From: Bacteroidales bacterium
GTDB taxonomy: Bacteria; Bacteroidota; Bacteroidia; Bacteroidales; P3
DNA length: 64,000 nt
NCBI GenBank assembly: GCA_017647785.1
Contig: JAGCJW010000018.1
Span: forward strand, 1 to 64,000
Reading direction: 5' to 3'
Made by a program: the position numbers and the translations under genes. Positions 1 through 64,000 of the stretch are shown piece by piece (position 1 is the first letter of the stretch; each line of letters opens with the position of its first letter). The notes beneath the pieces were generated by a model, which made no database searches, was not told where the DNA came from, and worked only from the letters and a program-made list of their open reading frames with translations.

Positions 1-4
1 AAAT

Positions 5-20
5 GTAGTAATTTTACAAA
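5..20 (+). promoter_or_regulatory. Promoter-like motif upstream of mraZ
   Basis: The 16-mer GTAGTAATTTTACAAA lies 18 nt before mraZ and is repeated exactly at 13040-13055, upstream of ftsZ. It contains TAATTTTA, one base from the Bacteroidota -7 box TAnnTTTG. The matching -33 box would lie outside the window. I infer a dcw promoter; it could also be a shared regulator site. Confidence 0.45.
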
Positions 21-38
21 CTGAAAAATAGTAGAATT

Positions 39-509
39 ATGTCATCAATTGTAGGTATAGAGTTTTGCAAAATTGATTCAAACGGCAGGTTGAAACTACC
101 TGTTGCTTTGAAGAAGCAGCTTATTACCTCTGATGACACAAGGTTTGTTCTCAGAAAAAGCATCTATAATTCGTATTTGGAACTTTTTACTTACTCCGAT
201 TTTCAAGAAGAAGTAGCAAGACTTCAACGAAATCTTAACCCTTATGACCCAAAAGCGAAAAGATTGTATAGGAGATTGACTCAGGCTAATATAGTAGAAC
301 TTGATTCAAGCGATAGAATACTAATCCCTATGGAGCAAAGAACAATGGCTAACATAGATAAGGATATAGTATTGCTTGCATCTGGTAAATTTATTGAAGT
401 GTGGGACGCTCAAACTTACAACTCGCTTGACCAAGATGACTTCGATTATATATCTTCTGCTGAAGAACTACTTGGTAATCTACAAGAGGTCGATTGTAAT
501 AAGGATTAA
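39..509 (+). CDS. mraZ: Transcriptional regulator MraZ
   Basis: First gene of the dcw (division and cell wall) cluster. MraZ is a nucleoid-associated DNA-binding protein of the SpoVT/AbrB fold that in other bacteria binds upstream of its own operon. The 156-residue product is full length and shows both half-domains: DSNGRLKLP at 13-21 and DSSDRILIP at 89-97, each the beta-strand signature of a MraZ repeat. The second repeat has DSSDR where D-x-x-G-R is usual, so its turn glycine is replaced. rsmH follows 9 nt after the stop, as in most bacteria. No direct-repeat MraZ operator is visible in the 38 upstream bases available. Confidence 0.95.
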   Translation: MSSIVGIEFCKIDSNGRLKLPVALKKQLITSDDTRFVLRKSIYNSYLELFTYSDFQEEVARLQRNLNPYDPKAKRLYRRLTQANIVELDSSDRILIPMEQRTMANIDKDIVLLASGKFIEVWDAQTYNSLDQDDFDYISSAEELLGNLQEVDCNKD

Positions 510-518
510 GATTTGTAT

Positions 519-1424
519 ATGCAGAAAGAAGAATACCATATTCCTGTAATGTTAAATGAATGTATAGAAGGCTTAAATATTAAGCCCGATGGTGTATATA
601 TTGATTTGACATTTGGAGGTGGAGGTCATTCAAGAGAAATTTTAAAACATCTTTCGGAAGAAGGAAGTTTATTTGCGTTTGATCAAGATAGCGATGCTGT
701 GAAAAATGCAATAGATGATGATAGATTTACCTTGATAGAAGATAATTTCTGCAATCTTACAAATCAATTAAAGCTTTATAGAATTACGCAAGTTGATGGA
801 ATACTTGCCGATTTAGGTATTTCATCTCATCAAATTGATTGTGCAGAGAGAGGATTTAGTACTCGTTATGATGCAGATCTTGATTTGAGAATGAATAGAA
901 AGCAAGTGCTGACAGCGGCTGATGTTGTTAATACATATACATACGAACAATTAAAGAAGATATTTGCAACATACGGGGAATTGTCAAACGCTCATCAAAT
1001 TGCAAAAAAGATAGAGTCTTCTCAAATAGAGGGAATAAAAACTACTAATCAATTAAAGGATGTTCTTCAATCGCTTGCACCAAGAGGAAAAGAGAATAAG
1101 TTTTTTGCTCAAGTGTTTCAAGCATTGAGAATAGAGGTTAATGGAGAGATTGATGTACTTCAGAAAATGTTAGAGCAAACTGCTCCATTGCTAAGTAAAG
1201 ATGGAAGACTTGTGGTTATGAGTTATCATTCTTTGGAAGATAGATTAGTGAAAAATTATATGAAGGCAGGGAATTGTGATGGTAATGTAGAGAAAGACTT
1301 TTTTGGAAATGTTTTAAATGATTTGGAATTGGTGAATAGAAAACCGATAACAGCGAGCGATGAAGAGTTGATTGCTAATCCACGTTCAAGAAGTGCAAAA
1401 TTGAGAATAGCAAAAAAGAAATAG
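519..1424 (+). CDS. rsmH: 16S rRNA m4C1402 methyltransferase RsmH (MraW)
   Basis: SAM-dependent enzyme that N4-methylates C1402 of 16S rRNA in the ribosomal P site. The 301-residue product opens with YHIPVMLNE, followed by the SAM-binding loop DLTFGGGGHS, and carries the typical DLGISSHQID, RFFAQ-like NKFFAQVFQALR and SYHSLEDR segments in order. I chose ATG 519 rather than the TTG at 513 two codons upstream because it gives the usual N-terminus and ATG dominates here. It sits between mraZ and ftsL with gaps of 9 and 3 nt and is surely cotranscribed with them. Confidence 0.96.
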   Translation: MQKEEYHIPVMLNECIEGLNIKPDGVYIDLTFGGGGHSREILKHLSEEGSLFAFDQDSDAVKNAIDDDRFTLIEDNFCNLTNQLKLYRITQVDGILADLGISSHQIDCAERGFSTRYDADLDLRMNRKQVLTAADVVNTYTYEQLKKIFATYGELSNAHQIAKKIESSQIEGIKTTNQLKDVLQSLAPRGKENKFFAQVFQALRIEVNGEIDVLQKMLEQTAPLLSKDGRLVVMSYHSLEDRLVKNYMKAGNCDGNVEKDFFGNVLNDLELVNRKPITASDEELIANPRSRSAKLRIAKKK

Positions 1425-1427
1425 TAG

Positions 1428-1742
1428 ATGAAGTTTAGGGAAATTGTAAGAGGTGATATATTATTGAAATCTTGGTTTCGCAGAAACGTATGGTTGTTTT
1501 TGCTTATTTCTGTTTTGTGGATATTGTTTATAGCAAATAGATATAATATAGAAGGTAATGTTAGGGCGATTAAGCAAACTATTAAGGAAATAAAAGAATT
1601 GGAGATGAAGAGAACGAGTATAAAAACTCAGTATCAAAAATCTTCAATGATGATAGAATTAGAGAAAAACTTATCATCAGTGGGAGTAGGTGTGTCAAGA
1701 GAGCCAATTAAAAAGGTTATTTTAATAACAGAAAATGAATAA
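1428..1742 (+). CDS. ftsL: FtsL-like cell division protein
   Basis: Small bitopic membrane protein in the position of ftsL, between rsmH and ftsI. It has 104 residues: a short basic cytoplasmic tail, one transmembrane helix around residues 23-40 (WLFLLISVLWILFIAN), and a Lys/Glu-rich segment likely to form a coiled coil. FtsL of other bacteria pairs with FtsB/DivIC and FtsQ to activate FtsWI at the septum. Sequence conservation in this family is very low, so the call rests on topology and gene order. The last 8 nt overlap ftsI, suggesting translational coupling. Its likely DivIC partner is encoded at 19351-19686. Confidence 0.82.
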   Translation: MKFREIVRGDILLKSWFRRNVWLFLLISVLWILFIANRYNIEGNVRAIKQTIKEIKELEMKRTSIKTQYQKSSMMIELEKNLSSVGVGVSREPIKKVILITENE

Positions 1743-3951
1743 TACGGACATCGATAGAAATAAGAGGATAGCGAAATTAGGCTTCATTTTGTTTGTTGTT
1801 ACAGTTATTCTTATTGTAATATTGATTCGAGTTTTGATATTGCAGATAGCTTATCATGACAGAGAATTGAAGAAACAACAAGAACGAATAGTACAAGAAA
1901 GAACTTATGAAGCAAAGAGAGGAAATATTTATTCTGTAGATTATGATACAGGAGAGTATTTAATGCTTGCTACTGATCTTCCTATTTATGATTTGTATAT
2001 AGATTTAGGTAAACAAAAAAATAAATCTACAGGACAAAGTGAATGGGTAATTCATGATACTGTTTTCAATAAGCAGTTAAAGCCAATGTGTGATAGTTTG
2101 GCTGCTGCTTTTGCATATAAAAAAGATGCTAAGACTTCAAAACAATATCAAGATTACTTTAAAACAAAACGTGTTCAGAAAAATAATAGAGGAGTACCTG
2201 TTGTAAGAGATATTAGTTATGAGGAATTGCAAAGGATAAAAACATTTCCAATAATAGGTTCTGCTAAAAAGAAAAAAAATAAAGCGACAGGTGATACAAT
2301 AACAACTTATAGATTAAGTCATAGAGTTCATATAGTGGAAAAGGGTAAACGAACTTATCCTTATTATCCCTTGGCAAGAAGAACAATAGGAATAAAATTG
2401 AAAGGTTGTGATACTTGTTATAATGGAATAGATGGTGGATTTGATAAATACTTAAGAGGTGAAAAGGGATCAAGACTTGAGAGAAAAATAAATCCAGGAG
2501 TATGGGTTCCTTATGACAAGGATGAAAAAATAACTGCCAGAAATGGATTAGATGTAGTTACAAGTATTGATGTTAGTTTGCAAGAGTTAGCAGAAAATTC
2601 TCTAATGAATTGTTTGCAAACTAATCAAGCAGAAAGTGGTTGCGTGATTTTAATGGAGGTGGAAACTGGCTTCGTTAGAGCGATAGCAAGTTTCTCTGAA
2701 ATAGAGGGAGAATATTATGAAAATAATAATATTGCTATTTCAAGTTCTTTTGAGCCGGGTTCTACTTTTAAAACGGTGACTGCAATGATGATGTTGGATA
2801 AAGGATTAGTTAGCCTTTCTGATTCTGTTCCAACAGGGGTAAAACATTTTCCAGGCAGTGCAAAACCTGTTGAAGACGTAGGAAAAGTAAATAGGGGTAA
2901 TGTTACATTTGAAAGAGCGTTGGAAATATCTTCTAATGTTGGTATAAGTCAATTAGTTTATGACCATTACGGAAGTGCTGCAAAAAGAAAAATGTTTAAA
3001 GAAGATTTAATGCAGTATTTCAGATATGAGAAACTAAATTTGGATATAGATGTTCATGAACCTAAACCAATTATTCGTTCATCGGAAAATCCAACAGACC
3101 TTTTGAGAATGAGCTTTGGTTATGTTACACAGATGACTCCATTGCAAATGCTTACTTTTTATAATGCAATAGCAAATAATGGTAAAATGGTAAAACCTCA
3201 ATTTGTAACCGAATTGATGAGAGATGGAATAGTTGAAAAGAGATTTGAGCCTATTGTTATTGTTGATAGTATTTGTAAAAGCACAACAAGAGAGGATATA
3301 CATAAAGTTTTGAAAGGAGTTGTTAATAATGGTACAGGTAGAAGATTGAGTGGAACTTCTTATGGTATTGCAGGAAAATCAGGAACTTCTGAGATGGGTT
3401 ATGATACTAAAGAAAAAATGATTCAACATAGAGCTTCATTTGTTGGCTACTTCCCTGCAGATGAGCCAAAGTATTCTTGTATAGTAGTTATCAGTAAACC
3501 AAAAGGAGCAAGAACTCATGGTGGTGATTTGGCTGCTCCTGTGTTTAGAGATTTATCTGATAGAGTTGTTGGTACAAGAATTAATTTGAGTAGGGTTGGA
3601 GAATCTGCAGAAAAGAAAATTCCTATTATGAAGTATGGAAACAGAGATTCTTATGTGGCTTTTTGTAATGCGTTAGGTTATAATGTATCTGCTCCTGCTT
3701 CAAAGTGGTTAAAAGTGAAAGAAGTTGATAGCACTCTTGTATTTACTCCATATTTTCCACAAAAAGATGTTGTGCCAAATGTTATTGGATTGACTATTAG
3801 AGATGCTATTTATATGCTTGAAAATATAGGAATGAGAGTTAGATTTAACGGAAAGGGAAAAGTTGTAAAGCAAAGCATTGCTCCAGGTAGTGCTATTAGC
3901 GATGAGGTGATTGTGTTAGAACTTGCGGTTCCTGAAACAAAGATTCAATAA
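1735..3951 (+). CDS. ftsI: Septal peptidoglycan transpeptidase FtsI (PBP3) with C-terminal PASTA domain
   Basis: Monofunctional class B penicillin-binding protein that crosslinks septal peptidoglycan with FtsW. It has an N-terminal membrane anchor at about 14-34, a pedestal domain, and a transpeptidase domain with all three motifs: SxxK at Ser343-Lys346, SxN at Ser399-Asn401, and KSGT at 548-551 in place of the usual KTGT. A single PASTA domain (PNVIGLTIRDA...) occupies about residues 675-735, typical of Bacteroidota FtsI. At 738 residues it is somewhat longer than proteobacterial FtsI (about 590) because of the PASTA tail. It overlaps ftsL and precedes murE by 22 nt. Confidence 0.96.
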   Translation: MNNTDIDRNKRIAKLGFILFVVTVILIVILIRVLILQIAYHDRELKKQQERIVQERTYEAKRGNIYSVDYDTGEYLMLATDLPIYDLYIDLGKQKNKSTGQSEWVIHDTVFNKQLKPMCDSLAAAFAYKKDAKTSKQYQDYFKTKRVQKNNRGVPVVRDISYEELQRIKTFPIIGSAKKKKNKATGDTITTYRLSHRVHIVEKGKRTYPYYPLARRTIGIKLKGCDTCYNGIDGGFDKYLRGEKGSRLERKINPGVWVPYDKDEKITARNGLDVVTSIDVSLQELAENSLMNCLQTNQAESGCVILMEVETGFVRAIASFSEIEGEYYENNNIAISSSFEPGSTFKTVTAMMMLDKGLVSLSDSVPTGVKHFPGSAKPVEDVGKVNRGNVTFERALEISSNVGISQLVYDHYGSAAKRKMFKEDLMQYFRYEKLNLDIDVHEPKPIIRSSENPTDLLRMSFGYVTQMTPLQMLTFYNAIANNGKMVKPQFVTELMRDGIVEKRFEPIVIVDSICKSTTREDIHKVLKGVVNNGTGRRLSGTSYGIAGKSGTSEMGYDTKEKMIQHRASFVGYFPADEPKYSCIVVISKPKGARTHGGDLAAPVFRDLSDRVVGTRINLSRVGESAEKKIPIMKYGNRDSYVAFCNALGYNVSAPASKWLKVKEVDSTLVFTPYFPQKDVVPNVIGLTIRDAIYMLENIGMRVRFNGKGKVVKQSIAPGSAISDEVIVLELAVPETKIQ

Positions 3952-3973
3952 ATTAAATTAAAGAAAGAAAAAA

Positions 3974-5410
3974 ATGATTCTAAGAAATATTTTATTAGAT
4001 CTTGAAGTCATAGAACAAATAGGTAATCTTGATATATCTATTTGTGATATTGTATTTGATTCTCGCAAAGTGCAAGAAGGTAGTCTTTTCGTTGCACAAA
4101 GGGGAACTCAAATTGATGGACATAATTTTATAGAATCAGCTATCAAAGACGGAGCAAAGGCTATTGTATTGGAACAAATGCCAGATAAAATCCAAGATGG
4201 AATAACTTATATAAAAGTAGGTAATTCTGCAAAAGCCTTGGCAATATTAGCAAGAAATTATTACGATAATCCTTCTTCTAAATTAAAATTGATAGGAATA
4301 ACAGGTACTAATGGCAAAACAACAACTGTTACTCTATCTTATAATTTATTCAAAAGTTTAGGTTACGAATGTGGTTTAATTTCTACAATAGTAAATAGGA
4401 TAGGAGATAGAGAAGTAGTATCTACACATACAACTCCAGATGCTTTAAGTTTGAATAAATTGTTGAATGAAATGGTAGAGAATTCTTGCGAATATGTTTT
4501 TATGGAAGTCAGTTCTCACGCAGTAGATCAATATAGAATTTGGGGATTGTCATATTACGGAGGAGTATTCAGTAATATCACTCACGACCATTTAGATTAT
4601 CACAAGACATTTGCTAACTACATAAATGCTAAAAAAGGATTTTTTGATTCATTATCAGCAAAAGCATTTTCTCTTACTAACATAGATGATAAGAATGGTG
4701 AAAAAATGCTTGAATCTACAAAATCTAAGAAATATACTTATAGTTTGAGCAGAATGGCTGACTTTAAAGCTAAAATAATTGAAAATAGCTTTTTTGGCTT
4801 ACTGTTAAACATTAATGGTAAAGAAGTATCTACTCAATTAGTTGGAGAATTTAATGCTTATAATCTTTTAGCAATTTATTCTATAGCGGAATTATGTGGA
4901 TTGAAACAAGAAGAAATATTATTGGGGTTAAGTAAATTAAAAGCAGCTGCAGGTAGATTTGAAACTTATCGTTTGAAAAATGGAGCAGTTGCTATAATAG
5001 ATTATGCCCATACTCCAGATGCTTTGTTTAATGTGATAAGTACTATTAACGAAATTAAACTCGGAGGAAAATTAATAACGCTTGTTGGTTGTGGTGGTAA
5101 TAGAGATAAAACTAAGCGTCCGGAAATGGCAAAGATAGCACAAGAGGGAAGTGATGTTGTTATATTAACATCTGATAATCCTCGCTTTGAAAATCCTGAT
5201 GACATTATTGAGGATATGAAAAAGGGTATTATTGATAACGAATCTTTGTTCTGCATAACTGATAGAAGACAAGCAATTAAGTTAGCTTCGCAATTAGCAA
5301 AAGATAAGAATGATATAATTCTTGTAGCAGGTAAAGGTCACGAAACTTATCAAGAGATAAGTGGAGTAAAACATCATTTTGATGATAAAGAAGAAGTGTT
5401 AAAATATTGA
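3974..5410 (+). CDS. murE: UDP-MurNAc-tripeptide synthetase MurE, meso-DAP type
   Basis: Cytoplasmic ATP-dependent ligase that adds the third amino acid to UDP-MurNAc-L-Ala-D-Glu. The 478-residue protein has all three Mur domains: an N-terminal UMP-binding domain, a central domain with the P-loop GITGTNGKTTT (about 112-122) and a C-terminal domain. The DNPRFENP motif near residue 400 is the signature of meso-diaminopimelate-specific enzymes, so the peptidoglycan should contain DAP. It sits between ftsI and mraY, and all motifs are intact, in contrast to the murD-like gene downstream. Confidence 0.97.
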   Translation: MILRNILLDLEVIEQIGNLDISICDIVFDSRKVQEGSLFVAQRGTQIDGHNFIESAIKDGAKAIVLEQMPDKIQDGITYIKVGNSAKALAILARNYYDNPSSKLKLIGITGTNGKTTTVTLSYNLFKSLGYECGLISTIVNRIGDREVVSTHTTPDALSLNKLLNEMVENSCEYVFMEVSSHAVDQYRIWGLSYYGGVFSNITHDHLDYHKTFANYINAKKGFFDSLSAKAFSLTNIDDKNGEKMLESTKSKKYTYSLSRMADFKAKIIENSFFGLLLNINGKEVSTQLVGEFNAYNLLAIYSIAELCGLKQEEILLGLSKLKAAAGRFETYRLKNGAVAIIDYAHTPDALFNVISTINEIKLGGKLITLVGCGGNRDKTKRPEMAKIAQEGSDVVILTSDNPRFENPDDIIEDMKKGIIDNESLFCITDRRQAIKLASQLAKDKNDIILVAGKGHETYQEISGVKHHFDDKEEVLKY

Positions 5411-5433
5411 TAATAAAAAAATAGAATAATAAT

Positions 5434-6687
5434 ATGTTGTATTACTTATTTGATTGGTTACATTCAAGTTTTGATTTGCCTGGGGCTGGGGTGTTTAAGT
5501 ATATTTCATTCCGTGCTGCTGGTGCTGTAATAACATCTTTGCTTATTACAATAGTTTTTGGCAAGAAGCTTATAAATTATTTGCGAATAAAACAGGTTGG
5601 AGAAACTGTAAGAGATTTAGGATTAGAAGGACAAAAAGCAAAAGAAGGTACCCCAACAATGGGAGGACTTATAATATTGGCAGCAATTCTAATTCCAACA
5701 TTATTATTTGCAAAGTTAGATAATATTTATGTGATAATAATGCTGATAACAACTGTTTGGTTAGGAGTGCTAGGGTTTATAGATGATTATATTAAGGTTT
5801 TTAGAAAAAATAAGGCGGGTTTAAGTGGTAAATTGAAGGTTGTAGGACAAGTAATATTGGGTATTGTAGTTGGTTGTATGATGTATTTTCATCCAGATAT
5901 AACAATAAAAGAAAAAACAGAGATAGCACAATATTCAAAACAACACAATTTGCAAGATAAATCGCAGTATGAAAAAGCTAAAGTGGAGTTTCAGGAAGAA
6001 TCTTCTCGCTCTACAAAAACAACTATTCCATTTGTAAAAAACAATGAGTTTGATTATAGCTGGTTAATAAAATGGATAGGAGATAATTATAAGGATTATG
6101 CTTGGTTGATATTTATACCTATTGTAATCTTTTTCATAACGGCTATTTCTAATGGGGCAAATCTCACAGACGGAATAGACGGATTGGCGACGGGGACATC
6201 TGCAATAATTGGAGCTTGTTTAGCAGTGCTTGCATGGGTATCAGGTAATATAATATTCGCCAACTACCTAAATATAATGTATATACCGAATGTTGGAGAA
6301 TTAACAATTTTTATTGCAGCTTTTGTTGGTGCTACTATGGGATTTCTTTGGTACAACACACACCCTGCTCAAATTTTTATGGGCGATACAGGTTCATTGG
6401 CAATAGGCGGAATAATTGCAGTATTTGCGATTTTGATAAGAAAAGAGTTGTTAATACCAATTCTATGTGGTGTTTTCATAGTAGAAAATCTTTCAGTTGT
6501 AATGCAGGTTTCTTACTTCAAATACACAAAGAAGAAATATGGAGAAGGTAGAAGAATCTTTCTTATGTCCCCATTACATCATCATTACCAAAAGAAGGGT
6601 TATCCAGAACAAAAAATAGTTCAAAGATTCTTTATAATTTCTATAATTTTAGCAGTAACCACAATAGTAACACTTAAATTAAGATAG
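5434..6687 (+). CDS. mraY: Phospho-MurNAc-pentapeptide transferase MraY
   Basis: Integral membrane enzyme that transfers phospho-MurNAc-pentapeptide to undecaprenyl phosphate to make lipid I. Many hydrophobic helices are evident in the 417 residues. Conserved motifs are GTPTMGG near 72, [10 protein letters not shown] near 112, [10 protein letters not shown] near 244 and the C-terminal [10 protein letters not shown]. Between the second and third motif is a polar insertion of about 50 residues rich in Lys, Glu and Gln, which explains the length above the 360-residue E. coli protein and is usual in Bacteroidota. Only one base separates its stop from the murD-like gene. Confidence 0.96.
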
Positions 6688-6688
6688 A

Positions 6689-7222
6689 ATGACTATAGAT
6701 AAGTTAGCAACACAGGGAAGAGTAATATATGCAAATTTAGCTGCAAGACAATATTCGGAGATTTCGCGTTTAAGAAACGAAACTTTGAAGAGTATGTTTG
6801 CAGGTAAAGAAAGTTTTAATCATAAGCAAGAAGTCATAGCAACTATAAAGGGGGTGAGGTATATAGATGACTCTAAGAGTATAAATCCTAATGCAACGTG
6901 GTTTACTTTTGAAAGAATAGGTAATCCTATAATATGGATACTAGAAATAGAAAATTATGATGAAAATTTTGTATCTCTAATTAATCTTGTAAAAGAAAAA
7001 GTACACACATTAATCATAGTAGGTGAAAGAGATAATAAAGTGTCAAGAGTGTTTAATGGTTTGACGAATCTCATACAAGTATCAAATTTGGCAGAAGCAG
7101 TTGGCATGGCTTACTATTTTGCTAACGAACCTGATGTTGTTGTGTATTCTCCTGCGAATGGTAGCGAAGAAAATATAGAATATAATGCAAATAGGTTTTT
7201 GCAATTAGTTAATGAATTGTAA
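6689..7222 (+). CDS. Truncated, degenerate MurD-like protein (C-terminal domain only)
   Basis: This gene sits exactly where murD belongs, between mraY and ftsW, but encodes only 177 residues; MurD is about 450. It aligns with the end of the central domain and the C-terminal (glutamate-binding) domain: QGRVIYANLAA matches the usual QGxHNxxNxxAA, and IDDSKSINPNAT (59-70) the DSKATNxxAT motif. The UDP-binding domain and the P-loop domain are absent. Other hallmarks are lost too: the HN pair (now VIYAN), the GGxDKG loop (now EIENYDE at 86-92), and the SPACASFDxF segment (now SPANGSEENIEY at 154-165). It cannot by itself be a D-glutamate ligase. The frame is intact and tightly packed in the operon, so it is probably translated. 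A true murD must lie elsewhere. Confidence 0.85.
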   Translation: MTIDKLATQGRVIYANLAARQYSEISRLRNETLKSMFAGKESFNHKQEVIATIKGVRYIDDSKSINPNATWFTFERIGNPIIWILEIENYDENFVSLINLVKEKVHTLIIVGERDNKVSRVFNGLTNLIQVSNLAEAVGMAYYFANEPDVVVYSPANGSEENIEYNANRFLQLVNEL

Positions 7223-7229
7223 GAAATAA

Positions 7230-8432
7230 ATGAAACTTAAATTAGGTAAACCACAAATAAAAGGTGATAAAGTTATATGGATAGTATATTTAGTACTATC
7301 AGTTTTGTCATTGATATTTGTATTTAGTAGCATGGGTAAGGTAGTGTATCACACAAATGGTGATATAACAAGAATGTTTATAAAACAAGTTGGTATTATT
7401 GTCGGAGGTATTGCTCTAACATATTTTGTGCACCATTTTAAATATACTACTTATAAACGCTTTAAGAATACAGGTTATGGTTTCTCTCTTTTTTTACTAT
7501 CGATTACTTTGTTAATTGGAGGTTTATTTGGGAAAGCTGCAAATCGTTGGTTAGAATTACCAATAATAGGACAATTGCAACCTTCAGAAATAGTAAAATA
7601 TATTTTGATAGTATATGTAGCAGCAGAACTTTCAGAATTAAAAAGTAAAATAAAAGATAAGGTAGAATTTTGGAAACTGGTTGGGAAAATAGTTTTGGTT
7701 TGTGGCCTAATTGTACTAGAAAACTTTTCAACAGCATTTATTATATTTTTAGCTTGTTTCTTATTACTATTCATTGGTGGAGCAAGATTTAAATATCTGT
7801 TACTTATTGTTTCTTTTGGACTGCTTGTTGTTCTAGGCTTTGCAGGAGCAGATGCTTTAGGTATTGAAATAGGAAGAAACTTTACTTGGGTAAATAGAGT
7901 AGAATCATTTTTGAATAATGACCCTAATGAAGCTAATCAATATAATTATGCTATAATGGCAATAGCAACGGGTGGTACTATGGGAGTTGGAATAGGTAAT
8001 ACTGTTATGGCGAGATTTTTAAGTGAATCACATAACGATTTTATTTTTTCTGTGATACTAGAACAAGGAGGAATATTTATATGTATTTTAATACTTTTAG
8101 CTTATTTCATATTATTTTATAGATGCTTACTTGTGTCAAGAGAGGCTAAAGGATTGTTCGGAGCTTATGCGGCAGCAGGTATATCTTTTGTAATAATTAT
8201 TCAAGCTTTAATAAATATGATTGTAGCGACAGGACTGTCGCCTATCACAGGACAAACTCTTCCTTTCCTTAGTTATGGTGGTACATCGTTTTTAATAAGT
8301 AGTTTTGCGATAGGAATTATTCTTAATATAAGTGCAGAGAGTAAAAAAGCTATAGAAGAAGAACAGCATCCAACAACGGACGTTGTTGAAAAAAATTCAG
8401 AAATAGATAATACAAATAATAACGAAATATGA
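7230..8432 (+). CDS. ftsW: Lipid II polymerase FtsW (SEDS family)
   Basis: Multi-pass membrane glycosyltransferase of the SEDS family that polymerises lipid II at the septum with FtsI. The 400 residues carry about ten hydrophobic helices and the family signature near the end, GLSPITGQTLPFLSYGGTS, together with LQPSEIVKYILIVY near residue 112. A polar C-terminal tail of about 25 residues, rich in Glu and Asn, follows the last helix. It starts 7 nt after the murD-like gene and overlaps murG by 4 nt (ATGA). Placement beside murG and ftsQ favours FtsW over RodA. Confidence 0.95.
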   Translation: MKLKLGKPQIKGDKVIWIVYLVLSVLSLIFVFSSMGKVVYHTNGDITRMFIKQVGIIVGGIALTYFVHHFKYTTYKRFKNTGYGFSLFLLSITLLIGGLFGKAANRWLELPIIGQLQPSEIVKYILIVYVAAELSELKSKIKDKVEFWKLVGKIVLVCGLIVLENFSTAFIIFLACFLLLFIGGARFKYLLLIVSFGLLVVLGFAGADALGIEIGRNFTWVNRVESFLNNDPNEANQYNYAIMAIATGGTMGVGIGNTVMARFLSESHNDFIFSVILEQGGIFICILILLAYFILFYRCLLVSREAKGLFGAYAAAGISFVIIIQALINMIVATGLSPITGQTLPFLSYGGTSFLISSFAIGIILNISAESKKAIEEEQHPTTDVVEKNSEIDNTNNNEI

Positions 8433-9535
8433 AAGTAATAATAAGTGGAGGAGGAACAGGAGGACATATATTCCCTGCGATATCAATAGCGAATGCATTA
8501 AAAAATAAATATAAAGATGCAGAGATATTATTTGTAGGAGCAAAAGGAAAAATGGAAATGCAAAAAGTTCCACAAGCAGGATATGAAATAATCGGCTTGC
8601 CTGTTGCTGGATTTCAAAGAAAAAAGTTATGGAAAAACATTTCTTTTCCTTTTAAGTTGCTTTCTTCTATGATGAAGGCTAAGAAAATAGTGAAATCTTT
8701 TTCTCCAGATATAGTGATAGGAGTTGGAGGTTATGCTTCAGGACCAATACTACGTTCTGCAGTATCACAAAAAGTGCCAACACTAATTCAAGAGCAAAAC
8801 TCATATCCTGGAGTTACAAATAAGATTTTAGCTGACGGTGTAAATAGAATATGTGTTGCTTATGAAAATATGGATAGATGGTTTCCTGAAAACAAAATAG
8901 TTTTTACGGGTAATCCTATACGTCAAAATATATCAGCTTTACAAGAAAATCAAATAGAATTAATTGCAAAAGCACAAGAAACATTCGGATTTACAAAAGA
9001 TAAACCTGTGGTTTTAGTAGTAGGAGGAAGTTTGGGTGCATTGACAATAAATGAGAGTATAATCAATCACCTTGACTACTTTATAAAAAATGATATACAG
9101 CTAATATGGCAAACAGGCAAGTGGTTTTATGAAAAAGCTAAAGAAACGGTTTCAAGATTAAATTCAACTAATATAAGAGTCTATGAATTTATTTTTGAAA
9201 TGGATCAAGCTTATTCTTTGTCTGATGTAATCATATCAAGAGCAGGAGCTATTGCTATTTCAGAATTATGTGTTGTAGGTAAACCTTGTATTCTTGTTCC
9301 TTCGCCAAATGTGTCTGAAGATCATCAAACGAAGAATGCAAATACATTGGTGTCAAAATCTGCTGCAGTAATGGTAAAAGACATTGAGGCAAGGGAAAAA
9401 TTAATAGAAGAGTTAGATAAAATAATTAATAGTCCAAGTTTACAGAAAGAAATGTCTGAAAACATTGTTCAGCTTGGAATTAGAGATGCTGATAAAAGAA
9501 TAGTGGAACAAATAGAAAATATACTTGGTAAATAA
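8429..9535 (+). CDS. murG: UDP-GlcNAc:lipid I transferase MurG
   Basis: Peripheral membrane GT28 glycosyltransferase that converts lipid I to lipid II. The 368-residue product has the glycine-rich start SGGGTGGHIFPA (6-17), GVGGYASGP near 95, the acceptor-site segment QEQNSYPGVTN, and the UDP-GlcNAc-binding C-terminal half with GGSLGA near 197 and SRAGAIAISEL near 270. Length is normal. It overlaps ftsW by 4 nt and is followed one base later by murC, consistent with a single operon. Confidence 0.97.
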   Translation: MKVIISGGGTGGHIFPAISIANALKNKYKDAEILFVGAKGKMEMQKVPQAGYEIIGLPVAGFQRKKLWKNISFPFKLLSSMMKAKKIVKSFSPDIVIGVGGYASGPILRSAVSQKVPTLIQEQNSYPGVTNKILADGVNRICVAYENMDRWFPENKIVFTGNPIRQNISALQENQIELIAKAQETFGFTKDKPVVLVVGGSLGALTINESIINHLDYFIKNDIQLIWQTGKWFYEKAKETVSRLNSTNIRVYEFIFEMDQAYSLSDVIISRAGAIAISELCVVGKPCILVPSPNVSEDHQTKNANTLVSKSAAVMVKDIEAREKLIEELDKIINSPSLQKEMSENIVQLGIRDADKRIVEQIENILGK

Positions 9536-9536
9536 A

Positions 9537-10889
9537 ATGGATAAAAAAACGTATTACTTCGTAGGTATAGGAGGAATAGGAATGAGTGCTATAGCTCGTT
9601 ATTTGAATAATAACGGGCATAAGGTTTATGGATATGATAGGACACGAACACAATTAAGTATTCAACTTGAAGAAGAAGGAATGCAAATAATCTATGAAGA
9701 TAATCCAAATCATTTGCCAGAGAATATTGATTTAGCAATATATACACCTGCAATTCCTGTAGATAATCAAATATTGAAAACAATAAAAGAAAGAAACATT
9801 AAATTAGAAAAAAGAGCTATAGCTTTATCGGAAATAATAAAAGAAAAGAAGGTAATAGCAATATCTGGAACTCATGGAAAAACTACAACATCTGGATTGC
9901 TTGCGCATTTATTGCATAGTAGTAAAATAGGTTGCTCAGCCTTTTTAGGAGGAATAACAAATAATTATTCTACTAATATGCTCTATAATGCAAACTCAGA
10001 TTATGTGATAGTAGAAGCAGATGAATATGATAGATCTTTTTTACAACTTACCCCATACGTTTCAGCAATAACATCAATATCGGCAGATCATTTAGATATA
10101 TACGAAAACAAGGAAAATTTAGAACAAGCCTTTGCTCAATTTGCTAATCAAACAAAACAAGAAGGGAGAATCTTCCTTAAAAAAGGGCTAAGTATAGAGC
10201 CAAAAGACTCAATAAAGACTCATACATACTCTCTTACAGATATAGAATCTGAATATTATGCTTGGAATATAAGAGTAAGTAAAGAAAGTTATTATTTTGA
10301 CTATCACACACCAGAGAAAGTTTATTATGATATGCAGATGACTTATCCCGGTATTCACAATATAGAAAATGCAATACTTGCTTTATCAATAGCAATAAAT
10401 CTTGGTGTAAGTGAATATGAACTAAGAGCTTCTCTAAAAACTTTCAAAGGAATGAAGCGAAGATTTGACTTGCAACTAAAAACACAAGATACAATATACT
10501 ATGATGATTACGCTCATCACCCAGAAGAAATTGAAGCAACAATAACATCATTAAAGCACTTGCATCCAAATAAAAGAATATGTGGTATTTTCCAACCACA
10601 TTTGTATTCAAGGACAAGGGATTTTGCAGATGAATTTGCAAGAGCATTAGAACATTTAGACGATATAATATTAATACCTATTTATCCAGCAAGAGAAGAA
10701 CCAATAGTAGGAATAACTTCTAAAACTATTTTACACAAGATAAATAAAATGGATAAATATCATGTAACAAAAGAGCAGCTATTTCCATTGTTATCTGCAC
10801 TTCAACCACAACTATTAGTTACACTTGGAGCTGGTGATATAGACCAATTAGTAGAACCAATAACCCAATTTTTAAAAGATAATGAATAA
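9537..10889 (+). CDS. murC: UDP-MurNAc-L-alanine ligase MurC
   Basis: ATP-dependent ligase adding L-Ala to UDP-MurNAc, the first step of stem-peptide assembly. The 450-residue protein has all three Mur domains: GIGGIGMSAIA near residue 10 (nucleotide-sugar binding), the P-loop SGTHGKTTTSG near 109-119, EADEYDRSF near 160, and a C-terminal domain with YDDYAHHPEEI near 320. Start ATG 9537 is preferred to TTG 9525 because it gives the canonical MurC start and avoids overlap with the murG stop. It overlaps ftsQ by 8 nt. All catalytic motifs are intact. Confidence 0.96.
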   Translation: MDKKTYYFVGIGGIGMSAIARYLNNNGHKVYGYDRTRTQLSIQLEEEGMQIIYEDNPNHLPENIDLAIYTPAIPVDNQILKTIKERNIKLEKRAIALSEIIKEKKVIAISGTHGKTTTSGLLAHLLHSSKIGCSAFLGGITNNYSTNMLYNANSDYVIVEADEYDRSFLQLTPYVSAITSISADHLDIYENKENLEQAFAQFANQTKQEGRIFLKKGLSIEPKDSIKTHTYSLTDIESEYYAWNIRVSKESYYFDYHTPEKVYYDMQMTYPGIHNIENAILALSIAINLGVSEYELRASLKTFKGMKRRFDLQLKTQDTIYYDDYAHHPEEIEATITSLKHLHPNKRICGIFQPHLYSRTRDFADEFARALEHLDDIILIPIYPAREEPIVGITSKTILHKINKMDKYHVTKEQLFPLLSALQPQLLVTLGAGDIDQLVEPITQFLKDNE

Positions 10890-11637
10890 AACGATAAAAT
10901 TTCTACTATTAGTAATAGGATTGTTAGCACTTGTCATCGTAGCAAATATTACGATGAGAAATCTTAATGTGTCTAAAGTAGAAATAGAAATGAATTACAA
11001 AACTAAAGATAGGCTAATTTGTAAAGAACAAGTGTATTCATTATTATCAAAAAAATATGGAGATTTTACTAAGTATAAAAGAAAAGAAATAGAAATAGAA
11101 AAAATAGAGGAGTTTTTAAGAGGAAAGAATTTAATATATTCAGTAGATGTATATTTAAATTTGTTAGGTACATTAAAAATAGATATAGTGCAGAATTCGC
11201 CAATACTAAGAATATTTACAGAAAATAAACAATACTATATAGACGAAGAAGGTAATGTTTGTAATACAATAAAGAATAAAGCTGCAGATGTGATTATAGC
11301 AAATGGAAATATTAGAGAAACACTAAAAGGAATAAAAACAATAGACTCAGTAAAAACCCCTATTACTTATAATATACATAAACTCGTTTTGAAAATAGAA
11401 CAAGATTCAATTTTAAGAAATCAAATAGATCAAGTCTATTATGATAAAAAAGATGGCTTTGAATTGTTGCCAAAAATAGGGGATTATGTCGTTAAGATTG
11501 GTCAAATGGAAAATTTAGATGAAAAGCTTCTAAAACTAAATAATTTATATAAAGAAGGCTTTTCTGAATTTGGCTGGGATAACTATAGTGAAATCAAATT
11601 AGAATTTGATGGACAAGTAGTTTGCGTAAGAAAATAA
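10882..11637 (+). CDS. ftsQ: FtsQ/DivIB-type cell division protein
   Basis: Bitopic division protein expected to recruit or regulate FtsL/FtsB and FtsWI. The 251 residues show a short cytoplasmic tail, one transmembrane helix at about 5-24 and a long extracytoplasmic region containing a POTRA-like stretch followed by a beta-rich domain. Sequence similarity in this family is weak; the call depends mainly on topology, length and its place between murC and ftsA. It is notably rich in Ile, Lys and Glu, like the rest of the cluster. It starts inside the murC 3' end and ends 21 nt before ftsA. Confidence 0.88.
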   Translation: MNKTIKFLLLVIGLLALVIVANITMRNLNVSKVEIEMNYKTKDRLICKEQVYSLLSKKYGDFTKYKRKEIEIEKIEEFLRGKNLIYSVDVYLNLLGTLKIDIVQNSPILRIFTENKQYYIDEEGNVCNTIKNKAADVIIANGNIRETLKGIKTIDSVKTPITYNIHKLVLKIEQDSILRNQIDQVYYDKKDGFELLPKIGDYVVKIGQMENLDEKLLKLNNLYKEGFSEFGWDNYSEIKLEFDGQVVCVRK

Positions 11638-11658
11638 ACAATAAACACAATAAATGAT

Positions 11659-12987
11659 ATGAGAAACATAGTAGTAGGAATTGATGTCGGAACGACAAAA
11701 ATTGCAGTATTCATTGCAGAAAAACAAGAAAATAATGAGATTCATATAATAGGTATGGGTTGCACAGAATCTCAAGGTGTAGAAAGAGGAGTTGTAAAGA
11801 ATATTGAAAATACGGCAAGCTCTATAAAGGTAGCTGTACAAAAAGCAGAAGAAATGTCTGGCGTAAAAGTAACTGATGTTTATGTAGGAATAGCAGGGCA
11901 TCATATACGTTCAAGACAACATAGGGGTAATATAATAATACATGAGGAAGATCATATAATAACAAGGGAAGATGTTGAGAAACTGAAAGCTGAACAATAT
12001 GGTATCCTTATGGAACATGGAGAAGAAATTATAGATGTTATCCCACAAGTATATATAGTTGATAATGATTCCCCTACAACTAATCCTGTTGGTAGAGTAG
12101 GTAAATGTTTGGCTGGAGATTTCCACCTAATTACAGGAAACGTTACTAACATACAAAACATTCATAGAAGTGTACAAATAGCAGGATATAAAGTAAAGAA
12201 ATTAGTTTTAGAGCCAATAGCATCAGCAGAGGCAGTAGTAGATGAGCAAGAAAAAGAAGCAGGAGTATGTTTAGTTGATATAGGAGGAGGAACAACGGAT
12301 GTTGCAATATTCCATGGAGGAATTATTCGTCATACATCAGTTATTCCATTGGCAGGAAATGTAATAACTGATGATATTAAAAATGGTTGCTCTATTATAA
12401 TTGCACATGCAGAAGCTTTAAAACAAAATTTTGGAGCATGTCTTGAAACACCTACTTCACCAAATGAGATAATATCTATACCAGGTTTTAGAGGAAGAGA
12501 TCCAAAAGAAATATCAGTACAACAACTCACTATGATAATCAAGTCAAGAGTGAAAATGATATTAGAACAAGTCTTATATGAATTAGTCAATACAGGATAT
12601 GACAAAAAACTTATTGCAGGGGTTGTTTTAACAGGTGGTGGAGCTAAAATAAAAGATATAGATAAATTCTCTGAATTTATACTAGGCTTAGATGCTCGTG
12701 TGGGTACGCCACAAGAACATTTGTCTGGTAATATTACAGAAGAAATGACTCATCCTAAGCATGCAACAGGTATAGGCTTAATATTAAAAGCTTTACAGGA
12801 TTTAGAGGAACAAAAATTGTTAAATCCAAAAATAGAAGAACCTGCTACGGAACCAATACCAGGACATAAGGAAGATGATGTAGTAGAAGAAGATTCAAAA
12901 CCTAGTGATAAAAAGACTTTTGTAAAGAAAATTGAAAATTTCTTAAAGAATATTATGTTAGGGGATAATAAGGAGGATTCTTATTAA
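11659..12987 (+). CDS. ftsA: Cell division protein FtsA
   Basis: Actin-like ATPase that tethers FtsZ filaments to the membrane and signals to the late divisome. The 442 residues include the phosphate-1 loop VGIDVGTTKIAV (5-16), a SHS2/1C domain in the first third, phosphate-2 VDIGGGTTDVA near 209-219 and the adenosine loop VLTGGGAKI near 325. After an acidic linker the protein ends in an amphipathic Lys/Phe/Leu segment (FVKKIENFLKNIML), the expected membrane-targeting helix. ftsZ follows after a 101-nt gap that contains its own promoter-like motif. Confidence 0.96.
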   Translation: MRNIVVGIDVGTTKIAVFIAEKQENNEIHIIGMGCTESQGVERGVVKNIENTASSIKVAVQKAEEMSGVKVTDVYVGIAGHHIRSRQHRGNIIIHEEDHIITREDVEKLKAEQYGILMEHGEEIIDVIPQVYIVDNDSPTTNPVGRVGKCLAGDFHLITGNVTNIQNIHRSVQIAGYKVKKLVLEPIASAEAVVDEQEKEAGVCLVDIGGGTTDVAIFHGGIIRHTSVIPLAGNVITDDIKNGCSIIIAHAEALKQNFGACLETPTSPNEIISIPGFRGRDPKEISVQQLTMIIKSRVKMILEQVLYELVNTGYDKKLIAGVVLTGGGAKIKDIDKFSEFILGLDARVGTPQEHLSGNITEEMTHPKHATGIGLILKALQDLEEQKLLNPKIEEPATEPIPGHKEDDVVEEDSKPSDKKTFVKKIENFLKNIMLGDNKEDSY

Positions 12988-13039
12988 CAGTATTTTGTGA
13001 AAAACTTAACCGTTTTCAATCATTATTGTGTGTATAAAA

Positions 13040-13055
13040 GTAGTAATTTTACAAA
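13040..13055 (+). promoter_or_regulatory. Promoter-like motif upstream of ftsZ
   Basis: Exact copy of the 16-mer at 5-20 upstream of mraZ (GTAGTAATTTTACAAA), here in the only sizeable gap of the dcw cluster (12988-13088) and 33 nt before ftsZ. The TAATTTTA core is close to the TAnnTTTG -7 box. I infer a second promoter that gives ftsZ extra transcription independent of the long upstream operon. Confidence 0.5.
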
Positions 13056-13088
13056 TTGATATATTAGTTATTATTTAAGCGAAAAAAT

Positions 13089-14771
13089 ATGGAAGAATTA
13101 ATGCAATTTGCAAGCGAAATAACTGAAAATAATTTATTAAGCATGGATGCTCCAAAAGAACAATCTTCATACATCAAAGTATTAGGAGTTGGAGGGGCAG
13201 GAACCAATGCAGTAAATCATATGTTTAACTGTGGAATACAAGGAGTTGATTTCATAGTTTGTAATACAGACCAATCATCTCTAGACAATTCACCAGTCTT
13301 GAATAAAATTAAGATCGGAGAAGGTGGTTTAGGAGCAGGTAATAATCCTGAAAAAGCTCGTGTTGCAGCAGAAGCAGCAGAAGAGGAAATAAAATCACAT
13401 TTAGAACACAATACAAGAATGCTATTTATCACAGCAGGAATGGGAGGAGGAACAGGAACAGGAGCCTCTCCTATAATTGCACGTTTCGCAAAAGAAGTGA
13501 AAATAGCAACAACAGAAGAACAAATCTTAGTAGTTGCAGTTGTAACATTGCCATTCTCTTTTGAAGGAAGAAGAAGAAAACAACAAGCACAGGAAGGTAT
13601 CTTAAAATTGAGAGAAGAAGTAGATGCTATAATCACTATCAATACAGACAAATTGAGAGAGTATGGAAATTTAACAATGGATAATGCTTTCACAATGGCA
13701 GATGATATACTTTTAACTGCCGCAAAAGGTATTTCTGAAATGATGACAGTAACTGGTAGAACAAGAGTTGACTTCCGCGACGTACAATCTGTTATGCAAA
13801 AATCAGGAGTGGCCTTAATGGGAACAGGAGTTGCTGAAGGAGAAAACAGAGCTTTAGAAGCGATACAAGCAGCAACAACTTCAAAATTGCTTAATGACGA
13901 CGATATATCAAAAACTAAAAACATCTTATTATATTTCTTGTCTTCAGAATCAAACCAACTTCGTATGGAAGAAATGGACATAATAGTAAATTATATCCAA
14001 CAAGCAACAAATCCAGATGTAGATTATATTTGGGGAACAGGTGTAGATAATAGCTTGGGTGATAAATTATCTATAACATTAGTTGCTACAGGTTTTGAAG
14101 CAAAACCACCACAACAACCAGTAGAACGTGGCCACGATAAAATACCATTGCCTACACCTACGCATCCTCAAAATACTCCAATATCACAACCACCAAAAAT
14201 AGATGATATTATAGAGGTGTCACAAGTCACTCAATCAGTTGTACAACAACCTCCTCAAGTATCTCAAACGGAAGAACCGGCACAAATTTCACAAGAATCT
14301 GAAAAAATAGTTCATGTTCTTCCAATTACAGAAGAACCTATAGTAGATACTCAAACTCAAACTATAGTAACAACAGATACAAAACTAACAGGTATTTGGC
14401 AACAATCATCAGTAGCGGTTAACCCACAACCACTACCTCAATCTCAGCCACAACAAATAATGGTGAAAGAACCAGTTGTAGAGGTGCAATCTACACCAGA
14501 AGTGACAACAGATATAAATAAAATATTTGTAAATACAGGTTTTCAAAATATTTCAGATGATGAAAGAATGGAAAGAATGAGAGCTGTTAGAGAAATGTTA
14601 AACTCTGAAGCTGGTATAGAAAAGCTTATAGCAACTTCACCTCTTGAAATTGAAACTATGAATTTTAACCAAGAATTTTCACAAGCTAATAAAAGTTCGA
14701 GTTTTTCAATTACATCAGACGGAGATTTAAAATATGGAGCTAATCCATCTCTTCACGCTTGCGTAGATTAA
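13089..14771 (+). CDS. ftsZ: Cell division GTPase FtsZ with long Gln/Pro-rich linker
   Basis: Tubulin homologue that forms the Z ring. The GTPase core (about 25-340) contains [13 protein letters not shown], the tubulin signature [10 protein letters not shown] near 120 and the T7-loop catalytic region around [15 protein letters not shown]. Beyond it lies an unusually long linker of about 180 residues rich in Gln, Pro, Val and Thr, so the product is 560 residues against roughly 380-450 in most bacteria. The extreme C-terminus PSLHACVD resembles the conserved Bacteroidota FtsZ tail (SFLHDNVD type) that binds FtsA and other partners, so the gene is complete. Confidence 0.97.
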
Positions 14772-14788
14772 AAACAAGCAATTTACCA

Positions 14789-15220
14789 ATGAAAGTAAAA
14801 ATCATAAATAAATCACAACATCCATTACCTGCCTATGAGACTATCTTATCGGCAGGTATGGATTTAAGAGCCTCTCTTACAGAATCAATTACCCTACAAC
14901 CAATGCAGAGAGCGCTAATCCCAACAGGACTTTACATAGAATTACCAGCAGGGACAGAAGCACAAATACGTCCACGTTCAGGTTTAGCATTTAAAAATGG
15001 AATTACTGTTTTGAATTCTCCAGGAACGATAGATGCAGACTATCGTGGAGAAATAAAAGTCCTACTAATAAACCTATCCCAAGAAGCCTTTGAAATAAAA
15101 GATTCAGAACGCATAGCCCAAATGGTAATTAGTCGACACGAAACCATAGAATGGGAAGAAGTAGAAATGCTTAACGAAACAAAAAGAGGAGAAGGCGGAT
15201 TCGGTCATACAGGTAAATAA
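14789..15220 (+). CDS. dut: dUTP diphosphatase (dUTPase)
   Basis: Trimeric enzyme hydrolysing dUTP to dUMP, keeping uracil out of DNA and feeding thymidylate synthesis. The 143-residue product has the five dUTPase motifs in order: AGMDLRA near 21, [11 protein letters not shown] near 64, the substrate-binding [11 protein letters not shown] near 82, a motif-4 ERIAQMVI near 107, and the flexible [12 protein letters not shown]-terminus that closes over the active site. ATG 14789 gives the standard start; an upstream in-frame ATG would overlap ftsZ. It lies 17 nt after ftsZ and 7 nt before prfB. Confidence 0.96.
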
Positions 15221-15227
15221 AAACAAT

Positions 15228-16314
15228 ATGACAGCAGACGAAGCAATAAAAACCTTTCAAGAAAGAGTAGCAACTCTAAGGAGGTGTCTTTGACGTAGAT
15301 TCACTACAAAAAGACATAGAACAATCACAAGAAGAAACACAAGCTGAATACTTTTGGCAAGACCCAAAAGAAGCAGAGAAGTTTCTAAAACAACTCAGCG
15401 AGAAAAAAAATAAATTACAATCCTTTCTTATAGTAAATACAGCATTAGAAGATTTCCAAGTTTTAAAAGAGTTCTATGATGAAGGCTCAGTAGAAGAAAC
15501 CGAAATACAACAAAACATAGATACACTTAATACAGAAATAGAAAACTTGGAATTTAAAAATATGCTATCATCCGAAGAAGATAGACTTTCTGCAATAGTA
15601 ACAATCAATGCAGGAGCAGGAGGGACAGAATCCTGCGATTGGGCAAGTATGCTAATGCGAATGTACACACGTTGGGCAGAAAAAAACAGCTATAAACTTT
15701 CGCAAATAGACTACCAAGAAGGCGATGTAGCAGGAGTAAAAAGCGTAAGCTTTGAAATAGAAGGGGAATACGCGTACGGATATCTAAAAGGAGAAAGTGG
15801 AGTCCACCGTTTAGTAAGACAATCACCCTTTAATGCTGCCAACAAACGTCAAACCTCCTTTGCATCAGTTTATGTTTATCCAATAATAGACGAAAACATA
15901 GAAATCAATATCAATCCCGCAGATATAGAATGGGATACATTCCGTTCATCAGGGCCAGGAGGGCAAAACGTAAACAAAGTAGAAACAGCAGTACGTTTAA
16001 GATATAAACCTGAAAACATAGTAATAGAGTGCCAACAAACCCGTTCGCAACTCCAAAACCGTGAAAAAGCAATGCAAATGCTACGTTCACAACTATACGA
16101 AATGGAGATGAGAAAGAAGAAAGAAAAAATAGCTGAAATAGAAGGTAACAAAAAGAAAATAGAATGGGGAAGTCAAATCCGTAACTATGTATTACATCCA
16201 TATAAATTAGTAAAAGACGTAAGAACGAACGTAGAAACGACCGATACAGCGGCAGTACTTGACGGAGAATTAGAAGCCTTTATAAAAGCCTTTCTTATGG
16301 AATACGGAGGCTAA
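15228..16314 (+). CDS. prfB: Peptide chain release factor 2 (RF2), programmed +1 frameshift
   Basis: Release factor decoding UGA and UAA stops. The gene is in two frames: 21 codons from ATG 15228 to CTT, an in-frame TGA at 15291-15293, then a +1 shift into GAC at 15292 that is open to 16314. Together they give 361 residues, the normal RF2 length. The second part carries the stop-codon recognition tripeptide SPF ([12 protein letters not shown]) and the GGQ hydrolysis loop [11 protein letters not shown]. The bipartite arrangement is the classic RF2 autoregulatory switch and not a mutation. The gene closes the long dcw-dut run and is followed by a terminator. Confidence 0.97.
15279..15294 (+). 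promoter_or_regulatory. RF2 autoregulatory +1 frameshift site
   Basis: An internal Shine-Dalgarno sequence AGGAGG (15279-15284) sits 3 nt before the slippery CTT, followed by TGA and C (CTTTGAC). This matches the conserved RF2 frameshift cassette in spacing and sequence. When RF2 is scarce, slow termination at UGA lets the ribosome slip to the +1 frame and make more RF2. It is one of the few strong anti-Shine-Dalgarno matches in this window. Confidence 0.95.
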
Positions 16315-16374
16315 TTTTGAGTATTAGCCCAAGTTTTTAATTCTTTTTTAGTTCTTATTTCTTTGTTTTTTTAG

Positions 16375-16406
16375 AAAAAGTCCAACGCTGTTGGATTTTT
16401 ATTTTT
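16375..16406 (+). terminator. Rho-independent terminator after prfB
   Basis: Perfect 6-bp stem TCCAAC / GTTGGA (16381-16386 with 16390-16395), loop GCT, followed by a T-rich run interrupted by one A. An A-run precedes the stem. It lies about 60 nt after the prfB stop and closes the dcw-dut-prfB transcription run. Confidence 0.75.
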
Positions 16407-16496
16407 CTTAGAAAAAGGATATCAACTCTTTGTGTTAGCAAAATGAATCAAAGAAAAATAGATGTAAAATAAGGAATCAATTTATGGAAAGTAAAT

Positions 16497-16528
16497 AAAA
16501 AAAAGCAGAAGAATCATCTTCTGCTTTT
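16497..16528 (-). terminator. Rho-independent terminator after the tRNA gene
   Basis: Perfect 12-bp stem (16501-16512 with 16517-16528; AAAAGCAGAAGA paired with TCTTCTGCTTTT) and a 4-nt loop. On the minus strand it ends in a run of eight T, directly downstream of the tRNA. Confidence 0.85.
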
Positions 16529-16535
16529 GCCTTTG

Positions 16536-16607
<72 letters not shown>

Positions 16608-16625
16608 TCCTCTCGATTTGGATTG

Positions 16626-16657
16626 CAAAAGTACTACTTATTTTTGAATCCACCAAA
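16626..16657 (-). promoter_or_regulatory. Bacteroidota-type promoter of the initiator tRNA gene
   Basis: On the minus strand TTTG (16654-16657) and TACTTTTG (16626-16633) are separated by 20 nt, fitting the -33 / -7 pattern, and the -7 box ends 18 nt before the mature tRNA. The 16 nt reading AAAAATTTGGTGGATT around the -33 box recur in the promoter at 43579. Confidence 0.7.
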
Positions 16658-16670
16658 TTTTTCTTGAAAT

Positions 16671-19256
16671 TTATTCTTCAAATATGATTTCTCCTCTTGC
16701 TCTTGAGAAGGTAAATGTTCCAAAATCGATAAGTCCATTTCTATTTACAATCATGTCGTATTTCATTCCTTTTCTTACAATGACTTCATATTTGTCTGCA
16801 AAATATTTTCCTATATATGCAGAACGGAATGTTAAGACTGAATTGTCTAATATATTGCCGTCTTCGTCAAAGGCTTTGTCTTTGTCTTTGAAATCGTCTT
16901 TTGTAATTCTTCCTTCTAATAAATATTTCATTGCTAAATCCCAATCTAATACGGCTGCATCTCTATATTTTTCATCATAAATACATGAAACAGCTTTTCC
17001 ATTTAGTATGATGTAAAATTGTGCTTTGTTGCCGTTTATCATTGAAACTTTTATGTGATTGTCTGTATAAACGATAGGAACTTCTGTGTCTGGTGGTGGC
17101 ACTGTTCCTGATACCATATCTACAATTGGAGCATTTAATGCAGCATCTTTTAAGCTGTCTATCACTGCTCTTGGAACAAAGTCTGTTCTTAAGATACGGA
17201 ATTCTGTTCTTCTGTTAAGTTGGTGTGCTGCTTCTTTTTCTCCTTTGCTTCTTAATTTGTTAATAAAGTCGTCTGTTAGTGTTACACCTTTAGCAAAGCT
17301 ATATTCCTTTCCTTCAAATTCTGCGGTGCAGTTTGTTTTTAGTGTTCTTGGAACTCTATCTCCGTATCCTTTTGGTATTAATCTTTCTCTGTCAATTCCT
17401 CTTGCTACAAGGAATTCTACTACTGATTCAGCTCTGCGTTGGCTTAATGTATCATTAGTAACGCGAAGGAAAGGTCTTGAGTCTGTGTGTGAACCTAGTT
17501 CTATAACGTATGTTGGGTTGTTAACTAATATTACTAATAGGTCAGATAGTGAGTCTTGGTATTGGTCTTTTAATTCCCATTTTGCAAGGTCATATCTTAT
17601 TTCTGGTAATACTATTGGTTCTTTTGGTATTGGGCGTAGTTTGAAATCGTGTACAAGTTCTGTTGTTGTTGTTAAACCTACTGTTGATTCTTTGCCTTCG
17701 TTGTTGAAGTAACCGATTTGTGATACTTGTATTTTGTAGTTTACATTGTAGTTTATTTGTTCTGTAGAGAAGCTATATTCTCCTTTTCTATCAGTTCTTG
17801 TTTCTATGCTTGTGTTGTCGTCACCTATTAATCTTATTCTTGCTCCTTCGATTGCCTGCATAGATTTGTCATCTCTAATTTTCCCTTTTAGAGAGAATAA
17901 AAGTGGAGCTCTATAGAATGAGTATAAGTCGTCACCACCTGTACCACCTTCTCTGTTTGATGAGAAGAATCCTGATTCTTCTGCTGCTATAGTTTCTTGT
18001 TCTACTTTATTAAAGATGATACCTATTTCATCTGATGGGCTATTGATAGGATACATTAAGTTTTGTGGTTCTGACCATTCTCCGTTTGCAAATTCTGTGT
18101 AGAATAAGTCCATACCTCCTAATCCTGGTAATCCGTCAGAAGAATAATAAAGTCTTGTGTCAGAACGTAAAGTTGGGAATTCTTCTTTACCTTCTGTGTT
18201 TATTTGTTTTCCTAAGTTAACAACGCTTCCGAAAGGTTCATCAATGCTACTTCTTGTTGCTTTCCAAAGGTCATAATCTCCTTCTCCTCCAGGTCTGTTA
18301 GAAGAGAAATATAGTGTTAATTCGTCAGATGATATTGCTGGGTGGAAGTAGTTGTATGCTGTATCACCAAGATCTATCATAATAAATGGTGACTCGTTTT
18401 CTTGATTTTCACTTTCTGCTTTTTTCTTATTTTTTTTGTCTTTATCTACTGGTTTATTTGTGTAAATAGCACAGTTTAATTGTAGATTCTTTTGAATAAG
18501 GCATCGTGAGAAATAAACATTTTGTGTTTTAGAGCCTTTTGCAAATACAAGTTCCCCCTCATTAGCTTCTGTATTTACTTGGTCTATACCTATCAAATTA
18601 GGTTCGCTAAGTTCTCCTTGTTTTAATTTTGCTGATGTATAGATGTTTGAGAAATATTCTCCTGTCCAAACGTCAACTTCTTTGCTGTCTTCTTTTGGTC
18701 GTGATGAAGTGAAAATTACTTCGTTTTCTTCTTCTGAAGCAGAGAATCTTGGTCCCCATTCATTCCATTCAGTATTGACATTTTTAACTTCTTGAATTTG
18801 GTGACGTGTTGGATTGTTCATCCATTTTTTTGCTAAATCTATAGATTGTAAACGACGTTTCGCTAATTCATCATTAGGGACTAATTTAAGATATTCTTTG
18901 TAATTGTATTCTGCAGCATCCCATTCACTATTGAATTTTTGAATGTCTGCCATGTAAAGAAATATCTTTGGTTGAACATCATAGTATTTGGCTTTGACTA
19001 ATCGTTGATAAGTCTTTACTGCCATTTTTTGATCATCCATATAACGATAACATTCCGCTTGTTGGAACATTATTCTGTTTTTCTCTTCTCTGTTGCCTTT
19101 TATCTTGGTGTAAGCTTCCTTATATAGGTCAACTGCAGTTATGTATTGTTTGCTTTCAAATGCTTCATCGGCTAATTCGGTCAAACTTCTCTTTTGAGCA
19201 AATGTACTAACGCTTGTTATTATCAAAAGAAAAAAGACAATTTGTTTTAATTTCAT
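16671..19256 (-). CDS. PorE-like OmpA-family protein (TPR, PD40 propeller, CRD, OmpA, extra C-terminal domain)
   Basis: Exported protein of 861 residues with signal peptide MKLKQIVFFLLIITSVSTFAQ. Domain order: TPR-like helices (about 25-150), PD40/WD40-like beta-propeller repeats with SSNRPGGEGDYDLW-type motifs (about 165-450), a carboxypeptidase-regulatory-like domain (about 465-545) and an OmpA C-terminal peptidoglycan-binding domain (about 560-690, ELGSHTDSR and RRAESVVEFL). This is the layout of PorE, the type IX secretion component linking the outer-membrane ring to peptidoglycan. Unlike PorE it has a further 170 residues of unrecognised sequence. No lipobox cysteine is present. It could instead be one of several OmpA paralogues common in the phylum. 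Confidence 0.75.
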   Translation of the reverse strand: MKLKQIVFFLLIITSVSTFAQKRSLTELADEAFESKQYITAVDLYKEAYTKIKGNREEKNRIMFQQAECYRYMDDQKMAVKTYQRLVKAKYYDVQPKIFLYMADIQKFNSEWDAAEYNYKEYLKLVPNDELAKRRLQSIDLAKKWMNNPTRHQIQEVKNVNTEWNEWGPRFSASEEENEVIFTSSRPKEDSKEVDVWTGEYFSNIYTSAKLKQGELSEPNLIGIDQVNTEANEGELVFAKGSKTQNVYFSRCLIQKNLQLNCAIYTNKPVDKDKKNKKKAESENQENESPFIMIDLGDTAYNYFHPAISSDELTLYFSSNRPGGEGDYDLWKATRSSIDEPFGSVVNLGKQINTEGKEEFPTLRSDTRLYYSSDGLPGLGGMDLFYTEFANGEWSEPQNLMYPINSPSDEIGIIFNKVEQETIAAEESGFFSSNREGGTGGDDLYSFYRAPLLFSLKGKIRDDKSMQAIEGARIRLIGDDNTSIETRTDRKGEYSFSTEQINYNVNYKIQVSQIGYFNNEGKESTVGLTTTTELVHDFKLRPIPKEPIVLPEIRYDLAKWELKDQYQDSLSDLLVILVNNPTYVIELGSHTDSRPFLRVTNDTLSQRRAESVVEFLVARGIDRERLIPKGYGDRVPRTLKTNCTAEFEGKEYSFAKGVTLTDDFINKLRSKGEKEAAHQLNRRTEFRILRTDFVPRAVIDSLKDAALNAPIVDMVSGTVPPPDTEVPIVYTDNHIKVSMINGNKAQFYIILNGKAVSCIYDEKYRDAAVLDWDLAMKYLLEGRITKDDFKDKDKAFDEDGNILDNSVLTFRSAYIGKYFADKYEVIVRKGMKYDMIVNRNGLIDFGTFTFSRARGEIIFEE

Positions 19257-19350
19257 ATTCTTAATCTATTTTAAATAAAAATACTAATATTCAGACTACA
19301 AAAATACAACTTTTATCGTAAAATCTAAAAAAAAATAACCTTTTTTGTAA

Positions 19351-19686
19351 TTATTTAGAATTTGTTGTGTTATGGTTTTCTTGATGCTTGATTACATATA
19401 TATCTTCGTTTGGAGATTTCATCATGTATTTTTCTCTTCCATACTTCTCTTTTGCTTTGATGTTTCTCTCTAATTCTATATTTCTTATGCTATCCTTAGT
19501 TATTTCTTCTAATATGAAGTTTTTTTGTTGTTCTATTTCTTCATATTGCTTTTTTACTTTGAAATAATAGATGATATTGTTGTTTGGGGAAAATAAGAAT
19601 AGTAACGAAAATATGATTATCGTCAAAATGTACTTGTTGGTTATAAACCTTACAAATTTGTTTTCTCTAAAAGAAGACGTGTCCAT
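19351..19686 (-). CDS. Septum formation initiator, DivIC/FtsB family
   Basis: Small bitopic membrane protein of 111 residues: cytoplasmic N-terminus, one transmembrane helix at about 18-36 (YILTIIIFSLLFLFSP), then a Glu/Lys/Arg-rich coiled coil and the Bacteroidota family ending KYGREKYMMKSPNEDIYVI. DivIC/FtsB proteins form a coiled-coil heterodimer with FtsL and bind FtsQ to trigger septal synthesis. The partner genes lie in the dcw cluster at 1428 and 10882. It starts immediately next to the HAD hydrolase gene upstream and is probably cotranscribed with it and thiL. Confidence 0.85.
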   Translation of the reverse strand: MDTSSFRENKFVRFITNKYILTIIIFSLLFLFSPNNNIIYYFKVKKQYEEIEQQKNFILEEITKDSIRNIELERNIKAKEKYGREKYMMKSPNEDIYVIKHQENHNTTNSK

Positions 19687-20306
19687 TATATTATCTTTTT
19701 GCTATATAGGTCTATTAATGTTTCTCCGTTTGTAAGCCAATAAGTATTTAACCCTATTTGTTTTGCTCCTTCAAGATGTTGTGGTGAATCATCTATGAAT
19801 AAAGTTTCTTCTGCTTTTATCCCTGCGTCATCTACAACAAATTGGAAAGACTCTGGGTGAGGTTTTCTTCTGTTTATTTCGTTAGAGAAATAAGCTTTGT
19901 TGAAGACACAAGAGAATAAATCAAATCCTAATTGACGTTCAAAGTCTTTTTTAAGAAATTCAATGTGCAGTTCATTAGTGTTTGAGAAAAGATATAGCTT
20001 ATATTTTAGCTTTAATACTCCAAGTAGTTGAATGATTTCTTTTGGTAAATCCAAAATCATGGCAAACCATGCTTTGTCTATTTGTTCATCAGTAAGAGGT
20101 TGTTTTACTAAAGCTCTAATGCCATCTCTGAATTCTGCAATACTACATTTTCCTTCTTCAAATTTATCAATAATCTCTACTTGATTGGCTTGTGTATAAA
20201 TTTTATCAAAGTCTTCTATCCCGTAACTTTTGAATGTTTCTATTACTTTGTGATAACTAACATTTAGTATCACACCTCCCATGTCTAATATTAAGTTTTT
20301 AATCAT
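19686..20306 (-). CDS. HAD-superfamily hydrolase (subfamily IA, YihX-like)
   Basis: Soluble 206-residue HAD protein, probably a small-molecule phosphatase. Motif I is LILDMGGVI (4-12) with nucleophile Asp7; as in many YihX-type members the second acidic residue of DxD is replaced by Gly. Motif II is LFSNTNELH near 107, the catalytic Lys lies in RRKPHPESF near 146 and motif III is TLFIDDSPQHLEGA near 168. The helical cap follows motif I. Substrate cannot be read from sequence; adjacency to thiL is suggestive of nothing specific. It overlaps the DivIC-like gene by one base and follows thiL after 3 nt. Confidence 0.85.
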   Translation of the reverse strand: MIKNLILDMGGVILNVSYHKVIETFKSYGIEDFDKIYTQANQVEIIDKFEEGKCSIAEFRDGIRALVKQPLTDEQIDKAWFAMILDLPKEIIQLLGVLKLKYKLYLFSNTNELHIEFLKKDFERQLGFDLFSCVFNKAYFSNEINRRKPHPESFQFVVDDAGIKAEETLFIDDSPQHLEGAKQIGLNTYWLTNGETLIDLYSKKII

Positions 20307-20309
20307 TGC

Positions 20310-21353
20310 TTATTCTTCTTGTTTATAATGATTCCAGCCTTGAGCTTTTAACTCTATTGTGGTATTTTGTGGAGTTACTAATTGACAACCTAAAGATTTA
20401 TCGGTAATATGTCCTATTATGTGAATGTTCTCGTTCTTTTGAACTTTTTCGTAATCTTTTTGGTTTATGGTAAATAGCATTTCATAGTCTTCTCCGCCAT
20501 TTAATGCTCCTGTGTCTGCTAATATTTTGAATTCTTCAAATGTTCGTGAAGCTCTGTAATCTACTGGCATTTTTTCTAAATATATTTCGCAACCAACATT
20601 AGATTGTTTACAGATATGTAGAGCTTCTGAGGCAAGTCCATCTGATATGTCTATCATAGAAGTTGGTACTATGCCTTCTTTTTCAAAGAAGTCTATAAGT
20701 TTCTTTTGTGCTTCTGGCTTTAATTGTCTTCCTACTTCGTATTCATAGTCTTTTAACTGAGGTTGAGAATTTGGGTTTACCATAAAAGCGGCTTTCTCTC
20801 TTTGTAATACTAATAAACCTGCATAAGCTGCTCCTAAATCTCCTGTTACACAAAGCAAATCATAAGGTTTAGCACCACTTCTTTTTACTATTTTTTCTTT
20901 TTCTGCTTCTCCTATTACAGTGATTGAAAGAAACATGCCTGAAGCAGAACTTGTTGTGTCGCCACCTACTACATCTACACCATATTTTTCGCAAGCTAAA
21001 TAAATTCCTGCGTACAATTCTTCTAATGCTTCAACAGAATATCTATTGCTCACTGCAATAGATATTGTAATTTGTTTAGGTTTTCCGTTCATTGCATAGA
21101 TATCAGAAAAATTAACTACGCAAGCTTTATAGCCTAAATGTTTAAGAGGGGTGTAAACCATATCAAAATGCACTCCCTCTGTCATTATATCTGTAGAAAC
21201 TAAAACTACTTTATTTTTATATTCTAAACAAGCAGCATCATCACCTATGGAAAGGATTGTGCTAGTATTTCTTATTTCTCTTTTTTCTTCTGGGTTAAGT
21301 CTATCGATTAGTCCAAATTCTCCTAAACTTTCTAATTCTGTTCTCTCGCTCAT
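20310..21353 (-). CDS. thiL: Thiamine-monophosphate kinase ThiL
   Basis: ATP-dependent kinase producing thiamine diphosphate from thiamine phosphate, the last step of TPP synthesis. The 347 residues show the N-terminal GEFGLIDRL, the metal-binding GDDAACLEYKNK (about 38-49), the VGGDTTSS motif near 130, GDLGAAYAGL near 171 and SDGLASE near 240, all standard for the family. TPP made here would serve, among others, the IorA enzyme encoded at 55876. It heads a three-gene minus-strand run with the HAD and DivIC-like genes. Confidence 0.95.
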   Translation of the reverse strand: MSERTELESLGEFGLIDRLNPEEKREIRNTSTILSIGDDAACLEYKNKVVLVSTDIMTEGVHFDMVYTPLKHLGYKACVVNFSDIYAMNGKPKQITISIAVSNRYSVEALEELYAGIYLACEKYGVDVVGGDTTSSASGMFLSITVIGEAEKEKIVKRSGAKPYDLLCVTGDLGAAYAGLLVLQREKAAFMVNPNSQPQLKDYEYEVGRQLKPEAQKKLIDFFEKEGIVPTSMIDISDGLASEALHICKQSNVGCEIYLEKMPVDYRASRTFEEFKILADTGALNGGEDYEMLFTINQKDYEKVQKNENIHIIGHITDKSLGCQLVTPQNTTIELKAQGWNHYKQEE

Positions 21354-21397
21354 TGCTTCTTATTATTTGCTTTTAGTCTGCAAATATAAGAAATTAT

Positions 21398-22078
21398 TTA
21401 CATTTTAAGAACAATACTTAAAGAAAGGGCATTGCTTTCTATGTTTGGGAAATAGGTTTTTTCAGTAAAACCGGTGATAGTAGTGATTCCTTTGTGAGCT
21501 ATTATATTGTAATCAAGGCTAATTCCTACTGCTCTTTCTCCAATGTGAGCTTCTTCGCCTTTATGTATCCACCATGTTATACCTATTGGAACTATTGTAT
21601 TTAGTGAGCTAAGGGCTAAGTTAGGTCTATATTCACCTAAGTTATCTTTAATTGTGTGTAAATAACTATTGTATTGTCCACCAAATCCAAGTGAGACTTC
21701 AAAATCAAATTTTTTGTATCGGCAGAAGATGTAAGAAAACTCTAATTTGCTACCATAACTTCTTAATTCAGAATATTGATTTTCGTGAGCACTGAATGCA
21801 GGTGCAGAAGATGCATAACTTTCTGTTAATACATAAAATCTATCTTTGAAATAATATCCAAAGCCTAAAGAAAATCCTGTTTTGATGTAAGGTGTGAATT
21901 CTTTGTATTCAGGGTATATTTCTTTTATGGAGGAGTTTAAATGATCAAAATTACTAAAAAACTCCATAGAAAAGCCTGCTGTTGAAATAAATCCTGAAGG
22001 TTTAATTGTTTTTTGCGCAAATAGATTTGTTGCTGTTGTAAAATAAAGGATTGTCGCAACTAAAATAATTTTTTTCAT
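21398..22078 (-). CDS. Predicted outer-membrane beta-barrel protein
   Basis: Exported protein of 226 residues with signal peptide MKKIILVATILYFTTATNLFAQ. The rest is a series of alternating polar/aromatic strands (for example FSLGFGYYFKDRFYVLTESYAS and KLEFSYIFCRYKKFDFEVSLGFGG) ending in a hydrophobic strand finishing with Met, as expected for a small barrel of about 8-10 strands. I recognise no specific family or function. It has a 43-nt gap to thiL, so it may share that transcript, and is separated from buk by a terminator. Confidence 0.7.
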   Translation of the reverse strand: MKKIILVATILYFTTATNLFAQKTIKPSGFISTAGFSMEFFSNFDHLNSSIKEIYPEYKEFTPYIKTGFSLGFGYYFKDRFYVLTESYASSAPAFSAHENQYSELRSYGSKLEFSYIFCRYKKFDFEVSLGFGGQYNSYLHTIKDNLGEYRPNLALSSLNTIVPIGITWWIHKGEEAHIGERAVGISLDYNIIAHKGITTITGFTEKTYFPNIESNALSLSIVLKM

Positions 22079-22133
22079 AAGGCTATTGTGTTTAAAATTA
22101 TATGTTTTACAACATTTATTTCACACAATAGTT

Positions 22134-22172
22134 CAAAAAAAGAGGGAATTTTCTTTTCAGAATATTCCCTCT
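22134..22172 (-). terminator. Rho-independent terminator after buk
   Basis: A 9-bp stem AGAGGGAAT / ATTCCCTCT (22141-22149 with 22164-22172) followed on the minus strand by seven T. It lies 25 nt past the buk stop and separates it from the barrel gene downstream. Confidence 0.8.
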
Positions 22173-22196
22173 ATGTATTTTAATGTGATGTATTGA

Positions 22197-23276
22197 CTAT
22201 TTATATTCTTTACATTCTATTTCGTTATTCAAGAACATTGTTGCGTTCATTGCTAATGCTCCCATTTCATCTTCTCCTGCGTATATTTCAACAGGCGCGA
22301 TGAATTTTACTCTTTCTATTACTTCTTCGTCAAATGGTTTTCCGTAAGCAATACCTCCTGTTAATACGATAGCATCAACTTGTCCATTTAATACTGTTGC
22401 AGCTGCTCCAATTTCTTTTGCTACTTGGTAAGCCATTGCTGATTGGATGAAAGCATGGTCTTTGTCGCCTTCTTTTGCTTTTACTTCTACAGTGTAAGCA
22501 TCGTTTGTTCCTAAATAAGCAACGTAACCTCCGTTACCAACAATCATTTTCTTGATTTGTTCTTTTGTGTATTCTCCGCTGAAGCATGCGTTTACAACTT
22601 CATTAACTGGTAAAGAACCTGTTCTTTCAGGTGAGAATGGACCTTCTCCGTCTAATGCTTGGTTAACGTCTATTACTAATCCTTTTTTGTGAACTCCAAC
22701 TGAAACTCCACCTCCTAAGTGTACGATGATAAGATTTAAGTCTTCGTATTTTTGATTGTGGTCTTTTGCGTATTTTCTTGCGATTGCTTTTTGGTTCAAT
22801 GCGTGGAAGATAGAACGACGTGGGAATTTAGGGTGTCCGCTTATTCTTGCCAATGGTTCCATTTCATCTACAACAACTGGGTCTGCAATAATAGCAGGAA
22901 CATTGTTTAATCCACTTGCTATGTCGTTTGCTATAAGTCCTCCTAAGTTACAAGCGTGTTCTCCTGATACTCCTTTTTTAAGGTCTTCAATCATGGCAGC
23001 ATTTACTCCCCATACTCCAGAAGAGATAGGCTTTACTAATCCACCACGTCCAACTATTACTTTAAATTCGTTTAAATCGTAACCTGCAGCAGCTACTTCT
23101 TCAAGTATAAGAGATTTTCTGAATTCGTATTGGTCTGCTATGCGTTCAAATTTTGCTATTTCTTCGGCAGAGTGTTTGATATTCTTTACAAATAGTTGTG
23201 TTTCTCCGTCATAAACTGCTACTTTTGTTGAAGTAGAGCCTGGATTTATTGCCAAAATCAATTGTTTGTTGCTCAT
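22197..23276 (-). CDS. buk: Butyrate kinase
   Basis: Acetokinase-family enzyme interconverting butyryl phosphate + ADP with butyrate + ATP; some members act on branched-chain acids. The 359 residues open with the phosphate-binding LAINPGSTSTKVAVYDG, then carry GRGGLVKPISSGV, PRRSIFHALNQKA near 155, HLGGGVSVGVHKKG near 187 and VLTGGIAYGK near 300. Length and motifs are normal. No ptb gene is adjacent, so the butyryl-CoA step must be encoded elsewhere. A TATATTTG -7 box lies at 23318-23325 on its strand. With iorAB it suggests fermentative energy conservation. Confidence 0.95.
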   Translation of the reverse strand: MSNKQLILAINPGSTSTKVAVYDGETQLFVKNIKHSAEEIAKFERIADQYEFRKSLILEEVAAAGYDLNEFKVIVGRGGLVKPISSGVWGVNAAMIEDLKKGVSGEHACNLGGLIANDIASGLNNVPAIIADPVVVDEMEPLARISGHPKFPRRSIFHALNQKAIARKYAKDHNQKYEDLNLIIVHLGGGVSVGVHKKGLVIDVNQALDGEGPFSPERTGSLPVNEVVNACFSGEYTKEQIKKMIVGNGGYVAYLGTNDAYTVEVKAKEGDKDHAFIQSAMAYQVAKEIGAAATVLNGQVDAIVLTGGIAYGKPFDEEVIERVKFIAPVEIYAGEDEMGALAMNATMFLNNEIECKEYK

Positions 23277-23350
23277 GTCTTTTTAATATTTTATTTTTAA
23301 TTTTTTCTTCTTTTGTGCAAATATAAGAATAATGTTTCAATCGCGAAATA

Positions 23351-23430
23351 AAACAAAGAAATAATTTTCTAAAACAAAGAAATAATTTTTTAATTCTTTG
23401 AATTATTTTCGTAATACAAAGAAATATTTT
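23351..23430. repeat. AT-rich direct repeats in the buk / barrel intergenic region
   Basis: The 18-mer AAACAAAGAAATAATTTT occurs at 23351-23368 and 23372-23389 (period 21 nt), a partial third copy at 23416-23430, and an inverted relative at 23392-23409. They sit between the divergent starts of buk and the barrel gene, just before the TACCTTTG box at 23431-23438. A role as operator sites is possible but the sequence is low complexity. Confidence 0.5.
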
Positions 23431-23466
23431 TACCTTTGTCTAAGTTTTACTTTAAATACTTTGATT

Positions 23467-25158
23467 ATGTTTTTTAGAAGGGGTTTTTCTTTTGTTTTTA
23501 TTTTGATTTTGTTTGCTCAATCCTTGTCTTTTGCTCAGCAAAGTGAGAAATTGTCTTTGAAGTTGGGCTTTGAGGGAAGTTATATGAAGAGAAATGATAA
23601 TTCAAGCACTTTTTCATCGGCTTTAAATCAAGCAAAGGATACTGTTTTCTTTGAAAGTATTAACGCAAACGGCGACACGAAGGAGTATAGTGGAACAATG
23701 AATATTGATTTGCTTTATATGTTTAATGAAAGGAAGGCTTTTTCATTTTCTTTTTCTCATTTGCAATTAAGCAATCAAAATAATCTTTCTACTAATCAAA
23801 CAAGGATTGATTCTTCTTTTGCAAATAGAATGACAAATGCTTATAAGGCTGAGGATTTTTACAAGGTTGAAAACAGTGTTACGAGATTTTCTACTGGTTA
23901 TTCTCATAATTTTAATAATAAAGGAAAGATTTTATCCATTGGACTTGACGGAAGTTTTTCTAATACAGAGAGTCGTGGAAATAATCTTAGGATTTATGAT
24001 AATCCAACGGCTATTTATTGGAATTTTAACGGACTTGATGTGGCTAAATCCAAGGATAATGATATTGCTTTAAACGTTTTTTATAATTATTCTTACGACG
24101 AGTCTTCTAAAATTATGCTTGGATTAAGATTAAATCACGCTTGGAGCGACAAAGATGCCGATTACAATTATTATGACTCGCTAAACCATATATATAATGT
24201 TAAGGATATTGCTTTCTCCTATATATATAGGTATAGGAATAGCGGTTTGAATTGCTTTTTTGATTGGAAACTTATTTTTAATCGCTTAATGATGAATGTA
24301 AGATTGGATTGTAATTTAGCAAATGAAGAGTTTAGTTATCAATCTCTTTATTCGCCTGATGATACTTCTTATTTTAAATTCACTATTGAGCCTTTGGTTT
24401 ATTTAACTTATAGGGCTAATGCTGGCAATGTGTTTAATCTTTCTTATAATCTTAAAACCACAACACCTTCTGCAAGTGATTTGACTACGCATAAGCTGTA
24501 TGGTGGAGATTTTTTCACTATTGGTAATCGCAATCTTAAATCTTCGCAAACTCATTCTTTGATTGCAAGTTGGCAAAAGGCTTTTTCTGAAAGCAAGTCT
24601 GTGTCTTTGAGTGCTTATTATAAACATTCTTCTAACGAAATAGACTATGCGACAGATTTTCTACTTGATGATTATTATGGATATGTGATTTCTTATACTA
24701 TGCCTTACAATATGAAAACTTCTTTTAGGTATGGATTAGATGCAAACGCAAATTTTGAAATCGGAAACTTATTTAAGGCAAATCTTTTTGCTAACATATA
24801 TAGGTATTACTACGAAATTGATTATCCAAACTTAGGATTGTATTCTAATTATAGTACTTCGTATTCTTTTAACTTAAAAATAAGCAGACAATTCTTTGAA
24901 ACGCTAAATCTTTACGCTATTGCACAGTATTCTTCTCCTGTTGCAAGATTGTTTTATGAACAAAGAGAGAATTATAGCATAGATTTAGGTGTGAGAACTG
25001 AACTTTTTAATAAAAAATTATCCTTGTTTGCTCAGATAGATGATGTGTTTAATCTTAGCAAACAAGGATATGAAATAACAAATCCTTTCTTTAATTCTTA
25101 TAATCTAACAGAGTATAAGGGAATATTTGTGAAATTTGGTGTGAATTATAGCTTTTAA
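23467..25158 (+). CDS. Outer-membrane beta-barrel protein of the TonB-receptor type, without plug domain
   Basis: Exported 563-residue protein; ATG 23467 gives a clean signal peptide MFFRRGFSFVFILILFAQ... ending at Ala-Gln. The remainder is wall-to-wall beta strands rich in Tyr, Asn and Ser, with a stretch like NVFNLSYNLKTTTPSASDLT and a final strand ending KFGVNYSF, characteristic of the C-terminal barrel of Bacteroidota TonB-dependent receptor-like proteins (outer membrane beta-barrel family). No carboxypeptidase-regulatory, TonB box or plug region precedes it, whereas family members of 750-900 residues have these. It may be an open or gated porin, or a receptor half whose plug was lost. 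Substrate unknown. Confidence 0.75.
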   Translation: MFFRRGFSFVFILILFAQSLSFAQQSEKLSLKLGFEGSYMKRNDNSSTFSSALNQAKDTVFFESINANGDTKEYSGTMNIDLLYMFNERKAFSFSFSHLQLSNQNNLSTNQTRIDSSFANRMTNAYKAEDFYKVENSVTRFSTGYSHNFNNKGKILSIGLDGSFSNTESRGNNLRIYDNPTAIYWNFNGLDVAKSKDNDIALNVFYNYSYDESSKIMLGLRLNHAWSDKDADYNYYDSLNHIYNVKDIAFSYIYRYRNSGLNCFFDWKLIFNRLMMNVRLDCNLANEEFSYQSLYSPDDTSYFKFTIEPLVYLTYRANAGNVFNLSYNLKTTTPSASDLTTHKLYGGDFFTIGNRNLKSSQTHSLIASWQKAFSESKSVSLSAYYKHSSNEIDYATDFLLDDYYGYVISYTMPYNMKTSFRYGLDANANFEIGNLFKANLFANIYRYYYEIDYPNLGLYSNYSTSYSFNLKISRQFFETLNLYAIAQYSSPVARLFYEQRENYSIDLGVRTELFNKKLSLFAQIDDVFNLSKQGYEITNPFFNSYNLTEYKGIFVKFGVNYSF

Positions 25159-25167
25159 AATCTTGAT

Positions 25168-25734
25168 TTAAGAAAGCAAATCGTCAATCACTTTAGGGAA
25201 ATGTTCTTTTTCTAATAAGTGTATTTTTTCTGCCAAAGTGTCTGCGTTATCTTCGGCAGTTATTGTGCATTTTGCTTGAAAGATTATATTTCCTTCATCA
25301 TATCTTTCATTAACGTAATGAATAGTTATTCCGGATTCTTGCTCCCTTGCAGCAATTACAGCTTCGTGAACGTGATGTCCGTGCATACCCTTCCCACCAT
25401 ACTTAGGTAATAGAGCAGGATGTATGTTTATTATTTTATTTTCATACTCCTTTAATATGTTATTAGGAACAAGCCATAGGAAACCTGCTAATACAATAAA
25501 ATCTATTTGATTTTCTAAAAGGGCTTCAACAACCTTATCTGTAGAATAAAAATCCTCTCTATTGAAATATAAGCTTTTTACATTTAATTGCTTTGCTCTT
25601 TCAAGAACATAAGCATTTGATTTGTTTACTATTAGTAATTCTATTTTGATATCAGTTTCCTTTGAGTTAAAATACTCACAAATTTGTTGGAAATTTGTTC
25701 CGCTACCAGAAGCAAAAATAGCTATTCTTTTCAT
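25168..25734 (-). CDS. purN: Phosphoribosylglycinamide formyltransferase PurN
   Basis: Third step of purine synthesis: 10-formyl-THF-dependent formylation of GAR. The 188 residues contain the N-terminal FASGSGTNFQQI (7-18), the AGFLWLVP folate-binding segment near 84, catalytic NIHPALLPKYGGKGMHG (His-Pro, about 104-120), the HYVNERYDEGNII stretch and HLLEKEHFPKVI. All catalytic residues (Asn, His, Asp) are in place. It is divergent from acpP across a 216-nt gap, the same neighbourhood seen in other Bacteroidota. Confidence 0.95.
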   Translation of the reverse strand: MKRIAIFASGSGTNFQQICEYFNSKETDIKIELLIVNKSNAYVLERAKQLNVKSLYFNREDFYSTDKVVEALLENQIDFIVLAGFLWLVPNNILKEYENKIINIHPALLPKYGGKGMHGHHVHEAVIAAREQESGITIHYVNERYDEGNIIFQAKCTITAEDNADTLAEKIHLLEKEHFPKVIDDLLS

Positions 25735-25950
25735 TTTATGTAATATTTGATTTTTTTATGCTTGCAAAGATAGTATTTTAGTATAAAACATCGTTTTTAT
25801 TTATTTTTACAATAAAAAGGCAATAATATTAAAATTCTAAATTTCAAATTGTTAAATTGAAAAGCCTTATCATTTTTCTTTGTTTTTTTGTCCAATTGCA
25901 CTTTTTTTTGTTATTTTGCAAATCGGTTTAATTATAAAAACTTTATAAAT

Positions 25951-26187
25951 ATGTCTGAAATAGCAACAAAAGTGATAGCTATCGTAGTTGATAAGCTAGG
26001 TGTAGAAGAAAGTCAAGTTACTCCTGAAGCAAACTTCACAAGTGATTTAGGAGCTGATTCATTAGACACTGTAGAATTGATCATGGAATTAGAAAAAGAA
26101 TTTAACATTTCTATACCAGATGATCAAGCTGAAAAGATAGCAACAGTAGGTGACGCTATCACATACATCGAAAACAACGCTAAATAA
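25951..26187 (+). CDS. acpP: Acyl carrier protein
   Basis: Small acidic carrier (78 residues) for fatty-acid intermediates. The phosphopantetheine-attachment Ser lies in [12 protein letters not shown] (about residues 36-47). ATG 25951 gives the standard ACP start [12 protein letters not shown]; the longer open frame upstream is not needed and would run into the promoter region. fabF begins 14 nt later, the usual ACP-KASII pair. The upstream gap (25735-25950) is AT-rich and holds TTATTTTG at 25912-25919, one base from a -7 box. Confidence 0.97.
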
Positions 26188-26201
26188 TTTCATTTTTCAT
26201 T

Positions 26202-27449
26202 ATGGAAATGAAACGTGTTGTAGTTACAGGGTTAGGCGCACTTACTCCAATAGGTAACAATATTGAAGAATATTGGAACGGCCTTATAAATGGAGTAAGT
26301 GGGGCTGCCCCTATAACTCATTTTGATGCTTCACAAGCTAAAACTCAGTTTGCTTGTGAATTGAAAAACTTCGATAGTAATAAGTTTTTCGACAGAAAGG
26401 AAATAAGAAAATACGATAAATTTGCTCAATACGGAATAGTAGCTGCTGACCAAGCAATGGCTGACTCTGGAATTAATTTAGAACAATTAGATAAGGACAG
26501 AGCAGGTGTTATTTGGGCTTCAGGTATTGGTGGTATAGCAACATTCCAAGAAGAAATCGTATCTTTTGCGAAAGGAGATGGTTCATTAAGATTTAGTCCA
26601 TTCTTCATTCCAAAGATGATAGCAGATATTTGTGCAGGTCACATATCTATTAAATATGATTTAAGAGGACCTAACTTCTGTACAGTATCAGCATGCGCAT
26701 CTTCAGCACACGCAATAGCAGATGCTTTTATGTACATAAGAACAGGAAAAGCGGATGTAATGGTTTGTGGGGGAAGTGAAGCTGCTATCTCTGAAGCAGG
26801 ATTAGGCGGATTTAGTTCAATGCATGCTATCTCTCAAAGAAACGATGATCCAGCAACAGCTTCAAGACCATTTGACAAAGACAGAGATGGATTTGTTTTA
26901 GGAGAAGGAGCAGGTGCCTTGGTTTTGGAAAGCTATGAACACGCTATAGCACGTGGAGCAAGAATCTATGCAGAAGTTGGTGGCGCAGGTTTAACAGCAG
27001 ATGCTCATCACATGACAGCACCTCACCCAGAAGGAAGAGGAGCTTTGAATGCGATGAAAGAGGCAATAAGAGAAGCAGGACTTGCATTAGAAGATATTCA
27101 TCACATCAACACTCACGGAACATCAACACCACTTGGAGACATAGCAGAAGTAAGTGCGATAGAAAAATTGTTTGGAGAACACGCAAAGAATATAAACATC
27201 AACTCTACTAAGAGTATGACAGGACACTTGTTAGGAGCAGCAGGAGCTATAGAATCAATAGCAACAATTTTAGCTGTTTATAACGGAATAGTTCCTCCAA
27301 CAATCAATCACTTTACTGATGATCCTGAATTACCTCAATTAAACTTTACTTTCGGTAAAGCTCAAAAGAGAGAAATCAAAGGAGCATTAAACAATACATT
27401 CGGATTCGGTGGACACAACGCATCTCTTGCGTTTAAGAAATATGAATAA
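26202..27449 (+). CDS. fabF: Beta-ketoacyl-ACP synthase II FabF
   Basis: Condensing enzyme of fatty-acid elongation. The 415-residue product has the thiolase-fold catalytic triad: active-site Cys in VSACASSAHA (about 165-174), His in NTHGTSTPLGD near 305 and His in STKSMTGHLLGAAG near 342, followed by the C-terminal NNTFGFGGHNASL. Length and motifs are normal. It lies between acpP and rnc, gaps 14 and 3 nt, forming the acpP-fabF-rnc-lipA operon. Confidence 0.97.
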   Translation: MEMKRVVVTGLGALTPIGNNIEEYWNGLINGVSGAAPITHFDASQAKTQFACELKNFDSNKFFDRKEIRKYDKFAQYGIVAADQAMADSGINLEQLDKDRAGVIWASGIGGIATFQEEIVSFAKGDGSLRFSPFFIPKMIADICAGHISIKYDLRGPNFCTVSACASSAHAIADAFMYIRTGKADVMVCGGSEAAISEAGLGGFSSMHAISQRNDDPATASRPFDKDRDGFVLGEGAGALVLESYEHAIARGARIYAEVGGAGLTADAHHMTAPHPEGRGALNAMKEAIREAGLALEDIHHINTHGTSTPLGDIAEVSAIEKLFGEHAKNININSTKSMTGHLLGAAGAIESIATILAVYNGIVPPTINHFTDDPELPQLNFTFGKAQKREIKGALNNTFGFGGHNASLAFKKYE

Positions 27450-27452
27450 GAT

Positions 27453-28190
27453 ATGTTTCTTATCAAAAGAGGCATAAAAAGAGAAGATAAAGAACTTCTG
27501 AAATTTTTAAGAAATATTCTTGGGTGTAAACCTAAGAATATTTCTATTTATAAGCTTAGTCTTATACATAAATCTTGCTCTATAACAGATAGCAAAGGAA
27601 ATAAGCTAAACAATGAACGCTTAGAATATCTTGGAGATACAGTTTTAAGCACAATAGTAGGTGATTATTTATTCAAGAAATACCCATTAAAAGGAGAAGG
27701 CTTTCTTACTGAAATGCGTTCAAAAATAGTTAGTAGAGCATCCCTTAATAAGCTTTCAGTAAAAATAGGATTAAGTAAACTAATAGAGTACAACAAAACT
27801 TCACATTCAGGAAGTTTCTCATCAGTCAATGGTGATGCCTTTGAAGCTTTAGTAGGAGCGCTTTACTTAGATAGAGGTTACAAATTCACACAAAAAGTTA
27901 TAACAAAAAAGATACTTTCAATTCATCTTGACATAGACGAATTGGAGAATACTACATGGAACTATAAGAGTAAGATAATTGATTGGTGTCAAAAAAATAA
28001 AAAGAAAATATCCTTTGAAGTTGTAGAGTCATCTGTTGTAAACCATAGAATGCACTATGTAGTTCAAATACTTATTGACGAAGAACCACAAGAAAAAGCA
28101 GAAGACTACTCAATCAAAGCAGCGGAACAACTTGCCGCAGAAAAAACATTAAAAAAGATTTTAGAAAATGAGCAACAACCCACAACGTAA
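27453..28190 (+). CDS. rnc: Ribonuclease III
   Basis: Double-strand-specific endoribonuclease for rRNA and mRNA processing. The 245 residues have the RNase III signature NERLEYLGDTVLS (about 50-62) with the catalytic Glu and Asp, a second acidic cluster GDAFEALVGALYLD near 125, and a C-terminal double-stranded-RNA-binding domain ending AAEQLAAEKTLKKIL. It starts 3 nt after fabF. Its last 23 nt overlap the start of lipA in another frame, implying coupled translation. Confidence 0.95.
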   Translation: MFLIKRGIKREDKELLKFLRNILGCKPKNISIYKLSLIHKSCSITDSKGNKLNNERLEYLGDTVLSTIVGDYLFKKYPLKGEGFLTEMRSKIVSRASLNKLSVKIGLSKLIEYNKTSHSGSFSSVNGDAFEALVGALYLDRGYKFTQKVITKKILSIHLDIDELENTTWNYKSKIIDWCQKNKKKISFEVVESSVVNHRMHYVVQILIDEEPQEKAEDYSIKAAEQLAAEKTLKKILENEQQPTT

Positions 28191-29037
28191 ACCAGAATGG
28201 TTGAAAATTAAACTTGAAACAGGAGAAAACTATCCTAAAGTAAAAAAGATAGTTGAATTAAATAAACTACACACAATTTGTTCTAGTGGTAAATGTCCTA
28301 ACATTGGGCAATGCTGGAGTATAGGTACTGCAACCTTTATGATTTCAGGAGATATTTGTACTCGCTCTTGTAAATTCTGTGCAACAAAGACAGGAGTACC
28401 AATGCCATTAGATGAAGAAGAACCACAAAAGATAGCAAAATCAGTAAATCTAATGAAGTTGAAACACTGCGTTATCACTTCAGTAGATAGAGACGATTTG
28501 GAAGACAAAAGTGCTGCACATTGGGCAAAAACAATAGAAGCCACAAGAGAACTAAATCCAAATACAACAATAGAAGTCCTTACACCAGACTTTGACGGAG
28601 ACGAAAAGCTATTACAAATCGTTTTCGATGCAAAACCAGATGTATTTGGGCATAATATGGAAACAGTAAAACGCCTTTCAAACCAAACACGTAGCCGTGC
28701 AAAATATGATGTCAGCCTAAAAGTTCTTGAACTTGCATCACAAGCAGGCTTAATTGCAAAGACAGGAATAATGGTTGGATTAGGTGAAACCGAAGAAGAA
28801 GTTGTAGAATTAATGAAAGACGTAAGAAAAGTAGGAGTAAGACTTTTCACAATAGGACAATATCTTCAACCAACACACAAACACATTCCTGTAATAGAAT
28901 ATGTAACTCCAGAACAATTTGCAAAATACAAAGAAATCGGAATGTCGTTAGGTTTTGATAATGTTGAAAGCGGTCCTTTGGTGCGTTCTTCCTATATGGC
29001 AGAGAAAACATTTATTGATGCGAAGATTAAGAAATAA
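28168..29037 (+). CDS. lipA: Lipoyl synthase LipA
   Basis: Radical-SAM enzyme inserting two sulfurs into octanoyl groups to make lipoate on dehydrogenase E2 or GcvH subunits. The 289 residues contain both iron-sulfur motifs: the auxiliary-cluster CSSGKCPNIGQC (about 36-47) and the radical-SAM CTRSCKFC (about 62-69), plus a C-terminal region with GPLVRSSYMAEK that supplies the conserved Ser ligand. It overlaps rnc by 23 nt. It is the last well-defined enzyme of the acpP operon. Confidence 0.96.
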   Translation: MSNNPQRKPEWLKIKLETGENYPKVKKIVELNKLHTICSSGKCPNIGQCWSIGTATFMISGDICTRSCKFCATKTGVPMPLDEEEPQKIAKSVNLMKLKHCVITSVDRDDLEDKSAAHWAKTIEATRELNPNTTIEVLTPDFDGDEKLLQIVFDAKPDVFGHNMETVKRLSNQTRSRAKYDVSLKVLELASQAGLIAKTGIMVGLGETEEEVVELMKDVRKVGVRLFTIGQYLQPTHKHIPVIEYVTPEQFAKYKEIGMSLGFDNVESGPLVRSSYMAEKTFIDAKIKK

Positions 29038-29043
29038 AAAAAT

Positions 29044-30087
29044 ATGAATAGAAGGTCTGTTTTATTTATCATTGTAGTAATGGTAACAATGTTGTTTACA
29101 TCTTGCAACGAATGGTTTGAAGAAGATGAATTGAATTATCGTTGTGTAAAGACTTTTACTATTGCACCTAATAAGTGGATTGAAGAATTTGAAATTTCCC
29201 CTAATGGAAATCGTTTCTTTGCTGTAGTCAATAATGTGGTCTATATTTGCGATTTTAATACAGGAAATATTATTGATAGTTTTCCTAATGAATGGGTGTC
29301 TTCGTGTTGTTGGAGTCCTGATGGAAATAGAATAGTAGTTGGATACAGATGGTTGGAGCTATGGGACGCAAATTCATGTAGAAGGTTGGAGGAATATATT
29401 ACAAGAGACTCTTTTGACTACATTAATCGTACGGAAACTTATTATTCTTTAAATTTCAATCGCAATGGAACTCGCATAGCAGGAGGTGCGATTGAACAAT
29501 ATTGGACAGCTCCAGAAGGTTCTACAGAAATAATTGCAGGTCCAGGACAAGGATTTATAAATATATGGGATGTAAATGGAGATAATTATACTTATATAAA
29601 AACTATAGAAGAACATACCCAGACTATTAACGACTTGATTTGGAGTCCTGATGGAAATAGAATAGTTACTGCTTCTGGAGATAGCACGCTTAGAATATTA
29701 GATGTAAACGAAGGTAGATGTTTAAAAGTATTAAAACATAAAGATGAAATTTGGACAGTTGCTGCTAACGCCGATTTTAGTCGCATAGCCTCTGGATCAT
29801 GTGATGGAAAAATTAAAATTTGGAATCCAAACACAGGAGAATGTGTCAAAACAATAAACGGACATAATGATTATATTCAATCATTAGTATTTAGTCCTGA
29901 TGGAAAATATTTAGTTAGTGGTTCGACAGATAAAACCATGAAAATATGGGACGTAAATACAGGAGATCGTTTACAAAAATGCATAGGCTTTGATGGAGAT
30001 GTAAGACGTGTAAGATTTACTCCAGATGGCAAGTATATAGTTACCGCATCTTATGATGGAACTGTTAAAGTTTGGTCGCAAGAATAA
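29044..30087 (+). CDS. WD40-repeat lipoprotein
   Basis: Predicted lipoprotein of 347 residues: signal MNRRSVLFIIVVMVTMLFTS followed by lipobox Cys21, then an acidic EEDE stretch typical of Bacteroidota lipoprotein export. The mature part is a WD40 beta-propeller of about seven blades; clear repeats read WSPDGNRIVTASGDSTLRI, SGSCDGKIKIW and SGSTDKTMKIWDV. WD40 propellers in this setting are protein-binding scaffolds; the partner is unknown. Only 6 nt after lipA, so probably cotranscribed, and closed by a bidirectional hairpin terminator. Similarity of eukaryote-like WD40 domains makes precise assignment impossible. Confidence 0.85.
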   Translation: MNRRSVLFIIVVMVTMLFTSCNEWFEEDELNYRCVKTFTIAPNKWIEEFEISPNGNRFFAVVNNVVYICDFNTGNIIDSFPNEWVSSCCWSPDGNRIVVGYRWLELWDANSCRRLEEYITRDSFDYINRTETYYSLNFNRNGTRIAGGAIEQYWTAPEGSTEIIAGPGQGFINIWDVNGDNYTYIKTIEEHTQTINDLIWSPDGNRIVTASGDSTLRILDVNEGRCLKVLKHKDEIWTVAANADFSRIASGSCDGKIKIWNPNTGECVKTINGHNDYIQSLVFSPDGKYLVSGSTDKTMKIWDVNTGDRLQKCIGFDGDVRRVRFTPDGKYIVTASYDGTVKVWSQE

Positions 30088-30097
30088 CAAAAGAATC

Positions 30098-30152
30098 AAG
30101 AAAAAACGCTCGTTTGTCAAAACAATTCAAAGACTTACGAGCGTTTTTCTTT
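30098..30152. terminator. Bidirectional terminator hairpin, first of two near-identical copies
   Basis: A 12-bp stem AAAAACGCTCGT (30102-30113) / ACGAGCGTTTTT (30137-30148) continued across a TT/TT internal loop by GTC / GAC, flanked by A and T runs, lies between the convergent WD40 and barrel genes. Its 5' arm and following bases match 58613-58630 for 18 nt. Confidence 0.8.
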
Positions 30153-30158
30153 TAATAC

Positions 30159-30926
30159 TTAGAAGTGATACCCTAAGCTTATTGTAAGCAATTTTGGATT
30201 TATACTTTTAAAAGAAAAATCTTCTTTATAACTATAATGCTCCCCATTGAAAAAATGCTCTTCAAGATGTTTACCTTTAATCTTTTGAGAACCTAAAGAA
30301 TAGAAATGAACACCCAAACTATACCTATCATGTGTCATAATGCCTGCTCCAAATTGAAAAGCAAAACTTGCATTCGGTGTATAAGAATATATAGTAGTGT
30401 ATTCATAATCATAAGAATCGTAATAATCATATTCTCCACTTCGAAAAAGTTTAAAATTTGTTAAAGCACCGATATTAACACCTATCTCAGCCTCTCCCCA
30501 AATTTTAATATTATCAGCATAACAATGTTGATAATTTAAACCCATCATAATAGGGATATTGATATAATGAGGAACAGTAACACCGAAATCAGTTAATTCT
30601 TCCTGTTCTTCAAGCTCAAATATCACATCTTTTTCCCAATCTTCAACATCACTATTAGGAGTATTAAAAAACAAATCCGCCGTTGCAATAATTCCCCATC
30701 CTTCAGCATAATAATCATTATAGCGGAAATTCAGCCCAGCACTAAAACCACTTCCTGCCCCAGCACGCTCTGTTTCGCTATTCCAAGCGATTACACCATC
30801 ATCTATACGACTTGCTGCAAAATCTCCTCGAGGGAAAAGCATTCCTAAATGAAAAGAAACATCTAATTGTGCTCTTACAGAATTTATTCCCAAAATTGCC
30901 ACAATAAGCAATGCGATTTTTTTAAT
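30159..30926 (-). CDS. Predicted outer-membrane beta-barrel protein with non-canonical start
   Basis: About 250 residues of beta-barrel sequence (YINIPIMMGLNYQ, FAFQFGAGIMTHDRYSLGVHF, ending TISLGYHF), resembling PorT/OMP_b-brl family proteins. The reading frame has no ATG or GTG. TTG at 30911 would leave a signal peptide with no basic N-terminus, whereas starting at ATT 30926-30924 gives KKIALLIVAILGINSVRAQ after the start, a textbook signal sequence; the next upstream codons reach a stop. I therefore infer ATT initiation, or a recently mutated ATG. Otherwise the frame is intact. Function unknown. Confidence 0.65.
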   Translation of the reverse strand: MKKIALLIVAILGINSVRAQLDVSFHLGMLFPRGDFAASRIDDGVIAWNSETERAGAGSGFSAGLNFRYNDYYAEGWGIIATADLFFNTPNSDVEDWEKDVIFELEEQEELTDFGVTVPHYINIPIMMGLNYQHCYADNIKIWGEAEIGVNIGALTNFKLFRSGEYDYYDSYDYEYTTIYSYTPNASFAFQFGAGIMTHDRYSLGVHFYSLGSQKIKGKHLEEHFFNGEHYSYKEDFSFKSINPKLLTISLGYHF

Positions 30927-31116
30927 TAGCCCTTTAATAATTATAAAATTTTATTAGGTTAATACTTACTAACAAAAATATAACATTTTTTGATAATTAC
31001 AAAAAAAATATTCAATAAAAAAGAATAAATATACAAGAACGAAATAATAAGGTAATAATATAGAATTTGCTCCCAAGTTACAAAAACGCTCATTTATTAA
31101 AATTGATAAATAGTTT

Positions 31117-31470
31117 TTCTTAATAAAAAAATGCTTCAATTCCTTAGAAAAATTGAGCAAAATTCAATGTATATTTCACTAAAACGAAGAGTTATTTTAG
31201 TAAAACGCTGTTTTAAGAAAATAAAACAAAGAATTAATCTGAAAAAACAAAGAAAAAATTTCAAAAAACTGCGTTTTTTCACCCCAAAAACTGCATTTTT
31301 TTTCGCTAAAATCAAGTAAAAAACAGCATTTTTTAGGCTTTAAAGGATGTTTAAAGAGCGTTTAAACACATTAAATCGCTGATTGACAAATCTTTTGCTT
31401 AACTCAAAATGCTTAAAGAATTTGCAAAGGAAAAAACAAAGCCCGAAAATTTCGCAGAATTTCGGGCTTT
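31117..31470. repeat. Dispersed intergenic repeat, copy A
   Basis: Homologous to 61389-61719. Shared blocks include ACTAAAACGAAGAGTT (31178-31193), AAAATCAAG, AACAG...TTTTTAGGCTT, and ATGCTTAAAGAATTTGCAAA near the right end, followed by the GCCCGAAA hairpin. In between are imperfect AAAACGC / GCGTTTT palindromes. Both copies have a minus-strand gene (proS or pyrD) ending 40-50 nt to the right. The rest of the gap 30927-31519 is AT-rich with no credible gene. Confidence 0.75.
31432..31470 (-). terminator. Terminator after proS
   Basis: Stem AAAGCCCGAAA / TTTCGGGCTTT (31438-31448 with 31460-31470), on the minus strand followed by GTTTTTT. It is about 50 nt past the proS stop and forms the right edge of repeat copy A; a near-identical hairpin ends pyrD. 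Confidence 0.8.
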
Positions 31471-31519
31471 AATTTTAATTAAAAAATGTTAAAATTTCTT
31501 TAATTAAGAGTTATTGCTA

Positions 31520-32998
31520 TTAATATGATTTTGCAAATATTACTCTTTTGCTTGATGGTTTGCCTGTAAGAATACATTTTCCTTCTTCCTCTACAGCATC
31601 AAAAGGTATGCAACGTATTGTTGCTTTTGTTAGTTCTTTGATTTTTTCTTCTGTTTCTGGTGTGCCGTCCCAGTGAGCTGAGATAAATCCTCCTTCGTTT
31701 TCAAGAATTTTTACAAACTCTTCCCATGTGTCTGCTTTTCTTGTGTTTTCTTCTCTGAAGGCTTTTGCTTTTAAGAAAAGGTTTGTTTGAATTTCTTCTA
31801 GGAGTTTTTCTATTGTTGCTACTGCGTCTTCTACTGCAATGGTTTGTTTTTCTAAAGTATCACGTCTTGCTATTTCGCATTTGCCTTCTGCAAGGTCTCT
31901 TGCACCCATTGTTAAACGTACAGGCACGCCTTTGAATTCATATTCGCTGAATTTCCAACCTGGTTTATATTCTCTGCGGTCATCAAACTTAACGCTTATT
32001 CCTTTTGCTTTAAGTTCTGCTTGTATTCTTGCAACTTCTGCGTTTATTTTTTCGCATTCTTCTTCTGTTTTGAAGATTGGAACAATTGCAACTTGGATTG
32101 GTGCAAGTTTTGGAGGAAGTACTAATCCGTTATCATCAGAGTGTGACATAATTAAAGCTCCCATAAGTCTTGTACTTACTCCCCAAGATGTTGCCCAAAC
32201 ATATTCTAATTTGTTTTCTTTTGAAAGGAATTTTACGTCAAAGGCTTTTGCGAAGTTTTGTCCAAGGAAGTGTGATGTTCCTGCTTGTAAGGCTTTTTTG
32301 TCTTGCATCATTGCTTCAATACAGTAAGTATCTATTGCTCCTGCAAAGCGTTCGTTTGGTGATTTTACTCCTTTCAATACAGGCATTGCCATATAGTTTT
32401 CTGCAAAATCTGCGTAAACTTCAAGCATTTTCTTTGTTTCTTCTACTGCTTCTGCTTCTGTAGAGTGAGCAGTGTGGCCTTCTTGCCACAGGAATTCAGC
32501 TGTTCTTAAGAACATTCTTGTACGCATTTCCCAACGTACTACATTTGCCCATTGATTGCAAAGAATTGGTAGGTCTCTGTATGATTTTATCCAACCTTTA
32601 TAAGTATCCCATATAATTGTTTCTGAGGTTGGACGTACTATAAGTTCTTCTTCTAAACGTGCATCTGGATCTGGTTCCAAGCCTTTTGAACCATCTCTTT
32701 TTGGTTTTAGACGGTGGTGTGTTACCACTGCACATTCTTTTGCAAAGCCTTCAACGTGCTCTGCTTCTTTTTCAAAAAATGATTTTGGAATGAAAAGAGG
32801 GAAATATGCATTTTGATGTCCTGTTTCTTTGAACATACGATCTAATTCGTCTCTCATTTTTTCCCAAATTGCGTAACCGTAAGGTTTTATTACCATACAG
32901 CCTCTTACTGATGAGTTTTCTGCTAAGTCTGCTCTTACTACTAATTCATTATACCATTCTGAATAGTTTTCTGAACGTTTTACAAAATCTTTTGCCAT
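31520..32998 (-). CDS. proS: Prolyl-tRNA synthetase (archaeal/eukaryotic-like form)
   Basis: Class II synthetase charging tRNA-Pro. At 492 residues and lacking the editing insertion between motifs 2 and 3, it is the short archaeal/eukaryotic-type ProRS, the form usual in Bacteroidota. Visible landmarks: [15 protein letters not shown] (motif 1 region), [40 protein letters not shown] (motif 2, arms split here), [27 protein letters not shown] (motif 3 region near 290) and a C-terminal anticodon-binding domain ending in FAKSY. It has its own terminator, and its promoter region is shared with the divergent His-rich lipoprotein. Confidence 0.96.
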
Positions 32999-33036
32999 AT
33001 TTATACAACTTTTTATATCTATTTAACGTTTGATTA

Positions 33037-33067
33037 TTTGTAAGACAAAAAAATATTTGTATTTTTG
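33037..33067 (+). promoter_or_regulatory. Bacteroidota-type promoter of the His-rich lipoprotein gene
   Basis: TTTG at 33037-33040 and TATTTTTG at 33060-33067 with a 19-nt spacer match the -33/-7 consensus exactly. The start codon follows 64 nt later. Confidence 0.7.
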
Positions 33068-33131
33068 TCTCTTCAAACGAGTTGCAAATATACAAATATT
33101 TTATAAACATTTTTTAGAAAGGACTTGTATT

Positions 33132-34160
33132 ATGAAGATAAATAGTTTATTTGGAAGCTTAAGATTAGTTTTTCTTTCTTTAATCGTGGTTATAGCTTTT
33201 AGTAGTTGTGGTGTTAATATCCCTACTATTGCTTATGATGACGTGTATGCTACTAACGTTAAGGAGCATGAACATTTCTTTGCAGAAGATACTGATAGCA
33301 AAATCTTTCAAGATGATGCTTACACAAAGAAAAGAGAGCATTATAGAGAGTCTATTGGCAAAAAACAAGATATTGAAGGTGGGGTAGTAGCTGAAAAGGA
33401 TTCTTTACAAGGCGAATATGAGGTTAATTATGTTGAATATGACGAAGATGATTATTATGATTATGCTTATAGCGCTCGTTTAAGAAGATTTTATCATCCT
33501 TTTACTTATAGTGATTATTACGCAGATTATTATACTAATTTGTATTGGTACACTCATGACCCATTGTATTGGGGTACTTCAATTTATTTAGGTTATAGTT
33601 GGTGGTATCCTTCTTATTATTCAAGATGGTATGACCCATTCTATTGGCCTTATGCTTCTTGGTATTGTGGACCGCATTATCATCACCACCATCACCATTA
33701 CCCTCATCACCACGGACATCATCATGATATTTGTTATTTTAACTCTATGGATAATAATTCTAATATGTATAGAGGAAGTTCGATAGGTGGTAGTATCAAA
33801 AGAGCTGGTAATGTTACAGGAACGTCTATAAAGAATGGAATGACAAGAACTAATAGTAATATAGGTAAAGCTACTATGAGCAAAAAGCCTAATACTATTA
33901 ATAATAGAAATAGCTCTACAAATAAATATAATAAGCCTACAAGAAAGACTAATTTTTCTAAACCAAATGTTAATACTAACAGAGGAGGTAAGGTTTCTAC
34001 TATAAATAGACAAACAAATAGTAGTTCAAAGAGCTTTAATAGAAGTAGTGGTTCTTCTTTTAATCGTAGTGGTAGCTCTTCTTCATCTCGTTCTTCAGGT
34101 AGTTCATTTGGAGGAGGTTCAAGAGGAGGTTCTCGTAGTGGTGGTTCAATTAGAAGATAA
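33132..34160 (+). CDS. Low-complexity lipoprotein with Tyr-rich, His-rich and Ser/Arg/Gly-rich segments
   Basis: 342-residue predicted lipoprotein: signal peptide with lipobox Ser-Ser-Cys26 (ATG 33132; the longer frame upstream would cross the promoter). The mature chain falls into blocks: an acidic charged part, a Tyr/Trp-rich block (about 100-175, DEDDYYDYAYSA and TNLYWYTHDPLYW), a His cluster near 176-198 with runs such as HHHHHHYPHHHGHHHD, then a Ser/Asn/Arg/Gly-rich tail ending SRSGGSIRR. The His cluster suggests metal binding, the tail an interaction with anionic polymers; both are inferences. I recognise no family. Next gene starts about 25 nt later. Confidence 0.7.
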   Translation: MKINSLFGSLRLVFLSLIVVIAFSSCGVNIPTIAYDDVYATNVKEHEHFFAEDTDSKIFQDDAYTKKREHYRESIGKKQDIEGGVVAEKDSLQGEYEVNYVEYDEDDYYDYAYSARLRRFYHPFTYSDYYADYYTNLYWYTHDPLYWGTSIYLGYSWWYPSYYSRWYDPFYWPYASWYCGPHYHHHHHHYPHHHGHHHDICYFNSMDNNSNMYRGSSIGGSIKRAGNVTGTSIKNGMTRTNSNIGKATMSKKPNTINNRNSSTNKYNKPTRKTNFSKPNVNTNRGGKVSTINRQTNSSSKSFNRSSGSSFNRSGSSSSSRSSGSSFGGGSRGGSRSGGSIRR

Positions 34161-34186
34161 TATTTAAAGATATTAAAAAGATGCAT

Positions 34187-35587
34187 ATGAAAAAAATAAC
34201 TGTTTTTGTTTTAAGTATTTGTGCTTTCTTTGGTTTGAAGGCTCAAAGTGAAGAGTTCCCTTTGTATTTTAGTCAAATGGGTTTAGAGGGAACAGCTAAC
34301 TATATGAGTAGAGCAGGAGCTATAGGTGCTGTTGGTGGAGATATTATGTCTGCTCATTACAATCCTGCAGGTTTAGGAGTTTATAGAATAGCTGAAATGA
34401 CTTTTTCATCTGGTTTGAATTTCACTAAAACATCTTCAGTAACAGATGGCATGGGTTTTAGTGATGATAGAACAAAATTGGCTTTTGGTAATTTTGGTAT
34501 GGTTCTTCCTGTGAAAATAGATGAATCAGCTTGGGAATATGCTCAAGTTACAGTTGGATTGAATAGATTGAAAACTTTTTCAAATAATGTGACAATGGGT
34601 AGAGTTGGTATTCCTTTGTCTTTTATTGACCAAGTTGTTATGAATGATATTGTAGAATATCAAGATGCAGATAATGAATTCATCAGAGCAGGTGTTGTGG
34701 ATTTGGATTCTGCAGGTAATCTTTCTTCTATTTTTGAAACAGGAAGTTTTGAACAATTTAAAAGAATCAAATATAGTGGTTCGGTAAATGAGTTTGCTTT
34801 CTCGCTTTCTGGTAATTACAAAGATATGTTGTATGTTGGTGCTACATTAGGAATCCCTGTAGCAACTATGACTACTATTACTAATTTTACAGAAAATAAA
34901 GTAGCAAACGAAGAGGTAATTGCTTCTTATGAGAATATTCAACAACAAGATTTGTCTTGTGCAGGAATTAATTTAAAGGCAGGTTTTATTTTTAGACCAA
35001 TTTCTTCTCTTAGAATAGGAGCAGCAGTACATACTCCTACATATTATTCTATTACTGATGACTTTTCTTCTATTGTAAAATACATAGAAACTGCAGGAAC
35101 TGTTGGACCTACTTTCTTTTATGGCATACAAACTCCATTTAGATTATTAGCTAATGCAGCTTTTGTCTTTGGAGATATTTCTTCTTCTATTGTTGGTACT
35201 TTGAGTGCTGATTATGAATATGCAGATTATTCTTTAATGAGATTTGATTTCACAGAAGATGCTTTTGGTGAATATGAATTTAATAGTAGTATAGAAGATG
35301 TATTCCGTCCTGCTCACACTTTAAGACTTGGTTGTGAAGTTAAGTTAGGTCCATTTTCTTTAAGAGGAGGTTATGCTATGCAAGGAAATCCTTATGTAGA
35401 AGTTCAAAATGATGCTTCTATAAAATATACTACTTTAGGTTTAGGTTATAGAAAAAGTAAAGTGGGATTGGATTTAGCTTATGTTCATTCTTTCGGAGAC
35501 TCTAAACACTATTGGTACGATGGAATGGAAACAAATATGAGCGAAATACATAATATTATTCAAGCAACAATAGTTTTTAAATTCTAA
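34187..35587 (+). CDS. FadL/OmpP1-type outer-membrane transport protein
   Basis: Exported barrel of about 466 residues; ATG 34187 gives signal peptide MKKITVFVLSICAFFGLKAQ (an ATG two codons upstream is also possible). The N-terminal segment SRAGAIGAVGGDIMSAHYNPAGLGVYR is the conserved hatch region of the FadL/PorV-like family, where the NPAG motif is diagnostic. The remainder alternates strands and loops and ends QATIVFKF. Members carry hydrophobic compounds across the outer membrane; PorV, a relative, belongs to the type IX secretion system, but this protein is longer than PorV and I would not call it that. trxA follows after 29 nt. Confidence 0.8.
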   Translation: MKKITVFVLSICAFFGLKAQSEEFPLYFSQMGLEGTANYMSRAGAIGAVGGDIMSAHYNPAGLGVYRIAEMTFSSGLNFTKTSSVTDGMGFSDDRTKLAFGNFGMVLPVKIDESAWEYAQVTVGLNRLKTFSNNVTMGRVGIPLSFIDQVVMNDIVEYQDADNEFIRAGVVDLDSAGNLSSIFETGSFEQFKRIKYSGSVNEFAFSLSGNYKDMLYVGATLGIPVATMTTITNFTENKVANEEVIASYENIQQQDLSCAGINLKAGFIFRPISSLRIGAAVHTPTYYSITDDFSSIVKYIETAGTVGPTFFYGIQTPFRLLANAAFVFGDISSSIVGTLSADYEYADYSLMRFDFTEDAFGEYEFNSSIEDVFRPAHTLRLGCEVKLGPFSLRGGYAMQGNPYVEVQNDASIKYTTLGLGYRKSKVGLDLAYVHSFGDSKHYWYDGMETNMSEIHNIIQATIVFKF

Positions 35588-35616
35588 AATATTAAATACT
35601 TTAAATAAATTTAGTT

Positions 35617-35931
35617 ATGGCTTTACAAATTACAGATGCTACATATGAAGAATTGGTAGCGCAAGACAAATTAGTTGTTATAGACTTTTGGGCAGAATGG
35701 TGTGGCCCTTGTCGTAAGGTTGCTCCTATTATAGATGAACTTTCAGGAGAATATGAAGGAAAAGCATTCATTGGAAAATGTGATGTTGATGGAAATAGCG
35801 AAATAACAGCAAAATTTGCTGTAAGAAATATTCCTACAATTATCTTCTTGAAAAACGGAGAATTGGTTGATAAATTAGTAGGTGCTCAATCAAAAGCTAG
35901 TTTAGTTGAAAAAATAGAAAAACACCTATAG
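35617..35931 (+). CDS. trxA: Thioredoxin
   Basis: Cytoplasmic dithiol reductant of 104 residues. Active-site WCGPC lies at about 29-33 within DFWAEWCGPCRKVAP, with the cis-proline in RNIPTIIFLKNG near 73 and the C-terminal helix ending KIEKHL. All features match a classical thioredoxin, and there is no signal peptide. It is followed after 9 nt by the DUF58 gene, so the redox protein and the next two genes may be coexpressed. Confidence 0.95.
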   Translation: MALQITDATYEELVAQDKLVVIDFWAEWCGPCRKVAPIIDELSGEYEGKAFIGKCDVDGNSEITAKFAVRNIPTIIFLKNGELVDKLVGAQSKASLVEKIEKHL

Positions 35932-35940
35932 TCTTTAGAT

Positions 35941-36867
35941 ATGTCTGAAGAATTAAGAGCTAAGTCTCTTTATAATTCTATAGATTTTAAGACTACTCAA
36001 ATTGTTGAGGGATTTATGACGGGCTTTCACAAAAGCCCGTTTCATGGTTTTTCGGTAGAGTTCGCAGAACATCGTTTGTACAATACAGGTGAAAGTACAA
36101 AGTATATAGATTGGCGATTATATGCTCGTACCGATAAATTATTTGTAAAAAGGTTTGAGGAAGAAACAAATTTGCGTTCAATGTTTGTTTTGGACACATC
36201 TTCTTCTATGTTTTTTCCTTATGATTCAAATGCTAAAAAAGAAAACTCAAACAAATTATCATTTGCAATTTACGCTTGTGGAGTAATAATGCAGGTTCTC
36301 TACAAACAAAGAGATGCTTTTGGTTTGTCTTTTGTTAATGAGAATATAGATTATGTTTCTCCTGTAAAAGTAAATCTTGCTCATAAGCAGTATTTATTAA
36401 CTCTTCTAGAAAATAAACTTAAAGAGAAGGATTGTTTGTCAAAGCCTACGTGCTTGGATAAGGCTTTGCATTCTTTGTCAGAGCAGATACATAGACGTTC
36501 TTTGTTTATTATTTTTACCGATTTGTTTTCTGATAATTTTTCTATAGAAGATTTAATAGATTCTCTTCGTCATTTGAAGCATAATAAACATGAAGTGATT
36601 TTGTTTCATGTTTATGATAACAAGCATGAAGTAGATTTTGATTATAAATTGGGCTATTATCGATTTGTAGATGTTGAAAATGGAAAAGAGTTAAAGGTAA
36701 ACCCTGACGAGATAAGAAAACAATATATAGATATAACAAAGAATAGATTGGATACAATCAAGACTGAATGTAATAAATTAAAAATAGATTTTGTTCAGGC
36801 TGATATAAATAAGGACTTTGATCAGATTTTATTTCCGTTTTTGATAAAACGTTCAAAATTAAAATAA
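35941..36867 (+). CDS. DUF58 domain protein with vWA-like fold
   Basis: Soluble 308-residue protein of the DUF58 family. The conserved N-terminal segment GFHKSPFHGFSVEFAEHRLYNTG precedes the DUF58 motif DWRLYARTDKLFVKRFEEETN (split around 60-80), then FVLDTSSSMFF, a MIDAS-like DxSxS metal site of a von Willebrand A fold (about 83-93), and FIIFTDLFSD. DUF58 proteins are usually encoded next to a MoxR AAA+ ATPase and Bat proteins; none is present here. It lies 5 nt before the exosortase-like gene, a pairing that may be functional. No membrane segment is seen. Confidence 0.88.
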   Translation: MSEELRAKSLYNSIDFKTTQIVEGFMTGFHKSPFHGFSVEFAEHRLYNTGESTKYIDWRLYARTDKLFVKRFEEETNLRSMFVLDTSSSMFFPYDSNAKKENSNKLSFAIYACGVIMQVLYKQRDAFGLSFVNENIDYVSPVKVNLAHKQYLLTLLENKLKEKDCLSKPTCLDKALHSLSEQIHRRSLFIIFTDLFSDNFSIEDLIDSLRHLKHNKHEVILFHVYDNKHEVDFDYKLGYYRFVDVENGKELKVNPDEIRKQYIDITKNRLDTIKTECNKLKIDFVQADINKDFDQILFPFLIKRSKLK

Positions 36868-36872
36868 GATTT

Positions 36873-37478
36873 ATGGGTATAAAACAAAGATTACAAAATA
36901 TTTGGGCAATAGAGGATAATAGGAATATAATAAAAGACGGTGCTATATTCGGTATTGTTACTATTATTTTCCATTTCTTGTATTGGAATACCAATATGAA
37001 TTTGTGGTTGTTTGGACCCTTTACGACAGAAGTCTTTGATTTTTTTACTAATATTGCTTATCAAGGAACAAAAATCCTTTTAGAGAATTTTTCGGATTAT
37101 CCGTTTATTTCTGAAGGAATGCAATTTAAATACTATGATGAATTAGGAGTATATGCCACCATTACCATAATACACGATTGTTCTGCAATAAAACAATGTA
37201 TGCAATTCCTTTTAGTAATGGCCTTTTGTCCAAATAAATGGTATAAACGACTTGTTTATTTCCTAATTGGTTCAGTAATTATTTTGTTCTGCAACATCAT
37301 TAGATGTTATCTTCTTTCAGATGTATTAGCAGCAGGAGGAGATTTCGATTATATGCACGATTGGGTTGCTCGTCCTTTGATGTATGTTGTTATCTTTGCC
37401 TTGTGGTTTGTTTGGATAGAGTTCTTCGCAAGAAAGAAAAAGAAATCTAAGAACGAGAAGCTTGAAGAGTCACACTAA
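36873..37478 (+). CDS. Exosortase/archaeosortase-family membrane transpeptidase
   Basis: 201-residue polytopic membrane protein with about five or six helices and a Lys-rich C-terminus. The catalytic triad of the exosortase/archaeosortase family is intact: Cys103 in IIHDCSAIKQC, Arg144 in FCNIIRCYLL and His162 in DYMHDWVARP, each at the membrane edge in the expected order. Family members cleave and transfer proteins bearing a C-terminal PEP/PGF-like tripartite tail. No such substrate and no dedicated exopolysaccharide locus is seen in this window. It begins 5 nt after the DUF58 gene and its 3' end overlaps the convergent folB by 32 nt. Confidence 0.78.
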   Translation: MGIKQRLQNIWAIEDNRNIIKDGAIFGIVTIIFHFLYWNTNMNLWLFGPFTTEVFDFFTNIAYQGTKILLENFSDYPFISEGMQFKYYDELGVYATITIIHDCSAIKQCMQFLLVMAFCPNKWYKRLVYFLIGSVIILFCNIIRCYLLSDVLAAGGDFDYMHDWVARPLMYVVIFALWFVWIEFFARKKKKSKNEKLEESH

Positions 37479-37806
37479 CACTTTTCATTTGTCCTCCCAA
37501 AGGTGGATTTAATTTGTGGACAGTTACCTCGCACCATTTTACTTCTTTATAAGCATCTAAAATAGCATTATTTATTCTTTTGCCTACATGTTCTAATAGG
37601 TGAGAAGGTGTATCCATTTCTTTTTTTATCAGTTGATATACATCAAGATAATTAACTGTGTCATTTATATTATCGCTTTCCTCTGCTTTGGTTGTATCAG
37701 TCTCAAAAACGAAATCAACAAGAAAATTAGTACCTATAGTTCTTTCTTCCTCAAAACAACCATGATGAGCGAAAAAAGACATTGAATTAATACGAATTAT
37801 TGCCAT
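37447..37806 (-). CDS. folB: Dihydroneopterin aldolase FolB
   Basis: Folate-pathway enzyme cleaving 7,8-dihydroneopterin to 6-hydroxymethyl-dihydropterin, the substrate of the FolK encoded at 58162. The 119 residues have the fold's usual landmarks: FFAHHGCFEEERTIG (about 11-25), VNYLDVYQLIKKE with the conserved Tyr, SHLLEHVGKRI with the catalytic-site Glu, and the Lys in VHKLNPPLGG near 97-106. Length is normal. It converges with the exosortase gene, sharing 32 nt of 3' coding sequence. Confidence 0.94.
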   Translation of the reverse strand: MAIIRINSMSFFAHHGCFEEERTIGTNFLVDFVFETDTTKAEESDNINDTVNYLDVYQLIKKEMDTPSHLLEHVGKRINNAILDAYKEVKWCEVTVHKLNPPLGGQMKSVSVTLQASRS

Positions 37807-37882
37807 AATAAAAAAATGAAATCAAGAATAAAAAAAATAATATCAAGAATTATTTTTTTTATTCTTGGTATTATTTTCCTGA

Positions 37883-38914
37883 TTAAAAGTTTTGCTTAAA
37901 CTGATTTAAAAATCTCACATCATTTTCAAAATACATTCTCAAATCGTTTACGCCATATTTTAGCATAGCTATTCGTTCTACACCCATTCCAAAGGCAAAT
38001 CCAGAATATATTTTGCTATCTATATTAGATGATTCCAAAACATTAGGGTCTATCATTCCACACCCCATAATTTCTAACCAACCTGTTCCTTTACAAACAT
38101 TGCAACCTTTTCCACCACACAAGTTACAAGAAACGTCCATTTCAGCACTTGGTTCTGTGAAAGGGAAGTAAGAAGGACGAAGTCTTATCTTTGTGTCAGC
38201 TCCAAACATTTGTTTAGCGAAGTAAAGTAAACTTTGTTTAAGGTCAGCAAAAGAAACATCTTTATCAATGTACAAACCTTCTATTTGATGGAAAATACAA
38301 TGCGCTCTTGCTGATATTGCCTCATTTCTGAAAACTCGTCCTGGTGCAATTATTCTAATAGGCGGTTGTTGGTTTTCCATTGTTCTTACTTGAATAGAAG
38401 ATGTGTGTGTTCTTAAAACAGCGTGATTACTATCTTCTCTATTTTCAATAAAGAAAGTGTCTTGCATATCCCTTGCAGGGTGTTCAGCAGGGAAATTTAA
38501 AGCTGAAAAAACGTGCCAATCATCTTCAATTTCTGGTCCTTCTGCAACGCTATATCCAATTTGAGAAAAGATGTCTATAATTTCGCTTCTTACTAAAGAA
38601 ATTGGGTGACGTGAACCTGTTTTTTCTAATATAGCAGGTTTGGTTAAATCATCTATTTGAATTTTAGATTCATTCTTTGTCTCAATGATTTCTTTAAGAC
38701 TTTCTATTTTGTTTTGGATAGCAGTCTTCAAATCATTAAGAAGCATACCCATTTCTTTTTTCTCTTCATTGGGTACTGATTTGAATTGAGCAAACAACTC
38801 ATTCATCAATCCTTTTTTACCAAGATACTGAATCCTTAATTGTTCTAACTCTTCAGCAGTATTAACACTTAACTGCTTAATATTGTCTATTGCTTGTTTT
38901 AATCTATTTTTCAT
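37883..38914 (-). CDS. pheS: Phenylalanyl-tRNA synthetase alpha subunit
   Basis: Catalytic subunit of the alpha2-beta2 PheRS. The 343 residues include an N-terminal coiled coil, motif 1 (GSRHPISLVRSEI), motif 2 (ARAHCIFHQIEGLYID) and motif 3 (GFAFGMGVERIAMLKYG) near the end. A four-Cys cluster, CNLCGGKGCNVCKG (about 262-275), is consistent with zinc binding, as known in many bacterial PheS. I chose ATG 38914, giving MKNRLKQAIDNIKQL, because the ATG 18 nt upstream would overlap the preceding gene and lengthen the helix. pheT is not in the window. Confidence 0.96.
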   Translation of the reverse strand: MKNRLKQAIDNIKQLSVNTAEELEQLRIQYLGKKGLMNELFAQFKSVPNEEKKEMGMLLNDLKTAIQNKIESLKEIIETKNESKIQIDDLTKPAILEKTGSRHPISLVRSEIIDIFSQIGYSVAEGPEIEDDWHVFSALNFPAEHPARDMQDTFFIENREDSNHAVLRTHTSSIQVRTMENQQPPIRIIAPGRVFRNEAISARAHCIFHQIEGLYIDKDVSFADLKQSLLYFAKQMFGADTKIRLRPSYFPFTEPSAEMDVSCNLCGGKGCNVCKGTGWLEIMGCGMIDPNVLESSNIDSKIYSGFAFGMGVERIAMLKYGVNDLRMYFENDVRFLNQFKQNF

Positions 38915-38921
38915 ATCTAAA

Positions 38922-39647
38922 TTATTCAACAATGCTTATAGTCATTTTTACATCTTCAACCGGACGGTCAAAACGGTCTTTTTGTACTTTTGCTATTTTA
39001 TCAATAACTTCTAAACCTTCAATAACTTCTCCAAAAACAGTGTATTCATAATCCAAGAAAGGAACTCCACCTATGTTTGTATAAGCATCTTTTTGTGTTT
39101 GATTAAATTGTCTACCCATTCTTGCAGATAGCATATTCAATTCATCAGAAGTGTAACGTTTACCTTGAGCAATATAGAATTGACTACCTGAAGAAGCTTT
39201 TTGAGGATTTACATTGTCTCCCATTCTTGCAGCAGCTAATGCTCCTTTTTTGTGGATAAGAGATTGTTTGAATTCGGCAGGAATAGTATATCCTGGACCT
39301 CCTTGACCTAATTGTTGATTTGGTTTAGCTGTTTTAGAGTTAGGATCTCCTCCTTGTATCATAAAACCATCAATAACTCTATGGAAAAGTGTTCCATTAT
39401 AGTAACCTTCTTTTACTAATTTGATGAAATTATCTCTATGTAAAGGTGTTTCATCATAAAGTACGGCTTTCATGTCGCCATAATTTGTGCTAATCAATAC
39501 CATAGTTAGTGTTTCTTTTATTGTTTCTTGCTTAATTTCTTTTGTTTCGGTAGGGCTTGTAGACTCAATTTTTGCCATTTTACTTGAACAAGCACTCATA
39601 AAAATCCCAATAAAAAGGATTAAAAATAGATTTTTTTTTGTGTTCAT
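38922..39647 (-). CDS. Cyclophilin-type peptidyl-prolyl isomerase, lipoprotein
   Basis: 241-residue PPIase predicted to be lipid-anchored at Cys20 (MSAC lipobox). The cyclophilin domain begins near 50 (TNYGDMKAVLYDETPLHRDNF) and shows the core motifs YNGTLFHRVIDGFMIQGGD and SSGSQFYIAQG, with the active-site Arg-Phe-Gln-type residues mostly retained, and FGEVIEGLEVIDKI near the end. It likely helps fold periplasmic or outer-membrane proteins. Adjacent to pheS by 7 nt, but the functional link is unclear. Confidence 0.93.
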   Translation of the reverse strand: MNTKKNLFLILFIGIFMSACSSKMAKIESTSPTETKEIKQETIKETLTMVLISTNYGDMKAVLYDETPLHRDNFIKLVKEGYYNGTLFHRVIDGFMIQGGDPNSKTAKPNQQLGQGGPGYTIPAEFKQSLIHKKGALAAARMGDNVNPQKASSGSQFYIAQGKRYTSDELNMLSARMGRQFNQTQKDAYTNIGGVPFLDYEYTVFGEVIEGLEVIDKIAKVQKDRFDRPVEDVKMTISIVE

Positions 39648-39667
39648 ACTTTTTTTTATTAGTTTTG
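39637..39667 (+). promoter_or_regulatory. Bacteroidota-type promoter of a small lipoprotein gene
   Basis: TTTG (39637-39640) and TAGTTTTG (39660-39667), 19-nt spacer, 47 nt before the ATG at 39715. The -33 box overlaps the first codons of the divergent PPIase gene. Confidence 0.65.
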
Positions 39668-39714
39668 CAATTCGTAAATTAAATTAAAGTGCAATACTAC
39701 AAAAAAAAACTGTT

Positions 39715-40086
39715 ATGAGAAAGAGTTTGATAAGAATTTTTTTAATTGCAATTTGTGCAGTACTTGTTTCTCCTCTATTTTCTTCTTGTGCTGAAGAAGA
39801 ATTAGATGGTTGTGGATTAACTGTTGTGGTTAAAGATGCAAAAAATACATCTAAAAAATACAGCAATGCAACAGTAAACATAAGCAAAGAATCAGGAAGT
39901 GTTAAAAGATCAGGAAAAACAGGAGACAATGGAGAAGCTTATTTCTTCTTTGACAACGAAGCAATATTAGACATTTTCGTTACACATGTTTCTGATGACG
40001 AAATGCCTGTTACAAGAACAGGAAAGAGTACTGTAAGATTAAAAGACGGAGAAGTGGTAACAAAAGAAGTGTTGATTCAATTGTAG
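39715..40086 (+). CDS. Small lipoprotein with Ig-like (carboxypeptidase-regulatory-type) domain
   Basis: 123-residue predicted lipoprotein: hydrophobic signal ending SSC (Cys at about 24), then an acidic EEEL stretch. The mature part is beta-rich (LTVVVKDAKNTSKKYSNATVNI and SGKTGDNGEAYFFFD), with the DxxG/N turn pattern of carboxypeptidase-regulatory/transthyretin-like domains. I recognise no named family. It stands alone between divergent and convergent genes and has its own promoter. Confidence 0.72.
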   Translation: MRKSLIRIFLIAICAVLVSPLFSSCAEEELDGCGLTVVVKDAKNTSKKYSNATVNISKESGSVKRSGKTGDNGEAYFFFDNEAILDIFVTHVSDDEMPVTRTGKSTVRLKDGEVVTKEVLIQL

Positions 40087-40096
40087 TAAATTGCAA

Positions 40097-40708
40097 TCAA
40101 ACTATACTTTTGAAACAATATCCCTTCTTGCTATAGAAAGATAAGACATTTTCAAGACAATAAAGCATATTTTTCTCTGCTTTAGGGTTGTCGTGAAAAA
40201 GAATAATATCACCAGCTTTCAGTTTAAGAGAGTTTCTTAAACAGAGAGCTGGTGAGTATTTTTTGTTGTAATCGAAACTTATAACCGTCCACAAGATAAT
40301 TCTGTAACCTTTTGTTTTAACATCTTTTAGTTGATTCTTAGTCAAACGACCGTATGGTGGACGAAATAGTTTGCTATTACATAACTCAGCACATTCGTTT
40401 ACGCTATTTTCATAATCAAGGCGACTTGTTTTTAAACCATTTGAATGATACATTGTGTGATTTCCAACAGAATGCCCTTCTTCTAAAATAGATTTATAAC
40501 AATCAGGGTGTTTTTTTATGTTGTCTCCAACACAGAAAAAAGTCGCTTTTGCATTATATCTTTTTAATAATTCCAATACCTTTGACGTAATTTCTGGTAC
40601 TGGTCCATCATCAAAGGTTAAGAAGATTGCTTTCTCATTAGTTTTTATTCTCCACTCAATATTTGTAGAAAATAGTTTCTGAAAAAATTTAGGTATTTTA
40701 GAAATCAT
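40097..40708 (-). CDS. Polysaccharide deacetylase (NodB/CE4 family)
   Basis: 203-residue CE4 deacetylase domain. Motif 1 is AIFLTFDDGPVPEI with Asp33-Asp34, motif 2 is HSVGNHTMYHSNG with the metal-binding His pair, then the arginine motif FRPPYGRLT and the C-terminal DIILFHDN. Members remove N-acetyl groups from peptidoglycan or chitin-like polymers. There is no evident signal peptide or N-terminal helix, so it may act in the cytoplasm or be exported by another route. It overlaps recX by 11 nt; the pairing with recX is likely only operonic. Confidence 0.9.
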   Translation of the reverse strand: MISKIPKFFQKLFSTNIEWRIKTNEKAIFLTFDDGPVPEITSKVLELLKRYNAKATFFCVGDNIKKHPDCYKSILEEGHSVGNHTMYHSNGLKTSRLDYENSVNECAELCNSKLFRPPYGRLTKNQLKDVKTKGYRIILWTVISFDYNKKYSPALCLRNSLKLKAGDIILFHDNPKAEKNMLYCLENVLSFYSKKGYCFKSIV

Positions 40709-41174
40709 AATTCGTTTCTTTAATAGCGTCTATAATATCGTTGTAAGCAAATCCTTTTCCCATTAAATAGGAAACAGTTTTCTTGAATTTAATATTTTTA
40801 TTTCCTGAAATAGAAATATATTTTTTTGAATACAAATCTTGAATCAAAGAAACATATTCATCAAAATCAATTTCGTTAAGAGCATTTGTAATACATGTTG
40901 AGCTGACTTGTTTTAATCTCAAAGCATTTGCTATTTTTAATTTGCCCCATTTGTTTTGATGAAACTTGCTTACAGCAAATAAATCAGCATATCTTTGTTC
41001 ATTGATAAATCCTTCGCAAATAAGCTCTGCAACACAATCTTCACTTTCTTCTCTACTTAAGCCATAATACATTAATTTTTCAAGGACTTGACTTTGGCAT
41101 CTTTCCTCCTTAGCACAATAATCTCTTGCATATTCTAAGCCTTGAGTAATAGTATATAATTTTAATTGTGTCAT
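40698..41174 (-). CDS. recX: Regulatory protein RecX
   Basis: Modulator that binds RecA filaments and limits recombinase activity. The 158-residue product consists of three-helix RecX repeats: ARDYCAKEERCQSQVLEKLMYYGL, FINEQRYADLFAVSKFHQNKWGKLKI (arms split here) and a divergent third repeat ending in YLMGKGFAYNDIIDAI. Start ATG 41174 is preferred to the ATG six codons upstream because it gives the usual start of family members. recA is not in the window. Confidence 0.85.
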   Translation of the reverse strand: MTQLKLYTITQGLEYARDYCAKEERCQSQVLEKLMYYGLSREESEDCVAELICEGFINEQRYADLFAVSKFHQNKWGKLKIANALRLKQVSSTCITNALNEIDFDEYVSLIQDLYSKKYISISGNKNIKFKKTVSYLMGKGFAYNDIIDAIKETNYDF

Positions 41175-41299
41175 GTAAAATCTTTTTTGCAAATTTAGTA
41201 AATAATATTTAACCTTATTTTAGATACTCTTTAAAAGCCGAAAATTAAACATTAAAAATTAAAGAAAACGACTTCAATATTAAATAATTTGTTGTTTTT

Positions 41300-41330
41300 T
41301 TTGGAAAATAGAAAATAATTTTTACCTTTG
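41300..41330 (+). promoter_or_regulatory. Bacteroidota-type promoter of the EF-G2 gene
   Basis: TTTG (41300-41303) and TACCTTTG (41323-41330) with a 19-nt spacer, a full match to the -33/-7 pattern. A 43-nt leader precedes the ATG at 41374. The surrounding gap 41175-41373 holds nothing else I can support. Confidence 0.75.
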
Positions 41331-41373
41331 CCATATTCAAATTATTTAAATTTTAACTAACAAACTTATAGTT

Positions 41374-43512
41374 ATGAAAATTTATCATACTTCAGAAATT
41401 AAGAACATCGCATTATTAGGAGGAGCGAAGTCAGGAAAAACCACTTTGGCAGAAGCCATGTCTTTTGAATCAGGAATTGTTTCAAGAAAAGGAGCAATAG
41501 AAGACAAAAATACGCTATCAGATTACAGAGAAATAGAAACAGAAAGAAAATCATCAGTAGTTTCGAGCGTTTTATATGCAGAATACAACAACAAAAAGAT
41601 AAATATAATAGATGTTCCAGGATACTCAGACTATCAAGGCGAATTAGTAGCAGCACTTCACGCAGTAGAAACAGCGGTAGTTGTTATAAACTCTCAAATA
41701 GGAGTAGAAGTTGGAACAGAAATAGCTTTCCGTCATACAAAAAAACTTTCAATTCCTTTGATGATTGCAATGAATCAATTAGATCATGAAAAAGCTAATT
41801 TTGATGAACAAATAAAAGAATTGAAAGAATTCTTCGGAGAAAAAATCACAGTAGTACAATATCCAATCAATGCAGGAGTAGGATTTGATAGCTTTATCGA
41901 CCTAATCATGCAAAAGATGTATAAATATCCAAAAGGAGGCGGGAAACCAGAAATTTTAGAAATACCAGAAAGCGAAAAAGCAAGAGCAGAAGAATTAAGA
42001 CTTGCATTAGTAGAAAATGCAGCAGCAGGTTCTGATGACTTAATGGAAAAATATTTTGATGAAGGCGACCTTGCAATCGATGAAGTAAGAAGAGGATTGC
42101 GTTTAGGAATGGCAGCAAGAAATGTATTCCCTGTAACATGTATTTCTGCAAAAGAAAACATAGGAGTAGGAAGATTGATGGAATTCATCACTTTCAACGT
42201 TCCTTCACCAACAGAAGCACTTCACACAAAGACATTAGTATCTGGTGAAAAGATTACTTACGATGAAGCAGCACCAACAACATTATTTGTATTCAAAACA
42301 GCAAATGAAACACACGTTGGAAACATTGCTTACATGAAAGTAATGAGCGGAGAAATCACAGAAGGAATGGACGTTGTTAATTCAACAAACGAAAGTAAAG
42401 AAAGAATTGCACAAGTATTCGTTAATTCTGGAAAGAATCGTACAAAGATTGAAAAAGCATGCGCAGGAGATATCATATCTACAATCAAATTAAAAGACGT
42501 TGCAACAAACGCTACACTTACTTCACAAAAGAATGTAGGAGATAAATTGAATGCAATCCAATTCCCAGAACCAATCTACACAACAGCAATTAAAGCAGTT
42601 GATAGTGGCGATGATGAAAAACTTGGAGCGGCACTTAACGAATATGCTTCACACGATTGTTCATTAAGAATAGAAATAGCAAGAGAATTGAAGCAAACAA
42701 TCGTTAAAGGTATGGGAGAATACCATATCAATACATTAAAATGGTACTTAGATCACGTTTACAAAATTCCAGTAGAATTTTCTGCACCAAAAATACCATA
42801 TAGAGAAACAATCACAAAAACAGCAGAAGCTTCTTATCGTCACAAAAAGCAATCAGGTGGAGCAGGACAATTCGGAGAGGTATTTATGATGATAGAACCT
42901 TACTATGAAGGAATGCCATCACAAAAGAAATATCCAATCCGTAATACAGAAGAAACAACTCTTCCTTGGGGAGGAAAACTTATATTCAATACATGTATCG
43001 TTGGTGGAGCTATTGATGCAAGATTTATGCCTGCAATCTTAAAAGGTATAATGGAAAAAATGGAAGAAGGTCCATTGACAGGTTCTTACGCAAGAGATAT
43101 CGTTGTAAACATATTTGATGGTAAGATGCACCCAGTAGATAGTAATGAAATGGCATTTAAACTTGCAGGACGTAACGCATTTAAAGAAGCATTCAAAAAC
43201 GCAGGTCCAAAAATCCTTGAACCAATCTACGATATGGAAGTAACAGTTCCTTCTGAATTGATGGGAGGAGTTATGACAGACCTTCAATCAAGAAGAGCAA
43301 TCGTTATGGGTATGGACTCTGAAGGAATGAACTCAATAGTAAAAGCAAAAGTTCCATTGGCAGAAATGTATCGTTACTCAACAGCTCTTTCTTCTTTAAC
43401 ATCAGGAAGAGGAACTTACACAATGAGCTTTGCAGAATACGAAGCAGTACCAACAGACGTTCAAGCAAAACTTTTGAAAGCTTACGAAGAACAAACAAAA
43501 GACGAAGAATAG
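41374..43512 (+). CDS. fusA2: EF-G2-type translation factor (EF-G-like, altered GTPase site)
   Basis: 712-residue protein with all EF-G domains. G1 is GGAKSGKT (16-23), but other GTPase motifs are altered: switch I lacks RGITI (here ETERKSSVVSS), G3 is DVPGYSDY (80-87) where EF-G has DTPGHVDF, so the catalytic His is Tyr84, and G4 is NQLD (134-137) instead of NKxD. Domain IV and V motifs near the C-terminus look normal (PLAEMYRYSTALSSLTSGRG). These traits fit EF-G2, which in Bacteroides is reported to support elongation without GTP hydrolysis under starvation. The canonical fusA would be in the str operon elsewhere. Monocistronic with its own promoter and terminator. Confidence 0.85.
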   Translation: MKIYHTSEIKNIALLGGAKSGKTTLAEAMSFESGIVSRKGAIEDKNTLSDYREIETERKSSVVSSVLYAEYNNKKINIIDVPGYSDYQGELVAALHAVETAVVVINSQIGVEVGTEIAFRHTKKLSIPLMIAMNQLDHEKANFDEQIKELKEFFGEKITVVQYPINAGVGFDSFIDLIMQKMYKYPKGGGKPEILEIPESEKARAEELRLALVENAAAGSDDLMEKYFDEGDLAIDEVRRGLRLGMAARNVFPVTCISAKENIGVGRLMEFITFNVPSPTEALHTKTLVSGEKITYDEAAPTTLFVFKTANETHVGNIAYMKVMSGEITEGMDVVNSTNESKERIAQVFVNSGKNRTKIEKACAGDIISTIKLKDVATNATLTSQKNVGDKLNAIQFPEPIYTTAIKAVDSGDDEKLGAALNEYASHDCSLRIEIARELKQTIVKGMGEYHINTLKWYLDHVYKIPVEFSAPKIPYRETITKTAEASYRHKKQSGGAGQFGEVFMMIEPYYEGMPSQKKYPIRNTEETTLPWGGKLIFNTCIVGGAIDARFMPAILKGIMEKMEEGPLTGSYARDIVVNIFDGKMHPVDSNEMAFKLAGRNAFKEAFKNAGPKILEPIYDMEVTVPSELMGGVMTDLQSRRAIVMGMDSEGMNSIVKAKVPLAEMYRYSTALSSLTSGRGTYTMSFAEYEAVPTDVQAKLLKAYEEQTKDEE

Positions 43513-43533
43513 TCTTAGAGAAAATATCTTACG

Positions 43534-43570
43534 AAAAATGGGTTTGGAAATTCCGAACCCATTTTTTTTA
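43534..43570 (+). terminator. Terminator after the EF-G2 gene
   Basis: A long near-perfect stem AAAAATGGGTTTGGAA / TTCCGAACCCATTTTT (from 43534) followed by a T run, 21 nt after the stop codon. Confidence 0.85.
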
Positions 43571-43578
43571 TCCAAAAA

Positions 43579-43609
43579 TTTGGTGGATTAAAATTTTGTT
43601 GTAATTTTG
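43579..43609 (+). promoter_or_regulatory. Promoter of the ABC / GntR / ECF operon
   Basis: TTTG (43579-43582) and TAATTTTG (43602-43609), 19-nt spacer. The stretch AAAAATTTGGTGGATT around the -33 box is the same as in the initiator-tRNA promoter. The ATG at 43648 is 38 nt downstream. It is a candidate target of the GntR regulator encoded in the operon. Confidence 0.75.
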
Positions 43610-43647
43610 CGGTGCACTATTACAGTAATACACCAAAAAGAAAAATT

Positions 43648-44484
43648 ATGATAGAAATTAAGAATCTTTGCTTTGGATATAAGAAAAGCAAAAATGTTTT
43701 AGAGAATGTAAATCTCAATTTAAAGAAAGGTCGTATCCATGGCTTACTTGGAAAAAACGGAATAGGAAAAAGCACTCTTTTAAAGTTAATCGGTGGATTG
43801 GTATTCCCTGATTCAGGCGCGATAAAGGTTGGAACATTTACGCCTTCCGAAAGAAAAGTGGCGTTTTTGTCCGATTTGTTTTTCTTACCCGAAGAGTTAT
43901 TTGAGTTAAATATAACAATAGATAAATTTGTTAAGCTTAACTCTGTCTTTTATCCAAATTTCTCAAAATCGGATTTTGAAAACTATTTGCAAGAATTTGA
44001 AATCAGCGATACTAAACAATCACTTAAAAAGTTATCTTACGGAACAAAGAAAAAGGTTCTTATATCCTTTGGATTGGCTTGCCATTGTAAACTGCTATTA
44101 TTTGACGAGCCGACAAACGGACTTGACATTCCTTCAAAGAGTCAGTTTAGAAAAGTAATATTGCGTGCAATGACCGACGAGACTTGCGTAATCATTTCAA
44201 CACATCAAGTAAGAGATTTACACAATCTTATAGACACTGTCTTAATTCTTGATGAGAAAAACGTATTGCTAAATGCCACAAGTGAAGAAGTTTGCAATAA
44301 ATTATTCTTTGGTATATGCGACACTACGCAATCAACAGAAGAAATGCTATATAGCGAAGACGATGTAAGAGGACTTAAATTCGTAAAAGAGAATACAGAA
44401 AACGAAGAAAGTGAACTTAATATTGAACTACTCTTTAACGCAGCCCTTTCAAATAAAGCAAAATTCAAAGAATTATTTTCATAA
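43648..44484 (+). CDS. ABC transporter ATP-binding protein
   Basis: 278-residue nucleotide-binding subunit. ATG 43648 starts MIEIKNLCFGYKKSKN, followed by Walker A GKNGIGKST (about 34-42), the signature segment KKLSYGTKKKVLIS near 130, Walker B LLLFDEPTNGLD near 153 and the switch His in IISTHQVRDL near 189. The signature is degenerate (SYGTK rather than SGGQ), as in many YtrB/BcrA-like exporters. A C-terminal extension of about 60 acidic residues follows. First gene of a nine-gene module with two permeases; likely export or membrane-protection transporter of the type regulated by GntR/YtrA. Confidence 0.92.
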   Translation: MIEIKNLCFGYKKSKNVLENVNLNLKKGRIHGLLGKNGIGKSTLLKLIGGLVFPDSGAIKVGTFTPSERKVAFLSDLFFLPEELFELNITIDKFVKLNSVFYPNFSKSDFENYLQEFEISDTKQSLKKLSYGTKKKVLISFGLACHCKLLLFDEPTNGLDIPSKSQFRKVILRAMTDETCVIISTHQVRDLHNLIDTVLILDEKNVLLNATSEEVCNKLFFGICDTTQSTEEMLYSEDDVRGLKFVKENTENEESELNIELLFNAALSNKAKFKELFS

Positions 44485-44509
44485 GTAATAACCCAAAAAC
44501 CTTACAACA

Positions 44510-45160
44510 ATGGAAATAAGTATAATAAGAATTAAGCATATTTTGAAAAAGATTTGGCAAGAAAAAAGAATGTATTTCTTACTCCTTTTCTTGATAACTT
44601 TTTTCGCAACAATAATGTGTGCAAGCAATCAATTATTAAGCATAATAGGCACAATCGTTTTAAATATAACTATTTTCGCAGTTATATCTGTTATAGCATT
44701 TAATCTATACAAAGACAAAAACACAAGAATACACACAATAAACCTGCCAGCCTCCAATTTAGAAAAATATATCTCAATATTTATCATTAACTTTCTTGGA
44801 GTTATAATAACAATATACGGAGCTTTTCTTTTAGGATACTATTTAAGCCTGCAAATCTTTCCAAATCAAATAGGTTTTCCTGAAAATATGGAGTATCAAT
44901 TTAGCATAAGAAGTATTATTTCAATGCTTAGCATATCTGCAATTATGTTTTATGGCTCTTTGTTTTTCAAAAAAAATAGCCTTGGCTTGACTTGTTTTGC
45001 TATTATTGTCTATAGTATGATTGGTACTTGGATTGTAGGTCTTATAGCAGGGGAAATAGATTACAACTACAATTATTATTTTGATGTTACTTTTAACTCA
45101 ATCATTACAATAGGCTTTCTTGTGCTTACTTATTTAAGATTAAAGGAGGAAAGGGCGTAA
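44510..45160 (+). CDS. ABC-transporter permease-like membrane protein 1
   Basis: 216-residue polytopic protein with about six hydrophobic helices and a basic N-terminus (MEISIIRIKHILKKIWQEKR). It is a paralogue of the protein at 45633: both start MEfSI.R, have a LPASNLEKYISIFI / QPVSALERFVAEFI segment after the second helix pair, and end in VLTYLRLKEE / VLTYFRLKEK. The LPxSnlEk element is the coupling-type motif of ABC-2-like permeases in Bacteroidota. It probably forms the membrane part of the transporter with the other permease and the adjacent ATPase. Confidence 0.8.
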   Translation: MEISIIRIKHILKKIWQEKRMYFLLLFLITFFATIMCASNQLLSIIGTIVLNITIFAVISVIAFNLYKDKNTRIHTINLPASNLEKYISIFIINFLGVIITIYGAFLLGYYLSLQIFPNQIGFPENMEYQFSIRSIISMLSISAIMFYGSLFFKKNSLGLTCFAIIVYSMIGTWIVGLIAGEIDYNYNYYFDVTFNSIITIGFLVLTYLRLKEERA

Positions 45161-45164
45161 AATT

Positions 45165-45530
45165 ATGATAAAACAACAAACACCAATCTTTTATCAGCTT
45201 GCCAATAAACTATGTGATGAAATTCTTGCAGGTAAATACCAGGCCGACAATCGCATTCCTTCAAGTAGAGAATTAGCTGTGCACTTTGAAGTCAATCCTA
45301 ACACGGTTGTGAAAAGTTTTGAGGTGCTTTCTAACTATGAAATCATATATGAGAAAAGAGGAATGGGCTATTTCGTTTCTCCTTCGGCAGTTGAAAGAAT
45401 ATTAGAGCAAAGAAGAAAACAGTTTTCCGAAGAGTATTTGCCACAATTTTTCAAAACAATGGAGCAACTCTCCATAAGCATTGAGCAACTCTCGGAATTA
45501 TATGAAGAATACAAACAAAACAAAAAATAA
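45165..45530 (+). CDS. GntR-family regulator, YtrA type
   Basis: 121-residue winged-helix regulator. The N-terminal wHTH carries the GntR signature FYQLANKLCDEILAGKY...RIPSSRELAVHFEVNPNTVVKSFEVL (arms split) and GMGYFVSPSA; the short C-terminal helical tail (about 45 residues) defines the YtrA subfamily, which usually represses neighbouring ABC-transporter operons in response to cell-envelope stress or a metabolite. It sits between the two permease genes, 5 nt after the first. The likely operator is the operon promoter at 43579 but I see no obvious inverted repeat there. Confidence 0.93.
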   Translation: MIKQQTPIFYQLANKLCDEILAGKYQADNRIPSSRELAVHFEVNPNTVVKSFEVLSNYEIIYEKRGMGYFVSPSAVERILEQRRKQFSEEYLPQFFKTMEQLSISIEQLSELYEEYKQNKK

Positions 45531-45536
45531 GAGATT

Positions 45537-45620
45537 ATGAAAATTCGTAAAACAACAATATTAACAATTATATTCGTTGTGTGCTTACTTATAGCACAAG
45601 TAATAAATGCAGTAATTTAA
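45537..45620 (+). CDS. Predicted 27-residue single-helix membrane peptide
   Basis: ATG 45537 begins MKIRKTTILTIIFVVCLLIA, continuing QVINAVI, then stop: a basic start followed by one hydrophobic helix, with no periplasmic domain. It fits exactly between the GntR gene (gap 6 nt) and permease 2 (gap 12 nt), so it is likely translated rather than a chance frame. It resembles small membrane-protein subunits that stabilise transporters or act as short signals. Translation is not proven. Confidence 0.5.
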   Translation: MKIRKTTILTIIFVVCLLIAQVINAVI

Positions 45621-45632
45621 AGAAAGAAAATT

Positions 45633-46382
45633 ATGGAATTTAGTATCAAAAGAGTATTTTATTTTTTGAAAGGAATATACCTTTCAAATGGGTTGATGTA
45701 TGCGCTTTTAAGCGGTGGTTTTTCTTACATTCTGTTGACCTATTTCATGGAAGAAAATTTCAGAATGTCTTTATTTGATGAAGGAGGCTTTTATACTATA
45801 TTTTTTGCTTTGTCCTTCATTGGCTTATGTTTGGTTCCTTTTGCTGGATTCAAAATAAAGAATATGCAAATCTTTACTCTAACTCAGCCCGTTTCGGCTT
45901 TGGAAAGATTTGTTGCAGAGTTTATTTCCGCATTCGTTATAAACAACATTCTTATATTTGCAAGCATATTTTTAAGTGTTATTTCTATTGATTTGTTACT
46001 TGGTTCTTCAGAGCAGGTTTTAACAAACATCAATACGATTCTAAGTTATTTAAATCCTGAAACCTGGTCTTGTTTTTGGGTTTTAGCATTTTTGTTTGCC
46101 TCTGCTTTGGGTTTCTATTTTGCTTTGAGGTTTGGAATCTACGGAGGATTTGTTTTAATCGGAACACTTTTAGCAATCATTGGAGCAGTATTGGGATTAA
46201 AAATGCTTTCTCCTTGGAAAGGGACAACAATATTAGGCAATATGGCAGAAACTATTTGTTTCTACGATTATTATCAAGTAAGCGGCGAAATAATATACAA
46301 TGGGCTTTGTGTGATTCTTGGAATCGCTACACTATTCTTTATAGTCCTTACATATTTTCGCTTAAAAGAAAAAGAATTATAA
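45633..46382 (+). CDS. ABC-transporter permease-like membrane protein 2
   Basis: 249-residue polytopic protein, about six or seven helices, paralogous to the permease at 44510 by shared motifs (QPVSALERFVAEFI after helix 2, C-terminal VLTYFRLKEK). A periplasmic loop of about 40 residues (LGSSEQVLTNINTILSYLNP) follows helix 4. Together the two may form an asymmetric permease pair. It lies between the small membrane peptide and the 92-residue anchored protein. Confidence 0.8.
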   Translation: MEFSIKRVFYFLKGIYLSNGLMYALLSGGFSYILLTYFMEENFRMSLFDEGGFYTIFFALSFIGLCLVPFAGFKIKNMQIFTLTQPVSALERFVAEFISAFVINNILIFASIFLSVISIDLLLGSSEQVLTNINTILSYLNPETWSCFWVLAFLFASALGFYFALRFGIYGGFVLIGTLLAIIGAVLGLKMLSPWKGTTILGNMAETICFYDYYQVSGEIIYNGLCVILGIATLFFIVLTYFRLKEKEL

Positions 46383-46394
46383 AACATTAGAGAT

Positions 46395-46673
46395 ATGAAA
46401 CTTAAAAAGACAACACTCGCAGTAATAATTGCTTCATTCGTTTTATTGTTTTCCTTAATCGGATTAGGATTATATGCCGATTATAAAGGCAATCAAGCTC
46501 TTGAAATAGCAAAACAAAAAGGCAAACCTTTATATGCCGACAAACAAGAAAACGAAATCCCTCTTTGGAATTTGTATTTGGGATTTGAAGATAGTACATT
46601 TGTAAAACCAAATGGCGATACAGTTGTAGAAAAGATGCATTCTTTCGCCGTATCTTTTGGTTTTTTTGAATAA
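46395..46673 (+). CDS. Small membrane-anchored protein of the ABC/ECF module
   Basis: 92 residues: basic start MKLKKTT, one helix at about 8-28 (LAVIIASFVLLFSLIGLGLY) and a short extracytoplasmic part with PLWNLYLGFEDSTFVKPNGDTVVEK. I recognise no family. It follows permease 2 after 12 nt. A 69-nt gap separates it from the sigma factor gene, possibly with an internal promoter. It may be a transporter accessory subunit. Confidence 0.65.
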   Translation: MKLKKTTLAVIIASFVLLFSLIGLGLYADYKGNQALEIAKQKGKPLYADKQENEIPLWNLYLGFEDSTFVKPNGDTVVEKMHSFAVSFGFFE

Positions 46674-46742
46674 AAATCCAATTTTTGTAAGTTTTTATTC
46701 GGTTCTGCGACTAATGAGGTGTAGAAACAAAAAAAACAGACA

Positions 46743-47219
46743 ATGGACCTGAAAGAAGAATACACCAAAATGGTTATGCAACACAAGGACATAATCTACA
46801 AAGTCTGCTATATTTATGCCGAAAAAGACTATATTGAAGATTATTACCAAGAAGTGTTGATAGAATTATGGCGAAGTTTCCCTCACTTTCGTTCAGAAAG
46901 CAAAATAAGTACGTGGATTTATCGCATAAGTCTTAACACTTGCATTTCCTTTGTAAGAAAGAAAAAACGCAATCCACTCTCAAAGATTCCCTCTCTTGAA
47001 GTAGATTTAACCTTTGAAGATAAGGAAAAACAACAGCAAATAGAATTTTTGCATACTCTAATAAATCGTTTAGATATATTAGAAAAATCCTTAGTCTTGC
47101 TTTGGTTAGAAGATTTATCTTATGATGAAATCGCAAGCATAACAGGACTTTCAATCTCAAACGTAGGAGTGAAACTTAGCAGAATAAAGGAAAAATTAAA
47201 GAAAATGTCGCACCAATAA
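46743..47219 (+). CDS. ECF-type sigma-70 factor
   Basis: 158-residue extracytoplasmic-function sigma factor. Region 2 reads YIEDYYQEVLIELWRSFPHFRSESKISTWIYRISLN (core DYYQEVLIELW), with the expected aromatic residues for promoter melting, and region 4 reads LVLLWLEDLSYDEIASITGLSISNVGVKLSRIKEKLK, a helix-turn-helix. It lacks extra domains. The next gene is probably its anti-sigma partner, so the module has a second control input beside GntR. Regulon unknown; possibly the operon itself. Confidence 0.94.
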   Translation: MDLKEEYTKMVMQHKDIIYKVCYIYAEKDYIEDYYQEVLIELWRSFPHFRSESKISTWIYRISLNTCISFVRKKKRNPLSKIPSLEVDLTFEDKEKQQQIEFLHTLINRLDILEKSLVLLWLEDLSYDEIASITGLSISNVGVKLSRIKEKLKKMSHQ

Positions 47220-47231
47220 AAAATTACAGAA

Positions 47232-47810
47232 ATGGAATTAGAAGAATTAAAAAAACGATGGGCAGAAATGTCCAAAGAATTGGAACAACAAAAGATTATC
47301 AACCGTCAAATCATAGAACAAAGTTGCAAATCAAAGACAAACTATCTTACATTCAACTCTGTTTTTGGTATGTGTTTGGCTGTGATTGCAAATTTCATAC
47401 TAATTTGGAATAATGACCTATTATGCCAACTTCTTCCTATGTGGTATATTATTCTTATCTATGTTACAATAGATGGAGCCTTGATAAATCAAAGCATAAG
47501 CCTATATTTTCTACTTAAAATGAAGCAGCCGCAAAACAATATCATAGAAAAAGAGCGTTGGTTTATGAAATTTCGCATCTGTGAGCGTATAAACATAATT
47601 TGGCAGAGTGTTATTTCAATTCCTTTGGTTGTTGCATTCATCTTTATTTACAACAATCTTCAAGCAGACTACATACTTAAACCGACATCTTACGGAACTT
47701 CGGTTATGATTATAGCAATTGCTATCGCAATATTAGTAAGTGTCTATTACGCAAAGCAGATTAAAGAACTAAAATCACAAATTCAAATCTTAAAACAATT
47801 TGAAAAATAA
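47232..47810 (+). CDS. Predicted membrane protein, possible anti-sigma factor
   Basis: 192-residue protein with an N-terminal coiled-coil-like cytoplasmic part (MELEELKKRWAEMSKELEQQ), then about four hydrophobic helices and a cytoplasmic basic C-terminus. It starts 12 nt after the ECF sigma gene, the usual place of an anti-sigma factor, but has no zinc-binding HxxxCxxC motif. I infer it holds the sigma factor at the membrane. It could equally be a small transporter subunit. Confidence 0.6.
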   Translation: MELEELKKRWAEMSKELEQQKIINRQIIEQSCKSKTNYLTFNSVFGMCLAVIANFILIWNNDLLCQLLPMWYIILIYVTIDGALINQSISLYFLLKMKQPQNNIIEKERWFMKFRICERINIIWQSVISIPLVVAFIFIYNNLQADYILKPTSYGTSVMIIAIAIAILVSVYYAKQIKELKSQIQILKQFEK

Positions 47811-47816
47811 AAAAAG

Positions 47817-48446
47817 ATGAAGAAAACAATAATCATTACCTTAATCTCAATAGTTATATCGGCTTGTAGTTCGAGCCGATATAACGTTTACAAACCTGAA
47901 AACAAATATTCCTATCAAGTAATCCAAATAAACGAAAAAGGAGATACTATAAATAATTGCTCTTTGCAAATGAGTACACTTAAAAACTCTTTTTTCGGTG
48001 AAGCAGGTCTTCGTTACGATTATGAAAAATGTGGTAATAATCCAGCATATTATGAAATCACTTCATACATCGATAACGAAAACTATGTTGAATTGCACCC
48101 TCCGAGAATGGGATTGCTATCTTTTACCGCTGTTTTGCCGTATCCGAATTATCATTACCCGGAAGGCTGTTTGGTTTCCATAAAAGGAGAGACCTATTTT
48201 GAGAAAACCACCTTTGAGCCTGCAAAAAACAAAACCATATCCTATAAATCGGAACAAAAAGGCAGCGAAACAATAAATCATAACGGCAAAGAAATAAAGT
48301 GCTACACAATAACAGGCGAAAATACAAGTCATATAGAAGAATTAGGACAATATAGAGTAAAATATTTCTTTAACACCACTCTTGGATTTGTGAAATGGGA
48401 ATACACCCTTCCAAACAAAGAACAAGTAATACTTGAATTAAAATAA
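47817..48446 (+). CDS. Hypothetical lipoprotein of the ABC/ECF module
   Basis: 209-residue predicted lipoprotein: MKKTIIITLISIVISACSSS with Cys17 as the lipobox residue. The mature part is mostly beta-strand with no recognisable domain; short motifs include GNNPAYYEITSYIDNENYVE and SYKSEQKGSETINHNGKEI. It ends the module, 7 nt after the possible anti-sigma gene. It may be a sensor or the periplasmic partner of the transporter. Confidence 0.7.
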   Translation: MKKTIIITLISIVISACSSSRYNVYKPENKYSYQVIQINEKGDTINNCSLQMSTLKNSFFGEAGLRYDYEKCGNNPAYYEITSYIDNENYVELHPPRMGLLSFTAVLPYPNYHYPEGCLVSIKGETYFEKTTFEPAKNKTISYKSEQKGSETINHNGKEIKCYTITGENTSHIEELGQYRVKYFFNTTLGFVKWEYTLPNKEQVILELK

Positions 48447-48574
48447 AAGAAACAAAGACTTAGATTTCTCTTTCTTTGTTTTAGATTATTTTTTCAAAGA
48501 GAAAATGGATTTTTTCTTGAAGAAAATGAATTTTTACAAAGAAAAAACGAAATGAAAACGCTGATAATAAAAAG

Positions 48575-48616
48575 CAAACTCCGATATTATTTTACTAATA
48601 TCGGAGTTTGTCTTTT
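48575..48616. terminator. Bidirectional terminator between the ABC/ECF module and mntP
   Basis: Perfect 15-bp stem (48575-48589 with 48596-48610; core ACTCCGATATTA) and a 6-nt loop, followed by TCTTTT on the plus strand and CTTTTTATT on the minus strand. It serves both convergent units. The gap 48447-48647 holds nothing else. Confidence 0.85.
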
Positions 48617-48647
48617 AATTTATGTTTAATGGGTGTTTGAACCCTTT

Positions 48648-49223
48648 TTAAAAGCAAGTGTGTTCTATGAGTGTTTTTGCTCCTATGCCGATTAGGATTA
48701 TTCCTCCTAAGAATAGTGCAAAGCGTGGTTTGATAAAGCGTACTTTTTCGCCCATTCTTACGCCTATTAGTGAGATTACAAAGAGGGCAATGAAGATTAT
48801 TGCAAGTGCAACGAGTATTTGTGTGAAGGTGTATTTTAATGGAAAGCCTATTCCTACGATAAAGGCGTCCATTGATGTTGCAAGGGCAAGGGTTAATATT
48901 ACTTTTATGCTGCTTATGTCAAAGATTTTTTCTTTTAACTTAAATTGGCGTCCTTCCATTATCATTTTTATACCGATTATCGCAAGAAGGACGAAGGCTA
49001 TCCAATGATCGACTTTTGACATAAAGATAAGAAAGACTTCTCCTAAAAGACTTCCTAATGAAATCATCAATACATGGAATATTCCAAAGCAAAAGGCAAG
49101 GAGTAATGTTCTTTTTTTGCACATACATTTTTGTAATCCACAGGTAATTGATACTGTGAATGAGTCCATTGAAAGGGCTATGCCTAAAAGTATTACTTCT
49201 ATTATAAATCCTATGCTAATCAT
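48648..49223 (-). CDS. mntP: Manganese efflux pump MntP
   Basis: 191-residue integral membrane protein of the MntP/YebN family with about six helices. It begins [26 protein letters not shown], and both repeat halves carry the acidic motif of the family ([11 protein letters not shown] near 16 and [13 protein letters not shown] near 115). It exports Mn2+. It overlaps rsmA by 4 nt (ATGA junction). No yybP-ykoY-type Mn riboswitch precedes the pair that I can see. Confidence 0.93.
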
Positions 49224-49984
49224 TTTAATTTATTGGTTATGTTTATGAATTGTTCTACGGTTAATTGTTCTGCTCTTTTGGTTAGTAGTTCTGAGTCTAT
49301 ATCTTCAAGGTTCATTCCTAAGGGTTTTAGGCTTTGTCTTAGCATTTTTCTTCTTTGGTTAAAGGATGTTTTTACTACTTTGATAAAGAGTTGTTCGTCG
49401 CAAGGGAGTTGTTTTATGGTGTTGCGTTTTAGTCTTATTACTGCTGATTTTACTTTTGGTGGTGGATTGAATACGTTTTCGTGTACGGTGAATAGGTATT
49501 CTATGTCGTAGTAGGCTGAGAGTAAAACGGAGAGTATGCCGTAGGTTTTGTTGCCTGAGTTTGCACATACTCTTTCTGCTACTTCTTTTTGAAACATTCC
49601 TACGAGTTGTGTGGCTTTGTCTTTGTTTTCAAATAGTTTAAATAGTATTTGATTTGAGATGTTATACGGAAAATTGCCCATTATGGCAAAGGTGTCTTGG
49701 TAAATGGTGCTTAAATCCATTTTTAGAAAGTCGGCTGATATTATGTTTTCTTGTAGGGAAGGGTAGTTATGGTGTAGGTATTCTACGCTTTCGGTGTCTA
49801 TTTCTACGACTTTGAGGTGTTTTACTTTGGGATTTTCAATTAAGTATTTGGTTAATACGCCCATTCCTGGACCTATTTCTAATACTTCTGCTTCTTCTAA
49901 TAGGGAATAGGCAATTTTTTCTGCTATTGTTTCGTCTTTGAGAAAGTGTTGCCCAAGATGTTTTTTTGCTCTTACTTTTTCCAT
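49220..49984 (-). CDS. rsmA: 16S rRNA dimethyladenosine transferase RsmA (KsgA)
   Basis: Dimethylates A1518 and A1519 in 16S rRNA, a late checkpoint of small-subunit assembly. The 254 residues start [15 protein letters not shown], then show the SAM motifs [26 protein letters not shown] and [14 protein letters not shown] (catalytic NFPY near 108-115), and the C-terminal basic [12 protein letters not shown]. All are intact. It shares its 3' end with mntP and is preceded upstream by tsf. Confidence 0.96.
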
Positions 49985-50050
49985 TGTCTTGTAATGAAAA
50001 AAAAAGGAAGCATAAGGTTGTATGCTTCCTTTTTGTGTGTGAATATTTTA

Positions 50051-50878
50051 TTATTCTCCTAATTCTGCTCTTTGGAAAGCTGTAATTGTTAAGTCTTTAT
50101 CTATTTTTCTTAGATGTTCTTCTACACTTACTTTTGCTTCGCGAGTGTATTCTTGACTTAATAGTGTGCTTTCTTTGAAGAATTTGTTAAGTTTGCCTTC
50201 TGCAATCTTTTCTACCATGTTTTCTGGTTTGCCTTCTTCTCTTACTTGTCCACGATATACTTCCATTTCTCTTTCTATAACGTCTGCAGGAACTGATTCT
50301 TTGTTCAATGCTACTGGACGTCCAGCTATTACTTGCATTGACATTTCTTTTCCTTCTTCGTCATATCCAGTTTTTGAAAGTCCTACAACTGATGCCATTC
50401 TGTTACCTGGGTGAATGTAAGCGTAAGTTGCTGCTGCTTCTATTGGAAGATAGTGAGAAAGTGTAATTTTTTCTCCTATTTTAGCAACTTGTTCTACTAT
50501 CATTGTTTCAACGCTTAAACCGTTTATTGTTAAAGCCATTACTTCTTCCAATGATTTTGCTTTTGCATCAACTGCTGTTTGAAGTACTTCTCTTGTGAAT
50601 GCTACAAAGTCTTCGTTTTTAGCTACGAAGTCTGTTTCGCAGTTCATCATTATTACTGCTGCAAATGTTTTATCTGCGTTTACTGTTGCTAAAACTGCTC
50701 CTTCGCTTGCATCTCTGTCAGCTCTTTTTGCAGCAAGTTTTTGTCCTTTTTCACGAAGATAATCTATTGCTTTATCCATATCGCCATCGCATTCAACTAA
50801 GGCTTTCTTACAGTCCATCATTCCAACGCCTGTACGTTTTCTTAGTTCATTAACGGCTGCAGCTGTTATATTTGCCAT
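50051..50878 (-). CDS. tsf: Elongation factor Ts
   Basis: Nucleotide exchange factor for EF-Tu. The 275 residues start with the UBA-like domain VNELRKRTGVGMMDCKKAL, containing the TDFV-related motif NCETDFVAKNEDF (about 79-91) that contacts EF-Tu, and carry both core repeats. Length is normal. It lies 23 nt after rpsB and is cotranscribed with it, as in almost all bacteria. Confidence 0.97.
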   Translation of the reverse strand: MANITAAAVNELRKRTGVGMMDCKKALVECDGDMDKAIDYLREKGQKLAAKRADRDASEGAVLATVNADKTFAAVIMMNCETDFVAKNEDFVAFTREVLQTAVDAKAKSLEEVMALTINGLSVETMIVEQVAKIGEKITLSHYLPIEAAATYAYIHPGNRMASVVGLSKTGYDEEGKEMSMQVIAGRPVALNKESVPADVIEREMEVYRGQVREEGKPENMVEKIAEGKLNKFFKESTLLSQEYTREAKVSVEEHLRKIDKDLTITAFQRAELGE

Positions 50879-50901
50879 TTTTATTTACGTTTTAAGGGTT
50901 C

Positions 50902-51753
50902 TTATTTCTTTTTTACTTGTCTTCTTGGACGTCTTTCGCCATCTTCTGCAACAGCTTTAACTTTTTTAACTTTGTTTTGAGCTTCTTCTGGAGCTACTTC
51001 ATCGTCTAAAAGTTCTGTTGCTAATCTTTCTTCTGCTTCTGCTTCTTCTGCAATACGAGTATCTTTGTCCATTTTTCTTTCTTGACAACCTTCTTCTATT
51101 GCTTTACAAACGTAATCTAAGATTAATGAAATTGATTTTGAAGCATCATCGTTTGCAGGTATAGGGAAATCAACTGCATTAGGGTCGCAATTTGTGTCAA
51201 CCATAGCAAAAGTTGGGATATTCAAACGTTTTGCTTCTGCAACTGCGATGTGTTCTTTGTTGATGTCAACAATGAACAAAGCAGAAGGTAAACGTGTAAG
51301 ATCTGCAATTGAACCTAAGTTCTTTTCTAATTTAGCTTTTTCTCTAGATATTTGCAATCTTTCTCTTTTTGAAATAGCTGTAGTATCTTTATCAGCTAAT
51401 AATTTTTCTAAAGAGTTCATTTTTTTGATTGCTTTTCTGATTGTAACGAAGTTTGTAAGCATACCACCAGGCCAACGTTCAGTTACGAAAGGCATGTTAG
51501 TTCTTTTTACTCTTTCTGCTACTATATCTTTCGCTTGTTTTTTAGTTGCAACAAACAAAATTTTCTTTCCTGATTTTGCAATTTGTTTTAAAGCTGCAGA
51601 AGCTTCTTCAACTTTTGCTGCTGTTTTGTGAAGGTCTATAATGTGGATTCCGTTGCGTTCCATGTAAATGTATGGAGCCATTTTTGGATTCCATTTTCTT
51701 CTTAAGTGTCCAAAGTGAACACCTGCGTCAAGCATTTGATTAAAATCTATCAT
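50902..51753 (-). CDS. rpsB: 30S ribosomal protein S2
   Basis: Binds the solvent side of the 30S head-body junction. The 283 residues open with MLDAGVHFGHLRRKWNPKMAPYI (arms shown partly), then FVATKKQAKD, RWPGGMLTNF, and PDALFIV-type IVDINKEHIAVAEA with a PIPANDDASKSI segment near 210. A charged C-terminal tail of about 50 residues (RRPRRQVKKK ending) exceeds the 241-residue E. coli protein, as commonly seen in Bacteroidota. The 101-nt upstream gap (51754-51854) has no clear promoter. Confidence 0.97.
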   Translation of the reverse strand: MIDFNQMLDAGVHFGHLRRKWNPKMAPYIYMERNGIHIIDLHKTAAKVEEASAALKQIAKSGKKILFVATKKQAKDIVAERVKRTNMPFVTERWPGGMLTNFVTIRKAIKKMNSLEKLLADKDTTAISKRERLQISREKAKLEKNLGSIADLTRLPSALFIVDINKEHIAVAEAKRLNIPTFAMVDTNCDPNAVDFPIPANDDASKSISLILDYVCKAIEEGCQERKMDKDTRIAEEAEAEERLATELLDDEVAPEEAQNKVKKVKAVAEDGERRPRRQVKKK

Positions 51754-51854
51754 CTCTTTTTCTTTTTTGTTTACTTTCCTAATTTATTATCAATCGATAA
51801 GTAGTTGCTTTTTGACAAATCTTACCAATTTGGATACTAAACAATATCCATATA

Positions 51855-52244
51855 TTAACGTTTGCTGAATTGGAAACGTTTTCTTGCTTTCTTTTGACCT
51901 GGTTTTTTACGTTCAACCATACGAGGGTCTCTCTTCAATAAGCCTTTTGCTTTTAATGCACTTCTATCTTCTGCATTTACTTCGCATAAAGCTCTTGCGA
52001 TAGCCATACGTAAAGCTTCTGCTTGTCCAGAAATTCCACCACCATCAAGGTTTGCTTTTACATCATATTGTCCTTCTGCTCCGATTGTTTCGAAAGCTTG
52101 ACGGCAAATGTATTGTAATGGTGCTGTTGGGAAGTATTCTTTGTAATCTCTTCCGTTAACGATTATAGCACCGTTGCCTTGTTTCATATAAATTCTAGCA
52201 ACAGCACATTTTCTTCTACCTATAGTGTTTATTACTCCTTCCAT
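51855..52244 (-). CDS. rpsI: 30S ribosomal protein S9
   Basis: S9 contacts P-site tRNA through its basic C-terminus. The 129 residues include GRRKCAVARIYMKQGNG, GGGISGQAEALRMAIARAL and the KKPGQKKARKRFQFSKR terminus whose final Lys-Arg contacts tRNA. It begins 5 nt after rplM, the invariant rplM-rpsI pair. Confidence 0.98.
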   Translation of the reverse strand: MEGVINTIGRRKCAVARIYMKQGNGAIIVNGRDYKEYFPTAPLQYICRQAFETIGAEGQYDVKANLDGGGISGQAEALRMAIARALCEVNAEDRSALKAKGLLKRDPRMVERKKPGQKKARKRFQFSKR

Positions 52245-52249
52245 ATCTC

Positions 52250-52705
52250 TTATCTGATTTCGTTAAGGTTTACTAATCTTGGTTGTTGTGCTTCAAATTT
52301 GTGTTCTGCTCCTGCAACAACGTGAAGATTTCTATATAATTGACTTCCTAATTTGTTTTTTGGTAACATTCCTTTTACAGCGTGTTCAACTACTCTAATA
52401 GGGAATTTAGATAATAATTCTTTTGGAGTAGTGAAACGTTGTCCTCCTGGATAACCTGTGTGTCTTACATAAACCTTATCAGTAAGTTTTTTTCCTGTGA
52501 ATCTTACTTTGTCAGCGTTTATTACTATTACATAATCTCCACAATCAGCGTTAGGTGTGAAGCAAGGTTTGTGTTTACCTCTTAATATGTTTGCAACTTT
52601 TGTTGCTAAACGTCCTACAACTTCGTTTTCAGCATCAATAACTATCCATTCTTTTTTAGCATTTTCTTTGCTTACTGATACTGTTTTATAGCTTAATGTT
52701 CCCAT
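52250..52705 (-). CDS. rplM: 50S ribosomal protein L13
   Basis: L13 is an early assembly protein of the 50S subunit. The 151 residues include WIVIDAENEVVGRLAT, GDYVIVINADKVRFTGKK and RVVEHAVKGMLPKNKLG, all diagnostic. It is preceded by a roughly 160-nt leader with two strong stem-loops and a TAATTTTG promoter, and heads the rplM-rpsI unit. Confidence 0.98.
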   Translation of the reverse strand: MGTLSYKTVSVSKENAKKEWIVIDAENEVVGRLATKVANILRGKHKPCFTPNADCGDYVIVINADKVRFTGKKLTDKVYVRHTGYPGGQRFTTPKELLSKFPIRVVEHAVKGMLPKNKLGSQLYRNLHVVAGAEHKFEAQQPRLVNLNEIR

Positions 52706-52734
52706 TTCTGCCTTTTTATTCTACGTTTTTACAA

Positions 52735-52866
52735 AATTAAATTAAACTTTCTTGTTGAACTTCCTAGTGTCAAACGGGCAAGTAAGACCTTTGTCATTCA
52801 ACAACTTACACTTTCCAATTTAGTTCACCATAGGATAATAACGGGTCGCTGATTACCTAAATTGGA
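52735..52866 (-). promoter_or_regulatory. Structured mRNA leader of rplM-rpsI (candidate L13 autoregulatory leader)
   Basis: Downstream of the -7 box at 52872, the transcript would begin with a hairpin closed by a perfect 9-bp stem (CTAAATTGG 52857-52865 / CCAATTTAG 52815-52823) and then a second with an 8-bp stem (TTCAACAA 52797-52804 / TTGTTGAA 52752-52759). The remaining leader is AT-rich. An L13 leader motif of Bacteroidia has been proposed from comparative genomics, to my recollection; this region fits in place and form. L13 binding is inferred, not shown. Confidence 0.6.
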
Positions 52867-52871
52867 GTTTG

Positions 52872-52879
52872 CAAAATTA
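52872..52879 (-). promoter_or_regulatory. -7 box of the rplM promoter
   Basis: TAATTTTG on the minus strand, matching TAnnTTTG. About 19 nt upstream is CTTG, a weak -33 box. Transcription would start close to 52865, at the first base pair of the leader hairpin. The rest of 52880-53008 is AT-rich and empty. Confidence 0.6.
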
Positions 52880-53008
52880 CTACTTTTTCTTTATAACACA
52901 AGAAATTAGAGAATTTTTTTCTTGATTTCGCTGTTTTTTTCTTCGTATTGTTTTCTTTGTATTATTTTTGCTTTTTGAATGATTTGAAATAATGTATTCT
53001 TAAATGTA

Positions 53009-53716
53009 ATGAAAGATAATATAAAACAAAAAGCTACCATAAAGGATTGGGATGAGGCTGATCGCCCTCGCGAAAAGTTAATGAGATTAGGACGACAAAG
53101 TTTGACTAATGCTGAATTGCTTGCTATTATACTTGGAGGAGGAAATAGGGAAAAAGATGCTGTTGAGCTTGCAAGGGAAATTCTTTCGAGTGTTGGTAAT
53201 AATCTTGCAGAACTATCAAAACTTTCTTATAAGGATTTTTGTAATCGTTTTAATGGAGTTGGACCTGCAAAGGCTATTGGTATAGTAGCTGCATTGGAAT
53301 TAGGATATAGAAGAAAACAATCTTCAAGTTTGCAAAGGCCTATTATAAACTCTTCGGAAGATGCTTATCATGCTATTGCAGAATATTTGATTGAAAATGA
53401 TGTGGAGAAGTTTTTAATTGTGCTTTTAGCTAATAATAATAAGATAATAAAGATTGTGCCTATTAGTAATGGTGGAATAGACGAGGCTCTTGTGGATAGA
53501 AGAGTTATTTTTAAGGCTGCATTGGAGTATAATGCAGTGAAAATAATTTTAGCGCATAATCATCCAAGTGGAGATTTGAGGCCGAGTCAAGCAGACATAA
53601 ATACAACACGAACTATTATAGAAGCAGGAAAGATAATGTCTATACAAATTTTAGACCATATAATAATAGGTAACGATGATACTTATTATAGCTTTTTAGA
53701 TAATGGTGTAATATAA
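53009..53716 (+). CDS. radC: DNA repair protein RadC family (JAB/MPN domain)
   Basis: 235-residue RadC-family protein. N-terminal helix-hairpin-helix part (DRPREKLMRLGRQSLTNAELLAIILGG), then a JAB/MPN metalloprotease-like domain with the metal site HNHPSGDLRPSQAD (about 187-200). The family name reflects an early genetic claim; a repair role has not held up in E. coli and the substrate is unknown. It is alone between rplM (divergent) and a lipoprotein gene (convergent). Confidence 0.93.
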   Translation: MKDNIKQKATIKDWDEADRPREKLMRLGRQSLTNAELLAIILGGGNREKDAVELAREILSSVGNNLAELSKLSYKDFCNRFNGVGPAKAIGIVAALELGYRRKQSSSLQRPIINSSEDAYHAIAEYLIENDVEKFLIVLLANNNKIIKIVPISNGGIDEALVDRRVIFKAALEYNAVKIILAHNHPSGDLRPSQADINTTRTIIEAGKIMSIQILDHIIIGNDDTYYSFLDNGVI

Positions 53717-53774
53717 AAATTGAGGAGCTTTCTTTAAAGAAAACTCCTCAATTAAAACTAAATGTTTTATTATT

Positions 53775-54308
53775 TTATTCGTTTGTTACACCATATGCTT
53801 TAAATGTTCCTGAGAATTCTTCTATTACATCACCTGCATCAAGTAAGCTTTCAAGACTCGATAAGTCGTCTAAAAGAGAAGTCTTTACTCCACCTCCTTC
53901 AAAAGTTCCTTCAATTAAAGTAGAAGTAACTTTTGTTATAGTAATAGTACCATACAAAGCAGTCATACCATCTTTTTCAATTCCTGAAGAAGGAATGTAA
54001 ACAAGAGTATTTTCCATAGAAGAAATATTGTCAAGATTACCTATTGCAGATAAGACATTATTTCCTAAGCCAAGGGTTTTCTTTCCAACGGCAATATCTT
54101 TTACTTTTAAAGCTACAGATTGTTTGATGTTAGTTCCTGTAATGAAAGTGTTGTTTCCATTAGAATAAAACACTGCAGTAGGAATGTGATAAGTGCTTTT
54201 ACCTATTGTAATATCCATTTCACCTGCTAATTGTTCCATGTCTTCACAACTTGAAAGTGTGAAAATCGCCATAAATAAAGCGAATAATTTTACTAAACTT
54301 TTTTTCAT
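53775..54308 (-). CDS. Hypothetical lipoprotein
   Basis: 177-residue predicted lipoprotein: MKKSLVKLFALFMAIFTLSS followed by Cys21 and an acidic EDMEQ stretch. The mature chain is a beta-rich, low-charge domain (MDITIGKSTYHIPTAVFYSN, ALYGTITITKV, IEGTFEGGGVKT) reminiscent of the DUF6252-type lipoproteins of this phylum, without catalytic motifs. It is single, convergent with radC and divergent from mreC. Function unknown. Confidence 0.72.
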   Translation of the reverse strand: MKKSLVKLFALFMAIFTLSSCEDMEQLAGEMDITIGKSTYHIPTAVFYSNGNNTFITGTNIKQSVALKVKDIAVGKKTLGLGNNVLSAIGNLDNISSMENTLVYIPSSGIEKDGMTALYGTITITKVTSTLIEGTFEGGGVKTSLLDDLSSLESLLDAGDVIEEFSGTFKAYGVTNE

Positions 54309-54403
54309 CTCTTTTTTAATTTAATTATTTTCTTGCAAAATTATTATTTTTCTTTACAATAACAAAATTTATATTTACTTTTGCAAAAGAAATCATATAG
54401 TAT

Positions 54404-55237
54404 ATGAATAACCTAGTAAGATTTTTAAAAAGATATTACTTTATTTTCCTTTTTCTTCTTTTAGAAGGAGTTGCAATCTATTTAATATCTCAAAATTCCT
54501 ATCATCAAGGTTCTGCGATTGTTAATGTTGCAAACAATATTTCAGGAAGTGTGTACGAACAATGTAACAAGATTACGAAGTATTTTTATTTAGCATCAGT
54601 TAATGAAGCATTGTCAAAAGAGAATGCTTTGTTGCGAAGTCAAATAGAAGACTCGTACGTTAAGTATACAGATAAAGAAATACACATAGAAGATACGGTT
54701 TATAAACAACGCTTTGAATTTATAGAAGCAAAAGTAATTTCAAAATCGATAAATAAGCGAAACAACTATTTCATGTTAGATAAAGGTGTTTCTAATGGGG
54801 TAAATAAAGATATGTGTGTGATAACACCAAATGGATTATTAGGATTGGTAGTAAACTCTACTTCTAATTTCTCTCTTGTTATGACTGTCCTACATCAAGA
54901 TAGTAAAATAGCTGTAAAGAATAAAAGAACACAAGCAACTGGTACAATGAAATGGTCTGGCAAAGATTATAGAATAGGACAAATAGAAGAAATGCCATCA
55001 TCTTTAGTTTTGAAAAAAGGAGATACACTTGTTACTTCAGGATATTCAAGAAACTATCCGGAAGGAATAGAAGTTGGTTACGTTAAAACATTTGAAAAAG
55101 ACCAGTCATCTGGATTTTATAATATAGAATTTGAATTCTCTGCTGACTACAACAAATTAGAATATGTGTATGTAGTTAAAAATCTATTTAAAGCAGAACA
55201 AGATTTGTTAGAAAATAGCATCAAAGACAATGAGTAG
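54404..55237 (+). CDS. mreC: Rod shape-determining protein MreC
   Basis: 277-residue bitopic protein: N-terminal transmembrane helix at about 10-27 (YYFIFLFLLLEGVAIYLI), a coiled coil, and the beta-barrel domains with the family motifs DKGVSNGVNKDMCVITPNGLLG, TGTMKWSGKDY and VKKGDTLVTSGYS-type segment. MreC activates the elongation synthase PBP2. mreB, mrdA and rodA, usually adjacent in Bacteroidota, are not beside it, so this is a reduced locus. It overlaps mreD by 8 nt. A TACTTTTG box at 54376-54383 precedes it. Confidence 0.93.
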   Translation: MNNLVRFLKRYYFIFLFLLLEGVAIYLISQNSYHQGSAIVNVANNISGSVYEQCNKITKYFYLASVNEALSKENALLRSQIEDSYVKYTDKEIHIEDTVYKQRFEFIEAKVISKSINKRNNYFMLDKGVSNGVNKDMCVITPNGLLGLVVNSTSNFSLVMTVLHQDSKIAVKNKRTQATGTMKWSGKDYRIGQIEEMPSSLVLKKGDTLVTSGYSRNYPEGIEVGYVKTFEKDQSSGFYNIEFEFSADYNKLEYVYVVKNLFKAEQDLLENSIKDNE

Positions 55238-55745
55238 AACTATCTTTACAACAATATTAGAATTTATATTAATAGCCCTTGTACAAATTTTGCTATTAAA
55301 TAACATACAATTATTCGGATATATGGAGCCTATGTTGTATATATGGTTCATAATTTTACTTCCGAATAACTTTCCAAAATGGTTAGTAATGATATTAGGC
55401 TTTTTAATGGGCTTTACTATGGATATGTTCTCAGAACAATTAGGATTTCATACAGCAACAGCAACATTTATTGCAACAATAAAACCAATGTTACTTTCAT
55501 GGTTTACAAACCATTTTGATAACGATACTTTTGTTCCATCAACAAGAGAAATGGGCTTTGCAAATTTCCTTGGATTTGTATCTACAATAGTATTGCTTCA
55601 TACTACAATATTTATATGTATAGACACTTTTTCTTTTTCAGAAATACTACAAATGCTTTTAAGAATACTTATGAGTAGTCTTGTGAGCATACTATTGATT
55701 CTTATTAGCGATGCACTATTTATGAAATCGAAAAATATAAACTAA
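55230..55745 (+). CDS. mreD: Rod shape-determining protein MreD
   Basis: 171-residue integral membrane protein with five or six helices and the typical TMDMFSEQLGFHTA motif (about 66-79). MreD works with MreC in the elongasome. Low conservation outside that motif; the call rests on position, overlap with mreC and topology. Its neighbour downstream is the unrelated iorA, 130 nt away. Confidence 0.88.
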   Translation: MSRTIFTTILEFILIALVQILLLNNIQLFGYMEPMLYIWFIILLPNNFPKWLVMILGFLMGFTMDMFSEQLGFHTATATFIATIKPMLLSWFTNHFDNDTFVPSTREMGFANFLGFVSTIVLLHTTIFICIDTFSFSEILQMLLRILMSSLVSILLILISDALFMKSKNIN

Positions 55746-55802
55746 AAAACAAATACCTAAACAATTAAAAAAACGCTCTTTTTGTTGATTTAGAAAGAAT
55801 AA

Positions 55803-55834
55803 TTTGTTTAGGTCTGAAAAATTTATTAGTTTTG
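55803..55834 (+). promoter_or_regulatory. Bacteroidota-type promoter of iorAB
   Basis: TTTG (55803-55806) and TAGTTTTG (55827-55834), 20-nt spacer, with the ATG at 55876 about 40 nt downstream. The short gap 55746-55802 contains no recognisable element. Confidence 0.7.
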
Positions 55835-55875
55835 CGTTTTCTTATATTAAAATAATAATTTAAAACATAATAGCA

Positions 55876-57483
55876 ATGGATAAATTACTTTTGTTAGGAG
55901 ATGAGGCTATTGCCCAAGGAGCTATAGACGCTGGTTTATCTGGTGTATTTGCTTATCCTGGTACTCCTTCTACTGAAATAACAGAGTATATTCAAGACTC
56001 TAAGCAAGCAAAAGAATTAGGCATTAGAAGCAATTGGGCTGCTAACGAAAAAACAGCAATGGAAGCGGCTTTAGGTATGAGTTATGCGGGTAAAAGAGCA
56101 ATGTTCTGCTGTAAACACGTTGGTATAAACGTAGCTGCAGACCCATTCATGAACTCAGCAATCACAGGAGCAAATGGAGGTTTGATTTACATAGCAGCAG
56201 ACGACCCAAGCATGCACTCATCACAAGATGAACAAGACTCACGTTTCTATGCTGACTTTGCATTGATACCAGTCTTAGAACCAAGCAACCAACAAGAAGC
56301 TTACGATATGGTTCATTACGGATTTGAATTATCAGAAAGATTCCATGTTCCTGTAATGATGAGAATAACTACTCGTATGGCACACTCTCGTGCTGGAGTT
56401 GTTAGAAAACAAGAAGTAAAAGCACAAAACAAAATAACTTTACCAGAAAAGAAGAATCAATTTATCTTACTTCCTGCAAATGCAAGAGTTCAATACAGAG
56501 AACTTTTAGCAAAACAAGAAGGTTTAATGGCAGCTGCTGAAACAGACGGATTCAATAAATACTTTGAAGGAAAAGATAAATCAGTTGGTATAGTTGCATG
56601 CGGTATTTCTTACAACTATTTAATGGAAAACTTCCGCGATACAGAATGTCCTTACCCTGTATTAAAAATCAGTCAATACCCAATGCCTGAAAACTTACTA
56701 AACAAATTGTATGAAGAATGCGATTCAGTATTAGTATTAGAAGAAGGACAACCATTATACGAAAGACTTATCAAAGGATTATTAAACAAAGGAAAACAAA
56801 TTAAAGGACGTTTAGACGGTTCTCTACCAAGAACAGGAGAATTAAACCCTAATTTAGTTGGAAAAGCATTAGGCTTAAACGTTAAAGAAGGCTTCGCAAT
56901 TCCTGATTTAGTAGCTCCAAGACCACCAAAATTATGTGATGGATGTCCACACATTGACTCTTACACTGCTTTAAACGAAGCAATGAAGTCTTACGGAGAA
57001 TACAAAGTATTTGCTGATATAGGATGTTACACATTAGGAGCATTACCTCCATTGAAGTCTATCTATACAACAGTTGATATGGGAGCTTCTATCACAATGG
57101 CAAAAGGAGCTGCAGAAGCAGATTTAAGACCAACAGTTGCCGTTATTGGAGATAGTACATTCACTCACTCAGGTATGACAGGTTTACTTGATTGCGTTGT
57201 AGATAACGTTCCAGTTACTGTTATGATACTTGACAATGGCATCACAGGTATGACAGGTTCTCAAAAATCATCTGCAACAGGAAGAATAGAAAGCATCTGT
57301 CAAGGTATCGGAGTTGATCCAGCTCACATAAGAGTAATAAACCCACTTCCAAGCAAATTAGAGGAAAACAAAAAAGTTATACAAGAAGAATTGGAATACC
57401 AAGGAGTTTCTGTAATTATTCCAAGAAGAGAATGTATAGTTTGGGCAAATAAGAAACGTAAAATGGCTAAAAAGGCTAAATAA
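55876..57483 (+). CDS. iorA: Indolepyruvate oxidoreductase alpha subunit (no ferredoxin domain)
   Basis: TPP-dependent subunit that decarboxylates aryl pyruvates from aromatic amino acids to aryl-acetyl-CoA. The 535 residues cover the N-terminal PYR domain (FAYPGTPSTEITEYIQ), the CxGCPH segment LCDGCPHIDSY near 354 and a C-terminal TPP-binding domain (GDSTFTHSGM and DNGITGMTG). IorA of archaea and many anaerobes has about 80-100 more residues carrying two 4Fe-4S clusters; here the chain ends RRECIVWANKKRKMAKKAK with no CxxCxxC motif, and iorB begins 22 nt later, so no lost domain lies in the gap. Electron acceptor must be a separate ferredoxin or the enzyme works differently. Confidence 0.9.
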   Translation: MDKLLLLGDEAIAQGAIDAGLSGVFAYPGTPSTEITEYIQDSKQAKELGIRSNWAANEKTAMEAALGMSYAGKRAMFCCKHVGINVAADPFMNSAITGANGGLIYIAADDPSMHSSQDEQDSRFYADFALIPVLEPSNQQEAYDMVHYGFELSERFHVPVMMRITTRMAHSRAGVVRKQEVKAQNKITLPEKKNQFILLPANARVQYRELLAKQEGLMAAAETDGFNKYFEGKDKSVGIVACGISYNYLMENFRDTECPYPVLKISQYPMPENLLNKLYEECDSVLVLEEGQPLYERLIKGLLNKGKQIKGRLDGSLPRTGELNPNLVGKALGLNVKEGFAIPDLVAPRPPKLCDGCPHIDSYTALNEAMKSYGEYKVFADIGCYTLGALPPLKSIYTTVDMGASITMAKGAAEADLRPTVAVIGDSTFTHSGMTGLLDCVVDNVPVTVMILDNGITGMTGSQKSSATGRIESICQGIGVDPAHIRVINPLPSKLEENKKVIQEELEYQGVSVIIPRRECIVWANKKRKMAKKAK

Positions 57484-57505
57484 TTTAGAAAGGAGAGATA
57501 GCGAT

Positions 57506-58087
57506 ATGAAAATAGACATAATATTATGTGGAGTAGGAGGAATGGGAGCATTAAGTTCTGCAGCCATTATCTCAAAAGCAGCATTGAGCATGGGAATGTA
57601 CATGAAACAAGCTGAAACTCACGGAATGAGCCAAAGAGGAGGAGATGTACAATCTCACTTACGTCTTAGCGATGAGCCAATCGCATCAGACCTTATTCCA
57701 GAAGGCGAATGCGACATAATCCTTTCAGTAGAACCAATGGAAGCATTACGTTACTTACCATTCTTAAACAGAGAAACAGGTTGGATTATCACAAACCAAA
57801 ACCCATTTGTTAATATTCCAAACTACCCAGAACTTGACGGAGTGCTTGCTGAGGTTAAGAAAATAAAAAATCATATTCTATTTGATGCAGATGCAATAGC
57901 AAAAGAAGTAAACAATCCAAAAGGAACAAACATGGTTGTACTTGGAGCAGCTTCAAAATACCTACGCATAGACATCGAAAAATTAGAAGACGCAGTACGC
58001 AGTATCTTCGGAAAGAAAGGCGATGCAGTTGTTGATGCAAATATAGCAGCATTAAGAGCAGGTAGAGCAGTAGCTGATAAAATGTAA
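57506..58087 (+). CDS. iorB: Indolepyruvate oxidoreductase beta subunit
   Basis: 193-residue gamma-type oxidoreductase domain, the CoA-side half of the IOR enzyme. Landmarks: CGVGGMGALSSAAIISKAAL (about 9-28), the QAETHGMSQRGGDVQSHLR stretch near 36-54 that lies at the subunit interface, and LGAASKYLRI near 148. Length is normal. It follows iorA by 22 nt, and a hairpin terminator follows its stop. Confidence 0.93.
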   Translation: MKIDIILCGVGGMGALSSAAIISKAALSMGMYMKQAETHGMSQRGGDVQSHLRLSDEPIASDLIPEGECDIILSVEPMEALRYLPFLNRETGWIITNQNPFVNIPNYPELDGVLAEVKKIKNHILFDADAIAKEVNNPKGTNMVVLGAASKYLRIDIEKLEDAVRSIFGKKGDAVVDANIAALRAGRAVADKM

Positions 58088-58114
58088 AAAAGTATTTTAA
58101 AGGTTATATATTGA

Positions 58115-58145
58115 ATAGAGCACCCCTAAAAAGGTGCTTTATTCT
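58115..58145 (+). terminator. Terminator after iorAB
   Basis: Stem AGAGCACC (58117-58124) / GGTGCTTT (58133-58140) with an 8-nt loop and then ATTCTTTT. It ends just before folK, whose ATG is 21 nt further on. Confidence 0.65.
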
Positions 58146-58161
58146 TTTAATAAGCTTATTT

Positions 58162-58608
58162 ATGAAAATAACACTTGGATTTGGAAGCAATTTAGGCGAC
58201 AGAAAAAACATAATTCTTCAAGCCTATGAATTGTTAGAAGAAAAATTAGGAAAGAAAACACAAGAATCCACAATGATAGAGACAGAAGCATGGGGATTTG
58301 AAAGCGAAAACCTTTTCCTAAATTCCGTTGCAGTTTTTGAAACCGATAAAACACCAAGAGAAAGCCTTGTAATCTGCAATGAAATAGAAGCCTTGCTTGG
58401 ACGAAGACGCAATCCCAACGCAACAACCTATGAAAATCGTCCAATAGATATAGACATACTCTTTTATGAAAACGAAATAATAGACGAAATCGACCTAAAA
58501 ATCCCGCATCCTTTGATACCACAAAGAGATTTCGTACTAATACCACTAAAAGAATTAATGCCAAATTTCGTTCATCCCGTTTTGAATAAAGCAATCAAAG
58601 AATTATAA
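58162..58608 (+). CDS. folK: 6-hydroxymethyl-dihydropterin pyrophosphokinase FolK
   Basis: Folate-pathway kinase that pyrophosphorylates the product of FolB (37447). The 148 residues contain GFGSNLGDRKNII (5-17), NSVAVFET, RRRNPNATTYENRPIDIDILFY (in parts, with the family signature) and HPLIPQRDFVLIPLKEL near 110-126. ATG 58162 is preferred; an earlier in-frame ATG at 58111 would cross the iorAB terminator. The terminator-overlapped leader suggests some read-through. Confidence 0.94.
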   Translation: MKITLGFGSNLGDRKNIILQAYELLEEKLGKKTQESTMIETEAWGFESENLFLNSVAVFETDKTPRESLVICNEIEALLGRRRNPNATTYENRPIDIDILFYENEIIDEIDLKIPHPLIPQRDFVLIPLKELMPNFVHPVLNKAIKEL

Positions 58609-58609
58609 A

Positions 58610-58664
58610 AACAAAACGCTCGTTTGTCAAAATAAAACTAAGACTCACGAGCGTTTTTGTTTTA
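58610..58664. terminator. Bidirectional terminator hairpin, second of two near-identical copies
   Basis: Stem AAAACGCTCGT (58613-58623) / ACGAGCGTTTTT (58647-58658), again with the GTC/GAC extension, between convergent folK and the lipoprotein gene. It matches the element at 30098-30152 in stem, internal loop and 18 nt of the 5' arm. Confidence 0.8.
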
Positions 58665-58680
58665 GTTGATACTATCGCTA

Positions 58681-59505
58681 TTACATTTTAGAACCTCTGT
58701 AAAAGTTTATTCTTCCATCACTACCATTATTATATATTTTGCGACTTTCAGCATCTAACTTATAATTTCCTCCTCTACCACAATTCAGCTCATTATTGTA
58801 TGTATCAATACTGAAAGAACCATTATATATTAAACTATATTGAATGCCTCTTGCTACTGTCATCGGAGAAGAAGTGTTATTTTTTGCCATATATACTTTA
58901 ACTGTTCTGTTGTTATAATTTATATGTAATTCAATATAAATAGCTCCATGATAAAAACCATACATATCTTGACCAGAAAAGGTGTTTGTTGCATTCCACT
59001 TTCCATCTATCCAAGAATAATTATCTCCTCTACTATAAGAATTATTATAAGTTCCACTACTATAAGAAGATGAACCATATTTTTCTTCTCTTGAGCTATA
59101 GTATGAAATTTTATCAACAGAATGTTTCTTGAGTTTATAGTCACCAGCTTCTATATAATTGATTTTATTTTCTTCGTAATCGCAATATACATTAAAGCTG
59201 TAGTCATCAAACTCTATCAATCCACAAGTATATTCCCAAGAAGCAGCCTTACATTCCAAAATTTCGTCAACAATAAGAATAATTTTATCTTCATATATTG
59301 CGAGTTCTACTTCTCCATCATCACTTTTCCAATATCCCAAAAATGATTTCCTAAGTTCTTCTTCCCATGCTTCTTCTGCTTTCTTTTCATTTGCTTCTTT
59401 TTGAGCAAGCGTAGAATCAAAATTAGAATAATCTTTTTTCTCATTATGTGAACCATTGCAACTAAGTAGCAATATCACAGACAATAATATTAAAATCTTT
59501 CTCAT
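58681..59505 (-). CDS. Hypothetical lipoprotein A of a tandem group
   Basis: 274-residue predicted lipoprotein: MRKILILLSVILLLS then Cys16. An acidic, Lys/Glu-rich N-terminal segment is followed by a beta-rich part and a Ser/Tyr/Asn-rich linker, then a C-terminal domain beginning NYSWIDGKWNATNTF that matches the C-terminal domain of lipoprotein C at 60123 (DYSWMHGEWRISY). I recognise no named family. Genes A-B-C read in one direction with short gaps; A lies 11 nt after B and likely shares its transcript. Confidence 0.7.
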   Translation of the reverse strand: MRKILILLSVILLLSCNGSHNEKKDYSNFDSTLAQKEANEKKAEEAWEEELRKSFLGYWKSDDGEVELAIYEDKIILIVDEILECKAASWEYTCGLIEFDDYSFNVYCDYEENKINYIEAGDYKLKKHSVDKISYYSSREEKYGSSSYSSGTYNNSYSRGDNYSWIDGKWNATNTFSGQDMYGFYHGAIYIELHINYNNRTVKVYMAKNNTSSPMTVARGIQYSLIYNGSFSIDTYNNELNCGRGGNYKLDAESRKIYNNGSDGRINFYRGSKM

Positions 59506-59516
59506 AATCTTTTTTA

Positions 59517-60080
59517 TTAGTTTCCAATAAGACTTCCGTCCTCTTTAAAAAAGAATGGTATCTCATCATACTTAGTGTAAATAACACCCCTAAATTCTGA
59601 AGAGCAATACCAACACTCTCCATGTGCGTATCCTTTGATGATAGCTTCTAATTTTCCATCTTTACGGACTCCTATTACAATATATCCTGTTTCTGGATTT
59701 ATTTTTTCAATTGCTACATCTTTATATTCTGCATTTAATAATTCTTTATATAGAATATTATCTGATTCTGGCTCTCCCTCCTTTTTAACTTCAAAAGTTT
59801 CGGAACATTCATAACAATCAGACCAATCATTATTACTTGGAATACAATACTTAAAGGTATAAGTTGCAGTAGTATCTCCAATATATCCTATTAATGCAGA
59901 AAGACATAAACTATTATTTTTTATTCGAGATCCTTTTTCTTCAGTAATCTTTTTGTGAATTTCCATTTCTTCTGGATTTTCTGTTTTTAGTTCCACTAAT
60001 AAGTTTTCAAGTTTTTTTTGACTTGAATCACATGAAGAAACAAATATACCTAATAAGATTAAAAACAAAAGTTTTTTCAT
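59517..60080 (-). CDS. Hypothetical lipoprotein B of a tandem group
   Basis: 187-residue predicted lipoprotein starting MKKLLFLILLGIFVSSC with Cys17, then a Lys/Glu-rich stretch. The body has several Cys (YCIPSNNDWSDCYECSETFE and GECWYCSSEF), which could form disulfides or bind a metal. It does not match the paralogous pair A/C. An ATG ten codons upstream lies within a repeat also seen before gene C, so I use the later start. Function unknown. Confidence 0.68.
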   Translation of the reverse strand: MKKLLFLILLGIFVSSCDSSQKKLENLLVELKTENPEEMEIHKKITEEKGSRIKNNSLCLSALIGYIGDTTATYTFKYCIPSNNDWSDCYECSETFEVKKEGEPESDNILYKELLNAEYKDVAIEKINPETGYIVIGVRKDGKLEAIIKGYAHGECWYCSSEFRGVIYTKYDEIPFFFKEDGSLIGN

Positions 60081-60088
60081 TTCTTTAT

Positions 60089-60113
60089 CCCTAATTCGTG
60101 TCGGGCGCAACTT
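60089..60113. repeat. 25-bp repeat upstream of lipoprotein B
   Basis: Matches 60923-60947 at 24 of 25 positions (CCCTAATTCGTG... ending CGCAACTT; only G/A differs). It is GC-richer than its surroundings and ends 9 nt upstream of the chosen start of gene B. Confidence 0.65.
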
Positions 60114-60122
60114 CTAAATTAT

Positions 60123-60914
60123 TTATTTTACTTTATTATAATAGTATATACTACCATTCGCTTTACTATAAAACTGTCTTCTTGAGCTATCAAAATTCAC
60201 ATACATACCATCTGCAGATATTGTATTGTTGTTTTTATTTATGGTATATTTACCAGAACAATCTATTATTCCTCTATCAGGGTCTATACTTGTCATTGTT
60301 TTGTTATCGGTATCTATAATCAATACAGCATTAACATGAAGTATTCCTACCCAAGGATCATTAACAGAGTAAGAAATTCTCCATTCTCCATGCATCCAAG
60401 AATAATCATTTGTATTTTCTTGTTGTGTGCCTTTGTTGTTGCGTCGTAATTCTATCACATTTCCAAATAGTTCTTCTTTATTTGCTTTATAATCAATTTT
60501 ATATTCCATATCTTCATCAATTAAAAATAGTTCAGAGTCTTTATACGTGATATTATACATTCTATTACCATATTGACCAGAATCAGAATATTCTGTTGAT
60601 AATGTAACAACACCATTACTTATAGAGTATCTTCCGTAAGACAGAAATAAAGAAGAACCTCCAGATAAATCATACCATGTCATATCTTTTGCTAAAAATA
60701 GATAACCTCTACAATCAGTACAATTAAACACATCATCAAAATAAGTAATTTCATTTATATCCATTAACTGTGAAGTTTCTGTTGTTTCTGTTTGTGAAAC
60801 TTCTTCTACTTCTACTGCTGGAGTTTCTGTTACTATTTCTGTTGGTGTTGCTGTTTCACCTCCACAAGAAGCAAGTAACGACACTATTGCTAATGATAAT
60901 AATACTTTTCTCAT
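60123..60914 (-). CDS. Hypothetical lipoprotein C of a tandem group
   Basis: 263-residue predicted lipoprotein: MRKVLLSLAIVSLLASC with Cys17. The mature N-terminus is a Thr/Glu/Val-rich segment (EIVTETPAVEVEEVSQTET), likely an unstructured linker, followed by two beta-rich domains; the second begins DYSWMHGEWRISYSV and is homologous to the last domain of lipoprotein A. The in-frame ATG ten codons upstream falls inside the 25-bp repeat. It heads the group. Function unknown; surface or periplasmic location is inferred. Confidence 0.7.
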   Translation of the reverse strand: MRKVLLSLAIVSLLASCGGETATPTEIVTETPAVEVEEVSQTETTETSQLMDINEITYFDDVFNCTDCRGYLFLAKDMTWYDLSGGSSLFLSYGRYSISNGVVTLSTEYSDSGQYGNRMYNITYKDSELFLIDEDMEYKIDYKANKEELFGNVIELRRNNKGTQQENTNDYSWMHGEWRISYSVNDPWVGILHVNAVLIIDTDNKTMTSIDPDRGIIDCSGKYTINKNNNTISADGMYVNFDSSRRQFYSKANGSIYYYNKVK

Positions 60915-60922
60915 ATTTAATA

Positions 60923-60947
60923 CCCTAATTCGTATCGGGCGCAACTT
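60923..60947. repeat. 25-bp repeat upstream of lipoprotein C
   Basis: Second copy of the repeat at 60089-60113 (24/25), again 8-9 nt before the start of a lipoprotein gene. Neither copy forms a strong hairpin by itself. Possible regulatory site or trace of tandem duplication. Confidence 0.65.
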
Positions 60948-60984
60948 TTAATTTAATTTTAATATTTTTTTCTTTACCTTGTCC

Positions 60985-61177
60985 AAGTCCCAAAGGCGAG
61001 ATGTTGTTTTGAAAGTTTGACTTATGTGCATAAAAAAACGTGGGACTTAATCTTATTGTAACTTGAGGTCTTCGACTACCTAACTACCAAACAAGAAAAG
61101 CCCACGATTTTACTCGTGAGCGTTCTCGGCTTACTTTTTTGGTAGTTTGTTTTGAAATTGTCGAAGTTTCAAGTTAC
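60985..61177. ncRNA. Candidate structured RNA (rod-shaped, possibly 6S-like)
   Basis: In the gene-free gap 60948-61755, a 120-nt region (61058-61177) folds into one long rod of 35 base pairs: GTAACTTGA/TCAAGTTAC, CTTCGAC/GTCGAAG, AACTACCAAA/TTTGGTAGTT, AAGCC/GGCTT, CACG/CGTG. A large asymmetric bubble (5 against 12 nt, 61077-61081 with 61148-61159) splits it. To the left a second pairing, AAGTCCCA 60985-60992 with TGGGACTT 61041-61048, encloses 48 nt. A rod with a central bubble is the form of 6S RNA, but the strand is undetermined and sequence motifs do not settle it. A mobile-element end or regulatory DNA palindrome remains possible. Confidence 0.45.
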
Positions 61178-61388
61178 CTACTTATAAGCAAAAACGCTTT
61201 AATATGTATTTTTTTAATATTAAGTCTTAATGTGATTTATTCTTTTCCCTTTTAATTCCTCCTATTTTAAGGTTAATAACTAATTTTCGGTGCAATATTA
61301 TAATTATTTTTGAGATTACCAAAATTTTTTTTGGTTCTTTTTTGTTCTTTTTCATTTGATGCTATTTTTTGCATTGATATAAACATAT

Positions 61389-61719
61389 TTTCTTAACAAA
61401 AAATCCTCAATTTCCTTGAAAAAATTGACGAAAATTGAGGGTAAAATTGACTAAAACGAAGAGTTGTTTTCACCAAACGCTGATTAATTTTCACCAGACG
61501 CCGTTTAAAAAAAATTAAACGCCGTTTAATTTCAACCAAACGCCGTTTAATTTTGCCAAAATCAAGGAAAAAACAGGGTTTTTAGGCTTAAAAATGGGAT
61601 AAATTAAGGCTTAAAATTATTAAATCACTGATTAGCAATGTTTTGCTTAACTTCAAATGCTTAAAGAATTTGCAAAGAAAAAACAAAAGCCCGAAATTTT
61701 TGCAGTATTTCGGGCTTTT
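61389..61719. repeat. Dispersed intergenic repeat, copy B
   Basis: Homologue of 31117-31470. Shared: ACTAAAACGAAGAGTT (61450-61465), AAAATCAAG, TTTTTAGGCTT, TTTTGCTTAACT, and ATGCTTAAAGAATTTGCAAA, ending in the GCCCGAAA hairpin. Inside it has three near-palindromic units with core AAACGCCGTTTAA between 61498 and 61552. A minus-strand gene (pyrD) ends 37 nt to the right, as with proS. No protein can be read in it. Confidence 0.75.
61679..61719 (-). terminator. Terminator after pyrD
   Basis: Stem AAAAGCCCGAAA / TTTCGGGCTTTT (61685-61696 with 61708-61719), on the minus strand followed by GTTTTTT. Nearly the same hairpin as that after proS. Confidence 0.8.
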
Positions 61720-61755
61720 AGTTTTAGGAAAATATATTTTTATATTCTCATTTTT

Positions 61756-62661
61756 TTAAATCACTCCTTTTATATCCCAAATATGTGATAGGTTATGGCG
61801 GTCAAGATATTCTTTCATGCCTTCTACTACTTCTAATCCTATGCGTGGGTTTACAAAGTTTTGAGTTCCTATTTGTATTGCACTAGCTCCAGCAAGTATG
61901 TATTCTATTGCGTCTGTTGCATTGGTGATTCCGCCGAGTCCTATAATAGGAATCTTTACTGCCTTAGAGGTTTGATATACGCAACGAAGACCTATTGGTT
62001 TTATTGCTGGGCCTGACAAGCCTGCTGTTATGGTTGATAGTAATGGTTTGCGCTTTTCTGCGTCTATTGCCATTCCTAAGACTGTGTTTATCATAGAAAC
62101 GCTGTCTGCTCCTGCGCCTTCAACGGCTTTTGCTATTTCTGCAATAGAGGTAACATTAGGAGAAAGTTTTACGATAAGGTGTTTTTTATAGATTTTTCTT
62201 ACTGCTTCTACTACTTCAGCAGCCATTTTTGGGTCTGTGCCAAATCCCATTCCACCTTTCTTTACGTTAGGGCAAGATATGTTTAATTCTATTGCTGGAA
62301 TGTGTTCTAATTCATTTATTTTCTCTGCAACTTTTATGTATTCTTCTATCGTAGAACCAGAAACATTTACTATTACGTTAGTTTTATAGTGTTTGATTTC
62401 GTGGTATGTATGCTGGCAAAAGTAATCTACTCCTTTGTTTTGTAGGCCTACTGCGTTTATCATTCCCATTGGGGTTTCACACATTCTTGGTGCTGGATTT
62501 CCTTCTCTTTTTTCGCCTGTGGTGCCTTTAACTATGATTGCTCCAAGTTTTTGTACGTCAAAAAAGTCTTCGTATTCAAGTCCAAATCCAAAAGTCCCTG
62601 AAGCTGTCATTACAGGATTTTGAAATTCTAAATTGCCTAATTGTATTTTTAATTTTTCCAT
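61756..62661 (-). CDS. pyrD: Dihydroorotate dehydrogenase B, catalytic subunit PyrD
   Basis: FMN-containing subunit that oxidises dihydroorotate to orotate in pyrimidine synthesis. The 301 residues carry [32 protein letters not shown] with the catalytic Cys region, [13 protein letters not shown] near 131, and [28 protein letters not shown] near 250-278 (FMN phosphate site, quoted in part). ATG 62661 is preferred over one six codons upstream, which would overlap pyrK. It pairs with pyrK. Confidence 0.96.
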
Positions 62662-62672
62662 TGCTCTTGCTT

Positions 62673-63428
62673 TTACCAAATTATATCTTTTGCATTAAAT
62701 ACAGGACCTTCTGTACATGTACATTTGTGTCCTTCGGTTGTGTTTTGAACGCAACATAAACATGCTCCAATTCCGCATGCCATTTTGTTTTCTAATGATG
62801 CGTAACATTCTATGTTGTTTTTCAAAGCATTTTCTGAAATTGCTTTCATCATAGGAGTTGGTCCACAAGTGTAGATTATATCGTGTGATTTTGAGAATAT
62901 GCTGTTTTCTGTTACCAATCCTTTTTCTCCAACGCTACCGTCTTGTGTTGAGACGTATACATTTGCACATTTTTCAAATTCGTCTAATGATATCATTTGT
63001 TCTTGGCTTCTAAATCCTAATAATACGTCTGCTTTTACTCCTTTGGCATTGAATTGTTTTGCTAAATATAACAAAGGAGCAATTCCAACGCCTCCACCTA
63101 TAAGAAGTACGCTTTCGCCTTTTACTTCAAATCCATTGCCTAAAGGGTAAACAAGATTTACTTCTTCTCCAATAGATATTTTTGCTAATTCTTTTGTTCC
63201 TTGTCCTACGGTTTGGATTATCAGACTTAATTCATTTGTTTGATAATCTACATCATTGATTGATATTGGACGGCGTAATAATACTTTGCTATCAGAGTTT
63301 ACTTGGACTTCTACGAATTGTCCTGCTTTTATTTCGGGAAGGGGTTTTGTGGCTTTTAATTTTAGTTTGTAAAAGCTTTGATTGAGAAATTTCTTCTCGC
63401 TCACTATAAAATTATCGCAATGTTTCAT
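62673..63428 (-). CDS. pyrK: Dihydroorotate dehydrogenase B electron-transfer subunit PyrK
   Basis: FAD- and 2Fe-2S-containing partner of PyrD type B that passes electrons to NAD+. The 251 residues have an N-terminal FAD domain ([12 protein letters not shown] near 66), a nucleotide-binding domain ([15 protein letters not shown] near 114) and a C-terminal cluster domain with four Cys in [12 protein letters not shown] and GHKCTC. It is 11 nt upstream of pyrD. Gene order pyrK-pyrD matches the B-type enzyme. Confidence 0.95.
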
Positions 63429-63540
63429 ACCTATTTATTAGTGTTAAGATTAATTTTGAACGACAAATATACAAGAAAATCTTTAATTTGTGAATTTATA
63501 ACTATCTTTGCACCCTAAATTTTAAAAAAAGTAGATTAAA

Positions 63541-64000
63541 ATGAGAGTTTCTATAAAGCATTTATTGGCGATTGCAGTAATGTTTTTTAGCTTTACTTCT
63601 TGCGAAGTGGAGTTTGATCCTAATGAAGAATGGAAAGCAGTAACAGTTGTTTATGGTTTGTTAGACCAAGATGAGGATACAACTTTTGTGAGAGTGCAAA
63701 AGGGATTTCTTGGTAGTGGAAATTATTTAGATTTTTCAAGACAAAAGGATTCTATTTACTATAAACCAGAAGATATAGATGTTTTTATGGTTTCTCATTA
63801 CTTTTGGGAAAGTGAAGATTTGGTAAAAGATACTTTTTGGTTTAATTATACTGAGTCATATTATAAGGAAGATGGAAATTTCTTTTCAGAAAGTGCTCCT
63901 ATATATTATTGTGTAACTCGTGGAAAACTAAATCACACAGAGGCGTTGAAGCAAAAATATAGAATTGTTGTGAGAAATAAAAAAACAATGGAAGAAACAA
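63541..64000 (+). CDS. Lipoprotein (partial, runs off the window), DUF4249-like
   Basis: At least 153 residues are visible from ATG 63541; no stop is reached. MRVSIKHLLAIAVMFFSFTS is followed by lipobox Cys21 and an acidic EVEFDPNEEW start. The segment VVYGLLDQDEDTTFVRVQKGFLG is typical of DUF4249-type lipoproteins found beside outer-membrane receptors in this phylum; the assignment is tentative because the rest is missing. A TATCTTTG box at 63503-63510 lies 30 nt upstream. Confidence 0.7.
   Translation, partial: MRVSIKHLLAIAVMFFSFTSCEVEFDPNEEWKAVTVVYGLLDQDEDTTFVRVQKGFLGSGNYLDFSRQKDSIYYKPEDIDVFMVSHYFWESEDLVKDTFWFNYTESYYKEDGNFFSESAPIYYCVTRGKLNHTEALKQKYRIVVRNKKTMEET

Follow-up and report, generated by a model that had tools for sequence, protein, structure and literature searches.

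A conserved stand-alone MurD C-terminal domain in the dcw cluster of Bacteroidales whose MurD reaction appears to have passed to MurD2 and MurL homologues

MurD is a textbook essential enzyme and a drug target. A variant of its reaction is described in Xanthomonas, where L-Glu is added by MurD2 and subsequently epimerised by MurL, with Glu and Arg at the positions of Asp182 and Lys348 of E. coli MurD (E. coli numbering taken from the same source) acting as the MurD2 determinants (PMC8788868). The taxa listed for this pair are some Proteobacteria and Actinobacteria only, Bacteroidales not being among them, and the review mentions no leftover murD domain (PMC8788868). In other bacteria, Mur ligases bind MurG and MreB (PMC6420597) as well as FtsW, FtsQ and FtsZ (PMC3605390). 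Genes within genes, in which a C-terminal domain is translated from an in-frame internal start, are known from Rpn L/S and Cas10d/Cas11d (PMC10327210). A literature search for stand-alone or truncated MurD gave nothing relevant.

The window analysed here, a stretch of 64,000 nucleotides, belongs to a Candidatus Onthomorpha-like Bacteroidales MAG of 1.94 Mb, estimated as 100% complete. It carries a dcw cluster of Bacteroidetes-type order, with genes named from sequence reading: mraZ, rsmH, ftsL-like, ftsI, murE (3974..5410), mraY (5434..6687), the gene in the murD slot, ftsW (7230..8432), murG (8429..9535), murC (9525..10889), ftsQ, ftsA and ftsZ, those with coordinates lying on the + strand and murE and murC both cross-matching the MurD profile. 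The slot holds a 177-aa gene for a stand-alone MurD C-terminal domain (6689..7222, + strand), referred to as MurD-C and recognised by its profile match, its intact state in relatives and its dN/dS. The frame is open and begins 1 nt past mraY, whose stop is at 6687, with 7 nt separating its end from ftsW (7230), in agreement with the packing described in the initial annotation.

MurD-C matches the MurD profile TIGR01087 at positions 288-421 of 441 only (E 2.5e-19; 69.7 bits, cut-off 211.95), and Mur_ligase_C gives a sub-threshold match; the Mur_ligase N and M domains and the P-loop are absent from it in profile searches. In alignments, its N-terminal ~44 residues cover the final strand and helix of the MurD central domain, and they begin with the motif MTIDKLATQG (aa 1-10, 6689..6718, + strand), which corresponds to a segment of full-length MurD that opens with an internal Met. 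The C-domain fold follows (aa 45-177, 6821..7219, + strand), with degenerate catalytic loops and with W71, W83, I84 and D61 kept. GGxDKG is replaced by EIENYD and SPACASFD by SPANGS, and the D-Glu residues (K348 and the SPACASF motif) are lost; motifs other than the 182/348 positions are presumed to bind ATP or D-Glu, an assignment taken from general MurD knowledge. The earlier description of a MurD tail running from the end of the central domain, devoid of the UDP- and ATP-binding domains and of both motifs, is borne out. MurD-C is orthologous to MurD by position between mraY and ftsW, C-domain sequence, tree and fold, but it is not a ligase, because the UDP-MurNAc and ATP domains, the P-loop and the D-Glu residues are missing.

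The AlphaFold2 model of MurD-C, built from an alignment of 39 relatives, has a pLDDT of 79, with ~88 in the core, below 50 in residues 1-14 and ~60 in the helix that comes next. Its matches among solved MurDs are to their C-domain (7sir, E 1.1e-10; 7u35, TM 0.70, rmsd 2.0 A), and MurD-C is accordingly modelled as retaining the MurD C-domain fold.

The initial annotation had proposed that the catalytic MurD is encoded elsewhere or that its step is performed by another ligase, and the genome search favours the latter. One other full MurD homologue is present in the window genome, forming the C-terminal half of an 876-aa ORF (G000:C12; L001:1489-4119) whose N-terminal half is a MurL homologue, and this murL-murD2 fusion lies on a different contig from the dcw cluster. 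The MurL half matches NF041275 at positions 64-438 of 447 with 257.8 bits (E 1.4e-76), the 700-bit cut-off being that of a Xanthomonadales equivalog; judged by this profile, it is a homologue outside that equivalog. The MurD2 half carries Glu and Arg at the 182/348 positions (EEH and GGMDR in L001), and no TIGR00067 match to MurI is found in the genome. Across MurD2s, the 182 position is Glu in 20/21 and the 348 position Arg in 21/21, against Asp and Lys in 44/44 dcw MurDs. As in Xanthomonas, both homologues and the L-Glu determinants are present and MurI is not (PMC8788868); unlike there, the window's genus and several more genera of its family fuse the two into a single protein of 876-943 aa, but in the rest of the family and of the order they are encoded separately.

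Among 295 evenly sampled Bacteroidales genomes, 95 contain MurL and 186 have MurI above cut-off, with no overlap between the two seen; the weak MurI matches in MurL genomes fit the wider Asp/Glu racemase family. From these gene contents and residues, the MurL and MurD2 pair appears to have replaced MurD chemistry. Many MurL genomes without MurI (G049, G076, G220 and others; L016, L075-L097) encode a full-length dcw MurD together with a separate MurD2. That these full-length dcw MurDs are dead enzymes was considered and rejected, as their P-loop, DKGNDY and SPACASFD are intact and all D-Glu-type residues, including the D/K pair, are retained. A murD split into two pieces, with the N-terminal half elsewhere in the window genome, was also rejected: the 195-aa N-terminal match in L007, at a contig end, is of MurC/Mpl type. 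This ORF (L007:1480-2064) is a third MurC/Mpl-type ligase, whose gene begins at the extreme edge of contig 34 and is broken off there. MurF is present twice in the same genome, once on its own and once fused to alanine racemase (L003:1366-2736, L006:1009-3582).

The truncated gene is widespread among relatives. An intact MurD-C ORF occurs at the same place in 40/40 readable mraY-ftsW gaps, which excludes chance; this first survey covered the window genome, every readable member of its family and representatives of another four families, most of them MAGs; the window's genus itself includes Candidatus Onthomorpha intestinigallinarum and other gut MAGs. These ORFs span 161-194 aa and start with ATG, with one (G011) reaching a contig end. 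The distance from the mraY stop to the MurD-C start is mostly 1-80 nt and that from its end to ftsW mostly <50 nt, an ftsW homologue lying downstream in nearly all relatives. MurD-C is also intact in 16 further genomes read after this survey. Some MurD-C matches appeared to contain stops, but only because the search extended past the mraY stop into upstream sequence, and the ORFs are unbroken. By a manual count from the survey outputs, the 95 MurL genomes of the order sample comprise 40 with a truncated gene, 51 with a full-length dcw MurD, three whose assembly lacks the region and one with a broken cluster. No truncated dcw murD occurs in the subset of MurI genomes whose frame length was listed, the one short case (G178) looking like a contig break. 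In the MurL genome with the broken cluster (G110, L102; 91% complete), mraY is flanked by an ApbE-like gene and kdsB, and a MurD C-domain was not found, suggesting that the MurD-C gene may be dispensable.

MurD-C is under purifying selection and is neither an artefact nor a product of decay. Comparison of close pairs gives it a dN/dS of 0.009-0.15, in most cases lower than that of ftsW in the same pair, with a normal dS similar to that of ftsW; within families, truncated-full and full-full pairs both give ~0.1. Constraint on residues 1-14 is equal to that on the remainder (0.083 vs 0.096). A slowly decaying pseudogene or an assembly deletion could account for the lost catalytic motifs and the slight variation in length, but the same ORF recurs in independent assemblies from many animals and sites, and neutral decay and sequencing deletion are both refuted because the frame is unbroken in all relatives read and dN/dS is far <1, leaving this explanation practically no probability. 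The suggestion that the remnant was kept for another purpose is upheld by the same evidence. Retention in cis, with the gene serving as a translational coupler or spacer for mraY and ftsW and its protein being irrelevant, would fit the tight packing against both neighbours, but it requires neither the observed amino-acid conservation (dN/dS 0.01-0.15 at ftsW-like dS) nor an invariant W71 in 67 sequences; it is largely refuted and regarded as very improbable.

The pattern of residues kept and lost indicates what is being preserved. Many of the 67 truncated proteins have lost HN..N, Lys63, Thr65, GG-DKG and CASFD, which are required for catalysis and do not vary among 44 full MurDs. Conversely, Trp71 is retained in 67/67, Ile84 in 66/67, and Trp83 and Asp61 in 65/67 each, along with Ala137, Lys104, Phe170 and Val174. 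The N-terminal motif is also shared, with M in 51/54, E4 in 48/63, L6 in 52/63, A7 in 48/63, Q9 in 51/64 and G10 in 47/64. With catalytic residues lost and others retained, the protein is evidently kept, but not for ligase chemistry. S154-P155 stay conserved and, like D61, are located in active-site loops of MurD, and several young truncations retain all motifs; a C-domain that still binds a ligand, for instance to sense a nucleotide or UDP-MurNAc-peptide, would be consistent with both features. This is nevertheless quite unlikely, given that Lys63, Thr65, GG-DKG and CASFD are lost in older lineages with constraint elsewhere undiminished.

Beyond what the initial annotation had noticed, the truncation recurs across Bacteroidales and starts at a conserved internal Met. 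On the mraY protein tree (49 rows), under the assumption that mraY and the neighbouring murD share their history, the truncated state requires eight changes, at least five of them forced by well-supported branches, and grouping all truncated forms in one clade is rejected (p 9.7e-56). Families f4, f6, f49 and f110 (labels of the search tool) each contain both truncated and full-length members. In the C-domain tree, all truncated sequences fall among the dcw MurDs, apart from a monophyletic MurD2; this short sequence alone forces no more than one truncation. A single ancient truncation, on which the C-domain by itself is undecided, is therefore rejected by the mraY tree, which shows recurrence in at least five lineages. 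One residue, an internal Met of MurD, is the start of nearly all truncated genes, and a length of exactly 182 aa is shared by most truncated proteins from families other than the window's.

In full-length MurDs, this Met is present in 25/25 from MurL genomes (including G269, which has no MurL match itself but is of a MurL family), in 28/29 (97%) from MurI genomes and in only 5/34 from outside Bacteroidales. Being conserved in MurI genomes as well, the Met by itself proves nothing. The residues that follow it are more telling: the share of the commonest residue in full MurDs of MurL versus MurI genomes is 0.92 vs 0.45 for Thr2, 0.88 vs 0.24 for Glu4, 1.0 vs 0.69 for Ala7 and 0.96 vs 0.38 for Gln9, at alike overall identity (0.597 vs 0.612). 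Across the 427 ten-residue windows along full MurD, excess conservation in MurL over MurI genomes is highest for residues 1-10 from the Met (top windows +2, -1 and +1; z 3.6), and no comparable excess is seen just upstream of the Met in full MurDs of MurL genomes. At the nucleotide level, mRNA structure in MurL genomes is at its lowest among 190 positions around the Met codon (-1.55 vs a mean of -6.43 kcal/mol), the signal being present but weaker in MurI genomes (rank 8). An A stands at -3 of the codon in 20/25 full murD genes of MurL genomes, within an A-rich segment.

Taken from sequence, this pattern looks like an internal translation start. The A-rich unstructured segment may just reflect an Asn/Ile/Lys-rich loop, which could explain part of the nucleotide signal, and the strand at the Met could alternatively have gained a docking role in the MurL clade. 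Given these alternatives, internal translation is an inference. The logic would be that of the described genes within genes, a C-terminal domain arising from an in-frame internal Met, with the differences that internal translation is deduced here and that the outer gene is gone in the truncated lineages (PMC10327210). That murD of MurL-using Bacteroidales is, or used to be, such a gene within a gene, encoding a D-Glu ligase and an internal-ATG C-domain protein with a non-catalytic role in division and wall synthesis, the latter spared by repeated independent deletions, is a serious but tentative proposal, rated slightly short of even.

The favoured explanation, held with somewhat more assurance than doubt, is that MurD-C is a protein in its own right without catalytic function, that an internal start probably once gave rise to it, and that it likely acts as a scaffold, its inner gene having been kept by the deletions. 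In the ancestor of MurL-using Bacteroidales, glutamate addition would have passed to MurD2 as L-Glu ligase and MurL as epimerase, with loss of MurI. The dcw murD would then have carried two loads, a ligase part made redundant by this takeover and a C-domain product with a role of its own, whose translation probably began at the conserved internal ATG. Deletions then removed the ligase part in five or more lineages, that of Onthomorpha included, and left the inner gene starting at the same Met. Of these steps, the presence of MurD2-MurL and the loss of MurI are shown by gene content and the repeated deletion by mraY, and retention of the inner gene is likewise shown; redundancy of the ligase part is deduced, and the scaffold role is a hypothesis. 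Since the fold and the M-T-I/L-E-x-L-A-x-Q-G strand are kept and the ATP and D-Glu residues are lost, a docking or scaffold subunit is the most likely function. Docking may involve the N-terminal strand and the conserved surface of MurD-C, with the partner belonging to the dcw-encoded precursor or division machinery; MraY, MurG, FtsW or other Mur enzymes are candidates guessed from gene context. A MurD domain contacting this machinery would resemble the described Mur complexes, which include a MurG scaffold and MurD-MurG and Mur-FtsW contacts, with the contact proposed here made by only the non-catalytic domain, whereas whole enzymes are involved there (PMC6420597, PMC3605390).

The partner could instead be MurL-MurD2 itself, MurD-C acting as its regulatory or assembly subunit, for example by stabilising MurD2 or channelling UDP-MurNAc-L-Ala-Glu, and never having had an internal start. 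Truncation is seen in MurL genomes only and the N-terminal motif is tightest there, as such a role would predict; however, MurD2 is full length with its own C-domain, murL-murD2 and dcw lie on separate contigs in the window genome, and constraint starts exactly at a Met. One genome (G051, 98% complete) further weakens this reading, which is considered unlikely: it retains a 170-aa MurD C-domain ORF (L058:309-818) and has MurC, MurE and MurF matches, but MurD, MurL and MurI were not found in a whole-genome search, reflecting either an assembly gap or another way to add glutamate.

The scaffold explanation bears on how MurD is understood. Across a large part of Bacteroidales, MurD2-MurL appears to have taken over the MurD reaction, and in these mostly uncultured gut bacteria the catalytic two-thirds of murD was deleted repeatedly with the tail kept. 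A tail preserved though another enzyme pair appears catalytic probably has a second, non-catalytic cell-wall job. Truncation would separate MurD chemistry from this unrecognised role, providing a natural separation-of-function system and making structural roles of Mur ligases in the divisome or precursor complex directly testable. Were the gene-within-gene proposal true, the C-domain would be a new cell-wall subunit and may operate inside intact murD genes too.

Elsewhere in the window, prfB (release factor 2, 15226-16314) contains the classic in-frame stop, its slip site CTTTGA following AAGGAGGTG, and synthesis of full release factor 2 therefore requires a programmed +1 frameshift.
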